From a virus, in the IMG/VR virus record IMGVR_UViG_3300035145_002311, positions 1 to 47,534 of that record: a stretch of DNA of 47,534 nt. One strand, given 5' to 3'. The position numbers and the translations under genes were made by a program. Position 1 is the stretch's first letter; each line of letters opens with the position of its first letter. Below are positions 1-47,534 of this stretch, one piece after another. The notes below the pieces were generated by a model. The model was not told the origin of the DNA. It made no database searches and worked only from the letters and a program-made list of their open reading frames with translations.

Positions 1-2649
1 ATCTTTTGCTACCTCTTCAGTTAGCTCATCAACATTGAATGTAGGTTTATCCAAGATCACCTGTACAGGCTCTTGTTTGGTTGCTTCCTCTTTAACAATC
101 TCATCGGGATTCACCCCATAGTCGGCATAAAGCTGTTCGGTCTGTTTCTTGATCTTGGCAATAAACTCATCGGTGTAATCACACTTAATGTTGCTAGAGC
201 CACAGTGCATACAAGCTGTAGGCTTAGGATCACGAGGTGTCTTTTCTCCACAATCCTTGCACTTGTACTTGGCATTGATGATCTTGTCTCCAGCCGTACC
301 CGCAATCACATCTTTCACATCAAAAGGAACAGTCCAATCCTTACCAAGCTCAACATCGACAAGTAAAGGCACACGCCACCCTAGACGCTTAATCACCTTG
401 TTGCGAGTCATCAACTCGGAGATCATATCAATCGCCTCTTTCAAGATTGACTTGTGGATCTCAAACACGATTTCATCATGTACAGTCAAGATCATCATTA
501 ACTTGTCTTGCCAGCCTCGCTTCTTAGTCTCTTGGTAGATGAAGCTCATCGCCAGCTTGGTCACATCAGCACTCGTACCCTGCACAGGCCCATTCACCGC
601 TTTACGCTCGTCCTTAGACTTGAACCGAAAGTCATCAGAGTTGATGTCGGGTAATGGCTGAACACGACCCATACCTGTCTTGACATACCCATGTTTACGA
701 CCAAACTGGTGTTGCTTAGACCACCACTTTGTCAGCTCACTATAAGTTGAGGTAAACTTTTTGAACTTCTCCTCTGCATCTTCGGCTGAACAACCAATGG
801 TACGCTGTACTGCTTTACCTGTACCACCATACGAAAGAGCAAAGTTGCACCCCTTGCCATTACCTCTTAATGCCTTCCAATCATCTCGCTTCTTAGCACC
901 CTCACCATAAAACGCCACCGCTGTAATCGTGTGTAAGTCGCCAATCTTATCTGACCCACATGAACATTCACTTGGTGGGGCTTTAGGGAAGCCGTCCTCT
1001 TGAACCTCTTGAGGGAACTCTTGACCACACTCTGAACACTGGAAGAAAGCCTTGATCCATTTAGGCTCAAGACTCAAGTTTGTGACTAACCGAAGCTCTA
1101 CACCTGCGTAGTCAATGGCCGCTAACCACCAATCATCATCACGCACTGCCACACATGAACGCATCTTAGCCACAGCTTCGGGCTTAGTCGGATCATAGGT
1201 AGCTGGTATACCTTGAAAGGGAACACGACAACCACCGTCCTTGACCTTCCAAGGCTTGCTGTTTGTCTTACATGAAAAGCGTCCTGTGTCAGCCGCAAAC
1301 TGATCAAACTTAGGCTTGAGAGTACCGTCTGGTCCGACATCCTCTACAAAGGGGATAAGATACTGACCCATAGCCTTACCAAGCTCACGAAAGGTCTTAA
1401 CCTTAGCCATGAAGGGAAAGTCATCTGATGCCTTCTCAATGACCTCCTCAAGAATGTCTTTGGAAGTCACAACTTGTCCAGACTTTTCACTCGCCTTAAG
1501 ACCTGGAACACTCAACTCCCTAAATAACAAGCCGAGCTTTTGAGGGGATAAGATGTCATAGGTCAAGGGGAACTCAATCTCCTCTGTACCTGCACTCTTA
1601 CCAATGATCTTCACAGCCTTAGTGACTACTCCCTTTTCATCGGGATATAAACGAGTCGCTTCCTTACGAGCTTCGTCCACACGAGTCTTATAGCTCATCC
1701 CCTCCACTTCCATGTGATTAAACTTGTTCTCGCCTTTCAACTCGCCTTTAAGAACTCGAACATAGTTAGGGGTGATGTCTCGACCTAAGATTTCTTTTGC
1801 CCCATCATAGACATCAATCAGAGAGTCAAACCATAGCTTCTGACCTTGCTGACTGTATTTTAACGCTGTGTCTCGATCAATGTAGACACGATTTCTGTGC
1901 ATCCATCGGGTTGAGAGCAGACACATACGCTCTAACACATACATAGAAAGTGTATGCTCTTTAGCTTCGGTGTACTTCTTATAGAGGATTTCCCATAGAC
2001 CAAGCGTACACATCGCATCACTAGCGGCATACCAAACACAAGGCTCCCAGCTCACATCGAGCTTAGAATAGTTCTTGTCGGGAGCATCGGGCATGAGATC
2101 AGACAGCTCAATCATCTCACGCTCAAGGTGAACATTTGTTAAATGCTTGAGTCCTCGACCTCCCTTTTCACGAGGGTTCAAAAGATACTGAATGATATAA
2201 GTGTCATGCCACTTGAATGAGTCCCAACGCTCCTCACCAAGACCCGACTTGTACTCGTTGAACTCCAAGAACTCTTGGTCGAAAGCGGCGTTGTGAAAGA
2301 CAGGCTCTGCTTTCACAGAGAGGTCAAACAGACGCTCAAGAGCTGGATACATCAACCTCCAAGGAATGTTATGTTCTACACCCTCTTGATGACCGACAGG
2401 GAAGTAGTACCCCTTATCCTTATGGGCTGACAAGCAGACCCCTACAATCGTATCTCGTGTGCGTCCATTGAACACACGATTATCAAGACCTGTTGTCTCA
2501 AGGTCAATCCCATACGCAACGCTGTTGATACACTCATCAATGCACTGGTCTAGGTTTTCTTTCGTACCCAAGATCAGCTCGCAATCTTTCATCCACAGCT
2601 TGGGCTTTATATCGGGTCGTCTTAATGACTCAAGCATATCGGCAAACAT
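1..2649 (-). CDS. polA: DNA polymerase I-like (family A) replicative polymerase, 3' end outside window
   Basis: Template-directed DNA synthesis with 3'-5' proofreading, presumably the phage replicase. I translated it by hand as 883 open codons running off the left edge. The start is ATG at 2649, preceded by AAGGAGGT. Exonuclease motifs: D49/E51 in YGIDLETTG, then HNAAFD and YAASD. Polymerase motif A is IDYAGVELR (D513), closer to T7 DASGLELR than to bacterial DYSQIELR. Motif B has R595, K599 and F603, with F603 at the position of E. coli Phe762. Motif C is HDE (724-726). Two unusual cysteine clusters are present: C538/C541/C562/C564, inserted between motifs A and B, and C797/C800/C813/C816 near the C-terminus, after the usual end of the fold. 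No 5'-3' exonuclease domain is seen, as in other phage enzymes. The family call is firm; metal binding is inferred. Confidence 0.96.
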   Translation of the reverse strand, partial: MFADMLESLRRPDIKPKLWMKDCELILGTKENLDQCIDECINSVAYGIDLETTGLDNRVFNGRTRDTIVGVCLSAHKDKGYYFPVGHQEGVEHNIPWRLMYPALERLFDLSVKAEPVFHNAAFDQEFLEFNEYKSGLGEERWDSFKWHDTYIIQYLLNPREKGGRGLKHLTNVHLEREMIELSDLMPDAPDKNYSKLDVSWEPCVWYAASDAMCTLGLWEILYKKYTEAKEHTLSMYVLERMCLLSTRWMHRNRVYIDRDTALKYSQQGQKLWFDSLIDVYDGAKEILGRDITPNYVRVLKGELKGENKFNHMEVEGMSYKTRVDEARKEATRLYPDEKGVVTKAVKIIGKSAGTEEIEFPLTYDILSPQKLGLLFRELSVPGLKASEKSGQVVTSKDILEEVIEKASDDFPFMAKVKTFRELGKAMGQYLIPFVEDVGPDGTLKPKFDQFAADTGRFSCKTNSKPWKVKDGGCRVPFQGIPATYDPTKPEAVAKMRSCVAVRDDDWWLAAIDYAGVELRLVTNLSLEPKWIKAFFQCSECGQEFPQEVQEDGFPKAPPSECSCGSDKIGDLHTITAVAFYGEGAKKRDDWKALRGNGKGCNFALSYGGTGKAVQRTIGCSAEDAEEKFKKFTSTYSELTKWWSKQHQFGRKHGYVKTGMGRVQPLPDINSDDFRFKSKDERKAVNGPVQGTSADVTKLAMSFIYQETKKRGWQDKLMMILTVHDEIVFEIHKSILKEAIDMISELMTRNKVIKRLGWRVPLLVDVELGKDWTVPFDVKDVIAGTAGDKIINAKYKCKDCGEKTPRDPKPTACMHCGSSNIKCDYTDEFIAKIKKQTEQLYADYGVNPDEIVKEEATKQEPVQVILDKPTFNVDELTEEVAKD

Positions 2650-2839
2650 CAGTTGCACCTCCTTATAAGTAAATGCTCACACACACATATTATATGAGGA
2701 AGGGCAAAGCGTAACCCCTTATCTATGAGATTGTGTACCGAGGAGCAATCCTCAATGTGAGTGAGCAATCCTCACCAACTGTAACCCCTTATTCATATAA
2801 CCAATGTCATCAACTCAATCTCTTGAAAGGAGAACCAAC
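2650..2839. promoter_or_regulatory. divergent control region between polA and the 2840 gene
   Basis: This 190-bp gap separates polA (leftward) from the small-gene cluster (rightward). It holds two exact copies of GTAACCCCTTAT (2711-2722 and 2781-2792) flanking two exact copies of GAGCAATCCTCA (2743-2754 and 2763-2774), which are spaced exactly 20 bp, about two helical turns. Each of the inner repeats can fold: GAGGA-GCAA-TCCTC at 2740-2753 and GTGAG-CAATC-CTCAC at 2761-2775. On the minus strand a TATAAT hexamer (2688-2693) lies 39 bp before the polA start codon, about 17 bp downstream of the first 12-mer, which then sits near the -35 position. It is probably a promoter/operator region; the binding protein is unknown. 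Confidence 0.6.
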
Positions 2840-3235
2840 ATGACAGTCGCAAACATCCTCAAAGCACCTACCTCACGCATCATCCTGTCCTCTGCGTTCA
2901 GCAACCGTATGCTGACTGACGAGAACGCTCTTGTACACAAGAGCAGTGTCTCTGTCGAGGAAGCAAAGGCACTCGTTGCCCTCGCTGAAAGTGCCTCGAA
3001 CATCCAGTTCGTGAATGCCATCAATCCCCGACACGAGTCTACTGTGGCTCTCGCAGAAGGACTCACCAAGTCCGAGTGTGTCGGGGTTAATGTCAGCCTC
3101 TCTGACGGTGATGTCGTGGTCATCATCCAACCCTCAGCATCAAGTCGCAACGATACCGAGTTTGTGGTCGAACACTTTAACGAGTGTATCTTCCAAGTGA
3201 TCCAGCAGTTGCCCCTCTCAATGCTTCAGAAGTAA
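2840..3235 (+). CDS. hypothetical protein, 131 aa
   Basis: I do not recognise the product. The open frame extends upstream to 2804, but AAAGGAG sits 8 nt before ATG 2840, so that start is chosen. The protein starts MTVANILKAP and looks alternately helical and beta, with an acidic middle. It has no signal peptide, membrane segment or cysteine pattern. It is the first gene rightward of the divergent control region and is followed 13 nt later by another small gene, so it probably heads a small operon of early accessory genes. Base composition is slightly richer in C and G at third positions than in the tail genes. Confidence 0.75.
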   Translation: MTVANILKAPTSRIILSSAFSNRMLTDENALVHKSSVSVEEAKALVALAESASNIQFVNAINPRHESTVALAEGLTKSECVGVNVSLSDGDVVVIIQPSASSRNDTEFVVEHFNECIFQVIQQLPLSMLQK

Positions 3236-3248
3236 AGGGGGGTGGGTG

Positions 3249-3476
3249 ATGATGGTCTACACAGATGTCGATCAATGTGGCTTATTCGGTGCTCAATACT
3301 TTGGGCTTAACGAGATGCTTGTCTGTTCAGCAGACGCTCTCTTAAAGTCCAAAGGGGGCGATGGATACGACAAAACACACAGAGACTTTCTTGAGCCACT
3401 AGGCTCACAAACCTTAGTCCTACAGCGTACCGAACAATGTGGACCAGGTTGGTGGGAAGTTATCAAAACACTTTAA
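3249..3476 (+). CDS. hypothetical protein, 75 aa
   Basis: Small protein of unknown function that follows the 2840 gene after 13 nt. A long purine-rich Shine-Dalgarno tract (AAAGGGGGG) precedes two consecutive ATG codons at 3249 and 3252, with an in-frame GTG at 3246; I chose the first ATG. The sequence contains three cysteines and the C-terminal stretch CGPGWWEVIKTL, with no recognisable domain. The tight spacing to both neighbours argues for a real translated gene in the operon 2840-3683. Confidence 0.6.
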   Translation: MMVYTDVDQCGLFGAQYFGLNEMLVCSADALLKSKGGDGYDKTHRDFLEPLGSQTLVLQRTEQCGPGWWEVIKTL

Positions 3477-3491
3477 CAAAGGAGAAATACA

Positions 3492-3683
3492 ATGCCTTAC
3501 AAGCGAATGGAAAATGGAGAGCGAGTGTGGGTCGAAGTCGGAGGTCAGTGGAAAAATGAAGTTCGCTACTACAGCCGACCACCACAACCCGAACCACCAC
3601 CTGTCTTTCGGGTTCGTGAGAACATCGACTACAGCACAGGTAAGACGACACGAGAGATCGTAGTTGTAGAAGATAAAGAATAG
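3492..3683 (+). CDS. hypothetical protein, 63 aa
   Basis: Small basic/aromatic protein of unknown function, the last gene of the 2840-3683 cluster. It has a strong ribosome binding site (AAAGGAG, 7 nt before the ATG). Its first half is rich in W, Y and charged residues, followed by a proline run (RPPQPEPPPVF) and a charged C-terminus. No known domain is recognised. The 80-nt gap that follows carries the promoter-like element and hairpin described at 3726. Confidence 0.65.
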   Translation: MPYKRMENGERVWVEVGGQWKNEVRYYSRPPQPEPPPVFRVRENIDYSTGKTTREIVVVEDKE

Positions 3684-3725
3684 GAGATCGGATCAGATTA
3701 AGAAGAAGGTGGACTAGCTCGGTCA

Positions 3726-3757
3726 TGGTATAGTATCTCCTAACAAAGAAAGGAGAT
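3726..3757 (+). promoter_or_regulatory. extended -10-like element overlapping an RBS hairpin
   Basis: TGGTATAGT at 3726-3734 resembles an extended -10 promoter (TGnTATAAT); I see no good -35 hexamer. Immediately after it, ATCTCCT (3735-3741) is an exact inverted repeat of AGGAGAT (3751-3757), with a 9-nt loop. The 3' arm is the Shine-Dalgarno sequence of the gene at 3763. If transcription started at this -10, only part of the 5' arm would be in the RNA, so the hairpin would act on read-through transcripts only. Confidence 0.4.
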
Positions 3758-3762
3758 TTACT

Positions 3763-4845
3763 ATGATTGAGTTGGCGAACATCAAATATGGAGCTTACGC
3801 ACTCTTGAGCCTGTTCTTGATTTCTGTAGGAGGCAACGCTTGGTCTGTCTACAAGATGCAAAGAATGAACGATACGATCCAAAATCAAATGAAGGGCATC
3901 TTGTCCGAGAACGCACAGAAGATTTCTGCGATTGAAACCACTCTAGGTACAGTTCAGTCTCACATGGTTGACCGAGTTACTCTTGAACAAAGAGCGAATT
4001 CGATCATCAGCGGTCTTGACCAAAGAACACAGCAAGCCATAAGAGATTTCAAATCCGAGACAGGTGCAGAGATCAGAGCTATCAGTCAAAGATTTGTTCG
4101 TATGGAGGGCAAACTTAACAGAGGTATCTCATCCCTTAGAAGTGGCAGAGAACCAACACCTGCACCACCTCAGAGTTGGCCTGGTGTTTCTAGGGAGGAT
4201 AGGCACAGGTGTTCCGACCACCCAGAAAGATGTGAACCATTTGAGTTTAGTTGGCGATCTCCTTTTAGTTTTAATGGTAGGCCAGCATATACCTTTCGGA
4301 GTAGAAATCTTTGGGCTGAACTAGACAACCACATAGACTTCAACCTCGCATTTAAGGTTGTTGCTATCACTTATGGTGAGGGTGATAGCTTGGGTTCTGG
4401 AGCTGTTCAAAACCAAGGTATTCACATATATGGAGGGTACACTGATGAGCAAGGGAAGTTTGTACCCCTAGAGGGTCTTGAAAGTATCCTCATGGCAGGC
4501 GACCCTAACCTCGATTCACAACTCGTCTACATCCCAACGACACCAGCAGATTCGGTTCGTCTTGGTCTTAGAATGTTCGAGCCGAGCTTACTTGTAGGGT
4601 CAACCTTTCAAGGTGGTGAGTTTGGGTTGTCTATTGGGGGTAGCTTTATCAACTTTGCTAAGGGCGATTATCGCTTAGGTGCTAACTTTGCTCTAACCGA
4701 GTCTAATCAGTATCTAGGTTTAATGGGTACATGGCATCCGCACATTATGGGGAAGAACCTCAACATAGCTCCAGGTCTTGGTTGGGTTATCGGTGCTGAC
4801 GGATCGAACACTTGGTCTTTAGGAGTCCACTTCCAAGTGTGGTGA
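3763..4845 (+). CDS. membrane-anchored coiled-coil protein with beta-rich C-terminal domain
   Basis: Function unknown. The 360-aa protein starts after AAAGGAG. It has one hydrophobic segment at about residues 9-24 (GAYALLSLFLISVGG), then a heptad-rich helical region (about 35-120) and a proline hinge PTPAPP (131-136). Two cysteines (C150, C157) follow, and then a glycine- and aromatic-rich beta-type domain to the end. The last residues (SLGVHFQVW) alternate and finish on an aromatic, as outer-membrane beta strands do. The layout (inner-membrane anchor, periplasm-spanning rod, beta domain) recalls envelope-spanning lysis or injection proteins, but I find no diagnostic motif. It converges on the Nudix gene with a 3-nt gap. 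Confidence 0.7.
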   Translation: MIELANIKYGAYALLSLFLISVGGNAWSVYKMQRMNDTIQNQMKGILSENAQKISAIETTLGTVQSHMVDRVTLEQRANSIISGLDQRTQQAIRDFKSETGAEIRAISQRFVRMEGKLNRGISSLRSGREPTPAPPQSWPGVSREDRHRCSDHPERCEPFEFSWRSPFSFNGRPAYTFRSRNLWAELDNHIDFNLAFKVVAITYGEGDSLGSGAVQNQGIHIYGGYTDEQGKFVPLEGLESILMAGDPNLDSQLVYIPTTPADSVRLGLRMFEPSLLVGSTFQGGEFGLSIGGSFINFAKGDYRLGANFALTESNQYLGLMGTWHPHIMGKNLNIAPGLGWVIGADGSNTWSLGVHFQVW

Positions 4846-4848
4846 TTT

Positions 4849-5223
4849 CTAAAGCCGATAATACTTCTTGAACCCTCGCCAATCCTTGGGGTGCATCTCA
4901 CGAGTCATGCTAGGGATCTTAGAGATGACAATCCATTCCCACTCTGTGTGCTCGTGATCTAGGACAGGCACGATCTCTTCCTTACACACCCCGACATACA
5001 TCGTGTAAATCTTGTCGTCTACATGGTCTACTACTTTATATTGATCGGGTTTGATACCTGTCTCTTCTTCAGTCTCTCTTAGGGCTGTCTGATAAGTCGT
5101 TTCGTTTGGCTCTCCTTGACCACCAGGAAAGTTCCAATAGCCCGACCATTTATCGTGTTTGTAGTGTGCCCTCTTCATGATGAGGGTTTTGTTTCCACAT
5201 AATAGCATTACTCCTGCTCCCAT
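4849..5223 (-). CDS. Nudix hydrolase
   Basis: Hydrolyses a nucleoside diphosphate linked to another moiety; the substrate (oxidised dNTP, ADP-ribose, NAD-type or RNA cap) cannot be told from sequence. The 124-aa length is normal for a minimal Nudix fold. The Nudix box is complete: G35, E41, R49-E50, E53-E54, G56, matching GX5EX7REUXEEXGU, with the metal-binding glutamates intact. The upstream WNFPGGQGE is also typical. The start is ATG 5223, with AAAGGAG 6 nt upstream. It is a single gene facing left inside a rightward block, and its RBS lies in one arm of a 16-bp inverted repeat shared with the divergent gene at 5287. Confidence 0.93.
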   Translation of the reverse strand: MGAGVMLLCGNKTLIMKRAHYKHDKWSGYWNFPGGQGEPNETTYQTALRETEEETGIKPDQYKVVDHVDDKIYTMYVGVCKEEIVPVLDHEHTEWEWIVISKIPSMTREMHPKDWRGFKKYYRL

Positions 5224-5227
5224 GACC

Positions 5228-5281
5228 TACTCCTTTAATAAGTTATTTATGAACATCTCTATTGTACTTATTAAAGGAGTA
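5228..5281. repeat. perfect 16-bp inverted repeat supplying both divergent RBSs
   Basis: TACTCCTTTAATAAGT (5228-5243) is the exact reverse complement of ACTTATTAAAGGAGTA (5266-5281), separated by 22 bp. The left arm read on the minus strand contains AAAGGAG, the RBS of the Nudix gene. The right arm contains AAAGGAG for the gene at 5287. Folded as RNA, either transcript would pair its ribosome binding site. As DNA, it is a possible operator for a dimeric protein. Confidence 0.75.
5241..5250 (+). promoter_or_regulatory. GTTYRTTTAT-type element (variant AGTTATTTAT)
   Basis: Matches the repeated AT-rich element seen before six plus-strand genes. It ends 36 nt before the start codon at 5287, next to TTTAATA, which is also found beside other copies. 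It overlaps the left arm of the 16-bp inverted repeat. Promoter function is inferred from recurrence and constant spacing. Confidence 0.4.
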
Positions 5282-5286
5282 TAAAT

Positions 5287-6192
5287 ATGAAGCCATATCA
5301 GAGAGTCGCCACTCGACATTACCATAGAAATCTATCTTTGAGAGCGTCAATGTGGGCAATCCAAAACAGCCCCAACACTAGAGTCTCAAGCACAATCACT
5401 CGTGAGATAGATGTCCGAGTATTGAGCGTGTTTGGTGAGGGTATGCTCCGACAAGCCCACAACAAAACAGCGATCATCAAAGGTCTAGGTAAAAAGCTCA
5501 AAGAGCTGTACCAAGCGTTTCAAAAAGCACCTACACTTTGGGAGAAGTTCAAAGAGGTTTTAGGGATCACATCAACGAACCCTGCAACGCTCTACTTTGA
5601 GCTATCGGAGAAGTTTCAAAACCTCTTAGACGAAGGTGCTAGGTGGTGGAGTAGCTTAAAGAAGAAGATGCAGAAAGACAGTAAGATCATGCACTTCCTG
5701 TTCCTGTACGCATCTAATGCCCCTACCTTCACCTCGATTGTTGAAAGCGTACTTGAAAAACATGGAGGAAAGACAGGCGAGCTAGGCAAGTGGTTATCAA
5801 AGACAATCTCACCTGTGGTCGGCAGAGCAAAAGATATGTCGCAATGGATAGACAACTTTTTAGAGAGGCATCCTTTGCTGAAGCTCATCACGATGCCTGC
5901 TAAAGCGTATCTTTATTGGGTCATCTGGATCAATGTGACGGAGATCAGTTGGAAGATCTCGGACTTGATAAAAGGATTTCTAGGCATGATCTCGTGGACG
6001 GACTTACTCGAAAGTCTCCCCGAAAGTGGTGTTGGATTTATCGTAAGTCTGTTGTTTCCTGGCATACCTGGAGGTTGGCTCGCTAAGTCTCTATCTATCG
6101 GATGGAACGCAATCTTAGTACCTGCTGTCGGGTTGCAGTTATATGCTCTCTACACTAAAGGCTTAGTAAACGAACAAGGACAACCAGTATGA
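5287..6192 (+). CDS. helical protein with MKPYQRVA tag and hydrophobic C-terminal segments
   Basis: Unknown product of 301 aa, and the first of the tag-bearing genes. Its N-terminus MKPYQRVATRHY recurs in the next two genes. The body is predominantly helical and rich in K, W and L. The C-terminal 100 residues hold three hydrophobic stretches (around PAKAYLYWVIWI, VGFIVSLLFPGIP and NAILVPAVGLQLYALY) that could insert in a membrane. The RBS AAAGGAG lies in the right arm of the inverted repeat. The end overlaps the next start by 4 nt (ATGA), so translation is probably coupled. A packaged protein that is later ejected and membrane-active is a plausible but unproven role. Confidence 0.75.
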   Translation: MKPYQRVATRHYHRNLSLRASMWAIQNSPNTRVSSTITREIDVRVLSVFGEGMLRQAHNKTAIIKGLGKKLKELYQAFQKAPTLWEKFKEVLGITSTNPATLYFELSEKFQNLLDEGARWWSSLKKKMQKDSKIMHFLFLYASNAPTFTSIVESVLEKHGGKTGELGKWLSKTISPVVGRAKDMSQWIDNFLERHPLLKLITMPAKAYLYWVIWINVTEISWKISDLIKGFLGMISWTDLLESLPESGVGFIVSLLFPGIPGGWLAKSLSIGWNAILVPAVGLQLYALYTKGLVNEQGQPV

Positions 6193-6737
6193 AGCCATGT
6201 CAAAGAGTCGCATTAAGATATGCTAGGCGATTAGAAATCGAAAACCCAAACCGAGCAGAGAAGATCAAGTACACCGTTAAGGGTGATGTAAGTCGCTACT
6301 TCCAAGTCATCATTTATCATGGTCGTAAACGCATTGGTCAAGTTCAAGGTGGTCTTGAAAACAGTACGCTAGTTCCTATTTGGGAAGGGAAAAAACCTCC
6401 TGTTGAGGGTCTAAAGTGTTCAAGTGATGTTCTATCACTTGTAGATAAATACCCACAAGTAGTTGAACAGGATTGGAAAGGTAGACCCAAAGCGAGAGTT
6501 ATTTCCGTCTCTAACTCAGCGATTGAAGACGAGTACAAAGGCAAGAAGATAGGCACTGATATGTACCTCGCCTTTGCTAGAGCTTATTGGGACGAAACAG
6601 GGAAGCCATTTATCTTCATACCCGACGGTTGTAGGGGTGCAGGTTCAACTAGCGATGATGCTAAAAGAGTATGGGCTTCACTTGGTCGTAGGATGCCATC
6701 TTCTGGGTTATGTCTAGCCATCCTTAAAAGACCATAG
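6189..6737 (+). CDS. GNAT-like acetyltransferase paralogue 1, tagged N-terminus
   Basis: Probable GNAT-fold protein of 182 aa. It opens with MKPCQRVALRY, the tag shared with 5287 and 6749, and the RBS AAGGA lies 8 nt upstream. The acetyl-CoA pyrophosphate loop is KGKKIG (117-122), followed by TDMYLAF; the canonical (R/Q)xxGx(G/A) has Lys in place of the middle Gly. The C-terminus carries the block PFIFIPDG...TSDDAKRVWASLGRR, which is also conserved in the proteins at 6749 and 7285. Donor binding may be altered, and activity cannot be assumed. The acceptor is unknown. It lies in a three-gene paralogous run. Confidence 0.72.
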   Translation: MKPCQRVALRYARRLEIENPNRAEKIKYTVKGDVSRYFQVIIYHGRKRIGQVQGGLENSTLVPIWEGKKPPVEGLKCSSDVLSLVDKYPQVVEQDWKGRPKARVISVSNSAIEDEYKGKKIGTDMYLAFARAYWDETGKPFIFIPDGCRGAGSTSDDAKRVWASLGRRMPSSGLCLAILKRP

Positions 6738-6748
6738 GGGCAATCAGT

Positions 6749-7288
6749 ATGAAACCATATCAAAGAGTAGCTAGTCGCTACATGAAAGCCAATTACCAAA
6801 AGGGCAACATCACCATTGATGTCTCCACTGACTATGACGATAGAAATGCTAATCTTGGTGTTGAGCTTCAAGTTGATGGTGAATACAAGGGGCATTGTGA
6901 AGCCCATGTAGCTTTCTATACACTAGAAGAAATGGGTAGAGGTCATTTTGCCTGTGCAGATGACATTGAGAAGCTATCCGAAGAGTATTGGTTTGAGGAC
7001 GAAATGCTTCGATATGAAGATGGAGATGAACCAGTTATTCTTGTTGTAGAAGTTATTAGTTCCTATCTCCATGAGTCTCTACAAGGTCAGAGATGTGGAG
7101 TTCAAATGTATGTTGAGTTAGTCAAAGAAGCGTTCCTTGAACATGGTAGATTGCCTTTGTTGTTCATGCCTAACTACTGCCACAACAGATCTACCTCGGA
7201 TAAGGCACTAAGGGTATGGAAATCATTCGCTAAGAAGTATCACTCGGAGGGTGATGTTATCGTCATAGATAAGATGCCCCACCTGTGA
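6749..7288 (+). CDS. GNAT-like acetyltransferase paralogue 2, tagged N-terminus
   Basis: 179-aa protein starting MKPYQRVASRYM, with AGGGG 8 nt upstream. The coding start sits in a DNA-level repeat, since CAGTATGAARCCAT is shared with the 6189 gene. The C-terminal half aligns with its neighbours: QGQRCGVQMYVELVKEA (112-128), then LPLLFMPNYC and STSDKALRVWKSFAKK. The CoA-loop position reads QGQRCG, with Arg replacing the middle Gly. The first half is acidic (WFEDEMLRYEDGDE) and differs from paralogue 1. Its stop overlaps the GTG start of the next gene. Confidence 0.7.
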   Translation: MKPYQRVASRYMKANYQKGNITIDVSTDYDDRNANLGVELQVDGEYKGHCEAHVAFYTLEEMGRGHFACADDIEKLSEEYWFEDEMLRYEDGDEPVILVVEVISSYLHESLQGQRCGVQMYVELVKEAFLEHGRLPLLFMPNYCHNRSTSDKALRVWKSFAKKYHSEGDVIVIDKMPHL

Positions 7289-7626
7289 TTTCTTTTAAGC
7301 GTGAGCCAGACACAAGAGATCGGTTCTATATCCTTGCTCTCGATAAGGGCGTAGAGGTAGGTTTTGCTCACGCTATTTACTTACCCAATACCCAAACCCT
7401 CGTCTTACTTGAAAGTGAGCTTAAAGACCAATACAGAGGGCGAGGGATTGGTACTCGGTTATACCTTGAGGTGGTCAAAGAGGGTAAGGTTGAAAGCAAG
7501 GGGCAACCCTTTCAGTTTATACCAGACTATCTGTATGAGGGTAAGACGAGCGAGTCTGCATTGAGGGTGTGGGACTCTTTAGCTCGTAAATACAAGTCAA
7601 GTAGCCATAGCATCTCTATCACTTAA
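7285..7626 (+). CDS. GNAT acetyltransferase paralogue 3, untagged
   Basis: Short GNAT-domain protein (113 aa) with the canonical acetyl-CoA loop RGRGIGTRLY (51-60) and the shared C-terminal block PFQFIPDYL...TSESALRVWDSLARK. The only available start is GTG 7285, overlapping the TGA of paralogue 2 (GTGA), with no clear Shine-Dalgarno sequence, so translation is probably coupled. It lacks the MKPYQRVA tag of the two proteins before it. Because its loop is intact, it is the likeliest active enzyme of the three. The substrate is unknown. Confidence 0.78.
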   Translation: MISFKREPDTRDRFYILALDKGVEVGFAHAIYLPNTQTLVLLESELKDQYRGRGIGTRLYLEVVKEGKVESKGQPFQFIPDYLYEGKTSESALRVWDSLARKYKSSSHSISIT

Positions 7627-7628
7627 TA

Positions 7629-7638
7629 GTTTGTTTAT
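7629..7638 (+). promoter_or_regulatory. GTTTGTTTAT element
   Basis: Copy of the recurring AT-rich element, preceded by TTAATA and ending 38 nt before the ATG at 7677. It begins 2 nt after the stop of the GNAT gene and lies in the only gap of the 5287-12146 block longer than 20 nt. Confidence 0.45.
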
Positions 7639-7676
7639 CGCCTTGCTTTATTAAATAAAAAGAAGAGAGGTGAATC

Positions 7677-8246
7677 ATGGCTAAACATAACATACCTATA
7701 AGTGCAGAGCCACTACACGCATTACCAGACCATTGTCAGTTTGTTGATGTCAATACCATCCTTTGTCAACACATGGGCGAAGAAGGGGATCCAGAGCGAT
7801 GCGAGATCATCGAGGGAAATGAGCTACTTTGTGGACCAGAGAACAAAGAATGTGAGATCTCCGAGACAGGTATAGCCTGCAAAACCAAAGCAGAAATCGT
7901 TGATTGGAGAGCTGAAGGTCGTGAAACACATGATGTCTTTATGGGTCATGTGTATCTTGTAGTCAACGCCGCTATCTTGAGCCTAGCGATCACTCAGATC
8001 ATTAAGCCCTTCATCTTCAAAACCTGTAAAGAGAAGGCTGACGCTGTGATCCGACTTGTTGCTGTTTTAACAGGAGCGGGTATTGCAGTCACCTTATCAA
8101 AGCCATTTATGATGATTGATGTCTATATGGGTGCGAGTGCGGGTGCTTTAAATGCGTTCGTTATCAAGATGTTCAAAGCAAAGGTTAAGAAATCACTTGG
8201 TGTCGAAACCACACCCGAACCAGAAGATGTTAAATCCGATGATTAA
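7677..8246 (+). CDS. membrane protein with three cysteine-hairpin repeats; holin-like candidate
   Basis: 189 aa, RBS AGAGGTGA. Residues 20-68 contain three short repeats bounded by cysteines 10-11 residues apart: CQFVDVNTILC (20-30), CEIIEGNELLC (42-52) and CEISETGIAC (59-68). Disulphide-linked hairpins are possible if this part is extracytoplasmic. The C-terminal half has about three hydrophobic segments (VYLVVNAAILSLAITQII; LVAVLTGAGIAVTLS; MGASAGALNAFVIKMF) and ends in a charged tail. A three-helix membrane protein of this size is compatible with a holin, but nothing proves it. It overlaps the next gene by 8 nt. Confidence 0.75.
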   Translation: MAKHNIPISAEPLHALPDHCQFVDVNTILCQHMGEEGDPERCEIIEGNELLCGPENKECEISETGIACKTKAEIVDWRAEGRETHDVFMGHVYLVVNAAILSLAITQIIKPFIFKTCKEKADAVIRLVAVLTGAGIAVTLSKPFMMIDVYMGASAGALNAFVIKMFKAKVKKSLGVETTPEPEDVKSDD

Positions 8247-10998
8247 GTCAGCAATGGTATCTAATGAACACTCGGTAGCTCTAATGAAGTGGCTCTCAAG
8301 AGCAACTAAAAGACTAGGTAGAGATGTTGCTGAAAACACTTATGTAGTCGGTGGGGCTATACGCAACTTTAAGCTCAATAAGCCAGTTAAAGATGTAGAC
8401 CTTGTGCTTGACTCCATAGCTCTTGGAGAGAACTCGGCTTGGCTCGCTGACGAACTAGCAGACATGATTCCTGCTCGGACTGAAACTGTGAGCGATCAGT
8501 ATGGTGTCGCCAAGATCTTCGTTAAGTCTGAATGGGTCGTAGACGGTCTTGACCTTAGTGAGTTTAGTGCAGACGGTGATGCGGCGATTGAGATCGTGGA
8601 CGCTAGATCAGAGACTTACTCTGATGACACAGGGGGTGGGTACAAACCCTCGATCACCAAATCCACTATTCGAGAGGACATCTATCGTAGAGACTTTACC
8701 TTCAACACTCTTATGTGGAGGTTAGCTGACTTAGCAGACGGACCTGATCAAGCAGAAATCGTAGATATGACAGGCTGTGGGTTAGCTGACTTAGAAGCTG
8801 GCGAAGCAAGGTGTCCACTAGACCCCGAAAAAACATTCTATGATGACCCTACTCGTATTCTTAGGGCTGTTAAGTTCCTCGTCAAATATGGTCTGAACAT
8901 CCCTCATGACACTAAGAAGGCAATCCTAAAGACGAGATACGCTCTAACCAAAGTCCCGCCGAATCGCATCTACGGTGAGATTAGAGGTGTCCTCTCCGAG
9001 AGAACATGGGAGAGCGTTTTAGATACCTTTGAAGAGTTAGGTCTGATTGAGGTGCTTGCCGACATAGCCGAAGAAGAACCTAGCTTCAGAGCGGCACTAA
9101 GTACAGAAGCGAAGAAGCTACCCTATAGGTTCTTCATTAGGATGCTCAACTTAGGTATCTCCCTTCGACATGACCTGTCGGTCTTAGATCGAAATCAGAT
9201 CGCTAGGCTAGAGGAAAAAGCCTTCGCCTTAACGGACGAGGAACAGAGAGATCTTGTTAAATACATAAAGTCTCCTGGTGGTGCAATTAAAGACAAATCT
9301 TTCCTCCCCACCCTTGCTAGACATAAGGGTGTCGGAAAGTCGAACATGAGAGATTTTATGTCTCGCAAAATGGATCAACTAAGAGAGATGTATGTCTCTG
9401 ATCCATCAATCATAAATGACCCAAATCTAATCAAGAGAAGGATTTCTAAAATGGCCAGAAGAAAGAAACTAGCTGTCTCAAACGCTCACTCAACTGCCCT
9501 TATGAAGTGGCTCTCAAGGGCAACTAAATCTATGGGTCGGGGAGTGGCAGAAAACATTTATGTCGCAGGTGGTGCTATTCGCAACTTTATGATTGATGTA
9601 CCAGTGAAAGATGTAGATGTTGTAGTAGACGCTGAAAATCTAGGAAGGGATGCCGAGTGGGTTGCTAATAACCTTGTAGACATGATCCCTGCACAGACCC
9701 ATGTGATGACTGACTGGTATGGCACACACATTTGGGTAAACTCCGAGTGGATCGTAGACGGTGTTGATCTTAGCGAGTTCTCAAAAGATGGCGATGCGGC
9801 TATCGAGATTAGAGATGTTGAGGAATACCCCGAAGAAGAGAAGTTAGAAGGGTCAAATCTCTACACCTCCCTAACAAACAGAGACTACACATTTAATATG
9901 CTTATGTGGAGACTATCTGACTTAGCTGATGGTCCAGATAAAGCAGAAATCATTGACATGACTGGCTGTGGCATTAGGGATTTAGAAGCAGGTGAAGCAA
10001 GGTGCTTCTTAGATGCTGATAAGACCTTATCGAAAGACCCGACACGCATCCTTCGTGCGGTTAAGTTTGTGGTCAAATATGGGTTGACCATCCCCAAAGA
10101 TACAGCTCAAGCAATCAAAAGAAACAAGCACAAGCTAAAGGATCAGAGTCCAGATCGGGTCTATCGAGAGCTACTCCATATCTTTAAGTCCAAGACATGG
10201 AAAGACGCACTTCTTACACTCGACAAACTAGGTGTTATTGAAGTTCTCGTGGAGATAGCTAGAGAGCATAAATCATTTAGGGCGGCTTTATCTACGCACA
10301 GCAGAAAGCTACCCTATATGTTTTTCATCAACCTCGTGAATCGGGGCTTCAACCTTCAACATGATCTCGGCACACTTAGTCGTGAACAACTAAGGCGAAT
10401 GGAAGAACTGTCTCTTGAGCTAACTCCAGAAGAACAAAGAGAGTTAGTCGAAGCGTTGAGATCCCCAAGTTCCATTTTAAAAGATCGTAGCTTGTTGCCT
10501 ACTCTCGCAAGAAATCAAGGATTCTCTGGTAGAGGGATGAAAGACTTTATGATGTCTGTGTCCTCAAAACTAAGGAATATGTATCTCTCAAACCCAAGCA
10601 TCATCTATGACAAGGAGCAAGTCAAAGAGAACCTCATGTCTGACTTACCAGCCATTCGAGTCGCTTCTCGCTATATGGAAGCTCGCTTGTTTGGACTACT
10701 TAGCAACCACATTGGGTGGCAAGATCTCAGCCGATTTGAAAAACAGCTACAGTGGATGTTCAAGAAAGGGCAACACAAAGTCACTGGTGTTCTTGACCGA
10801 AAAGGAGAGAGGATCATCAAGATTGAAGCCCCAAACACTAAGATTTCTATCAGTGGGTTCACCCAAAGTGGATCGGGCTATGACTACAAAAACTTAATCG
10901 TAGAGGTCAATGGTCGGGTCGTCAAAAAGACTGATGACCTTGAGGTAGTACGCAAGTTCGTTGACAAGACTCTCTCGGACATTGGTTTAAGACACTAA
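8239..10998 (+). CDS. tandemly duplicated CCA-adding/poly(A) polymerase-like nucleotidyltransferase with C-terminal extra domain
   Basis: 919-aa polyprotein. Two complete class II nucleotidyltransferase modules lie in one frame. Module 1 has VVGGAIRN (36-43), the catalytic pair D52/D54, RRDFTFN (150-156), DDPTRILRAVKF (202-213) and a PNRIYGEI neck motif. Module 2 repeats all of these (VAGGAIRN, D458/D460, RDYTFN, DPTRILRAVKF, SPDRVYREL). Both have Asn where the family signature GGxxRD has Asp. The third part, from residue 800 (MSDLPAIRVASRYMEA), is a separate domain of about 120 aa. Likely chemistry is nucleotide addition to an RNA 3' end. The start is ambiguous: 8239 (chosen, overlapping the previous stop), 8254 or 8227. 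ATG 9451 has its own AAGGA and could also initiate. Confidence 0.88.
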   Translation: MIKSAMVSNEHSVALMKWLSRATKRLGRDVAENTYVVGGAIRNFKLNKPVKDVDLVLDSIALGENSAWLADELADMIPARTETVSDQYGVAKIFVKSEWVVDGLDLSEFSADGDAAIEIVDARSETYSDDTGGGYKPSITKSTIREDIYRRDFTFNTLMWRLADLADGPDQAEIVDMTGCGLADLEAGEARCPLDPEKTFYDDPTRILRAVKFLVKYGLNIPHDTKKAILKTRYALTKVPPNRIYGEIRGVLSERTWESVLDTFEELGLIEVLADIAEEEPSFRAALSTEAKKLPYRFFIRMLNLGISLRHDLSVLDRNQIARLEEKAFALTDEEQRDLVKYIKSPGGAIKDKSFLPTLARHKGVGKSNMRDFMSRKMDQLREMYVSDPSIINDPNLIKRRISKMARRKKLAVSNAHSTALMKWLSRATKSMGRGVAENIYVAGGAIRNFMIDVPVKDVDVVVDAENLGRDAEWVANNLVDMIPAQTHVMTDWYGTHIWVNSEWIVDGVDLSEFSKDGDAAIEIRDVEEYPEEEKLEGSNLYTSLTNRDYTFNMLMWRLSDLADGPDKAEIIDMTGCGIRDLEAGEARCFLDADKTLSKDPTRILRAVKFVVKYGLTIPKDTAQAIKRNKHKLKDQSPDRVYRELLHIFKSKTWKDALLTLDKLGVIEVLVEIAREHKSFRAALSTHSRKLPYMFFINLVNRGFNLQHDLGTLSREQLRRMEELSLELTPEEQRELVEALRSPSSILKDRSLLPTLARNQGFSGRGMKDFMMSVSSKLRNMYLSNPSIIYDKEQVKENLMSDLPAIRVASRYMEARLFGLLSNHIGWQDLSRFEKQLQWMFKKGQHKVTGVLDRKGERIIKIEAPNTKISISGFTQSGSGYDYKNLIVEVNGRVVKKTDDLEVVRKFVDKTLSDIGLRH
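9437..9453 (+). promoter_or_regulatory. internal ribosome binding site and start before nucleotidyltransferase module 2
   Basis: AGAAGGA followed by TTTCTAAA and ATG at 9451, in frame with the long gene, lies exactly at the junction of the two modules. It is a better RBS than any before the presumed start at 8239. It could yield a free 515-aa product (9451-10998), or be a relic of the time when the modules were separate genes. Confidence 0.45.
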
Positions 10999-11016
10999 CA
11001 CAAAGGTTTATGAAGC

Positions 11017-11388
11017 ATGAGTCTTAATTTATATCACTACAAAGCAGAAGTCTTATCCGTATATGACGGAGATACCATTACAGTTATGATCGACCAAGGC
11101 ATGAAGCACTTTGCTCGTGTCAAGGTTCGCATGATTGGCATCAACACACCAGAGATACGAACCAAAGACCTTGAGGAAAAGGCTAGAGGCTACGCCGCTA
11201 AGGACTACCTCAAGTCTCGTATCGAGGGTAAGACCATTGTCATCAACACAGTTAAGAAGGGCAAGTTTGGTCGCTGGCTCGGTGTCATCTGGCTCTATGA
11301 GGAGGGCATGGAGGAGCTAGGTGAGTCTCTTAATGATGAGATGATCCGAATGGGTCATGCTGTCGCTTATGATGGTGGAAAACGATGA
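11017..11388 (+). CDS. staphylococcal nuclease-like (thermonuclease family) endonuclease
   Basis: 123-aa SNase-fold enzyme expected to cut DNA and/or RNA phosphodiester bonds with a divalent metal. Key motifs are VYDGDT (D17, D19), RMIGINTPE (R38, E46) and KFGRWLG (R86). These match Arg35, Glu43 and Arg87 of the staphylococcal enzyme. The Ca-binding Asp40 position is Asn43, which may change metal preference. No signal peptide is seen, so it is cytoplasmic or virion-carried. The RBS AAAGG is about 10 nt upstream. The stop overlaps the next gene (ATGA). The neighbours on both sides are RNA nucleotidyltransferase-like, so a common role in nucleic-acid processing is possible. Confidence 0.92.
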   Translation: MSLNLYHYKAEVLSVYDGDTITVMIDQGMKHFARVKVRMIGINTPEIRTKDLEEKARGYAAKDYLKSRIEGKTIVINTVKKGKFGRWLGVIWLYEEGMEELGESLNDEMIRMGHAVAYDGGKR

Positions 11389-12146
11389 TCCATTTTGCCC
11401 CTTTAAAGAGGCTCGACTTAGACCCTAAAGTGATGAGTATATTAAAGACGCTCAAGCCCTATTCCTATTTCAAGGGAGGTGTGGCTAGGGATGCTTTGAT
11501 TAACCATTTCACACCAGAATATGTCACACGAGCAACCAAGCCAAACATGGACTTTGACTTTGTAGTCTTTGGAGATGATGTTGAATGGGACGAAGGGTAT
11601 GGGGAGGAAGAAGTCATCTTTAATGACGATCAATATGACGAGTTTGATCGACTACACAAGTTAGGTGATGTTGAAAGGCATTGGAGCGTAGAAGAATACT
11701 TTAAGAGTAGAGACAACACCCTCAACCAAGTTCTGCTTGGTCAAGAAGGGTTGTACTTCACCAATGAAGCAAAGCGTAGTGCCTGTTCTGTTAGTATAGA
11801 CATGACATCTGATGATCGCCCTAGAGCTGTTTTACGCAACATCTTATTCGCTTTGAGGTATGGACATAGCCTACCTAAAGCAGACCTCAAGAAAGCTCTC
11901 AGAGAGGCTTCTGTAATAGACTTGCTAATCCCCCTACTAAAGTCATACCGACTCGGTTTAGAGGTTGATTTCTATTGGGTATTAGCTAGGCATAATAAGG
12001 TAATCCGATTGCACAGAGATCCAGACGATTACCTTATTAGCCTAGTCAAAGAGTTTGAGCTTGAGAGGGGTAGACCCTTTGAGCCAAAGGAGAGTGCCGA
12101 CAAGCGTACACTCCAAGAGGTCTTAGAGCGTACTAGGTATCAGTAG
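11385..12146 (+). CDS. third nucleotidyltransferase of the CCA-adding/poly(A) polymerase superfamily
   Basis: 253 aa, with an ATGA overlap to the nuclease gene. Head-domain motifs: YFKGGVARD (28-36, with the canonical R-D that the tandem gene lacks), DFD (56-58) followed by FVVFGDD, RDNTLNQVLL (109-118) in place of RRDFTINAL, and RPRAVLRNILFALRYG (145-160) in place of the RxLRAxRFAxRYG neck. An acidic insertion (about 66-90) separates the catalytic Asp pair from motif B. It is shorter than standard CCA enzymes, and the tail region is not recognisable. Nucleotide transfer to RNA or to another acceptor is likely. It is too diverged to call tRNA specificity. Confidence 0.8.
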   Translation: MIHFAPLKRLDLDPKVMSILKTLKPYSYFKGGVARDALINHFTPEYVTRATKPNMDFDFVVFGDDVEWDEGYGEEEVIFNDDQYDEFDRLHKLGDVERHWSVEEYFKSRDNTLNQVLLGQEGLYFTNEAKRSACSVSIDMTSDDRPRAVLRNILFALRYGHSLPKADLKKALREASVIDLLIPLLKSYRLGLEVDFYWVLARHNKVIRLHRDPDDYLISLVKEFELERGRPFEPKESADKRTLQEVLERTRYQ

Positions 12147-13000
12147 CCAAAGGCTTCAAGGTTATCTCTAAAGACATCTTGTACTTGCTCGATTTGAGAG
12201 GACAAGACCTTGTAAGATACCTTACGAGCCGAAGCCCATTTCTTCTTGCTCTCATACTCGGCATAGCGAAGCTCAAGCCACAGCGAGTAGTACATATTTA
12301 GCTTGTCTTGACCGAAACGGTCAAGCAACAGCTCTTTCATGTACTCATTTTCAGAACGCTCCTCAAGGCTACTGTGAGCATCATCATTGACATAGTAGTC
12401 GGGTTCACCCACTTGATGACCAGTCTCTGCGTCCATCTTAGACACCACTTGAGCTACCTGCCAACCCTCTGACTCAAGGTTCTTGATATGGTGGCTCGGA
12501 GCATAAGGAGTCTTAGTCTGCTTTGTCTCGTATGCCTTGATCTTCGTCACCTCTGATTGAGTCCTCGCACCACGAGTGCGTTGCAGAGCGTCTTGACCCT
12601 CTTGGTACTTTTCACGCACCACATACTGCAAGAACCACTCATACACCACCGATGGCTTCACCTTCTTGCCTTTATCAAGCTCTTTTTTGAGCTGATTTTT
12701 CTCGATGAAGTGTTCGGTGAGGAAGCTGTGGAAGTAGCTCACGATCTGATCTTCGGGTAGCGTGAAACGCTTGTTGTATGGGGTTCTTCTCTGAACCATC
12801 TCAAGCACACGCTCATAGTTTTCACATCGTGAGTCATAGAGCCAAGTTTCAGTCTCATTACGCACCCTTGTCTCTTTGGGTTGTGTACATGAGAAGATCA
12901 TGTCGAAGTGGTCGTCTGCTGACACCTCAAACATCATGTCGAAGTGGATGTTCGCACCACTCCTAATAGGGTATGGTAAACCCTTGATTATTCTATTCAT
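12140..13000 (-). CDS. hypothetical protein, possible regulator
   Basis: 286-aa protein on the opposite strand to its neighbours. ATG 13000 has GGAG 6 nt upstream, and the 3' end overlaps the preceding gene by 7 nt. I do not recognise a family. The middle is strongly charged (KKELDKGKKVKPS). The last 60 residues (from YYSLWLELRYAEYES through SARKVSYKVLSSQIEQV) look all-helical, with a spacing that could form a helix-turn-helix, which would suit a sigma-like or anti-sigma-like role. That is a weak inference. Its leader carries a near copy of the GTAACCCCTTAT element (13088-13101). Confidence 0.7.
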   Translation of the reverse strand: MNRIIKGLPYPIRSGANIHFDMMFEVSADDHFDMIFSCTQPKETRVRNETETWLYDSRCENYERVLEMVQRRTPYNKRFTLPEDQIVSYFHSFLTEHFIEKNQLKKELDKGKKVKPSVVYEWFLQYVVREKYQEGQDALQRTRGARTQSEVTKIKAYETKQTKTPYAPSHHIKNLESEGWQVAQVVSKMDAETGHQVGEPDYYVNDDAHSSLEERSENEYMKELLLDRFGQDKLNMYYSLWLELRYAEYESKKKWASARKVSYKVLSSQIEQVQDVFRDNLEAFGY

Positions 13001-13177
13001 TTGTGTCTCCGATTGATCGGGTTAAAGGCTGACTTATTGGACATCTATCCAAGTCAGCGTCTACCTTATCACACATAGACCAATGGAGCAACCCCTTTAT
13101 CTCTCTTTTATAAGATTTGTAGTTCGTTTATACTTGGTATCTTCTGTAAAACTTATCTATCGGAAAGCGAGAGAGAT
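13001..13177. promoter_or_regulatory. divergent region between the 13000 gene and the large paralogue pair
   Basis: It contains GCAACCCCTTTATC (13088-13101), a near match to the 12-mer of the polA region; the copy of GTTCGTTTAT at 13122-13131, which ends 46 nt before the start at 13178; and a leader closely similar to the one before the second paralogue at 15627. A weak pairing is possible between GTATCT (13138-13143) and AGATAT around the start codon. The RBS of the 13178 gene is the GAGAGAG tract. Confidence 0.5.
13122..13131 (+). promoter_or_regulatory. GTTCGTTTAT element
   Basis: Exact same 10-mer as at 15572-15581, ending 46 nt before the start codon at 13178. It is a candidate phage promoter core. 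Confidence 0.5.
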
Positions 13178-13324
13178 ATGAACATAAAACAGGCAAATCA
13201 GATGCTGGATCAGATCAAGAAATCTGGCCTCCACACCAAGACCAAAGTTGCTCAAGAACTTGTAAGAGAGCTTGAGCAGTACATCAAATCAGCGGGTATG
13301 AAAAAGCAAGCTGATCTGAGGTTG
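13178..13324 (+). repeat. duplicated 147-bp tag-coding segment, copy 1
   Basis: Codes for the first 49 residues of paralogue A. It matches 15627-15773 at all but about 11 of 147 positions, almost all synonymous, while the downstream coding sequences are far more diverged. The upstream leaders (13122-13177 and 15572-15626) are also alike. Confidence 0.85.
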
Positions 13325-15565
13325 TACCTACAAAGTGACGGAGAGCTTAAAAAGATCTTCTTCTATTGGGCGAGTGCCGCTCTCTCACAGATGACAGGTG
13401 AGCCAGAGCTACAAGGGATGACTATCCCAGATGTTGGTGCGGACTCCCCCACAGAGTATGGGACAAAGATCCTCAACCAACTTGGTGGAGTTGGTAGCTT
13501 TGCACAAAGAATGAGAATGCGTAGGCGACAAGCAAGTGTTGCAAGATACGCAAACTTTTTGAACAATCTCTATGAGGAGCTTAAACCTGTACTCAAGAGA
13601 AGCATCAACAGTACCTATGGTGCTTTTGTTAATAACAACCAAGAGTTTACGAGACTAAGCAACGACATCCTTGAGGATCTTTGGCAAAGAGCTACGATGT
13701 GGGCTGTGACTGGTAAAAGAGATAATGCTGTAAGAGATACAGATGTCACCCCTTGGAAAAGAATCTCTGAAAGAGTTGAGGGTGGAGGATCTGTCGCTGA
13801 GAGAGTTATGGGTGCTATCCGTAAGGGTGTACTTAGTGCGATGGCTTCTAAAGGTCGCTACCTAACTCTTGACGAAAGAAGAGAGCTAGGGATAGATGAG
13901 ATCGCAAAAGGAGTAAAACTAAGAAACGAGTCCATTGAGGGTCAATCTGCCGAGGGCGAAGAATACAGCAGACTCGATCAGTTATCCGCCGAGGGTCATA
14001 TTGAGAATAATCTCGGCGGATCCAACACCGAGAAATACATAGAAGAAAAAGGTCTTAGCGATGAAGAACTCGATAAGATTGAGGGTCTTTTAACTGACGG
14101 AAGTTTTGATAACGAACCATTAAAGTGGCTCACAGGGCTAGAGATGCTTTTGTTGTCCGACCACATTAGTAATGATGATGCTCTGATCTCTGACACCTTG
14201 AAACCAGATTTCTTTGCTGGTGTATATGATAGTGTCGAATCAAATGCTCTCGCTAGAAAACTCCTTGAGATGACAGGAAATCCTGTCACCGATGAGCTTG
14301 AAGAGCTTATCAGAAGCTATCATTCGGGTGAACTCGATGAGCTTGATCGCCTTGATGCAGAGTATGACCTTGTTAATGACGGTTGGATGATTGATAACAT
14401 CGAAGTCTCTGTGGAGGCCGAAGAAGCAGTCCAGATGATCGAGACACAAGCAGATCAGATGGCAAATGTCGCTATAAGTGGTCTGAGTTTACCCGAAGGT
14501 CAGCTCGGAGAAGTGATCGCTGAACTAGCTAAAATTAACCTAAAGCTAGAGCACATGAAAAAGCTGTCAAAGATGTTCACCGAAGATGGTTTCAGTTGGA
14601 TGCTTGATGCTAACCTGTACCTCGATGACACAGAGTGGGCTTTAGCTCTTAGAGAATCCGACCCTCAAGCCTTGAGAGCTATCCAAGACACAATCGAAGA
14701 GCATCAAGAGCCTCTTTTACCTCTAGGGTTAAAGCACATCTTTAACTCTGCTGTCTTTGCTGACAAAGACAAGGTGGTAGCGATTAAAGAGTTTGCTGAT
14801 AACTGTATGGATCAAGCTGTCGTTAAAAAGTTTATCGGTGGCAATAAAGGACCTCTCGGTTGGTATCTTGAGTTAGCTATCGTCTTAAACGGTGGATCTG
14901 TCTCTTTAAAAGCAGGTGGAAAGTCTGTCAAAGTTGAAGTAGAAGGAGGATTAAAGTTCTTCAAAGTCACTCAATCAGTTTACAAAGGTTTAGTAAATGC
15001 ACTTATGGTGGCTTCTGACGCTGAGGTTGCAAAGATTACGAAAGACCTCGAAGATCTTGTCGCTCCGTATAGACCAAACGGTTTGGATTATAAGATGTCT
15101 GACTTTTTGAAGAACATCCTTACTATTGCCAATAATCCAAAATACAAATCTATCCCACAGAAAGCAGGGCAAGCTCATAAAACCGTCACAAACAGTGGAG
15201 GTAAACTTAAAGGCTTCTACAGTGGCATCGCTGGTGAGCTTGTTCGCTATCGTTTCTACCTCGACATTGGTATGACCGAAGGTACTAACTTACCAAAGGG
15301 TCTAGGTAATGCTGACTGTGACAATCGTGTCCGATACCTTGTCGGACCAATTCCTACAAAAGAGTTAAACGAGGTTAAGAGCGAGGCTTACGATCAGTTT
15401 ATCTTACCAAACTGGTCGAACGAAGTTCAGTCGGCTCTAAAAGCAAGAGAAGAGTTCTTTATAAAGAAGAAACTCACAGCGAGAAACGCAGTTACAAAGG
15501 TATTCAAAGAGTTCGGGATCGAGCCAGGTACTGATCTGTATGAGGCATTTGTCCACTTAGGTTAA
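13178..15565 (+). CDS. large paralogue A, candidate internal virion protein
   Basis: 795 aa, function unknown. Residues 1-49 are identical to those of paralogue B at 15627 except Asn7/Thr7; after that the two proteins diverge but stay alignable along their length, for example GRYLTLDERRELG against GRFLTQTQRIEFG, and KEFADNCMD in both. The region 270-480 is very acidic and rich in E, D and L; the C-terminus is basic (EEFFIKKKLTARNAVTKVFKE). There are no membrane segments or known catalytic motifs. It lies directly upstream of the baseplate genes with its own promoter-like element. The lysine- and leucine-rich shared N-terminus followed by diverged bodies is what a targeting peptide would look like. 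Confidence 0.8.
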   Translation: MNIKQANQMLDQIKKSGLHTKTKVAQELVRELEQYIKSAGMKKQADLRLYLQSDGELKKIFFYWASAALSQMTGEPELQGMTIPDVGADSPTEYGTKILNQLGGVGSFAQRMRMRRRQASVARYANFLNNLYEELKPVLKRSINSTYGAFVNNNQEFTRLSNDILEDLWQRATMWAVTGKRDNAVRDTDVTPWKRISERVEGGGSVAERVMGAIRKGVLSAMASKGRYLTLDERRELGIDEIAKGVKLRNESIEGQSAEGEEYSRLDQLSAEGHIENNLGGSNTEKYIEEKGLSDEELDKIEGLLTDGSFDNEPLKWLTGLEMLLLSDHISNDDALISDTLKPDFFAGVYDSVESNALARKLLEMTGNPVTDELEELIRSYHSGELDELDRLDAEYDLVNDGWMIDNIEVSVEAEEAVQMIETQADQMANVAISGLSLPEGQLGEVIAELAKINLKLEHMKKLSKMFTEDGFSWMLDANLYLDDTEWALALRESDPQALRAIQDTIEEHQEPLLPLGLKHIFNSAVFADKDKVVAIKEFADNCMDQAVVKKFIGGNKGPLGWYLELAIVLNGGSVSLKAGGKSVKVEVEGGLKFFKVTQSVYKGLVNALMVASDAEVAKITKDLEDLVAPYRPNGLDYKMSDFLKNILTIANNPKYKSIPQKAGQAHKTVTNSGGKLKGFYSGIAGELVRYRFYLDIGMTEGTNLPKGLGNADCDNRVRYLVGPIPTKELNEVKSEAYDQFILPNWSNEVQSALKAREEFFIKKKLTARNAVTKVFKEFGIEPGTDLYEAFVHLG

Positions 15566-15571
15566 TCGTTA

Positions 15572-15581
15572 GTTCGTTTAT
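15572..15581 (+). promoter_or_regulatory. GTTCGTTTAT element
   Basis: Ends 45 nt before the ATG at 15627 and begins 6 nt after the stop of paralogue A. It is preceded by TTAATCGTTA, shared with the copy at 17964. Confidence 0.5.
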
Positions 15582-15584
15582 ATT

Positions 15585-15629
15585 CATATCTCTCTTGTAA
15601 ACTTATCCATCGAAAGTGAGAGAGATATG
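15585..15629 (+). promoter_or_regulatory. leader hairpin enclosing RBS and start codon
   Basis: CATATCTCTC (15585-15594) is the exact reverse complement of GAGAGATATG (15620-15629). The 3' arm contains the Shine-Dalgarno tract and the start codon of paralogue B. The 25-nt loop could let ribosomes or a protein open the structure. Confidence 0.6.
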
Positions 15630-15773
15630 AATATAAAACAAGCGACACAGATGTTGGATCAGATCAAGAAATCTGGCCTCCACACCAAGACTAAAGTTGC
15701 TCAAGAGCTAGTAAGAGAGCTTGAGCAGTACATCAAATCAGCGGGTATGAAAAAGCAAGCTGATCTGAGGCTT
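15627..15773 (+). repeat. duplicated 147-bp tag-coding segment, copy 2
   Basis: Partner of 13178-13324. Only one of the 49 encoded residues differs. Confidence 0.85.
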
Positions 15774-17957
15774 ATCAAGGAGGATGATAAAAGCCTTCTC
15801 CATCTCTTCGCATATTGGGCTACTGCGTCTTTGCTTAAGCTCAAAGAGCTAGGAGAACCAAGTTTACAAAGCCTTGAGATACCCGAACCACATCCAGGAG
15901 ATAAGGCGATTGGATTTGGATCGCAAGTCATGAGAGGTTTAAGAAGGGGCAATCCCTACGCAGTGATGGTTAATGACCTATATGAAGAGGTTAACGCAGA
16001 TCTCAAAACGAGAATAGACCAAACCTATTCTCGTTTCTTGAGGTATCACAAACCTCGATATGATGTAGGTACTACTCTTGATGACCTGTGGTTCACAGCT
16101 ACTACTTGGGCTATGTCGCACAACATTGATGTCATTGACCGAGCTGAAGAGGGCAGGACAATGAGTAAGGATGCGTATGCGTTTCCTATAATACAAGAAA
16201 AAACCAAAAGGTCATCTAGCGTTGCAAATTCTGTGATGAACGCTATCCAAAATGGTGTTTTTAATGTCATGTCTAGCGAGGGGAGATTTTTAACGCAGAC
16301 ACAAAGGATTGAGTTCGGTGTCGTCAAAAATGAAGAGGGTATTAGCCGAGCTGTAGGTCTTGAGGTAGAAACAGAGGATGAGACTTTCGCCAATCCTGGC
16401 GTAGCGAGACAACTAGTAGAAACCTATTCTCAAAACGAACTTAACGAAATGACTGACGAAGAGTTAGAGAGACTAAAGGTTCGTCTGATTAGAGGTGATT
16501 ATGATGAGAATCTGTATGAGAAGCTCGTCATTCTCAACCAACTCGTCAAAAATGGAAACCTCAAGGCTGGGCACGACTACTTTGAAACTTTATATGACGA
16601 TTTCTCTGAGGGTCGTTTTGATGGGGATTTAAAAGACGCATATAGAGACATATTAGTCGAAGTAGGTGAACTCACTCTTTCAACTGCTGATGGTCTTGAT
16701 CTACTCTCTCGTTTTGAAGCAGGTGAGTTTGATGCCGACCTTCAGCTCAAAGAAGAGATGAAAGAAGAACTCATCGAAAATGGTTGGATCATAAGTAATA
16801 TAGATTCTACTATCGAAGCTCAAGAAGCCGCTGACATGATTGTGGAAACAGCCGAAGAAAGAGCTGAGGCTGTAGTTGATAGTATGAACTTGGGTGAGGG
16901 TGAGCTTCAAGAAGTAGTCAGAGAAGAAATCAAACTCGGACTAGAAATAGCAGAGTTAGAGAAGCTATCTAAGCTGTTCTCGGACGATCAATTCCATTGG
17001 ATGGTTGACTCCAACCTGTATCTACAAGACGAAGAGTGGGCTTACGCTATTCGTTATTTCAACGAAGAAGCGATGTTAGCCCTTCAAGACACCATCAAAG
17101 AACATCAAGCACCCCTTCTCCCTGTCGGTCTGAGATATGTCTTAAACTCAAAGACATTCACAAACCTAGATAAAGTTAAGGCAATCAAAGAGTTCGCTGA
17201 TAACTGTATGGATGCCTCTAAGTTATTCCTTCAAGACACAGGTCCTTTCTCTTGGTATGTAGAGTGTGCCATTTACTTGAATGGGGGTTTGACTTTCAAG
17301 GTAGCAGGTAACGATGTAACAATAACAGTTGACAGCCTCTCCTACTTTATACCTCAATGGATTGGAACACCTCCAGATCGTAATAAGAGAGGGTTTTACG
17401 ATCTCGTTAAGATGATGAGGACTGAGGAGGAGAGGAAAGAACTAGCTAGAAAGATTGACCAAATAGTCAAGCCGATCATACCAGAAGCAAGCAAGATGAA
17501 CGGTAGTCTATGGGTTAAAAAACTCGCCTCCCAAGCAGATCGAAAACAAGCAGTAAGAATAGTTGGTAAAGGTAGAGAAGGCGGTAACAGGCTGAGAGCG
17601 TTCTTTGGGGCTATTGCTAGTGAACTTGTCCGCTATCGTTTTTACCTTGATCTTGGTGTAACCGAGTCAACTAGTCCTCTAGTACCAAAAGGTCTAGGCA
17701 AGGCCGATTGTGATAATACTGTTCGTTCGTTAATGGGTCCAATCCCTACCTCTACGATTAACGAAGTTAAAGAAGAGATTTATAACGGTCAAGTTTTAAC
17801 ACAATGGGGGGAGGAAGTACGAGATGCGTTGGATGCCAGAGTAAAACTCAAATGGAATAAGAAGAGAACATTCAATAACCAAGCTAAAAGTCTATTTAAA
17901 GCGTTAGGTATTACTGAGGACACCGAGCTTTACAAAGCATTTATGGACTTAGGTTAA
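15627..17957 (+). CDS. large paralogue B, candidate internal virion protein
   Basis: 776 aa and homologous to the 13178 product. It has the shared 49-residue N-terminus, an acidic middle (EELERLKVRLIRGDYDEN) and corresponding landmarks: LYLQDEEWA against LYLDDTEWA, EHQAPLLPVGL against EHQEPLLPLGL, IKEFADNCMD in both, and ELVRYRFYLDLG against ELVRYRFYLDIG near residue 670. The C-terminus is lysine-rich. No catalytic motif or membrane segment is seen. The RBS GAGAGAG is buried in a hairpin. Both paralogues are probably made late and in similar amounts, given matching leaders. Confidence 0.8.
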   Translation: MNIKQATQMLDQIKKSGLHTKTKVAQELVRELEQYIKSAGMKKQADLRLIKEDDKSLLHLFAYWATASLLKLKELGEPSLQSLEIPEPHPGDKAIGFGSQVMRGLRRGNPYAVMVNDLYEEVNADLKTRIDQTYSRFLRYHKPRYDVGTTLDDLWFTATTWAMSHNIDVIDRAEEGRTMSKDAYAFPIIQEKTKRSSSVANSVMNAIQNGVFNVMSSEGRFLTQTQRIEFGVVKNEEGISRAVGLEVETEDETFANPGVARQLVETYSQNELNEMTDEELERLKVRLIRGDYDENLYEKLVILNQLVKNGNLKAGHDYFETLYDDFSEGRFDGDLKDAYRDILVEVGELTLSTADGLDLLSRFEAGEFDADLQLKEEMKEELIENGWIISNIDSTIEAQEAADMIVETAEERAEAVVDSMNLGEGELQEVVREEIKLGLEIAELEKLSKLFSDDQFHWMVDSNLYLQDEEWAYAIRYFNEEAMLALQDTIKEHQAPLLPVGLRYVLNSKTFTNLDKVKAIKEFADNCMDASKLFLQDTGPFSWYVECAIYLNGGLTFKVAGNDVTITVDSLSYFIPQWIGTPPDRNKRGFYDLVKMMRTEEERKELARKIDQIVKPIIPEASKMNGSLWVKKLASQADRKQAVRIVGKGREGGNRLRAFFGAIASELVRYRFYLDLGVTESTSPLVPKGLGKADCDNTVRSLMGPIPTSTINEVKEEIYNGQVLTQWGEEVRDALDARVKLKWNKKRTFNNQAKSLFKALGITEDTELYKAFMDLG

Positions 17958-17963
17958 TCGTTA

Positions 17964-17973
17964 GTTTATTTAT
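17964..17973 (+). promoter_or_regulatory. GTTTATTTAT element
   Basis: Ends 43 nt before the ATG at 18017. It is preceded by TTAATCGTTA as at 15572, and its end overlaps the first bases of the long hairpin before the baseplate genes. Confidence 0.5.
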
Positions 17974-18015
17974 CACCTGTAGTCTAGTATTAACCCACTA
18001 GACTACTGGTGATAA
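17970..18015 (+). promoter_or_regulatory. 19-bp stem-loop ending one base before the baseplate operon start
   Basis: TTATCACCTGTAGTCTAGT (17970-17988) pairs with ACTAGACTACTGGTGATAA (17997-18015) with a single mismatch, around the 8-nt loop ATTAACCC. The 3' arm carries GGTGA, the only Shine-Dalgarno candidate for the ATG at 18017. No U-tract follows, so it is not a typical intrinsic terminator; translation control or RNA stabilisation is likelier. Confidence 0.7.
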
Positions 18016-18016
18016 C

Positions 18017-19057
18017 ATGAGCGAAGATCTACAGATTTCTTATGCTTGCCCTCATTATATTCGCTATGAGAGGGTCGGGCTACAAAATGGTATCTACATT
18101 ATACCAGCATCACCAATCAATGGTGCTGGTCTTGTAGTGATTAAACGAGATGGTGTCGTACTCGAACCTCAAGGCAATAACCGAGAGGCTACCATCACCA
18201 CTCCTAATGTGTCTCCCTTTAGAGTGAGAAGCACATCTAATGTGCTTACAATCACCACCACAGAGGGGTACTCGAACACAATCACTTTACCTACGAAGAT
18301 ATACAACACACAGAGCCTCATCTCCGAAATACAAAGCCAAATCGGAGCGATCAGCGTTGAAGAGACTACATCAAAAGCGTTGAGGTTCTCTGATCGGAAA
18401 CTTGGTATTGGGTTCACCCTCACAGGAAGCCTCTTAAAAGCACTAGGGTTCACCAAGCAAAAGCAAGTCGTTAAGACCAAAAAAACCACACCCGCTTGGG
18501 GGTTAGTTTCAAGGCTCAACGGAAACGATATTCAGTTCAAGAGCAAACTAGAACCAGAGGGCTTGCTAGAAATCTCTTACACGACCGAAAAGATATACTG
18601 TAGACGATGTGGTGGCACAGGGGTAGAGAACGACTTTAGATTCGGCACTGACGGAGATCTTCAAAAAGTACAAGACACAGACCTGCTCTATCAGAACATA
18701 GCTAAGACCCTACTAACAGAGATCGGGTCTAACCCATATCACCCTTGGTACGGTTCAAACGCTAACCGACTCATTGGTCAAAAGAACAATGCTTCGGTAG
18801 GTGTCGCATTAAGGATGAGCGTCCAGCAAGCACTAGATAAGTTGCAGAAAATGCAACAAGACCTCAAGAGGGTACAATACCTCAGCCAAGAAGAAAGATT
18901 AGTGAGCGTTCAATCTGTGGAGGTTTCAGCACTCAATGACAATGCGACCGCATTATTGTGTAATGTGGTCGTTCGTAGTGGTGCTAATCGCCAAGTGAGC
19001 GTAAATATAGTTTTTGAAGTACCAGGTAGCATTTCATTAGATGGGAGTTTGACATGA
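18017..19057 (+). CDS. baseplate protein with gp25-like C-terminal domain
   Basis: 346 aa. The N-terminal 180 residues are beta-rich and unrecognised. They are followed by CRRCGGTG (C195, C198) and then, from about residue 215, a region resembling the gp25/W family of contractile-tail baseplates (LLYQNIAKTLLTEIGSNPYHPWYG, here split as LLYQNIAKTLLTEIG plus SNPYHPWYG; C-terminal beta strands NDNATALLCNVVV). The gp25 core links the tail tube and baseplate wedge. The CxxC pair could be half of a zinc site. The start sits one base after the long hairpin. It overlaps the baseplate J gene by ATGA, the classic order in contractile-tail operons. Confidence 0.8.
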   Translation: MSEDLQISYACPHYIRYERVGLQNGIYIIPASPINGAGLVVIKRDGVVLEPQGNNREATITTPNVSPFRVRSTSNVLTITTTEGYSNTITLPTKIYNTQSLISEIQSQIGAISVEETTSKALRFSDRKLGIGFTLTGSLLKALGFTKQKQVVKTKKTTPAWGLVSRLNGNDIQFKSKLEPEGLLEISYTTEKIYCRRCGGTGVENDFRFGTDGDLQKVQDTDLLYQNIAKTLLTEIGSNPYHPWYGSNANRLIGQKNNASVGVALRMSVQQALDKLQKMQQDLKRVQYLSQEERLVSVQSVEVSALNDNATALLCNVVVRSGANRQVSVNIVFEVPGSISLDGSLT

Positions 19058-22000
19058 GTTATAGCTTAAAAATCGTAAAGCCAGATGGAGTCAGCTCCTC
19101 AACATCAACTAGCTACTCAACCGACAAAGAAGAAGTATTCATTCATGGTCTTGTTGAAGGGTATGACCAAATCACAGTGTCATTCTTAGACGAGACATTT
19201 ACATCCGTGGGTGTAGATGCAGACATCACAATCGCTGACGGATCATGGGTGTTTCCAAATACATCCGAGGGGATCGACTTAAATCAAGGGGCTAACAGCT
19301 TCCTTATCTCGGCAACAGACGGAATAAATACAACATCTTTAACGCTGATTGTTATCTCTAGCCTAGACTCAAACACGGCTAAACCTCAACCTCCCATCAA
19401 CATAAAAGCTGAGAGAGCTGATGATAATGTCGTTCTTAGTTGGGTACACACCGACTCCGAGATCAGCTCTTATAATGTGTACGCTTCAACTGTAAGTGGT
19501 GGTGGTGGAAATGGTTATCAACAGATCAACAAGATCCCAATCGACCCTATCACCTATGGCTTTAAGTCCGAAAAAGTCACCTCAATAGTAGATTTCTCAA
19601 GCGACATCGAAGCGATTGAAGAAGATCCGAATGTCCTCACCATAAAAGCCCTACAGAACACCACCGAGAGTGATGTAGGTACACAAGAGATTGCCGAGAG
19701 CGTGGGTCGATTAAGAGTCGCAACAAATGTGTCCGCTATCGAGTTGGAGACAAAGGTATCTTTCAAACACAATCGAACCAACCCTAACTCTGCGAACACA
19801 ATCGAGATAGGCGAGTTTGCTTCACTCAATGTGAACACTCCTCTTTATTATGTCATCACAGCAGTCAAGGTTGTAGACAACCAATCCGTAGAGTCTACAT
19901 TTAGTGTTGAAGTAGGTTCTGCTCCAATCAACCTACAGCTCATCAACACGACATTACCTAATGTGACCGATTCACAGCTTACAGAGAGCATGATCTCGGC
20001 AATCTACGATGCTGACCCCACAGCGAGTGTTCAAGCAGGTTCAGCGATAAGAGACTTATTCATTGATCCTGTTGTCTCCGAAGTATCTCGCATCAGAGTC
20101 CTCTTAGATTTCTGCTACAAGGCGACTAACTTTGTCTCCCTCAACGATATAGATGACCCCACAGGATTGGGCGAGTCCATCTTCGTATCAAACTCTAGCT
20201 ATAAACAGCTCTTAAAAGAGGCTTATTTCCTCGATACAGACACACAGGTACAAAACCTTATCGACATCTGTTTTGATCGCTTGGCTTCTAATCTAGGGAT
20301 CGTCAGACTATCTGGACAAGTAGCTAGAGGGGAAGCAACTTTCTATTCAAGGTCTTTACCTACTTTTGACCTCATCGTACCTATTGGACAGATCATCTCT
20401 GGTGGAGGTGTGCGTTTTAGGACTCTCCAAGCAGGAACAATCTCTGTTTCTGAAGCACCCAACTTCTATAACCCCATCACACGCAGATATGAAATCACCT
20501 TGCCAATCCAAGCAGACACAGCAGGTCTTAGTGGAAATCTGACATCTGGACAAATCACAACGGGTGCTCCACTTGGACTAAATGTCATCAACAACGCACC
20601 TACATTTGGGGGGTCTACAAGAGAGACAAACCAAGAGCTGATGACACGAGCAATGACTTACATCTCCTCTGTGGATGTCGGCACAAGAGCTGGATATGAA
20701 CGAGTAGCTAGAGAATCAGCAGGTGTGCTGGGCTATGAGGTCATAGATGCCGATAGTCCATATATGCTCCGAGACAACGATCAAGGGGGTAAGGTAGACA
20801 TTTGGGTTAGAGGTGAGCTGTTGAGTCGAGTGACTGATGTATATGCTCCGTCTTACAAATCGAGAAAGGGATCAAGGTTCATCCCGATACAGTCAGAGGG
20901 TGCGTATAAGTTCCAAGCGTCTGATGCCTCCACAGAGAACCCATTGTTTCAAATGATTGACCGAGCAGGTACATTCGGACTCAAAAACCAAACTAACGGT
21001 GAGTTCTTCGATCTTACAGGAGCAACGATCTCCGAGGGTAAGATCCTTATACTCAATCAAGACATACCACAGCCCACATATCGTATGACCGACATCATAT
21101 TAGGAGACTATCGAACTGATGTGACTAATAAAGTCGTGCTTGATAGACAACCTGTCCGACAAGTGATTTCTGTCCGTAAAGCAGACGGTACTGATCTCGG
21201 CTACACCTTCTACAAAACTGAAGATCCACTCGTACAAGGGCAGTCCTCAAAAGCTCAAGACTACATCATCATTGATAATGACGGATTAGAGAAGATCATC
21301 TCAATCACAGCCGAACAGCAGACTCTCAATGAACTCTACACCGAAACTCTATCTAATCGTGGGATCGACATCACAACCATCGTAGTCAAAGACTCAAATG
21401 GCAATACCTTCTCTAGCCCTCTCACATCTTCGACACCAGATTATATTATTGAAGTGAATGGTGATCTGACAACGATCAAGAGGACTACGACAAGCACAAT
21501 CACATCGGGTCAGACGGTCTATGTAGATTATGAGTACCTAGAAAACATTACAGTCACTTATCAAACAAACCTTGTAGTCTCTAACCTACAGCTAGAGATT
21601 GATGAGCAAAAACACATGGGAGCTGATGTCCTCGTAAAAGAGGTGACTCCTGTTCGAGTAAATGTAAAAGGTCTTGTCTACTTAGAGCAAGGAGCATCTG
21701 CTACGAGTGTTGACTCGATTATCAAAGCATCATTATTCAACCTCATAACAGAAACAACGATTGGTGGTAATCTTTACCCTTCCGATTTCATTCGGGAGAT
21801 TGACTCTGTACGAGGTGTTTCTTATGTGTCTGTTCCTTTGACCGAACTTTCATTGACTAGTGGCGACCAAATCCTTCGTGAAGAAGTGAACCCGACAGTA
21901 CCCATAGAGATCACGGAGTTTACAAGCTCTAGTCATAAAGTGTGGCTCATGGATGTGCAACTAGACCATGTACCAGCCTCTAGTGGTGGATCAAATGCTA

Positions 22001-22323
22001 GGGTGTTTTTGAACCGAAAAGAAATCGAAACACTATCGCTAGGACAAAGAGAAACAGCCTCGAACTGGGTCGGAGTGAAAGGGAGCATCGTAGGTTTGGA
22101 GAAAGCCCACATCAGCACTAACGGAGTTCTAACAGAGATCCCCAACTCGGCTCGAAAACTTATGCTCTCATTACCATTAGGGGAAACACCTTTGGATTAT
22201 GAGATTGAGGTCAACTATACCTGTGGAGACGGTACAGGGGTGGTGAGTGAGATCAGATTAAACAACTTTAGCTACTTTCAAGTGGGCGATCTCAGCTTCA
22301 CTTATGAAGAGGAGAGAAGATAA
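19054..22323 (+). CDS. baseplate J-like protein with fibronectin type III-like domain
   Basis: 1089 aa, a baseplate wedge component. Residues about 115-285 read as fibronectin-III-like (PPINIKAERADDNVVLSWVH), with a long insertion. From about 300 to 600 it has the baseplate J pattern: SAIRDLFIDP, LGIVRLSGQVARGEATFYS, VPIGQIISGGGVRFRT, then GGSTRETNQELMTRAMTYI and a run starting GTRAGYERVARES. The C-terminal part is beta-rich. It overlaps both neighbours (ATGA with 18017; 1 nt with 22323), consistent with one translationally coupled baseplate operon. Confidence 0.88.
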   Translation: MSYSLKIVKPDGVSSSTSTSYSTDKEEVFIHGLVEGYDQITVSFLDETFTSVGVDADITIADGSWVFPNTSEGIDLNQGANSFLISATDGINTTSLTLIVISSLDSNTAKPQPPINIKAERADDNVVLSWVHTDSEISSYNVYASTVSGGGGNGYQQINKIPIDPITYGFKSEKVTSIVDFSSDIEAIEEDPNVLTIKALQNTTESDVGTQEIAESVGRLRVATNVSAIELETKVSFKHNRTNPNSANTIEIGEFASLNVNTPLYYVITAVKVVDNQSVESTFSVEVGSAPINLQLINTTLPNVTDSQLTESMISAIYDADPTASVQAGSAIRDLFIDPVVSEVSRIRVLLDFCYKATNFVSLNDIDDPTGLGESIFVSNSSYKQLLKEAYFLDTDTQVQNLIDICFDRLASNLGIVRLSGQVARGEATFYSRSLPTFDLIVPIGQIISGGGVRFRTLQAGTISVSEAPNFYNPITRRYEITLPIQADTAGLSGNLTSGQITTGAPLGLNVINNAPTFGGSTRETNQELMTRAMTYISSVDVGTRAGYERVARESAGVLGYEVIDADSPYMLRDNDQGGKVDIWVRGELLSRVTDVYAPSYKSRKGSRFIPIQSEGAYKFQASDASTENPLFQMIDRAGTFGLKNQTNGEFFDLTGATISEGKILILNQDIPQPTYRMTDIILGDYRTDVTNKVVLDRQPVRQVISVRKADGTDLGYTFYKTEDPLVQGQSSKAQDYIIIDNDGLEKIISITAEQQTLNELYTETLSNRGIDITTIVVKDSNGNTFSSPLTSSTPDYIIEVNGDLTTIKRTTTSTITSGQTVYVDYEYLENITVTYQTNLVVSNLQLEIDEQKHMGADVLVKEVTPVRVNVKGLVYLEQGASATSVDSIIKASLFNLITETTIGGNLYPSDFIREIDSVRGVSYVSVPLTELSLTSGDQILREEVNPTVPIEITEFTSSSHKVWLMDVQLDHVPASSGGSNARVFLNRKEIETLSLGQRETASNWVGVKGSIVGLEKAHISTNGVLTEIPNSARKLMLSLPLGETPLDYEIEVNYTCGDGTGVVSEIRLNNFSYFQVGDLSFTYEEERR

Positions 22324-25300
22324 TGGTTTATGATTTCGACCCACGCACAAATAGGGAAAACCTAAACTCAAAGTCCTACTCCAGACGACTCTTAGAGGAC
22401 ATCCTCACCAATAAAATCGTAGACTCGATGTCTTTCGGTACTGCTTCAAACTACTTCACTCGTAGCTATGGACCAAACCATAGGATCATTTATGAGGGTG
22501 TAGGTAGACTCCTCGCAGAGCTATTAGTAGACACCTTAGATAACCTTGAAGATGTAGAATACTCACAACTACGATTAGAGTTTGTTGCCACTCGACTCTT
22601 GTATCTCGTATTCCCCGATGAGGACTCTGTACCCGTAGGCGACACACATGAAGAGACTATCTCGTTTCTATTACAGACTTATGAAGCTCTACTACAAGGA
22701 GCTACCAAGAAATCTGTAGATGAGGTGTTGAATGACATCGCAGAAGGTAATGCGGTTGTTGTCAGCACCGTTGAAGGGTATATCGCCAACATCAAGTCTG
22801 CCATCCTAGCCACCACAGAATACAACACAGATGGAGTGTTCCCCGAACACCGACACTTTGCTTTCACTGACGAGTCTGGATTAGGTTCTACCAACAAACC
22901 CATTGAATACAAGTGGGGTGATGAACTCCATACGCACGACATCGTGGATGGTGTGATTCAACCTTGGACAGATAGTGAAGGGAACTCACACTCCCATGAA
23001 GTCTATCTCGGTATTCCAGAAAACATAGTCCGACTACAGAACAACTTACGCAAAGTTTTCAGCATCACCAAACCTGCTCACATTAAGACAGGAGATATTT
23101 CCTCCGTCATTGATGAGGACATACCTATCCTCGCTCAAGGCAAAGGGGATGTGTTTAGCCCCATTCTCGGTATCGACCCCTCTCGGACAGACGAAGAAAT
23201 CCTTGAAGCTAATAAGATTGACCCTTCACTCCCATATTATAACCAAAACGCTCAGTATGGACTCGTTGGACTCTCACTAGGGGGTTTGTATCAAGAGGAT
23301 ATGAGGAGGGCTAGAGAGGGCGTTTATGAGCCTAATAGCTATGGGTATGTGTCGGGTAAGACCATACGCTTTTGGAGAACCAACCTCAAGGTTGCTGATA
23401 CCCTCGTCATTGGAAATCAAAAGCTAAGAGTCATCTCTGTTTCAGATAGGATTGTTCCAGAAGATGGTCTGTATAACTCTATCATTGACTCCAATGGAGA
23501 CGCATACACTTACAAGCTCATTAGGGATCTAAAAAGGGGTGCAAACCCAACCAAGATCATAAGCTCAAACACTCTTGAAATCATCAACGGATGTTTATAT
23601 CCAGAAGATGTAGGGACCCCTTTTTACAGGTCAGAGTTATCAAGGTCAGAAGTGTTAAATGACGGAGAGCCTATAGATTTCAATGGCTCTGTTTATTTCT
23701 GCGATCTCATGTCAGACAACTCTGACGCAAAACTGTTTAACCCTCAAATATCTCTTGGGGGTCATACAATCAAGTTAAGTTATATTGAAGTCACAGTAGA
23801 TGCTGTGATCTCAAACTCTGGATTACAGCTTGTAAAGAACGCATCACCTACTTGGTCTACGAGGGATCAAATCCTATATGAAATCGTAGAATTCATCAAT
23901 AATCCAGACCCTATGTGGACTGCTTTATCCTTACCCTCCCCCTATAACTATGCCATTAACTTACCAGCATATATTGTCAAAGATATGCTCAAATCGAAAG
24001 ATGGACTACCAGTTAGTATCTTTGACTTAGAAATCAAGGTCAATGGTGTTGATGTAGATTATGACTACCGTACGCTCTCACTTGAACATACAAACACATC
24101 TGAAAACGCTAACATCACTAACCCTCACCTTCATGTTTTGAGAATCTATGACTTTTCACATGAAGCCAATCTCAACTATAACAGCCTTGCAAACATTGGG
24201 GACACGATCACCCTTACCTACCCCAAAGCTAAATCAGAGATCAGACGCTTCAGAGAACTCAATAGCCTAGAGATGACCCTCAACGCCGCTCGACCTAGAC
24301 GAAAAGTCTCCCTTTCTGGTCGTGGCATTGGTCAAAACAGGGTCATTGAGACAACCTCTCCGATTTCTTATGTACTCAATGAACCACAACCTGTCACCCC
24401 CTATACACAAGAGCAAAAGATTGCCACCTATTCGGCAGGTAGCTCTGATCTTCTCAATACGAGCAACCAAACGCTCAACACCACATACACACTCAATAAC
24501 TTCTCACTCAATCAGACAGCTACCCAAGACCAAGTTTTCAAACCAGCCACCAAGACCCTCACTACTTCAAACCCTAGCATATCCTTTTATGAGCTAGGGT
24601 TTAGACCCTCTTATATCACATCTGTTATAGACAGCGAGGGTACGAGCTACTCATACACACTCAATCAAGATCATGTACTCGTAAGTGGTTTAGAGTCAGA
24701 AAAGACCCTCACAGTTTCGGGGCTTTCCTCTAACCCCTTTAGTGCTGACCTCGATTGGTACAGGGGAGATAAACTAGGTGAGGGAGGAGCTTTCTTTAGA
24801 CATACCACAACACTTGATTTGGGTGACTTTACCGAGTCCACATCTGAAAGATATATGCAGAACCCTTTAGGTTTGGCATCTAGGATTCTTGATACATTAC
24901 CAGAGATTGAAACGACATATACATATACCAACGACAAAGTAACAGGCGTTTCAGTCGGGGATCGTGTCGTAATCGTTGAAGGTAATACTGCAACAACGGA
25001 TGAAATCCGATCTGTTTACTCTATGATCGACACTCAAACTTCGGGTGTTGAAGGTGAACTGACTTTCTATGAAGATGTTGTGACCGAGTATGAACTCGAT
25101 GGTCGAGATGGGTTTACAAACGACTATAACCCTCATGTACCACAAGACGAATGGCTTTATCCCGACCCTACACTTTACATCTTAGGACCTCGTTCTGTTA
25201 TTGAGACAGCCACAGTAAATACAATACCTACATACCTTTATTTTAACTATACAGGTGTATGGAACAATGCGGCAGGCCCAGGTGAAATAGAGCAACCAGG

Positions 25301-28037
25301 CGTTTTAGGGACTTATGCTTACTTCTCAATATACAGGGTTGGGGCTGACGGTATTAAATACTATCAAACTCTCACCCCAAGAGCTGATAGTAATGGGTTC
25401 AATGCCATAGAGGAATGGCCAGTTTTACCTGCCGCTAATGGTGCTCCCCTCGCCTATAGACTCATGGACGAAAGTCCGCCAAACCCATTTACCTACACTA
25501 ATGGAACAGGTCCCGACTACACGGCAGAAATAAACGCTGTATTCAATCATTTACCTAACGAAACCTATTACATTGAAATGGTACTTGAGATAGATTTAGC
25601 TGATGTAACGCAAGTGCATTTCTTCTCACAAGGCACAGACGCACCCTACTCTCTTAATACAGATTGGGCCAGCTCGGCAGAGACTTACCAACTCGACCTT
25701 GATGATGATGTTTACGCACCTGGATACTATTTACACGCTGTCACATTTGCCACAAATCCAGGTGAGGTCACTTCTTTTAACCCCTCGGCAGACCCTAACC
25801 CAACAGCGACTAAAGAGATAGAGATCGTTTCCACCCCCACCCACACTTATGGCATAAGTGAGTCTTTGGTCACGAACGATAACTATGCCCTTCCAAACTT
25901 AGGGTTTGATTTCTCATGGAAGAACAACTTTGAAACTCCAGGGTTTGTCTTTACAAGCGTAGATGACAGAGTACCTCAAATCTCCGAAGGCATCGAGTAT
26001 GAACAAAGACTTGTCTCCATTGACGAGGGGTCTGCGATTACACTCCCCACAGATCAAGTCACAACCTCATTATTACTCTTACCCTCTACAATCACACAAA
26101 GTGTAGCTGACATTACAGACTCGGTATCTTGGGCGTTAAACTATGTCGCTGTTAGAAAAGAGTCAGATTTCCCTGCGATTGAAGCCAGCTTGGAGTACAA
26201 CTACATACTCAATAAGATTAACCTTTCCGACATCTTCCCCAACATAGTGGAAAATGTGGAAGTGCCTATCTTCCAAAGGATCGTGCCTTCGTCCACAGTG
26301 TCGATCATCTCTGACGATGTTGAAGCAAGGATCAAAGGCATTGGGGTAAGGTCTGATGTACCTAATGTGTCGGATAGTAATCCAGACGCACTCTTGGCGA
26401 GTTATATCTTCTTACCTAGAACCACAGACAGTAATGTTCCCAAGATCACTGATCTCGTTGAGTACACTAAGAGCTTCGTAGATGTACTTGAATCGGACTC
26501 TGTTGACCCAATCAATGATGAGATCATAGCCTTTATCTCATCAATAAATGTCAGCGACACTTTCCAAGTCTCTGATGCCATAGAAGCCAACTACTCTTTA
26601 GGTAGTTTAGATGAGTCAAGTATATTCCCCTCAATACAAGATGAGGTGATTGTACCTCTTTATCAAGCACTAGCACCGACAAGTGAGTTCGCCACGATAA
26701 CTGACGCTGTTGCGACTTCTTTAGCCCTCTATGTAGAGGACACTATGCCTCTTTTCTTTAGCGACTTTGCAGAGGCATATATTGCCTCACATAACACTAG
26801 TGATTTGCTTACGGGTATCTCTGACGATGTAGATACCAATCTCACGATTACCTTATCCGATACTCTGTCTTTCAATGCTGATGCGACAGCGTTCATCTCT
26901 AGCACTAATCAGTTAGACCCAAGTACCGTCTCTATCACAGATGATGTCGAGGCCAACTTCATTGTGCCTCAAGATTATTTATATCTCTCATTCAAACACC
27001 CAAATGGCACGAATAGCTTTGAGATCCACTTGTACGAAGCAGGTGGTGAAATGGACAGCTTAGTCTATGTTAACAGCTACACCACAACATTATCATCACC
27101 TTACCGATCCTCTGCCGATAACGCTTTCGGTTATAGTGGCCCGACTTCTCCATTCTTGTACCTTGTAAATAGTAATGCCAACCAAAATCAAAACGAGGAC
27201 GCTCATGTCAAGATTGGACCTTTGGATAACGATAAAGATTATACGCTTTACTTCCATAGCCAAAAGAATTCTAGCCTAGTCGATGTGTGCTTGATGGCAT
27301 TAAAGAGGGGTGGGCCTAATGAAACCATGACAGGCTATTGTAGTGGGGAAACTTATTATGAACTAGCTGGAAATAACACTGGCAGTACAAATACCTTACA
27401 AGGGGGCTACTACTTCTATTACCACAACATTAGGCTTAGGTCTGCTCAACAAGATGTCGTATTCACCCAAGACCTTGTTCCAGATAAGCTCAACTCGGTG
27501 GGTAATCCAACATCTGTTTACTTCTATACTCGACTCTCTCCGAATAATAACAGCGAGTATTACCACTTATTCTTGAACCAGGCGAACAACACAGAGACAG
27601 ACGCTAACCCTCAAAACAACGAGAGTGCTTTGGATCAAAGGTATACACCGACTTTACACGCAGGTGCTCCTAGTGGCACTTACACCAACTACAATAATCC
27701 AGGTGTGACTGACTACAACTTTACCTATGGGTATAACACAGACACCAATGTGGACAATGTAGCTCGACTCTCTTACACTCTTTCAAGGCTTCAAAGGTAT
27801 AAGCTCATTACCTATACAAAGGACCATGTGGGGCCAGATGTTGAACTCCATATTAGGGTGAACCCTACCAATGATGTTGGTAACAGCTACAACACAGAGT
27901 ATAATGCACAATCTAACATCACCTATACTAACTTGTTTCAGCAAGACAACCTCGCCAATGTGACTTATAGACATTATTTCTATATTCGCAAAGACGGCTT
28001 TGTTGTATGGGAACAAGACCCCGACTCAAGACCTTAA
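22323..28037 (+). CDS. giant tail/baseplate protein with about 15 tandem 21-residue repeats
   Basis: 1904 aa, starting 1 nt inside the stop of the baseplate J gene. The N-terminal 250 residues are helical (SYSRRLLEDILTNKIVDS...; ELLVDTLDNLEDVEYSQLRL), as in proteins that follow gpJ in baseplate operons, and contain two His-rich patches (HTHDIVDG, HSHEVYLG). The middle is beta-rich. Residues about 1233-1552 are a repeat array with consensus SDxxPxIxDxVExxxxL. The C-terminal 350 residues are Asn/Tyr-rich and look like an exposed receptor-binding or carbohydrate-binding region. It could connect the baseplate to a fibre. No enzymatic motif was found. Confidence 0.75.
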   Translation: MVYDFDPRTNRENLNSKSYSRRLLEDILTNKIVDSMSFGTASNYFTRSYGPNHRIIYEGVGRLLAELLVDTLDNLEDVEYSQLRLEFVATRLLYLVFPDEDSVPVGDTHEETISFLLQTYEALLQGATKKSVDEVLNDIAEGNAVVVSTVEGYIANIKSAILATTEYNTDGVFPEHRHFAFTDESGLGSTNKPIEYKWGDELHTHDIVDGVIQPWTDSEGNSHSHEVYLGIPENIVRLQNNLRKVFSITKPAHIKTGDISSVIDEDIPILAQGKGDVFSPILGIDPSRTDEEILEANKIDPSLPYYNQNAQYGLVGLSLGGLYQEDMRRAREGVYEPNSYGYVSGKTIRFWRTNLKVADTLVIGNQKLRVISVSDRIVPEDGLYNSIIDSNGDAYTYKLIRDLKRGANPTKIISSNTLEIINGCLYPEDVGTPFYRSELSRSEVLNDGEPIDFNGSVYFCDLMSDNSDAKLFNPQISLGGHTIKLSYIEVTVDAVISNSGLQLVKNASPTWSTRDQILYEIVEFINNPDPMWTALSLPSPYNYAINLPAYIVKDMLKSKDGLPVSIFDLEIKVNGVDVDYDYRTLSLEHTNTSENANITNPHLHVLRIYDFSHEANLNYNSLANIGDTITLTYPKAKSEIRRFRELNSLEMTLNAARPRRKVSLSGRGIGQNRVIETTSPISYVLNEPQPVTPYTQEQKIATYSAGSSDLLNTSNQTLNTTYTLNNFSLNQTATQDQVFKPATKTLTTSNPSISFYELGFRPSYITSVIDSEGTSYSYTLNQDHVLVSGLESEKTLTVSGLSSNPFSADLDWYRGDKLGEGGAFFRHTTTLDLGDFTESTSERYMQNPLGLASRILDTLPEIETTYTYTNDKVTGVSVGDRVVIVEGNTATTDEIRSVYSMIDTQTSGVEGELTFYEDVVTEYELDGRDGFTNDYNPHVPQDEWLYPDPTLYILGPRSVIETATVNTIPTYLYFNYTGVWNNAAGPGEIEQPGVLGTYAYFSIYRVGADGIKYYQTLTPRADSNGFNAIEEWPVLPAANGAPLAYRLMDESPPNPFTYTNGTGPDYTAEINAVFNHLPNETYYIEMVLEIDLADVTQVHFFSQGTDAPYSLNTDWASSAETYQLDLDDDVYAPGYYLHAVTFATNPGEVTSFNPSADPNPTATKEIEIVSTPTHTYGISESLVTNDNYALPNLGFDFSWKNNFETPGFVFTSVDDRVPQISEGIEYEQRLVSIDEGSAITLPTDQVTTSLLLLPSTITQSVADITDSVSWALNYVAVRKESDFPAIEASLEYNYILNKINLSDIFPNIVENVEVPIFQRIVPSSTVSIISDDVEARIKGIGVRSDVPNVSDSNPDALLASYIFLPRTTDSNVPKITDLVEYTKSFVDVLESDSVDPINDEIIAFISSINVSDTFQVSDAIEANYSLGSLDESSIFPSIQDEVIVPLYQALAPTSEFATITDAVATSLALYVEDTMPLFFSDFAEAYIASHNTSDLLTGISDDVDTNLTITLSDTLSFNADATAFISSTNQLDPSTVSITDDVEANFIVPQDYLYLSFKHPNGTNSFEIHLYEAGGEMDSLVYVNSYTTTLSSPYRSSADNAFGYSGPTSPFLYLVNSNANQNQNEDAHVKIGPLDNDKDYTLYFHSQKNSSLVDVCLMALKRGGPNETMTGYCSGETYYELAGNNTGSTNTLQGGYYFYYHNIRLRSAQQDVVFTQDLVPDKLNSVGNPTSVYFYTRLSPNNNSEYYHLFLNQANNTETDANPQNNESALDQRYTPTLHAGAPSGTYTNYNNPGVTDYNFTYGYNTDTNVDNVARLSYTLSRLQRYKLITYTKDHVGPDVELHIRVNPTNDVGNSYNTEYNAQSNITYTNLFQQDNLANVTYRHYFYIRKDGFVVWEQDPDSRP
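26020..26980 (+). repeat. degenerate protein repeat array of 19-24 aa, about 15 copies
   Basis: Within the 22323 gene. Examples are SVADITDSVSWALNYVAV, SDIFPNIVENVEVPIFQRIV, STVSIISDDVEARIKGIGV, SDTFQVSDAIEANYSLGSL and DPSTVSITDDVEANFIVP. Each unit has S-D or D at the start, a central I-x-D-x-V-E and a hydrophobic end. The copies are diverged at DNA level, so the array is old. Confidence 0.8.
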
Positions 28038-28053
28038 TACTTTATTTATTAAG
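28033..28053 (+). promoter_or_regulatory. CTTTATTTAT element inside a small inverted repeat
   Basis: CTTTATTTAT (28040-28049) ends 46 nt before the start at 28096 and is preceded by TTAATA, as at other copies. The flanks CTTAATA (28033-28039) and TATTAAG (28047-28053) are complementary. It probably marks the start of a new transcript after the baseplate operon. Confidence 0.4.
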
Positions 28054-28095
28054 TCCACTAGGATGAAACACTACCCTTAAATGGAGGAAGATACT

Positions 28096-28809
28096 ATGAA
28101 CGGACTCGTAATCAAAGGCTTCGTAGAAGTCACCCTAAAAGATCGTAATGGCAATGTGATCTCTCACGAAAAAGGGGAGAACACTGTCGTTGAGATGTCC
28201 AATAACATCGTTATGGACGCTCTATACCCTCGTCTTGGTTCTGCTGGAAATGGCATTGCTGCCGCTGACAGACCAGAATCCACTAACATGACAGACAACA
28301 CCACCCACCCGACTGGTGCAAACTACATTGGTCCAACAGGTGTAGGTAATGGTTTACTCCATACTCAAGAGACATCAAATGTGAACCAGATCGGGTATAT
28401 CTGTGTTGGGGACAACTTAGGTAATGACTCGGCTGGTAATGCTCACGCAAACGCAAATGCAGATGTGGCAAGCCCTGGAACACAAGTCAGCATGGTTGAC
28501 GACAACCATAACCACCTTGATGTAGCTGTTAGGACTCGCATTATTGACTCAGTGACTTTCCCCTCGGCAAAGTCAATCAAGTTCACAACCACATTCGCTA
28601 CCGATCAAGGAAATATCACCAATGGTATTTCAGAAATCGCACTCTGGACAGTAGGAGACAATGTTGACACTGAAGGGTTTGTTAATGCTGAAGTCCCTAC
28701 CACAACTGACAACATGAGATTGTTCGCAAGAAAAGTTCTCGCTAACACCATCACAAAGACTGACGATGGTACACTAGACATCAGCTACACCTTAACTTTC
28801 GGTGCGTAA
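28096..28809 (+). CDS. tail structural protein, paralogue of the 28891 product
   Basis: 237 aa. The frame is open from ATG 28081, but GGAGG inside that extension lies 8 nt before ATG 28096, so the later start (MNGLVIKGFVEV) is chosen. The core is beta-rich. The landmarks KFTTTFA, GISEIALWT and DISYTLTF at the C-terminus align with DFTTTFE, ALTEMGLM and AITWRLTF of the next protein, so the two are paralogues. The variable middle is rich in Gly, Asn, Ala and His (AGNAHANANADVASPG). The context points to a minor virion or tail-fibre subunit. Confidence 0.75.
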   Translation: MNGLVIKGFVEVTLKDRNGNVISHEKGENTVVEMSNNIVMDALYPRLGSAGNGIAAADRPESTNMTDNTTHPTGANYIGPTGVGNGLLHTQETSNVNQIGYICVGDNLGNDSAGNAHANANADVASPGTQVSMVDDNHNHLDVAVRTRIIDSVTFPSAKSIKFTTTFATDQGNITNGISEIALWTVGDNVDTEGFVNAEVPTTTDNMRLFARKVLANTITKTDDGTLDISYTLTFGA

Positions 28810-28819
28810 ATTAAGGTGA

Positions 28820-28885
28820 GGAGGGTGGGAGATTTGTAAGTCTTAAATAACCCTCCATTATCAGCCCCATATCTTCAAATGGAGG
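28820..28885 (+). promoter_or_regulatory. two mutually exclusive hairpins before the 28891 gene
   Basis: GGAGGGT (28820-28826) can pair with ACCCTCC (28850-28856). Alternatively CCTCCATT (28852-28859) can pair with AATGGAGG (28878-28885), which contains the RBS of the next gene. Both use CCTCC at 28852-28856, so only one can form at a time. The TTAAATA sequence at 28843-28849 lies in the first loop, about 40 nt before the start codon. Confidence 0.45.
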
Positions 28886-28890
28886 AAAAT

Positions 28891-29532
28891 ATGATCTCTA
28901 CAAAAATCCCACCACCTAAGACAACTGCTGTAAACTTCGGACTTGGCTTTGAAGATGACCTCGGAATCAAAGTTAAAGGTGATGTCTTTGGAGTCCTTCA
29001 ATATGAGGACGGACGAGAAGAAATCGTTTTAGACAAGTCCAATGTCTATACGCTTGATGGTGGTATCTTAGCGGCTATCCTGTTCTCAAGAAACTTAGGG
29101 GCTGGGTTCGCTCGTGGCGTTGATATGCTCGCTGTGGGTACAGGTGCTTCTGGTTCTTCTGCAAGCCCCGACATTGCTGACTACAGACAACGCAAGATCA
29201 ATGTGCCTTTGTTCAGAAAAACATTTACGAGCGTTGTGTATCGAAACTCCGATGGTAGCCTAGCTAATGTACCTACAAACATCGTTGACTTTACAACCAC
29301 ATTTGAGTCGGCAGATGCTGTGGGTGCGTTAACAGAGATGGGTCTGATGTGTACCGTTTCGGGTGTGTCGGGAGGATCAGCAGAGTTCAGTCAGCTCGCT
29401 GATGTATTCCCCTCTCGTGATTTAACCACTGACATTACAGGTAGCGACATCCTCGTAAACTACCTCACATTCCCTGTCATCAATAAACCAAGTGGAGCTA
29501 TCTTAGCAATCACTTGGCGATTGACCTTTTAA
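28891..29532 (+). CDS. tail structural protein, paralogue of the 28096 product
   Basis: 213 aa. The frame opens at 28879, but GGAGGA precedes ATG 28891 by 4 nt, so MISTKIPPP is chosen. It starts with a proline-rich stretch, then a beta-rich body with Gly/Ser loops (GASGSSASPD, SGVSGGSAEF), and ends AILAITWRLTF. It is related to the preceding protein by the TTTF and ALTEM landmarks. It is followed 12 nt later by the next structural gene, which has an AAGGGG RBS, so the two are likely co-transcribed. Confidence 0.75.
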   Translation: MISTKIPPPKTTAVNFGLGFEDDLGIKVKGDVFGVLQYEDGREEIVLDKSNVYTLDGGILAAILFSRNLGAGFARGVDMLAVGTGASGSSASPDIADYRQRKINVPLFRKTFTSVVYRNSDGSLANVPTNIVDFTTTFESADAVGALTEMGLMCTVSGVSGGSAEFSQLADVFPSRDLTTDITGSDILVNYLTFPVINKPSGAILAITWRLTF

Positions 29533-29544
29533 GGGGTGTGAAAG

Positions 29545-32500
29545 ATGTCTCAAAAATACCTACCCTCTACAAGTCGGGATCTCAACCCCACAAACTATGC
29601 GTGGGATAGTGTCGTATATCAAGCTGGTAGACCCATGCTTGATAGTGAACTTAATCTTACCCAAGACATCCTCAATAAGAAGAACACGCTCCCTAGTGGC
29701 ATGATTTCTTATCAAGGGCAAGATGAGTCTATTGGGTCATTCTCTTTTGAAGATCCTTATGATGATGCAGACCCACCTAATCTAAATCCAAACTTTACTG
29801 CAAACAGCTTCGTCATTAACCCATTCAAAGCAATGGTTAATGGGATGGTCATTGATGTTCGCAACACCGATGCCACAGACGGCACGAACAAGATCACCTT
29901 AGCAGTGCCCGATGTAGGTGCAGGACCAGGCACTAGAGGAGACTTTGTTTTCCTTGAAGTATGGAGGCGAGAAGTCACTCCAGCTATGCAGTCAAAGTCT
30001 AGGGTCAAGATCATATCTGCCCTCCCTAATGACACATTTAAATTCACAAAAGGGGTAAATCCAAATCCACCTCCAGCTCTAAATACAGTCACCCTTACTG
30101 TTGGAGTTGACTTTCAGAAAGGTGCGACCCCTGCCGAGACAGCTCGCAATATGGCTCAAGCCATCAACGATTATGACGGGGCTAATCTTGGATTGACTGT
30201 TGATGGTGTCACCACATTCGCTGAGACAAGAGGTACAGAGTATCTATTCCTTAACCATAATGGAGGAGCGAGTGGAAATCATGTAGGTACAGACCCAAAT
30301 AGCTTCACTCTTGTAAGCTCAAATTCAGCAGGTATTCGTATCCTTAACCAACCTGCTGGTGGTTCTGATGGTGAGGGTAAGCCCAATGCAAATAAAGTTT
30401 ACTTTGCAGGGAATGTTCTCTCTGATCCCACTACACATCTTGATGACAACATCCAAGACCCAAATGTAAATGTGTCGTCCACTCGCAGAATACAGGTTCA
30501 GTACCGACTTAGAATGGACACTTCATCAACTGACTTGTCTCAAGAAATCTTTGGGTTTGAAAGCAACTCTGTTGAGGCTCAAGGATCACAAGGTGGGGCT
30601 GTCGGGGGGTATACCTTTAGTAGACATGATACCGATACAGGTCTATGGTATGCTGGTGATGGATCAGAAACAGCCGCTCAAGACCTTGGGACTGTTGATG
30701 GGTATGTGTATGCCATTCCTATCTGTTATGTGTTTCGTAGAAATGCGAACGATGGAGCAAATGGGTTCAACATTCTAGGCTCTTTCAATACTGGTGCTCT
30801 CCATGACCATAACGGAGCTACTTTGATCGGTAACGACTTTGTGGATAATGTCGTTGTAAAAAGTTCTGATCGACCAGACGGCTTATTTGCAGATCAGATC
30901 TCCGAGTACGATGTCCTCGATCTAAGGAGAAGGGTCTACCCTAGAGGACTCGATTTCTCGGCAGAGTTAGACTATCAGTACCACTCTCTCTTAGACGACA
31001 CTAATAGAACTTGGTTTGCTCGTGCTGATAACTTACAGACCACAGGAAACGGTTCGGGAGGTGTGAGCCACACTCCACTCGTGTGTGATGCGTATGGGAG
31101 AAATGACGCAAACATACAACCAGGACTAGGTAGGTGGAGGCAAAACTTTGACCACATCGCTCGTAGATGGTCAAACGAACCAACCACAGAACGAATTTAT
31201 ATCACAGCTAAACCTTCTAACACCCTTAATCAACCGTCAACAGGTATCTCTGTATCTCATGCTGGAGGTTCGGGAGACTATTGGTATGAGGGAGATCAGA
31301 TCACAATAGATCTGACTGCTCTTGATATTTCGGGTCATCTAGGGTGGGTTGCGAATAATGGCGATTTCTTACCTGCTGACGGAAATACAGTCCTACCTAA
31401 GCTCATCGACATTGGGTATTGTTGGCACAACGATGGACATTTTGTTAACGCTATTGAACAACAAGTTCGTATTCAAAGTGTCACAGGTTTAGGTACAAAC
31501 CAAGTCGTTATCACTTTAGACGCAAATCCAGGAGTGTTAGTCAACGGTGGGATCAGTGGTGGTGGAGACTACCTTCTCGTAGGTGATGCGACTAATGGTG
31601 AGTCGGCAAACAGTAGTAGGCAAATCTTTATTGAGCTTATCTTTGACTACTCCTCTATTGATCGTGGTCTTAGTGGCACTGTTGCTGAAGCCCCTATACC
31701 CGACACATCGGGATACCCTACAGGTTCTGCTGTACTCACACAGTTGCCCCCTGCAAACGCTTACGACCCATATCCAGGTCAAGGGAATGGGAACGCCCCT
31801 CCTATCTCAAATGTCATACCCAACACAAGAGAGGTATCGTTAGAGTATGTGTACGCACAGCAAACGATACAACTCGTGTCAAGCAGTCCTACAAGCTCTT
31901 ATTTACCTTGGAGACTCTATTACAACGCTGACCTAGCTCCTACGATTACAGACCGAAGTAATGCAGGAACTATCCTTACTCTTGATAACGCTAACACTAA
32001 CTATCAACACGCTGAGTCAAAGATTGGTTGGACTAACTCTGGTCCTGCTTGGAACGCAGGGCAAAGATTGATCGAAATAACAGCCTATCCTCTTGAGCCT
32101 TATCCCGATGCACCTACAGACAGCACGATCTTCGTGTCTTATCGTAGACACGCACCTAAAACTGTAGGGTCAGACTTTGCGATCACTGTTCCAGATGTAG
32201 GTGTCAATGCAGGCGGTGTTATACCAGATGAGTTGAACTTACAACCATTAGTCATAGGTAAAGAAATCGGAGCTTACTTAAAGACAGGGGAACACTATCC
32301 GTTCTTCAACCCTACCGATCAACTTGCTACACACCATAATGCGTCTAACTATGAGGAGTACCAAACTCTAAGTTCTCCCGAAGTTATTCTTGATGACCTC
32401 AAGGTCAACACAGGATCTATCAACCTACCTTCGTTTGTACCGTTCGTTTCTTCGGTCAATGTAGCTCTTGGGGATACAAATGTAGGTCAACCACCTCTTA

Positions 32501-32799
32501 AAGACAATGAGAGTAGGGCGTACTACCCTACTATGGAAGACGCTAGTTATTTCCCCTCTGCTTTTGCCAAGAATATGGGTGGAATACACAGCAACTATAA
32601 GACTGCACTTCCATGTCTTATGCGAGTCGTAGATGACAACCACACTCTTTATCGTAAAGGTGAGGTTGTCCTAGTGGTATTCGTCAAGACAAATGAGTGG
32701 GGTCAAGGTGTCGCTGTTGATATGAGAGAAACCTTAGCTGACAACTATGTCGCCGCTTGTGTTTATAGAACACGCAACCAGCTTTTGCTCGGAGAATAA
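29545..32799 (+). CDS. large tail protein with GRPMLDSELNL N-terminal module
   Basis: 1084 aa. The N-terminus has WDSVVYQAGRPMLDSELN, a hallmark of a phage tail/appendage family (DUF4815-like), then KAMVNGMVIDV, FVFLEVW and RRIQVQYRLR. All are shared with the 39839 product, so the first 300-odd residues are homologous between the two. A domain of about 110 aa inserted at about 160-275 (VTLTVGVDFQKGATPAETA... RILNQPAGGSDG) is absent from the paralogue and resembles small repeat domains of tail proteins. The C-terminal half is beta-rich with Tyr/Pro loops. It is probably an adsorption-apparatus or fibre-attachment component. RBS AAGGGG. Confidence 0.75.
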   Translation: MSQKYLPSTSRDLNPTNYAWDSVVYQAGRPMLDSELNLTQDILNKKNTLPSGMISYQGQDESIGSFSFEDPYDDADPPNLNPNFTANSFVINPFKAMVNGMVIDVRNTDATDGTNKITLAVPDVGAGPGTRGDFVFLEVWRREVTPAMQSKSRVKIISALPNDTFKFTKGVNPNPPPALNTVTLTVGVDFQKGATPAETARNMAQAINDYDGANLGLTVDGVTTFAETRGTEYLFLNHNGGASGNHVGTDPNSFTLVSSNSAGIRILNQPAGGSDGEGKPNANKVYFAGNVLSDPTTHLDDNIQDPNVNVSSTRRIQVQYRLRMDTSSTDLSQEIFGFESNSVEAQGSQGGAVGGYTFSRHDTDTGLWYAGDGSETAAQDLGTVDGYVYAIPICYVFRRNANDGANGFNILGSFNTGALHDHNGATLIGNDFVDNVVVKSSDRPDGLFADQISEYDVLDLRRRVYPRGLDFSAELDYQYHSLLDDTNRTWFARADNLQTTGNGSGGVSHTPLVCDAYGRNDANIQPGLGRWRQNFDHIARRWSNEPTTERIYITAKPSNTLNQPSTGISVSHAGGSGDYWYEGDQITIDLTALDISGHLGWVANNGDFLPADGNTVLPKLIDIGYCWHNDGHFVNAIEQQVRIQSVTGLGTNQVVITLDANPGVLVNGGISGGGDYLLVGDATNGESANSSRQIFIELIFDYSSIDRGLSGTVAEAPIPDTSGYPTGSAVLTQLPPANAYDPYPGQGNGNAPPISNVIPNTREVSLEYVYAQQTIQLVSSSPTSSYLPWRLYYNADLAPTITDRSNAGTILTLDNANTNYQHAESKIGWTNSGPAWNAGQRLIEITAYPLEPYPDAPTDSTIFVSYRRHAPKTVGSDFAITVPDVGVNAGGVIPDELNLQPLVIGKEIGAYLKTGEHYPFFNPTDQLATHHNASNYEEYQTLSSPEVILDDLKVNTGSINLPSFVPFVSSVNVALGDTNVGQPPLKDNESRAYYPTMEDASYFPSAFAKNMGGIHSNYKTALPCLMRVVDDNHTLYRKGEVVLVVFVKTNEWGQGVAVDMRETLADNYVAACVYRTRNQLLLGE

Positions 32800-32801
32800 A
32801 A

Positions 32802-35800
32802 ATGCCTAAGAAGTCCATAGATAGAAACCCAATCACAATCGTTTCAAGTCAAGGCACTGATGCTTCGGGGTCAGACACATCTTTGATTGGGAGTCTCGAC
32901 ACAAGCGTAGTAGCCTCGGAAGTCATCTCCTCAAACAATACTAATGAATACTTAGGCTATAATGTCCAGCTCAACTTAGATGACCTCACATCTGACGCAC
33001 TTGAAGGTCAACCCCCAAGAGTAGGATTCGGACCGATTACCTTTTCAAATGGATCTGTTTCATCTACACATGATGGACGACCAGATTGGGGTCAAGCAAA
33101 AGTCGTAGATAACCCCCCTTGGCTGACACAGCGTAAAAAGTGGGCAGAGCGATTTGAGATGCCCCACTATTATTATGGCACAGATATGACCGAGAGTCCA
33201 GACTCCACATTCGATGCTAAGTACATAAACCCTCTAGGTAAATACGATACAGTCAATTTTAACTACAGATACTTTGACATCAACTCGGATCAAGGTCTAA
33301 GCGTAACCACGGTAACTCATGGTCAAGGAACACCTTATGAGTTTTATAATGGGCTTGGTGGGGTTCAACAATCTGTTCCAAGATCAGCTTTCCAAAACCT
33401 TGAGGCTACCGAGATTTACCCCTTCTCATATAAAAACTCGTCTGTGTCCGAAGAAAGTGTAAGCGATTTCTTCAACTCGGCAACAGGGATTACGCTAGGG
33501 TTTAATGCAGGCACAGGTACTTCTTCTTTGTCGGTAAAAGATGGACAAGCATCTATAAGTTTAGGTTCTCCTTTTAGAACAACTACTTACTTGCCTAGCT
33601 TGACAGAAAGACTAACAGATTTAACAGCATCAGAACCTTTACCCCAAGATGTAGGCATTGTTGTTTCGGGTGTACTCTTCCCTGCTGATCGTGGTGTGGT
33701 CGCACTAGTAAGGTTTGCTAGTGACCCCTATGGAGTAGCAACAAGTTTTGTAGGTTCTCCAGCTACGACTGTTGACGATATAGAATCAAGAGTTATTGGT
33801 GCAATCAATCTCGGTCAAGGTGCAGGACCTAATGATGGGTCTCCAGGTGATGTTATTTTTAATAACACATCTAGTGATACATTCCCCTCAAGGAAATCAG
33901 GTCAGTACGATCTATACGAGCTACACACAGGAAACTACACCACCGAGTCTACTCGATCTGGAGCAATACCAGATTTGGTTGCAGTTCCCGATAAGACTTC
34001 TATAGGGAAAGTCAGACTGCTAACAAACGCTAATGCTTTTGACGGTTCATCTACAAGAGTAGGTGGCATCCCTGTCCTGTTCTCGCCCTATGAAAAGATT
34101 TCTAAACAGAGCAACCTCACCTCTCTACCTTGGGCTGACTTTTACTCGGAGACAAATCCAGAGCCATCTCTCGGTGCGTATGTTATTGACAGTACAGGGG
34201 CTACCTTATCTGCGACCATAAATACAGGCACGAGTAAGATCGACATAGACACGCCTAATGCGAATACCCCTTTCACCTACTATGCGTATGTCTTAAAAGA
34301 GGAGAGAAACTTCCTTTCATATCGTATGCCTGTGTTAAGAGATTATTCTCCTAATGGGCTACAAACACCACCACTCGAAAGGGATCGGTTCTTCATAAAG
34401 CGTAAGCCGAACCAAGACCAAGACTCGTCTGATTACAATAATCGGTTCACAACTGCTGGTGGATATGCCACCTTTGGTGAACAAGATAACTACTCTTTCC
34501 AAGTAGCGAGATACAGACAGGTCATCACATTGACCAACGAATACACACTTGATGGCACAACAAGCACAGGTGTGAATGGTGGTCTAGCTCTTGACTCTGC
34601 TCAACCAGAATTTAACTTTGGGTCTATCGCACTTATGCACTTTAAGACCGAGAGGGCTTTTGAGTCTTTTGTTCGTGATGGAGTAGCACCCTCTGAAAGT
34701 GATCTCTACAGTCAAAGTTTAGTGGATTACTCGACATTGAATAACAATGTAGGTGAGTATCTAGGCATGACAGGTGGAGATGGACTCACCGACACAGAAG
34801 CATCATATCAACCAAGTAAGTCACTCTCGGTATTCCGACCCAATCTGAACTTCCTTCAAAAGTCATCCCTTGCATCTTTTGGGATTAAGTCAAAGTCTCA
34901 GTCCTATGGCATCCACCCGACAGAAGGAGACATTGATTCATTTAGTAGAGATAACACCTACTTCTCATGGGTATCTGGTGTTATTTATGCACACCCTAAC
35001 TCTTGGTTCTCTTATAAAGGACATGGTGCATTTCATTATGGGATTTCAGCAAACAGAGCTTCGGAGACTCAAAACACTAAGTTCAGAGTCGAAATCGAGA
35101 TCACAAAGAAATCTGTTCAAGGTGGAGACTCTATGTCCGACTGGACAAACACAGAGGCTAACCCTAGCGTACCTTTTGAAACAATCAGACCTACACTTCA
35201 GATTTTAACAAGTGATCTTACAGCTTCAAACAACCTAGTAGCAAACAGCGTTGAATACTTTGATGACGACACTTTACCACAATACTCAACCACTACAAAA
35301 CACCAGCAAGTATGGGCGAACGCTACAGACTTAAATGGTGGCGTGGTAGACGGAAATATAGCTGTTATCCCTACAGGTGATTCCGTCAAAGCTGTAAATG
35401 ATCTGACCCTGTATGACTCGAAGCAAGGTCTGTGTACATTCACCACAGTAGGGTTCAGACCTAGTGTCTTACTAAACAACCCTCACAAGCAGTTTGAGAA
35501 CTTAGGTGTCATTTCAGTCCAAGACGACCTCTCTAGCAACACTAATGGATTTACAAAGAAAGTCTTATATCACTCTTCGAGAAAACTCTCTTTACTTGAG
35601 TTATATGGTGATCGACTTATCCCCACAGGCACTACATTAGGTGGTGGGTCTGCAATCGCTACTAACAACATCTATGATATGGATAGAAAAGGCCCAGCAG
35701 GGTTTGATCCTTTTGGGACAGGTGCGAATGCATATGTCGAGTCGTATGATATAGTAGGTCAAGAATACCGAAATAAAGAGAGCTTCGCAGAAGTGTTCCT

Positions 35801-38800
35801 ACAAGCTCGATGGGAAAACTCTGACCCTGTATCAAGCGTATTAACTCCAAAGTCATGTGGACAAGCCTTCTCCATCTATAGATATGATGAGGAGGGATAC
35901 AAAGTTTATGTGGAGCTTGAGCTTTTACCTATCGGCGGTGATGAGGCAAATGGATATGCTCTTGAGTTGTGTTCGGGTTGGGATTGGGTAAGGAACACAC
36001 AACAAGAGCCACAGCTTCAGGCAGGTGTACCGACTGACTATTACTATCGTAGTGATGTTCCTGTTTATCGCCCTGTAGAAAACACCCCTACAAGAGTGGC
36101 GACTACCTCTCACATGGACGCAAAGTACATCGCAATCAAAGATGTTGATTATTACATTGAGTGTCATCCAAGTGTTCCTTACGACCACGATATAGGCATT
36201 AATGGTATCAAAGATACTCAAGGTCGTCACCTACCCGTGAACACTGTTATTACAGAGTTCCAAGTTGTACCTGGTGCATGGAATAAAGCAACCAAGCAGA
36301 AATCGGGGATTTACCAACTCGGTCAAACATGGGGATTTGGAAACGCTACAAACAAAGCCGACCTCTACCTAGACTTCGATGCGATGTCGGGAGTAAATCG
36401 CATATACCTCTATGAGTTAATGGGAGACAACACTAACTATATCCAAAGTAATGTGCTTGGGCCTTATTACGGTGAGGGTATCAACACTAACCACCAAGCC
36501 AATGGTGACTTTGTGAACTGTCAGTTAGGTGCAACTGTCCACTTAATCGGTAGCTACCTTAAAACATATAGTTCTACCGACCCCGAAGAAATAAGATTTG
36601 CAAACTTCTTATCCCAAATACAAGAACACCCCCACCCCCCTCTAAGTCTCACCAAAGACAACCTCAGAAACTATGGGGAAAGGATTGTCGAGGTTACTCC
36701 CACAGGGAGAAAAGAGCTTCCAGAGTATGGGAACTTTACTCAAGATGTTTTAGGGTATATTACATTCAGTGGACAAGGGAACAGACAAGCAGGTACTACC
36801 TACAATCTACACGCAGTAGACACTCAGACTAGGTTTCCTCTCACATCGTTGCTCACCCCAAGGAAAGATACACAAGAGCGTTTCCTAGACGAATCTTATC
36901 GTATAGAGCATAGCCTCTTATCCGTCTTAAAAAACGATGACCCCGACACTAACTATCAGTTCGGCAACCACAGCGATGTAAGTGGTGCTACACCAGCAGT
37001 GGGCGACACCGAGCTGAGATCAAATCTAGTCGGACCAGGTATCCCCCACTTTGGATCGGGCATCAATGGTGGATATATCTCTTTCCCTGTCAGAGATGAG
37101 GTCAACTACTCACCTCGTATGGCTAGGATAGATAAAAACAACAATCGCTCTGATCCAGCAACATACCCATTACCAAACCTAATGAAGTTCTCACATCATG
37201 GGTATGCAGGTTATTTACGAAATAACTTACACCTTAGAAGGATCAAAACCACCAATCCTTTAGACCCTCTTGATTGGCTCGAAGCTCAAGTCAGTGGTTT
37301 CCCTAACATGACAAGAAACCACTTGTCTGGATCAAAGTATGGGACTCCACCAAGAGGCATCTTGGTTTACCCTTTCCAAAACTTCTTCGGCCCCACAACC
37401 ACAGAGTTTGGATATGATCTTAATTATACGACCAATGTTGCGAGTAACAGAAATCCTTTGATAGACTCTCATGTTGGTTGGTATCTCCCTAATACAGACA
37501 TCCACCCAACTAACTTGATCCCTATCAACGCAAATAAAATCGACTCTGGTTTTGGGTGGGTAGATGATGGTGTGGCTACTCTCCCACTCATTAGACACGC
37601 ACAGCCCGACTACAGTTCGCTACCTGTAAAGCCAGATGTTGGATACCTTAGAGCATTTGATCTTAACTTTGGGAAGAGCAACGAAAGAAGCCCTCACATC
37701 CCTTATTGGAACAGAGACTGGACTGAAACTGCGAATGGTAATCAAGTAGATAGGCTTGCAGAGGATGCCGACCCACAAGGTCTAATCGAGTCTGGTGAAT
37801 GGGTTAGGTATAAAGTTGACGATCAAGGTAACACTTCATTCACCCCAATCAAACTGAGGCTTGTAGGTGTGGATTGGGACATGATTTCTTATGTAGACCC
37901 TAAGTTCCCCAATGCTCGAAGAGATGGAACTGTCTACACCATAGACTCGAAAAAGTATCTCATGCGTAAGCGTGTTATGCGTGTATTCGTTAAAGTTCCA
38001 GGTCTGACCACATGGCTTGATGTTGGTGTGATGAATGGAGATGTTGGAGAGTCATATGTTCAATATGCAGGTGATCCGACAGGAACATTTGGTGGGATGA
38101 ACGAAGGGGGTGCGACATCAGATAAGACACATTCAAGCATTGATGGTGCTGGCTGTTGTGTCTCATACAAAGAAACTTTCCTTGTCGAAGAAGGTCTTGT
38201 CGCACTCGATCTCGAACTTGATGTCGGTTTTGTACCCGCCTTCAACACACTTGGGACAGAGGACTTTCAAGGGTCTGCAAACGAGTATGAGTGGCTAGGA
38301 TCACATGATGAGTATCTAGGAGAAAAGGCAAAGACCATTTGGGCGGGTAACTCTACTCGACACTATGGGGATACCATATACAGAAAGTGGGGGGCAGGAA
38401 ATAAAGAAGCTCCAATACTCGTTAAGGTAATCCTTAGCGATCCAGATAACCCTAGTTATGAGCTACACCCAGACGATGCCACAGCTCTTGTAGATAGGTT
38501 AGACTTAGGCAACCTCACCGTATTAGAAGCGAATGTTTACGGAAATGGTGGTACTGATGCTATCTATGACATTTGGCCTTCTCCGAACAAGTCATATCAA
38601 GGGCACTCATTCCCACCCGATGATCGTGCTCCTACATGGGCGAGGAGAGGTTTAATGGGTATTGAAGTATTGAGACCAGATGGGTCAAACTTTGATCGAG
38701 ATGAAGTCATTGACAGACCAGATTTTACAAAGATCAGCTTATTTGGGGATATAGACACAACTACATCAAATGGTGAAGATGACAGGACTCTGTATATGTT

Positions 38801-38987
38801 GCATTATGATGAAGCACAACTAACAGGCACAAATGCTTCGGGTTATTTAAGGGGTGCAACAGCACTAAGCCACGATGGTACTAATGTCATTAAGACAAAC
38901 AAGCAAACATATACCTTTGCAGGTGATGTGATTACATCCATAGGTTTTGGTAATCAAAAGACATTAACTAACAAGGGTAAGGGGTAA
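32802..38987 (+). CDS. giant virion structural protein, 2061 aa
   Basis: Longest gene of the window, starting 2 nt after the previous stop, with GGAG as RBS. It is rich in Asn, Ser, Thr, Gly and Tyr, with short beta-strand-like stretches. It contains GVVALVRFASD followed by VDDIESRVIGAINLGQG around residues 300-345, the only stretch with a familiar phage-tail look. It has no transmembrane segment and few cysteines (a CC pair near residue 1785). It is probably a tail-side or fibre protein, co-expressed with its neighbours. I recognise no enzymatic domain. Confidence 0.7.
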   Translation: MPKKSIDRNPITIVSSQGTDASGSDTSLIGSLDTSVVASEVISSNNTNEYLGYNVQLNLDDLTSDALEGQPPRVGFGPITFSNGSVSSTHDGRPDWGQAKVVDNPPWLTQRKKWAERFEMPHYYYGTDMTESPDSTFDAKYINPLGKYDTVNFNYRYFDINSDQGLSVTTVTHGQGTPYEFYNGLGGVQQSVPRSAFQNLEATEIYPFSYKNSSVSEESVSDFFNSATGITLGFNAGTGTSSLSVKDGQASISLGSPFRTTTYLPSLTERLTDLTASEPLPQDVGIVVSGVLFPADRGVVALVRFASDPYGVATSFVGSPATTVDDIESRVIGAINLGQGAGPNDGSPGDVIFNNTSSDTFPSRKSGQYDLYELHTGNYTTESTRSGAIPDLVAVPDKTSIGKVRLLTNANAFDGSSTRVGGIPVLFSPYEKISKQSNLTSLPWADFYSETNPEPSLGAYVIDSTGATLSATINTGTSKIDIDTPNANTPFTYYAYVLKEERNFLSYRMPVLRDYSPNGLQTPPLERDRFFIKRKPNQDQDSSDYNNRFTTAGGYATFGEQDNYSFQVARYRQVITLTNEYTLDGTTSTGVNGGLALDSAQPEFNFGSIALMHFKTERAFESFVRDGVAPSESDLYSQSLVDYSTLNNNVGEYLGMTGGDGLTDTEASYQPSKSLSVFRPNLNFLQKSSLASFGIKSKSQSYGIHPTEGDIDSFSRDNTYFSWVSGVIYAHPNSWFSYKGHGAFHYGISANRASETQNTKFRVEIEITKKSVQGGDSMSDWTNTEANPSVPFETIRPTLQILTSDLTASNNLVANSVEYFDDDTLPQYSTTTKHQQVWANATDLNGGVVDGNIAVIPTGDSVKAVNDLTLYDSKQGLCTFTTVGFRPSVLLNNPHKQFENLGVISVQDDLSSNTNGFTKKVLYHSSRKLSLLELYGDRLIPTGTTLGGGSAIATNNIYDMDRKGPAGFDPFGTGANAYVESYDIVGQEYRNKESFAEVFLQARWENSDPVSSVLTPKSCGQAFSIYRYDEEGYKVYVELELLPIGGDEANGYALELCSGWDWVRNTQQEPQLQAGVPTDYYYRSDVPVYRPVENTPTRVATTSHMDAKYIAIKDVDYYIECHPSVPYDHDIGINGIKDTQGRHLPVNTVITEFQVVPGAWNKATKQKSGIYQLGQTWGFGNATNKADLYLDFDAMSGVNRIYLYELMGDNTNYIQSNVLGPYYGEGINTNHQANGDFVNCQLGATVHLIGSYLKTYSSTDPEEIRFANFLSQIQEHPHPPLSLTKDNLRNYGERIVEVTPTGRKELPEYGNFTQDVLGYITFSGQGNRQAGTTYNLHAVDTQTRFPLTSLLTPRKDTQERFLDESYRIEHSLLSVLKNDDPDTNYQFGNHSDVSGATPAVGDTELRSNLVGPGIPHFGSGINGGYISFPVRDEVNYSPRMARIDKNNNRSDPATYPLPNLMKFSHHGYAGYLRNNLHLRRIKTTNPLDPLDWLEAQVSGFPNMTRNHLSGSKYGTPPRGILVYPFQNFFGPTTTEFGYDLNYTTNVASNRNPLIDSHVGWYLPNTDIHPTNLIPINANKIDSGFGWVDDGVATLPLIRHAQPDYSSLPVKPDVGYLRAFDLNFGKSNERSPHIPYWNRDWTETANGNQVDRLAEDADPQGLIESGEWVRYKVDDQGNTSFTPIKLRLVGVDWDMISYVDPKFPNARRDGTVYTIDSKKYLMRKRVMRVFVKVPGLTTWLDVGVMNGDVGESYVQYAGDPTGTFGGMNEGGATSDKTHSSIDGAGCCVSYKETFLVEEGLVALDLELDVGFVPAFNTLGTEDFQGSANEYEWLGSHDEYLGEKAKTIWAGNSTRHYGDTIYRKWGAGNKEAPILVKVILSDPDNPSYELHPDDATALVDRLDLGNLTVLEANVYGNGGTDAIYDIWPSPNKSYQGHSFPPDDRAPTWARRGLMGIEVLRPDGSNFDRDEVIDRPDFTKISLFGDIDTTTSNGEDDRTLYMLHYDEAQLTGTNASGYLRGATALSHDGTNVIKTNKQTYTFAGDVITSIGFGNQKTLTNKGKG

Positions 38988-38990
38988 AAT

Positions 38991-39818
38991 ATGCCAGCCA
39001 TATTCCACAGAGATGCAACAGATACCTTAGTAGAAATCATCCCCACATATCCAAGCACCTTACCTATCTCTGGTCGGTATGTGGTGGACTTTCCAGATCA
39101 CTTCGATCTAAAGCTCAATACAACAAAACCCACAAGAGCTGATGTCATCAACAAGATCAACGAGATGATGAGAGAAAGGTTTGTAGCGTTTGATTACTTC
39201 ATTACGAACAACCTTTTAAGTGAGGCTGACTTCACAGATAACTTTGAGACGAGTGCGAGTCAGTCGATCTCTGTCGTTGATAACCTATACCTCCCTGTGA
39301 GTCCAGCAAACCCCGAATATAACTTCCTCAACTCCTATAAAAATGGGGATGCTCCGAACACTACCTCTGTGATAGGTCGCTTCCCAAACATGAGTCATAC
39401 AGAGGGAGCTACAATCACATCAGATCAAACTCTTCCAGGTAATCGGTGCATTCTCACACAAGAGATAGATATAGCTGGAAGCACATCAGATGGTCTTGGT
39501 CGAAACGATTTCTTTGTGTACTTTAGGAGTGCCTTAAAGAGTTACACCAAAGATCGCTCTTTATCTGACACAGAGAGAACGACTCCACCACAAACAGCAA
39601 AGACAGCAAACCGAAAAGGTTCAGTGGCTTACACAAACACCGAATATGATGCGTCTAATCGTCTTAGATGTTTTATATCTAGTGATGGTAGTACATACCA
39701 AGAGATCGACAATCTATCTGTTTTCTCATTCAATGGTGCGGTCGATACGATCAGACTAGCATGGGTAAACTACACAGACGCTGATCTCACACTTCTCTCA
39801 TACACATTGATGTATTGA
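38991..39818 (+). CDS. tail structural protein, 275 aa
   Basis: Unknown small structural protein between two giant genes; 3-nt gap upstream, RBS AAGGGG. The N-terminal half contains a helix (RADVINKINEMMRERFVAFD) that may trimerise. The second half is beta-rich, with the end DTIRLAWVNYTDADLTLLSY. It may be a fibre connector. Function is inferred only from the position. Confidence 0.7.
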   Translation: MPAIFHRDATDTLVEIIPTYPSTLPISGRYVVDFPDHFDLKLNTTKPTRADVINKINEMMRERFVAFDYFITNNLLSEADFTDNFETSASQSISVVDNLYLPVSPANPEYNFLNSYKNGDAPNTTSVIGRFPNMSHTEGATITSDQTLPGNRCILTQEIDIAGSTSDGLGRNDFFVYFRSALKSYTKDRSLSDTERTTPPQTAKTANRKGSVAYTNTEYDASNRLRCFISSDGSTYQEIDNLSVFSFNGAVDTIRLAWVNYTDADLTLLSYTLMY

Positions 39819-39838
39819 TAACATAAAGGGGATAAAAA

Positions 39839-42800
39839 ATGGCTGACGACTTTAAGAGTACAGTTAGTAGAACACTAGATACGACCAATCGCCAATACAC
39901 AAATGTTGTGTGGCAAGCAGGTAAGCCTCCTCTCGATAGTGAGCTTAACCTTATAGGTCAACTCGCTACAGATAACCTCTCAAAGACAATCTCGGCAACA
40001 GCACATAGTGGTATCTTAATGAACCCTAGAACTGCCGACCGAGACTTTGAGTTTAATCCCCTGTGGTCAAACTTCTTAAAGGTCAAGCCACTTAAAGCCC
40101 TTGTCAACGGACTCGTCCTCGACATTGAAGAAGCTACCATTAACTTGTCCCCACCCCCGACTCAAGATAACCGAGTAGACTTCGTATTCCTTGAGGTGTG
40201 GAAAACAATCATCTCTGCTGACAACGCACTACCAGATGCTACCCTAGAAAAAGTTAAACCAACTACCACAACCGTTTATTCCAACGGTAATCTGAGCGGT
40301 GCAGGGCTAGACGATGAGATGGTAGACTCTAATGTTGGGTTTGAAACCACAAAGCGTGTTCAAGTTCAGTATCGCTTTAGAGTAGTTGATAACATCGACA
40401 TCTATTCTCACCTTGAGGGTATGTCTAGCAACCTCGTTAAAGCTAAAGGACCGCTAGACGCTGTGAGCACTGTGAGCTTCAATAATCAGTGGGCTAATGG
40501 TGATGCTGGTCTTTGGATCGCTCACATGACCGATGACGGTACTGCATCGGGTAGCCCATTGAGCGATTTCTTGTCCGAGAACATCGTCTATGGCATCCCT
40601 ATTTGTGCAATCACTCGTAGGAACGATAACGCTTATGTCGCTTCTACAAACGCAGGTAATGCTAATCAGAATGGAGCGATAAATCGTAAACCATCCTCTA
40701 CCACAAATACAGACGCTACGACTCTTCTACAAGCAACTCTAAGATTTGCTTTAGACGCTCCCACCCCTGCAAATCCAGCTTTAGGTGATGTCCCACTCCT
40801 TAACGGTGTTGGTTCGGGTCTTGATGATGCACAGCTTTATGGGTCTGAAAGATACTTGGTGCTTGGTGAAGGTCTTAACAGAGAAATCATCAGAGTAAGT
40901 GGATTCGCAGACCCCAACATCACAATTGAAGCTAGAGGTGAGGGTGGTACACAAGCTAAGTATCATTCGGCAGGTACGAATGTAGTCCTCTTCAATAACC
41001 GACCCGATGGTAAATACTCTGATGAGATCAATGCCGAAGATCTATTCGATATGCGTCATGCGACCACTATCGGTGAGTGGGATTATCAGTCGCTCCTTGA
41101 AAGCTCTCTCTCTGATCTCTTGTTCGGAAACCTAAAGACTGCATACAAGCAGAACCAAAACAACATCACCTCGGCAGGAACGACTATCGAAGAAGTCTCG
41201 ATGATCGACAAGGACAGTAAACTACAAACATATAATATGGACTGGCCAAATGGGTTTAGAGACACATGGTCAGATGCTTCTGTTCCTCAAATGGGATTGA
41301 CCCTGTATCTCAACCTCCCTAGTGCTAGAGATCAATTTGGGGTGACAACTGTAAACCTCAATGTCGCTAACGCTACTTCATGGACTATAGGGCCAGATCT
41401 CGAACCTAGTGCATTTATTTATGATGACAACTCAATCAAGTCGGGATCTTGGATCAAGCTCTCTCTCAAAGCAAGCGAAGCCAACTTAGCTTATGGAGTC
41501 AATGAGCTTGACGGTGCGAACACAACCGAAGAAAAAGGTGTTCGTTTTATCGCACCAAACGAGATCAGAGACACATCTACAAAGAGAGCACCATTCACTA
41601 TCGAAGAGGTCGGTGAAAATCATGGTCAAATATACTCCCCGACCCTCGCTTCAAACTTTGAAAAGCCTTTCATTGTTCTAGGGAAAACAAAGTACAGTGA
41701 TTCCTTTGTATCAAACACTCCAAATGATGTAGTCACTCAGAACTATCGCTATCTATATCGACCACAGGCTATTAACCAATCAAGTGTGGTTGAAGCACAA
41801 GAGACAGGAATAAATACAGCTACCGAACAACTTGTTGCTGTTAGATTGGGTGCAAGTGGAGATGAGTTGCCTCTCGCTGTAAGAAACATCGAAAATCTCG
41901 TAACCAACAATGGATATGACACGAGTGGTGATCACTCTAGCCTATATGCTGTCATCTATGGCGACCCTAGAAATGATCGCCACCAAAACAACGGTGTGTT
42001 CAAAGTAGTAGACCTCTTAAACGCTGATGCAGACACACCTAATGCTACTTATTACGAGTCAACCGACACTACTGTTGTTTGGAATCCGACCTCGAAAGTA
42101 GGTTGGATCATACTCAAGCCTATTGACAACATTGATCGAACAGCAGGCTTGGTTGACACATCATCTCTGAAAATCGAGTTCAGAACACAAGACCTCTCCA
42201 ATCAAGACGATGAGGTTATGATCGCCATCACAGAGTCAGTGCCTCACGATATAGGAAATGGGACTCTAGGTAAACTCTTCATCACAGGCGAGTTCCAACT
42301 TGGTGTCTCTGTCTTGTATCCTTCTGCAACTGGTGGCACAGCTAATGTTGCAGAGGACATCCACAAAATCGGCTTAGTTCCCGACATCTCTACGGGTGAG
42401 TTTCTTAACAACTCTAAGTCTATCCTACACGGAGCAGATTTCTCTAACCTACCCCTCGTAGGAAACGAAATCGACTTGCCAACGAAGAACCATGTTTCAC
42501 TTTGGAATAGACTGCCATCATCAAATCTCCCTATCGGTGTTGCACAACCTAGTCAAATGGGTGGTCGTATCATCAATGAGGAAGCTGATCGTGAGGCAGA
42601 AGCCTTTACTGACGAAAACAGCAAGACAGTCGTTATCCGACCTTTCCAAAACAAAACTGTCACCATCAACAAAGCAACTTCTGCTAACCTTGCGTTGAAT
42701 GGCGTTACCTTACCCCTAGTACCAGAGCATTGGAACTCATCACAGATTGATGTAGACCTTGAAACTGCCGAGATGTTCCTCCCAACTAAAAACGCCGCCT

Positions 42801-45190
42801 TTGTCCTACCCGAAGCAATCATGCCTCGCTTCGGTAGACAAGACATCCCCTTACACACCTATACAGGGACAGAAGATCAGTTTAGAAACGGTCTAAACCA
42901 CATCTTTATAGACAAGCCACTATCACAATCTGATCAAGTATTTAACATCATCGGGGGTCTTGATAACGGAGGTAGTCCTGGCACTAAGAATGTTCTCTTT
43001 GTCACAGGAGATCCAGACACAGAATGGGGCGAGAGAAAAGCGATTAACACCATAGCAAGCAAGATTGGTATTGGTGCTAGAAGAACAACATTTACCGATG
43101 TGCCTACAAGCGACTTTGGAGCTACGCTTAACGGTATCGAACTACCCCCTTACTATGGCATCGTTCGAGTCTATGGGGTTTATGAAAGAAGTCTGTTTGC
43201 GGCTCATCTTACTAATGATAACCAACTCGCAGGACACGATGTGTCTCGCACTGTCCCTGCGACTAATGTATCGAATGGGAACTGCCCTAACCTACTTAGG
43301 ACAGACACATCTGCGTTCACCATGTATATCAGACAGAATGGTGGTCAAGAGCTTGTAAATGGTACTGACCAACCACCAATACACAATACCGACTATTTAC
43401 ACGCTCACACCTATATGCTCACTGAACACGCTATCGACATCACACGACTAAAAAGAGATGATAATGGAGCGGCTGTTGGTTGGACGGACGCATCTGTTTT
43501 CACAGACTTTAATTATGTTGTTGAAGCTGTAGTGTTCATGTTTGCTGATGGGTTTATTTCCCATAACAGATATGTACTACCTAGAAAAAATAATGGTTCG
43601 GGTTCTGCTTTGGATGCGACACAACCACAGAAAGCTGTTGTGTCTACAGTCATTCCTTTCGCCCCACCCATCGGATCTCATATTACCGTTGCTTACAAGC
43701 GTACTCCATATCAAGGCGACCCTCTAGGTACTCTCGGACAATCAGACCAAACTGTACCTCAAGGTCGAAAGAGCCTTAATAAACTAAGGCTAGGATCTAA
43801 GACACAACCAGTAGACCTCTCGAATACCAATAAGCGTAATGTAGAAGTGCTCGCAAGTATGGATTTCTACACGACACTTGGAACAGGTAAGATCGGAGGT
43901 GCTGTCTACCCGACAACAATCACCGATGTTGGTCATACCCCATTCCCTATCAATCGAGATCCCACTGAGTTGTTAGCAGACGGTCTTAACTATATCCCTT
44001 TAAAGACATCTACCTTTACAGAGGAGTCCTCTTTACGAGGTGGTTGGGCGAGTCTTTTCTTATTCAAGAAAGCAGAGACAGTCATTAGAGATAATGTTAC
44101 TTTAGCTCTCTATAAGAATGAAGCGTCTATCAGCACTTTCGCTATCACAAATGCTGACCACGATACGATAGAAAAACAAGTCACACTCACGATGGTGTGG
44201 CTACAGGGATTAGGGTTTAACTGTTTCCAAACTCGTGGGGAAATCCAACAAACAGGATCAGCTAACTCAAACTATTTCGGTCTGCTCATCCAAGCTCCTA
44301 ACCCGACAGATACCTTTGAGCTAGAAGTTCAATGGAAAGATCTAAGAAACGGTCAAGACATTCAAGTCTTTGGTGATCTAAGAGAATCGCCTTTGAGCTT
44401 TCAAATGTGGACAGTGACAGCACCTTCTCTTGTGAGCTATGAGTCTGTACTCAACTCTCGAAGCATGAGTCGTGTTCACTTCTCTCGGAGAGACACACCA
44501 AAGATCAACGCAGGTGATGGTAATACCCCAATCTCACTAACAGGGATTACATCAAGACTACCAATTGGATCACTCGTAAGAGACTCAGACTTTGTGTGTG
44601 AGGACATCCTAAGCAATAAATCGAGTTACTTATTCTCATCTTCGGGATCGTACTCTACGATTTCTAATCCTGTACCTGTAAGCCCCGATGGTATCCCATA
44701 CACAGCATCTCTTGGTGTCAGTGGAGATACAATTCAGATGAATGATGGGAAGATCTTTAATGGCACAACACCAGCCTCTGACCCTATGTTTACCATTGCA
44801 AGAGGTGGTGGGGCAGTATTCAACGCAGGAGGTAATGTTCCAGGAGGACCTTTGAGCTTCCTTGCGACCTCATTTAATGAGTCCTTACAACCTGTATTGA
44901 AAGGAAGTGCATTGGTCGGTAGGGCATTGCTCGTGTCCAATAACTTTGAGGAGGATAGCTTCTCTAATCCTAAGAGCTATGGGAGTGAGCTTCAGCTAGT
45001 TGTTGTCACTCATGCAGTGGATGGAGGAACACCGTCAATCACACTTGGTGGAGACATCTCCCCATCGGGATATGGAGAAGGTCTAGCGGCTGCTGATCGC
45101 TTTAGGATCAAAGGTAAGCCTTTGGTCAAGGTCTACAGTCAAGCCTCTAACCTAAGTGTAGTACCTGCTCCGTATAACTCTAGCAACTAA
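39839..45190 (+). CDS. giant tail protein with GKPPLDSELNL N-terminal module
   Basis: 1783 aa, RBS AAAGGGG. The N-terminal region is homologous to the 29545 product (VVWQAGKPPLDSELNL, KALVNGLVLDI, FVFLEVW, KRVQVQYRFRVVD, YGIPICAITRRND), so the gene pair arose by duplication. The long C-terminal part is unrelated, beta-rich and low in cysteine, and would be the variable, presumably receptor-facing, portion. It is the last gene of the tail block; after it the gene style changes to small ORFs on both strands. Confidence 0.77.
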   Translation: MADDFKSTVSRTLDTTNRQYTNVVWQAGKPPLDSELNLIGQLATDNLSKTISATAHSGILMNPRTADRDFEFNPLWSNFLKVKPLKALVNGLVLDIEEATINLSPPPTQDNRVDFVFLEVWKTIISADNALPDATLEKVKPTTTTVYSNGNLSGAGLDDEMVDSNVGFETTKRVQVQYRFRVVDNIDIYSHLEGMSSNLVKAKGPLDAVSTVSFNNQWANGDAGLWIAHMTDDGTASGSPLSDFLSENIVYGIPICAITRRNDNAYVASTNAGNANQNGAINRKPSSTTNTDATTLLQATLRFALDAPTPANPALGDVPLLNGVGSGLDDAQLYGSERYLVLGEGLNREIIRVSGFADPNITIEARGEGGTQAKYHSAGTNVVLFNNRPDGKYSDEINAEDLFDMRHATTIGEWDYQSLLESSLSDLLFGNLKTAYKQNQNNITSAGTTIEEVSMIDKDSKLQTYNMDWPNGFRDTWSDASVPQMGLTLYLNLPSARDQFGVTTVNLNVANATSWTIGPDLEPSAFIYDDNSIKSGSWIKLSLKASEANLAYGVNELDGANTTEEKGVRFIAPNEIRDTSTKRAPFTIEEVGENHGQIYSPTLASNFEKPFIVLGKTKYSDSFVSNTPNDVVTQNYRYLYRPQAINQSSVVEAQETGINTATEQLVAVRLGASGDELPLAVRNIENLVTNNGYDTSGDHSSLYAVIYGDPRNDRHQNNGVFKVVDLLNADADTPNATYYESTDTTVVWNPTSKVGWIILKPIDNIDRTAGLVDTSSLKIEFRTQDLSNQDDEVMIAITESVPHDIGNGTLGKLFITGEFQLGVSVLYPSATGGTANVAEDIHKIGLVPDISTGEFLNNSKSILHGADFSNLPLVGNEIDLPTKNHVSLWNRLPSSNLPIGVAQPSQMGGRIINEEADREAEAFTDENSKTVVIRPFQNKTVTINKATSANLALNGVTLPLVPEHWNSSQIDVDLETAEMFLPTKNAAFVLPEAIMPRFGRQDIPLHTYTGTEDQFRNGLNHIFIDKPLSQSDQVFNIIGGLDNGGSPGTKNVLFVTGDPDTEWGERKAINTIASKIGIGARRTTFTDVPTSDFGATLNGIELPPYYGIVRVYGVYERSLFAAHLTNDNQLAGHDVSRTVPATNVSNGNCPNLLRTDTSAFTMYIRQNGGQELVNGTDQPPIHNTDYLHAHTYMLTEHAIDITRLKRDDNGAAVGWTDASVFTDFNYVVEAVVFMFADGFISHNRYVLPRKNNGSGSALDATQPQKAVVSTVIPFAPPIGSHITVAYKRTPYQGDPLGTLGQSDQTVPQGRKSLNKLRLGSKTQPVDLSNTNKRNVEVLASMDFYTTLGTGKIGGAVYPTTITDVGHTPFPINRDPTELLADGLNYIPLKTSTFTEESSLRGGWASLFLFKKAETVIRDNVTLALYKNEASISTFAITNADHDTIEKQVTLTMVWLQGLGFNCFQTRGEIQQTGSANSNYFGLLIQAPNPTDTFELEVQWKDLRNGQDIQVFGDLRESPLSFQMWTVTAPSLVSYESVLNSRSMSRVHFSRRDTPKINAGDGNTPISLTGITSRLPIGSLVRDSDFVCEDILSNKSSYLFSSSGSYSTISNPVPVSPDGIPYTASLGVSGDTIQMNDGKIFNGTTPASDPMFTIARGGGAVFNAGGNVPGGPLSFLATSFNESLQPVLKGSALVGRALLVSNNFEEDSFSNPKSYGSELQLVVVTHAVDGGTPSITLGGDISPSGYGEGLAAADRFRIKGKPLVKVYSQASNLSVVPAPYNSSN

Positions 45191-45201
45191 AGTCCTATGT
45201 C

Positions 45202-45393
45202 ATGGCTAAGGACAAGCGTGTTGAAGGACACTGTACTTGCTGTGGACATGAACTCCCCGAAAACACTAGAGGTTGGGGAATGAACTGGCACGATGGTTCT
45301 GGTATTTGTGCCAAGTGCCTCTATACTATTCGGAAGGCGATTGGCTACTTTGATCGTCTTGAGAAGAAGAAGGATCGTCAGAAATCTCGGTAG
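45202..45393 (+). CDS. small zinc-ribbon-like protein
   Basis: 63 aa. CTCC (11-14) and CAKC (36-39) form a CxxC-21-CxxC pattern typical of a single zinc ribbon, and the tail is basic (DRLEKKKDRQKSR). It could bind nucleic acid or a protein partner. There is no clear Shine-Dalgarno sequence. Its last 68 nt overlap, tail to tail, the gene on the other strand at 45326. The cysteine spacing is the main reason to believe it is coding. Confidence 0.6.
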   Translation: MAKDKRVEGHCTCCGHELPENTRGWGMNWHDGSGICAKCLYTIRKAIGYFDRLEKKKDRQKSR

Positions 45394-45583
45394 CTTCTTC
45401 TGTAGCTTCTTGGGCTTCCGAGTCAGCGAGCTTCTGTAAGGTCTGTGCGTTCTCCGCAATGACTTTAAGGTACGACTTAATCATCTTCTCCCTACGCTTG
45501 AGGTCAGCAATACGCTCATGTGCTTTACGAGCCTTACGCCTCGCTCTGATTTCTGCCTTCTTGTTCTTTTTTGGTCGCCCCAT
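45326..45583 (-). CDS. small highly charged helical protein
   Basis: 85 aa, ATG 45583 with AAAGGAG 10 nt upstream. The N-terminus is strongly basic (GRPKKNKKAEIRARRKARK), followed by a helical middle and an acidic, serine-rich tail (DDPSSSQDDQSSQSPSE). It is a plausible nucleic-acid-binding accessory protein with a charged tail. No known family is recognised. It overlaps the zinc-ribbon gene by 68 nt in antisense. Confidence 0.6.
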   Translation of the reverse strand: MGRPKKNKKAEIRARRKARKAHERIADLKRREKMIKSYLKVIAENAQTLQKLADSEAQEATEEATEISDDPSSSQDDQSSQSPSE

Positions 45584-45704
45584 GATCTTTCATCTCCTTT
45601 AAGGTAGTGTAGATCATCTATACCATCCAAAGATCATAAAGGGATTTGTAAAATTTAAATAGGCACACTCTTATGTTTAATGTCCTCATTTATAGGAGCT
45701 ATTT
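45584..45704. promoter_or_regulatory. divergent region with AGATCAT repeats and an AT-rich element
   Basis: Two direct copies of AGATCAT lie 20 bp apart (45611-45617 and 45631-45637). GATTTGTAAAATTTAAATAG (45643-45662) ends 42 nt before the start at 45705; the same GATTTGTAA prefix occurs at 28831-28839, before a TTAAATA with similar spacing. TCCT/AGGA can pair just before the start. Promoter function is inferred. Confidence 0.35.
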
Positions 45705-46163
45705 ATGTTCAAGAAAGCAAAACCATTCTTCTTTGAGAACTCAAAAGTACCGGTCTGGCTCTCAAAGCTCGCACCCATTGAGATCAACGCAATCACTCTT
45801 GGACCATTCGTCTTCTCAAGAGGTGAGATCTCCGACAAGACCAAACGACATGAGACAATCCATTACCAGCAATACATAGAGCTGTTGTTCATTGGGTTCT
45901 TGGTCATCTATGCGTTCGATTTCTTGTACGCCGCTCTCATCAAGAAAAAAGGCTTTACCAGAGAGGCTTACCTCGCTATCCGATTTGAACAAGAAGCATG
46001 GCATTGTGATGACTACTTCAACTACCTCGACATTAGAAGGGCATACGCTTGGAGAGATTACCCTTTAGGTGGTGAAACAGACGATAGCACCCCACCACCA
46101 ATCCCATTAGACAACACACCACAGTTGTTTGATAAAGATGATGATACACCCCCTCATGTTTAA
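45705..46163 (+). CDS. putative membrane zinc metallopeptidase (HExxH)
   Basis: 152 aa, RBS AGGAG. It contains H49-E50-T-I-H53 (HExxH) within RHETIHYQQYIE, then a hydrophobic segment (about 58-80, LLFIGFLVIYAFDFLYAALI) and E95/E97 in RFEQEAWHCDDYF as a possible third metal ligand. That arrangement fits a gluzincin-type mini-protease or a catalytically inactive relative. The C-terminus is proline/aspartate-rich and disordered. Small proteins of this design occur in phages, but I do not know the target. It is followed by two tiny membrane proteins. Confidence 0.65.
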   Translation: MFKKAKPFFFENSKVPVWLSKLAPIEINAITLGPFVFSRGEISDKTKRHETIHYQQYIELLFIGFLVIYAFDFLYAALIKKKGFTREAYLAIRFEQEAWHCDDYFNYLDIRRAYAWRDYPLGGETDDSTPPPIPLDNTPQLFDKDDDTPPHV

Positions 46164-46284
46164 GGCAATGACAGCTTGGTTGATCTATAACGAGCAAGAA
46201 CCCGAAATAACTGTCGGGAGCGTATTCATGCTGATCTTATTCTTTGCATCCATCACTTACTTTACGATCAAGAGCAATAAATAA
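46141..46284 (+). CDS. tiny single-span membrane protein (47 aa or less)
   Basis: Read from the sequence: MIHPLMFKAMTAW..., with a hydrophobic span VFMLILFFASITYFTI and the C-terminus KSNK. The first ATG (46141) overlaps the preceding gene by 23 nt; ATG 46156 or 46168 may be the true start, and none has a strong RBS. Its stop overlaps the next start (TAATG), which supports a coupled pair. Confidence 0.5.
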   Translation: MIHPLMFKAMTAWLIYNEQEPEITVGSVFMLILFFASITYFTIKSNK

Positions 46285-46391
46285 TGCACCTTAACCCAAC
46301 CCTATGGACTGACCTTACCTTACTTGATATGTGGCCTGTCATGGTCATCTTGGGGATTGGGTTTATCTCTATGTGGTTTAAGGATTATTAG
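46284..46391 (+). CDS. tiny single-span membrane protein, 35 aa
   Basis: Starts at ATG 46284, overlapping the previous stop by one base. The sequence MHLNPTLWTDLTLLDMWP leads into a hydrophobic span VMVILGIGFISMWF and ends KDY. It overlaps by 4 nt, tail to tail, the gene on the minus strand. Function unknown. Together with the preceding protein it could form a small membrane pair. Confidence 0.5.
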   Translation: MHLNPTLWTDLTLLDMWPVMVILGIGFISMWFKDY

Positions 46392-46732
46392 TAGATCCAC
46401 TCACTCTTTTGAGCAATCTCCTCACGAAACCACATATCGGTATCTATCTCAACCCAACGACCTGTCTCTTGTCGTCCTCCCACATATGACTTGGTTCTAG
46501 CCCAAGTCACAGAACCATCTCTGTGTCCGTACTCGATTACATCGAATACAAAGTCATTACCTATGAGCTTCCCTCTTAGCTCGTGATCCTTGAGCTTCCG
46601 AGCAAGCTCTTTCACAGAGCCATGAAACATACCTTCACATATCTCGCACGATATAACACTATCGTGCTTCTCACAGTAAAACTTACGCTCCCACTTTTTC
46701 AACCTTCTTCTCCAAACCTTCTTTTTAGCCAT
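46388..46732 (-). CDS. small zinc-knuckle-like protein, 114 aa
   Basis: The frame extends to 46762, but AAAGGGA sits 8 nt before ATG 46732 (MAKKKVWRRRLKKWER), so that start is chosen. A basic N-terminus is followed by C20-x2-H23-x5-C29-x2-C32, a compact zinc-binding pattern, and then a mixed alpha/beta region ending in WFREEIAQKSEWIY. It is probably a nucleic-acid-associated accessory protein. It shares a divergent region with the gene at 46791. Confidence 0.65.
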   Translation of the reverse strand: MAKKKVWRRRLKKWERKFYCEKHDSVISCEICEGMFHGSVKELARKLKDHELRGKLIGNDFVFDVIEYGHRDGSVTWARTKSYVGGRQETGRWVEIDTDMWFREEIAQKSEWIY

Positions 46733-46775
46733 AACAACATTCCCTTTCATATAAACTATCAACAGTATCTAATAG

Positions 46776-46787
46776 ATAAGGGGTTAC
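46776..46787 (+). promoter_or_regulatory. third exact copy of the ATAAGGGGTTAC / GTAACCCCTTAT 12-mer
   Basis: Exact reverse complement of the two copies at 2711 and 2781. Here it precedes ATG 46791 by 3 nt, and its AAGGGG can serve as the RBS. It lies in the divergent gap between the genes at 46732 and 46791. Confidence 0.5.
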
Positions 46788-46790
46788 TAC

Positions 46791-47222
46791 ATGAGCTACT
46801 TGACTAAAGACGAACACGGACATACCCTATTTTCAGCTTCGGCTAAGAATGACTTTAAAAACGCTCCGATAGATTACAAAGACGCAATCCTCATGGATAT
46901 GCTTGGGGAGATGACCTTCGGGTGTGGAAAGACTAGATGGGATAGCCCTATCTTATTCACACACATTGACTCTCGTAAGATCGTCATCGCTGTACCATGC
47001 CCGACAGGTTTTCATGGTTGGGACGGTTGCCCCTATACTACCCCTAATCCTGGTCAGACCTTTGCTTTCGTCCATGAACAAGCGTATGAGATACGCATCA
47101 TGGGCGAAGTAAATGGGTTTAAAACTATCCTCGGTGAAGCTAAGATAAAGCGTCAGCCTAATAGCGAGCATTGGTTTAAGCTACCTAAGTTCATCAGAGA
47201 GACTTGGAATTCTAGTCTCTAA
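46791..47222 (+). CDS. hypothetical protein, 143 aa
   Basis: Unknown protein. RBS AAGGGG lies 7 nt before the ATG, within the 12-mer. It has a mixed alpha/beta sequence with CPTGFHGWDGCPYTTP in the middle (two Cys 10 apart in a Gly/Trp-rich loop) and a beta-rich second half (QAYEIRIMGEVNGFKTILGEAKI). It has no membrane segment. It overlaps the primase fragment tail to tail by 4 nt. Confidence 0.7.
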   Translation: MSYLTKDEHGHTLFSASAKNDFKNAPIDYKDAILMDMLGEMTFGCGKTRWDSPILFTHIDSRKIVIAVPCPTGFHGWDGCPYTTPNPGQTFAFVHEQAYEIRIMGEVNGFKTILGEAKIKRQPNSEHWFKLPKFIRETWNSSL

Positions 47223-47534
47223 AGGAACATTCTCCTAAGAGCTTGATCTCCTCCTTGTGTCCAGACATCGTTAGGGTCTTTCCCTCGATACCTCCACTCG
47301 ACAGCTCTCATGCCTCGCTTCTTCATCTCACGCTGAAGCCAAGAGGATTTCTTCTGACCTGTCTCGTCATTATCATAACAGATGTATATGGTTGAGGCAG
47401 GTGTGTAGAAACGCTCTATCATGTCCATAGTGTTAGCGTCCATGCCTGCTCTTAAAGTGGATATGACAGCATCACATCTCGGTATGACTTTATCCAGAGC
47501 CACCTTGTCGAAGATCCCCTCGACTACCCATAAG
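47219..47534 (-). CDS. DNA primase (TOPRIM domain), 5' part outside window
   Basis: C-terminal fragment of a TOPRIM-containing primase, or of a primase-helicase truncated after its TOPRIM domain. Reading past the GTG at 47503 to the right edge keeps the frame open. It gives WVVEGIFDK (the conserved TOPRIM Glu), then AVISTLRAGM and YICYDNDETG (the DxDxxG metal motif, here DND) followed by KDPNDVW. All elements are in the expected order and spacing. It ends at 47219 shortly after the TOPRIM region, with no helicase domain, so any helicase is a separate gene. It primes lagging-strand synthesis for the polymerase at the other window end. Confidence 0.88.
   Translation of the reverse strand, partial: LWVVEGIFDKVALDKVIPRCDAVISTLRAGMDANTMDMIERFYTPASTIYICYDNDETGQKKSSWLQREMKKRGMRAVEWRYRGKDPNDVWTQGGDQALRRMFL

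Follow-up and report, generated by a model that had tools for sequence, protein, structure and literature searches.

The internal head proteins IPII and IPIII of phage T4 possess identical propeptides (PMC9026906), and the capsid targeting sequence (CTS) is conserved on diverse internal proteins of T-even phages (PMC3012670). In the giant phage SPN3US, the paralogous virion proteins gp53 and gp54, which belong to the phiKZ-like paralogue family A (pfam12699), are identical in their first 15 residues (PMC5694885). At the DNA level, partial gene conversion or concerted evolution of tandem paralogues is recognized by locally low synonymous divergence, a tract with breakpoints, and a diverged remainder. 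A narrow literature search found no described case of partial gene conversion in paralogues of tailed phages. Recombination between short repeats, leading to amplification or deletion, has been selected and observed in the laboratory for T4 (PMC9391042).

Here we analyzed a 47,534-nucleotide stretch of viral DNA (record IMGVR_UViG_3300035145_002311; this whole stretch is referred to as the window), in which two neighboring tandem paralogues, genes A and B, share their start. The features concerned are the following.

13178–15565, plus strand: gene A, 795 amino acids, mostly helical, from a family without known match
15627–17957, plus strand: gene B, 776 amino acids, paralogue of A
13178–13324, plus strand: N-terminal 49-codon segment (the tag) of A
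15627–15773, plus strand: N-terminal 49-codon segment (the tag) of B
13163–13321, plus strand: 159-nt direct repeat, copy 1, comprising the 15 nt preceding the ATG and the tag (repeat finder)
15612–15770, plus strand: 159-nt direct repeat, copy 2, 94% identical to copy 1 (repeat finder)

An earlier note on this DNA had reported a nearly identical 49-residue start on otherwise diverged paralogues, and this observation was confirmed. Within codons 1–49, 11 of 147 nucleotides and one residue (N7/T7) differ between A and B, and from codon 50 onward the identity suddenly falls to 38.6% for amino acids and 52.4% for nucleotides across 705 aligned codons. Sliding windows of 49 columns reached 98% identity in the tag and at most 74% in the remaining part of the genes (the body), so that no stretch of the body equals the tag. 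Further copies of the tag beyond these two were not found in the window. The near-identical start shared by A and B is real and far beyond chance.

Like T4 IPII and IPIII and the proteins carrying the CTS, A and B combine a (near-)identical N-terminal segment with differing mature parts. However, the T4 CTS comprises about 10 residues, is found on small proteins inside the head, and is removed by gp21, whereas the segment of A and B extends over 49 residues of ~790-amino acid proteins and is located in a baseplate locus. The resemblance to SPN3US gp53 and gp54 lies in the identical start of giant-phage paralogues, but the SPN3US proteins have propeptides of 124–125 residues, and neither A nor B matched pfam12699 (phiKZ-like inner head proteins) at E ≤ 0.1.

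Two genes downstream of the pair served as yardsticks for the rate of evolution.

18017–19057, plus strand: gp25-like sheath initiator / baseplate wedge gene
19054–22323, plus strand: Baseplate_J (gp6-like) gene

The contig sizes and the contractile-tail genes suggest that the window belongs to a jumbo myovirus group. The best explanation for A and B is that of an old tandem pair of paralogues located among the baseplate genes of a jumbo phage, where each copy has its own promoter-like element. The nearest INPHARED records displayed only remote similarity in the baseplate genes (33.5% identity for a 485-kb uncultured phage, followed by Tunturi_5 and phage G), and no A/B homologue was found at the corresponding locus of the 485-kb phage record. 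Among 50,697 phage records no known relative of protein A was detected, and a search with the tag returned only noise; a bacterial genome collection also yielded no relative. A search for tag-less relatives that used only the body gave matches solely from the same phage group.

Close relatives were taken from IMG/VR. Both genes are present in L004 and L005 (contigs of 109 and 227 kb), which are identical to each other over 18.4 kb including both tags, and in L003, a separate contig record that has the arrangement of the window with 100% protein identity and is perhaps not an independent sample. A single gene copy occurs in L006 (a 375-kb record, to which most window genes map in order), in L008/L009/L010/L012/L013, in L011/L016, and in L017. 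All of these sequences stem from metagenome contigs and the 159-nt repeat is about as long as a short read, which would fit an assembler confused by this repeat. Such an assembly artefact is extremely improbable, however, because L004 and L005 originate from two differently numbered datasets, because the arrangement recurs in the possibly non-independent L003, and because the 11 differences between the tags are coherent, with B-type flanks.

Each of the two genes is preceded by a promoter-like element.

13120–13131, plus strand: promoter-like element TAGTTCGTTTAT 5' of gene A
15570–15581, plus strand: promoter-like element TAGTTCGTTTAT 5' of gene B

The earlier note had also stated that the leaders of both genes match. 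This holds true for the promoter-like 12-mer and the stretch just 5' of the ATG, but the B leader otherwise resembles, for the most part, the leader of the orthologous B gene in L005 and not that of A. The 12-mer TAGTTCGTTTAT is an element of the TAGTTTNTTTAT type, which also precedes the window genes at 7627 and 17962. In the 375-kb relative, exact TAGTTTNTTTAT was found at 41 sites on both strands, and 37 ORFs have it 22–126 nt (mostly 40–67 nt) upstream of their start. Since the motif is distributed genome-wide and the B leader follows that of L005 B, the matching leaders mostly reflect a common regulatory element. The idea of a leader duplicated together with the gene was discarded, as the main shared element occurs throughout the genome. 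Its place before baseplate genes suggests that the TAGTTTNTTTAT-type element may be a late promoter.

The TAGTTTNTTTAT element is also linked to a different N-terminal tag, MRRSASE[IV]IRxLExRIARLERQA, which is carried by 31 ORFs with mostly unrelated bodies in the 375-kb relative (L026–L044; for example L030:15435-15776, L033:5303-5881, and L035:11206-11916). The element lies upstream of 18 of these 31 ORFs compared to 19 of 369 other ORFs (Fisher p = 2.6e-13). Three other relatives had about 12–15 matches to this tag in each of their records, and one of 30 scanned ORFs contained a clear Pfam domain (WGR). In L029:18106-19824 (residue 303) and L039:14815-15855 (residue 161), the MRRSASE tag is internal and follows a methionine; these ORFs might be gene fusions, contain internal starts, or encode polyproteins that are processed. 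The MRRSASE tag has the appearance of a genuinely portable tag and possibly serves virion packaging. The 49-residue tag resembles it weakly, and kinship of the two is not claimed, because hhalign returned a P of 3e-4 but a probability of 39%, and an HMM placed gene A of the relative in the noise (E 2.5). Another motif, (MKPYQ)RVAxRYM(KA), is located at the N-termini of the window ORFs 5287–6192, 6189–6737, and 6749–7288, and near residue 836 inside the ORF at 8152–10998; in the 375-kb relative it was observed at the N-termini of several ORFs and in internal or C-terminal positions in others. The ORF at 8152–10998 (948 amino acids) contains poly(A) polymerase / tRNA nucleotidyltransferase domains; in L004 and L011, its C-terminal part is encoded by a small ORF of its own.

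For the uniformity of the tag, the earlier note had offered two explanations, gene conversion or very strict selection on the peptide. If the tag were a targeting or assembly signal under extreme purifying selection, recombination would be unnecessary, and the conservation of the tag in all relatives (82–92% identity to window A), with 36 of 49 columns invariant across them, is consistent with such a scenario. However, the synonymous sites match as well. In the comparison of A and B, 8.5 of 29.7 synonymous sites of the tag differ, dS was 0.36 for the tag and 2.25 (saturated) for the body, and pS was 0.29 for the tag and 0.51 for the lowest 49-codon window of the body. Selection on the peptide alone fails to account for these data, because the synonymous sites are unsaturated in the tag and saturated in the body.

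The orthologues from related phages provided a second line of evidence. Compared to L005, L008, L011, and L017, respectively, the tag of window A is 92, 90, 92, and 82% identical; the values are 93, 92, 94, and 86% for the gp25-like gene, 94, 90, 91, and 86% for the Baseplate_J gene, and 80, 59, 70, and 59% for the A body. The dN/dS ratio between orthologues was 0.07–0.27 for the tag and thus not below the values of the baseplate genes (0.05–0.10 for the gp25-like gene and 0.06–0.08 for Baseplate_J); the body had a dN/dS of 0.21–0.30. The body is thus the fast-evolving part, and unusually strict selection on the tag is not supported. Body windows equaled or exceeded the tag in all tested pairs of A genes except window–L008; in pairs of A with B, no body window did so. 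Moreover, the A and B tags of L005 differ at 5 of 49 residues. Judged from these comparisons, the evolution of the tag between A orthologues is ordinary and proceeds at approximately the rate of the neighboring baseplate genes. Hence, the comparison with related phages favored conversion and spoke against very strict selection on the peptide, which we regard as very unlikely to be the cause of the shared start.

A DNA or RNA element in the first 147 nt could also be constrained at the nucleotide level. The pS of the tag was indeed the lowest, or nearly so, among the 49-codon windows for L008–L017 and for window–L017 (0.36 compared to 0.65 in the flanks). This effect was not seen in all pairs, as the pS of the tag was ordinary for window–L005, window–L006, window–L011, and L008–L011, so that the tag lies below its flanks in some A-only pairs and not in others. 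Such an element is highly improbable as the main explanation; a contribution of constraint on the DNA, or of exchange between phages, to the similarity of the tags is possible.

Further evidence for gene conversion came from the distribution of informative sites within the tag of B.

15676–15761, plus strand: inferred minimal conversion tract in B (tag nt 50–135), with an A-like core and B-type ends (permutation p = 0.0012)

In the quartet of window A, window B, L005 A, and L005 B, the tag contains 4 sites shared between paralogues versus 4 shared between orthologues, and the body contains 7 versus 630 such sites. Nucleotides 1–48 of the window B tag are identical to L005 B with zero differences, nucleotides 50–135 follow window A except at one informative site (nt 66), and nucleotides 145 and 147 are B-type again. 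The tract was assessed by a two-breakpoint maximum chi-square permutation test on 20 informative sites, with the tract chosen after viewing the data; the reciprocal test on window A gave p = 0.017. The same test was not significant for the L005 pair (p = 0.30 and 1.0), in which three derived-looking sites (nt 50, 114, and 117) are common to both tags. These patterns argue for one conversion tract in the window lineage, which is well supported, and make repeated conversion, which rests on fewer sites, likely. A and B resemble tandem paralogues known to undergo partial gene conversion or concerted evolution in the hallmarks named at the outset: synonymous divergence that is low locally, breakpoints that delimit a tract, and divergence of the remainder.

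Alternatively, a single past crossover may have placed a distant homologous body on a copy of the start of A, with no ongoing conversion. The sharp edge at codon 49 in both pair-bearing phages would fit such a capture, as would the B leader and first 16 codons, which are B-type in both. In addition, pS between the window and L005 was 0.20 for the B body compared to 0.36 for both the A body and gp6, which suggests that B moves between phages. However, the A-like core in the otherwise B-type tag of the window and the derived sites shared within each genome call for at least one later event, and such a single capture is unlikely.

Gene conversion is further supported by the structure of the locus in the relatives, where a second pair of repeats is relevant.

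15530–15581, plus strand: 3' repeat, copy 1, at the end of A, with the stop codon and the promoter-like element that comes next; together with copy 2 it brackets B
17922–17973, plus strand: 3' repeat, copy 2, at the end of B; in L006, the sequence beyond this copy is joined directly to A

The next two genes of L006 are 99.7 and 98.5% identical to those of the window, yet L006 lacks B. The gene is missing exactly between the 3' repeats, and A continues straight into what the window has downstream of B. The join is located inside the repeat ACTTAGGTTAATCGTTAGTT..TTTAT, which ends both genes in the window. Because L005 carries both genes, loss of B is the simplest reading for L006, and transfer of B between phages is a possible alternative. 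This repeat-bounded gain or loss of a gene resembles the short-repeat recombination of T4, but the T4 events were observed under laboratory selection, whereas we infer the loss of B by comparison. Adjoining A, L006 also has a variable region (L006:3041-5824) with two additional ORFs of 488 and 432 amino acids, which have similar LxLTHTGxGPxDPRT starts and are not found at this place in the window.

The distant single-copy gene of L017 (L017:8001-10307) has an A-like N-terminal half (83–96% in columns 61–150), and its C-terminal half is nearer to B in parts (87% identity to B versus 68% to A in columns 721–750). This gene is probably an A/B recombinant. Together with the low synonymous divergence limited to the tag and the tract in B, the loss and mosaicism in the relatives support the proposal of the earlier note that gene conversion keeps the segment uniform.

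AlphaFold predicted two helices in the tag region (residues 3–15 and 23–52), with a drop of confidence at residues 38–52, and this prediction is compatible with the tag being a separable module. The full-length model was of modest quality (pTM 0.39), and the C-terminal part reached a pTM of 0.64. A Foldseek search with the predicted structure returned nothing at E ≤ 0.001, and sequence searches against Pfam, PHROGs, PADLOC, and PDB returned only noise, so that we assign no function to the bodies. The 49-residue tag was not found on proteins outside the A/B family in the window, six relative records, and the viral_contigs scans. As the tag is confined to the A/B family, it is at most a candidate for a portable targeting signal. 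A search of the two largest relative records for prohead proteases yielded neither Pfam S77 nor Pfam S78, and the S77 search gave no signal in any control either. By analogy with the phage proteins described above, a role of the tag in assembly or virion targeting is conceivable. It might form a separable two-helix N-terminal module for assembly, for example by docking into the virion, with the fast-evolving bodies carrying a variable function, and we offer this functional reading tentatively.

We consider it probable that the shared start results from segmental gene conversion in addition to purifying selection of ordinary strength, and that this takes place at a tandem locus which is prone to recombination and whose gene bodies evolve fast. 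In this explanation, homologous recombination (gene conversion) in the phage lineage homogenizes the first ~150 coding bases of A and B, and the bodies diverge without conversion; both steps are strongly supported by the comparisons presented above. The two pairs of repeats (tag and 3' ends) would render the locus recombinogenic, so that a second copy can be gained or lost and mosaics arise, which the single-copy relatives support. A more far-reaching scenario, which we regard as doubtful in its entirety, would have the tag act both as a functional N-terminus and as a landing module for recombination. At this one baseplate-adjacent locus, the phage group would then swap, add, and lose rapidly evolving bodies via crossovers in the tag and the 3' promoter repeat, and A and B would be virion proteins docked or delivered by the tag, itself a distant kin of the MRRSASE tag.

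The case of A and B offers a way to tell selection on a peptide from homogenization of the underlying DNA. With its fast-evolving protein bodies, the locus would provide a natural example of segmental gene conversion from a giant phage. In addition, the promoter-linked MRRSASE tag found genome-wide in these phages may mark proteins that are packaged into the virion.
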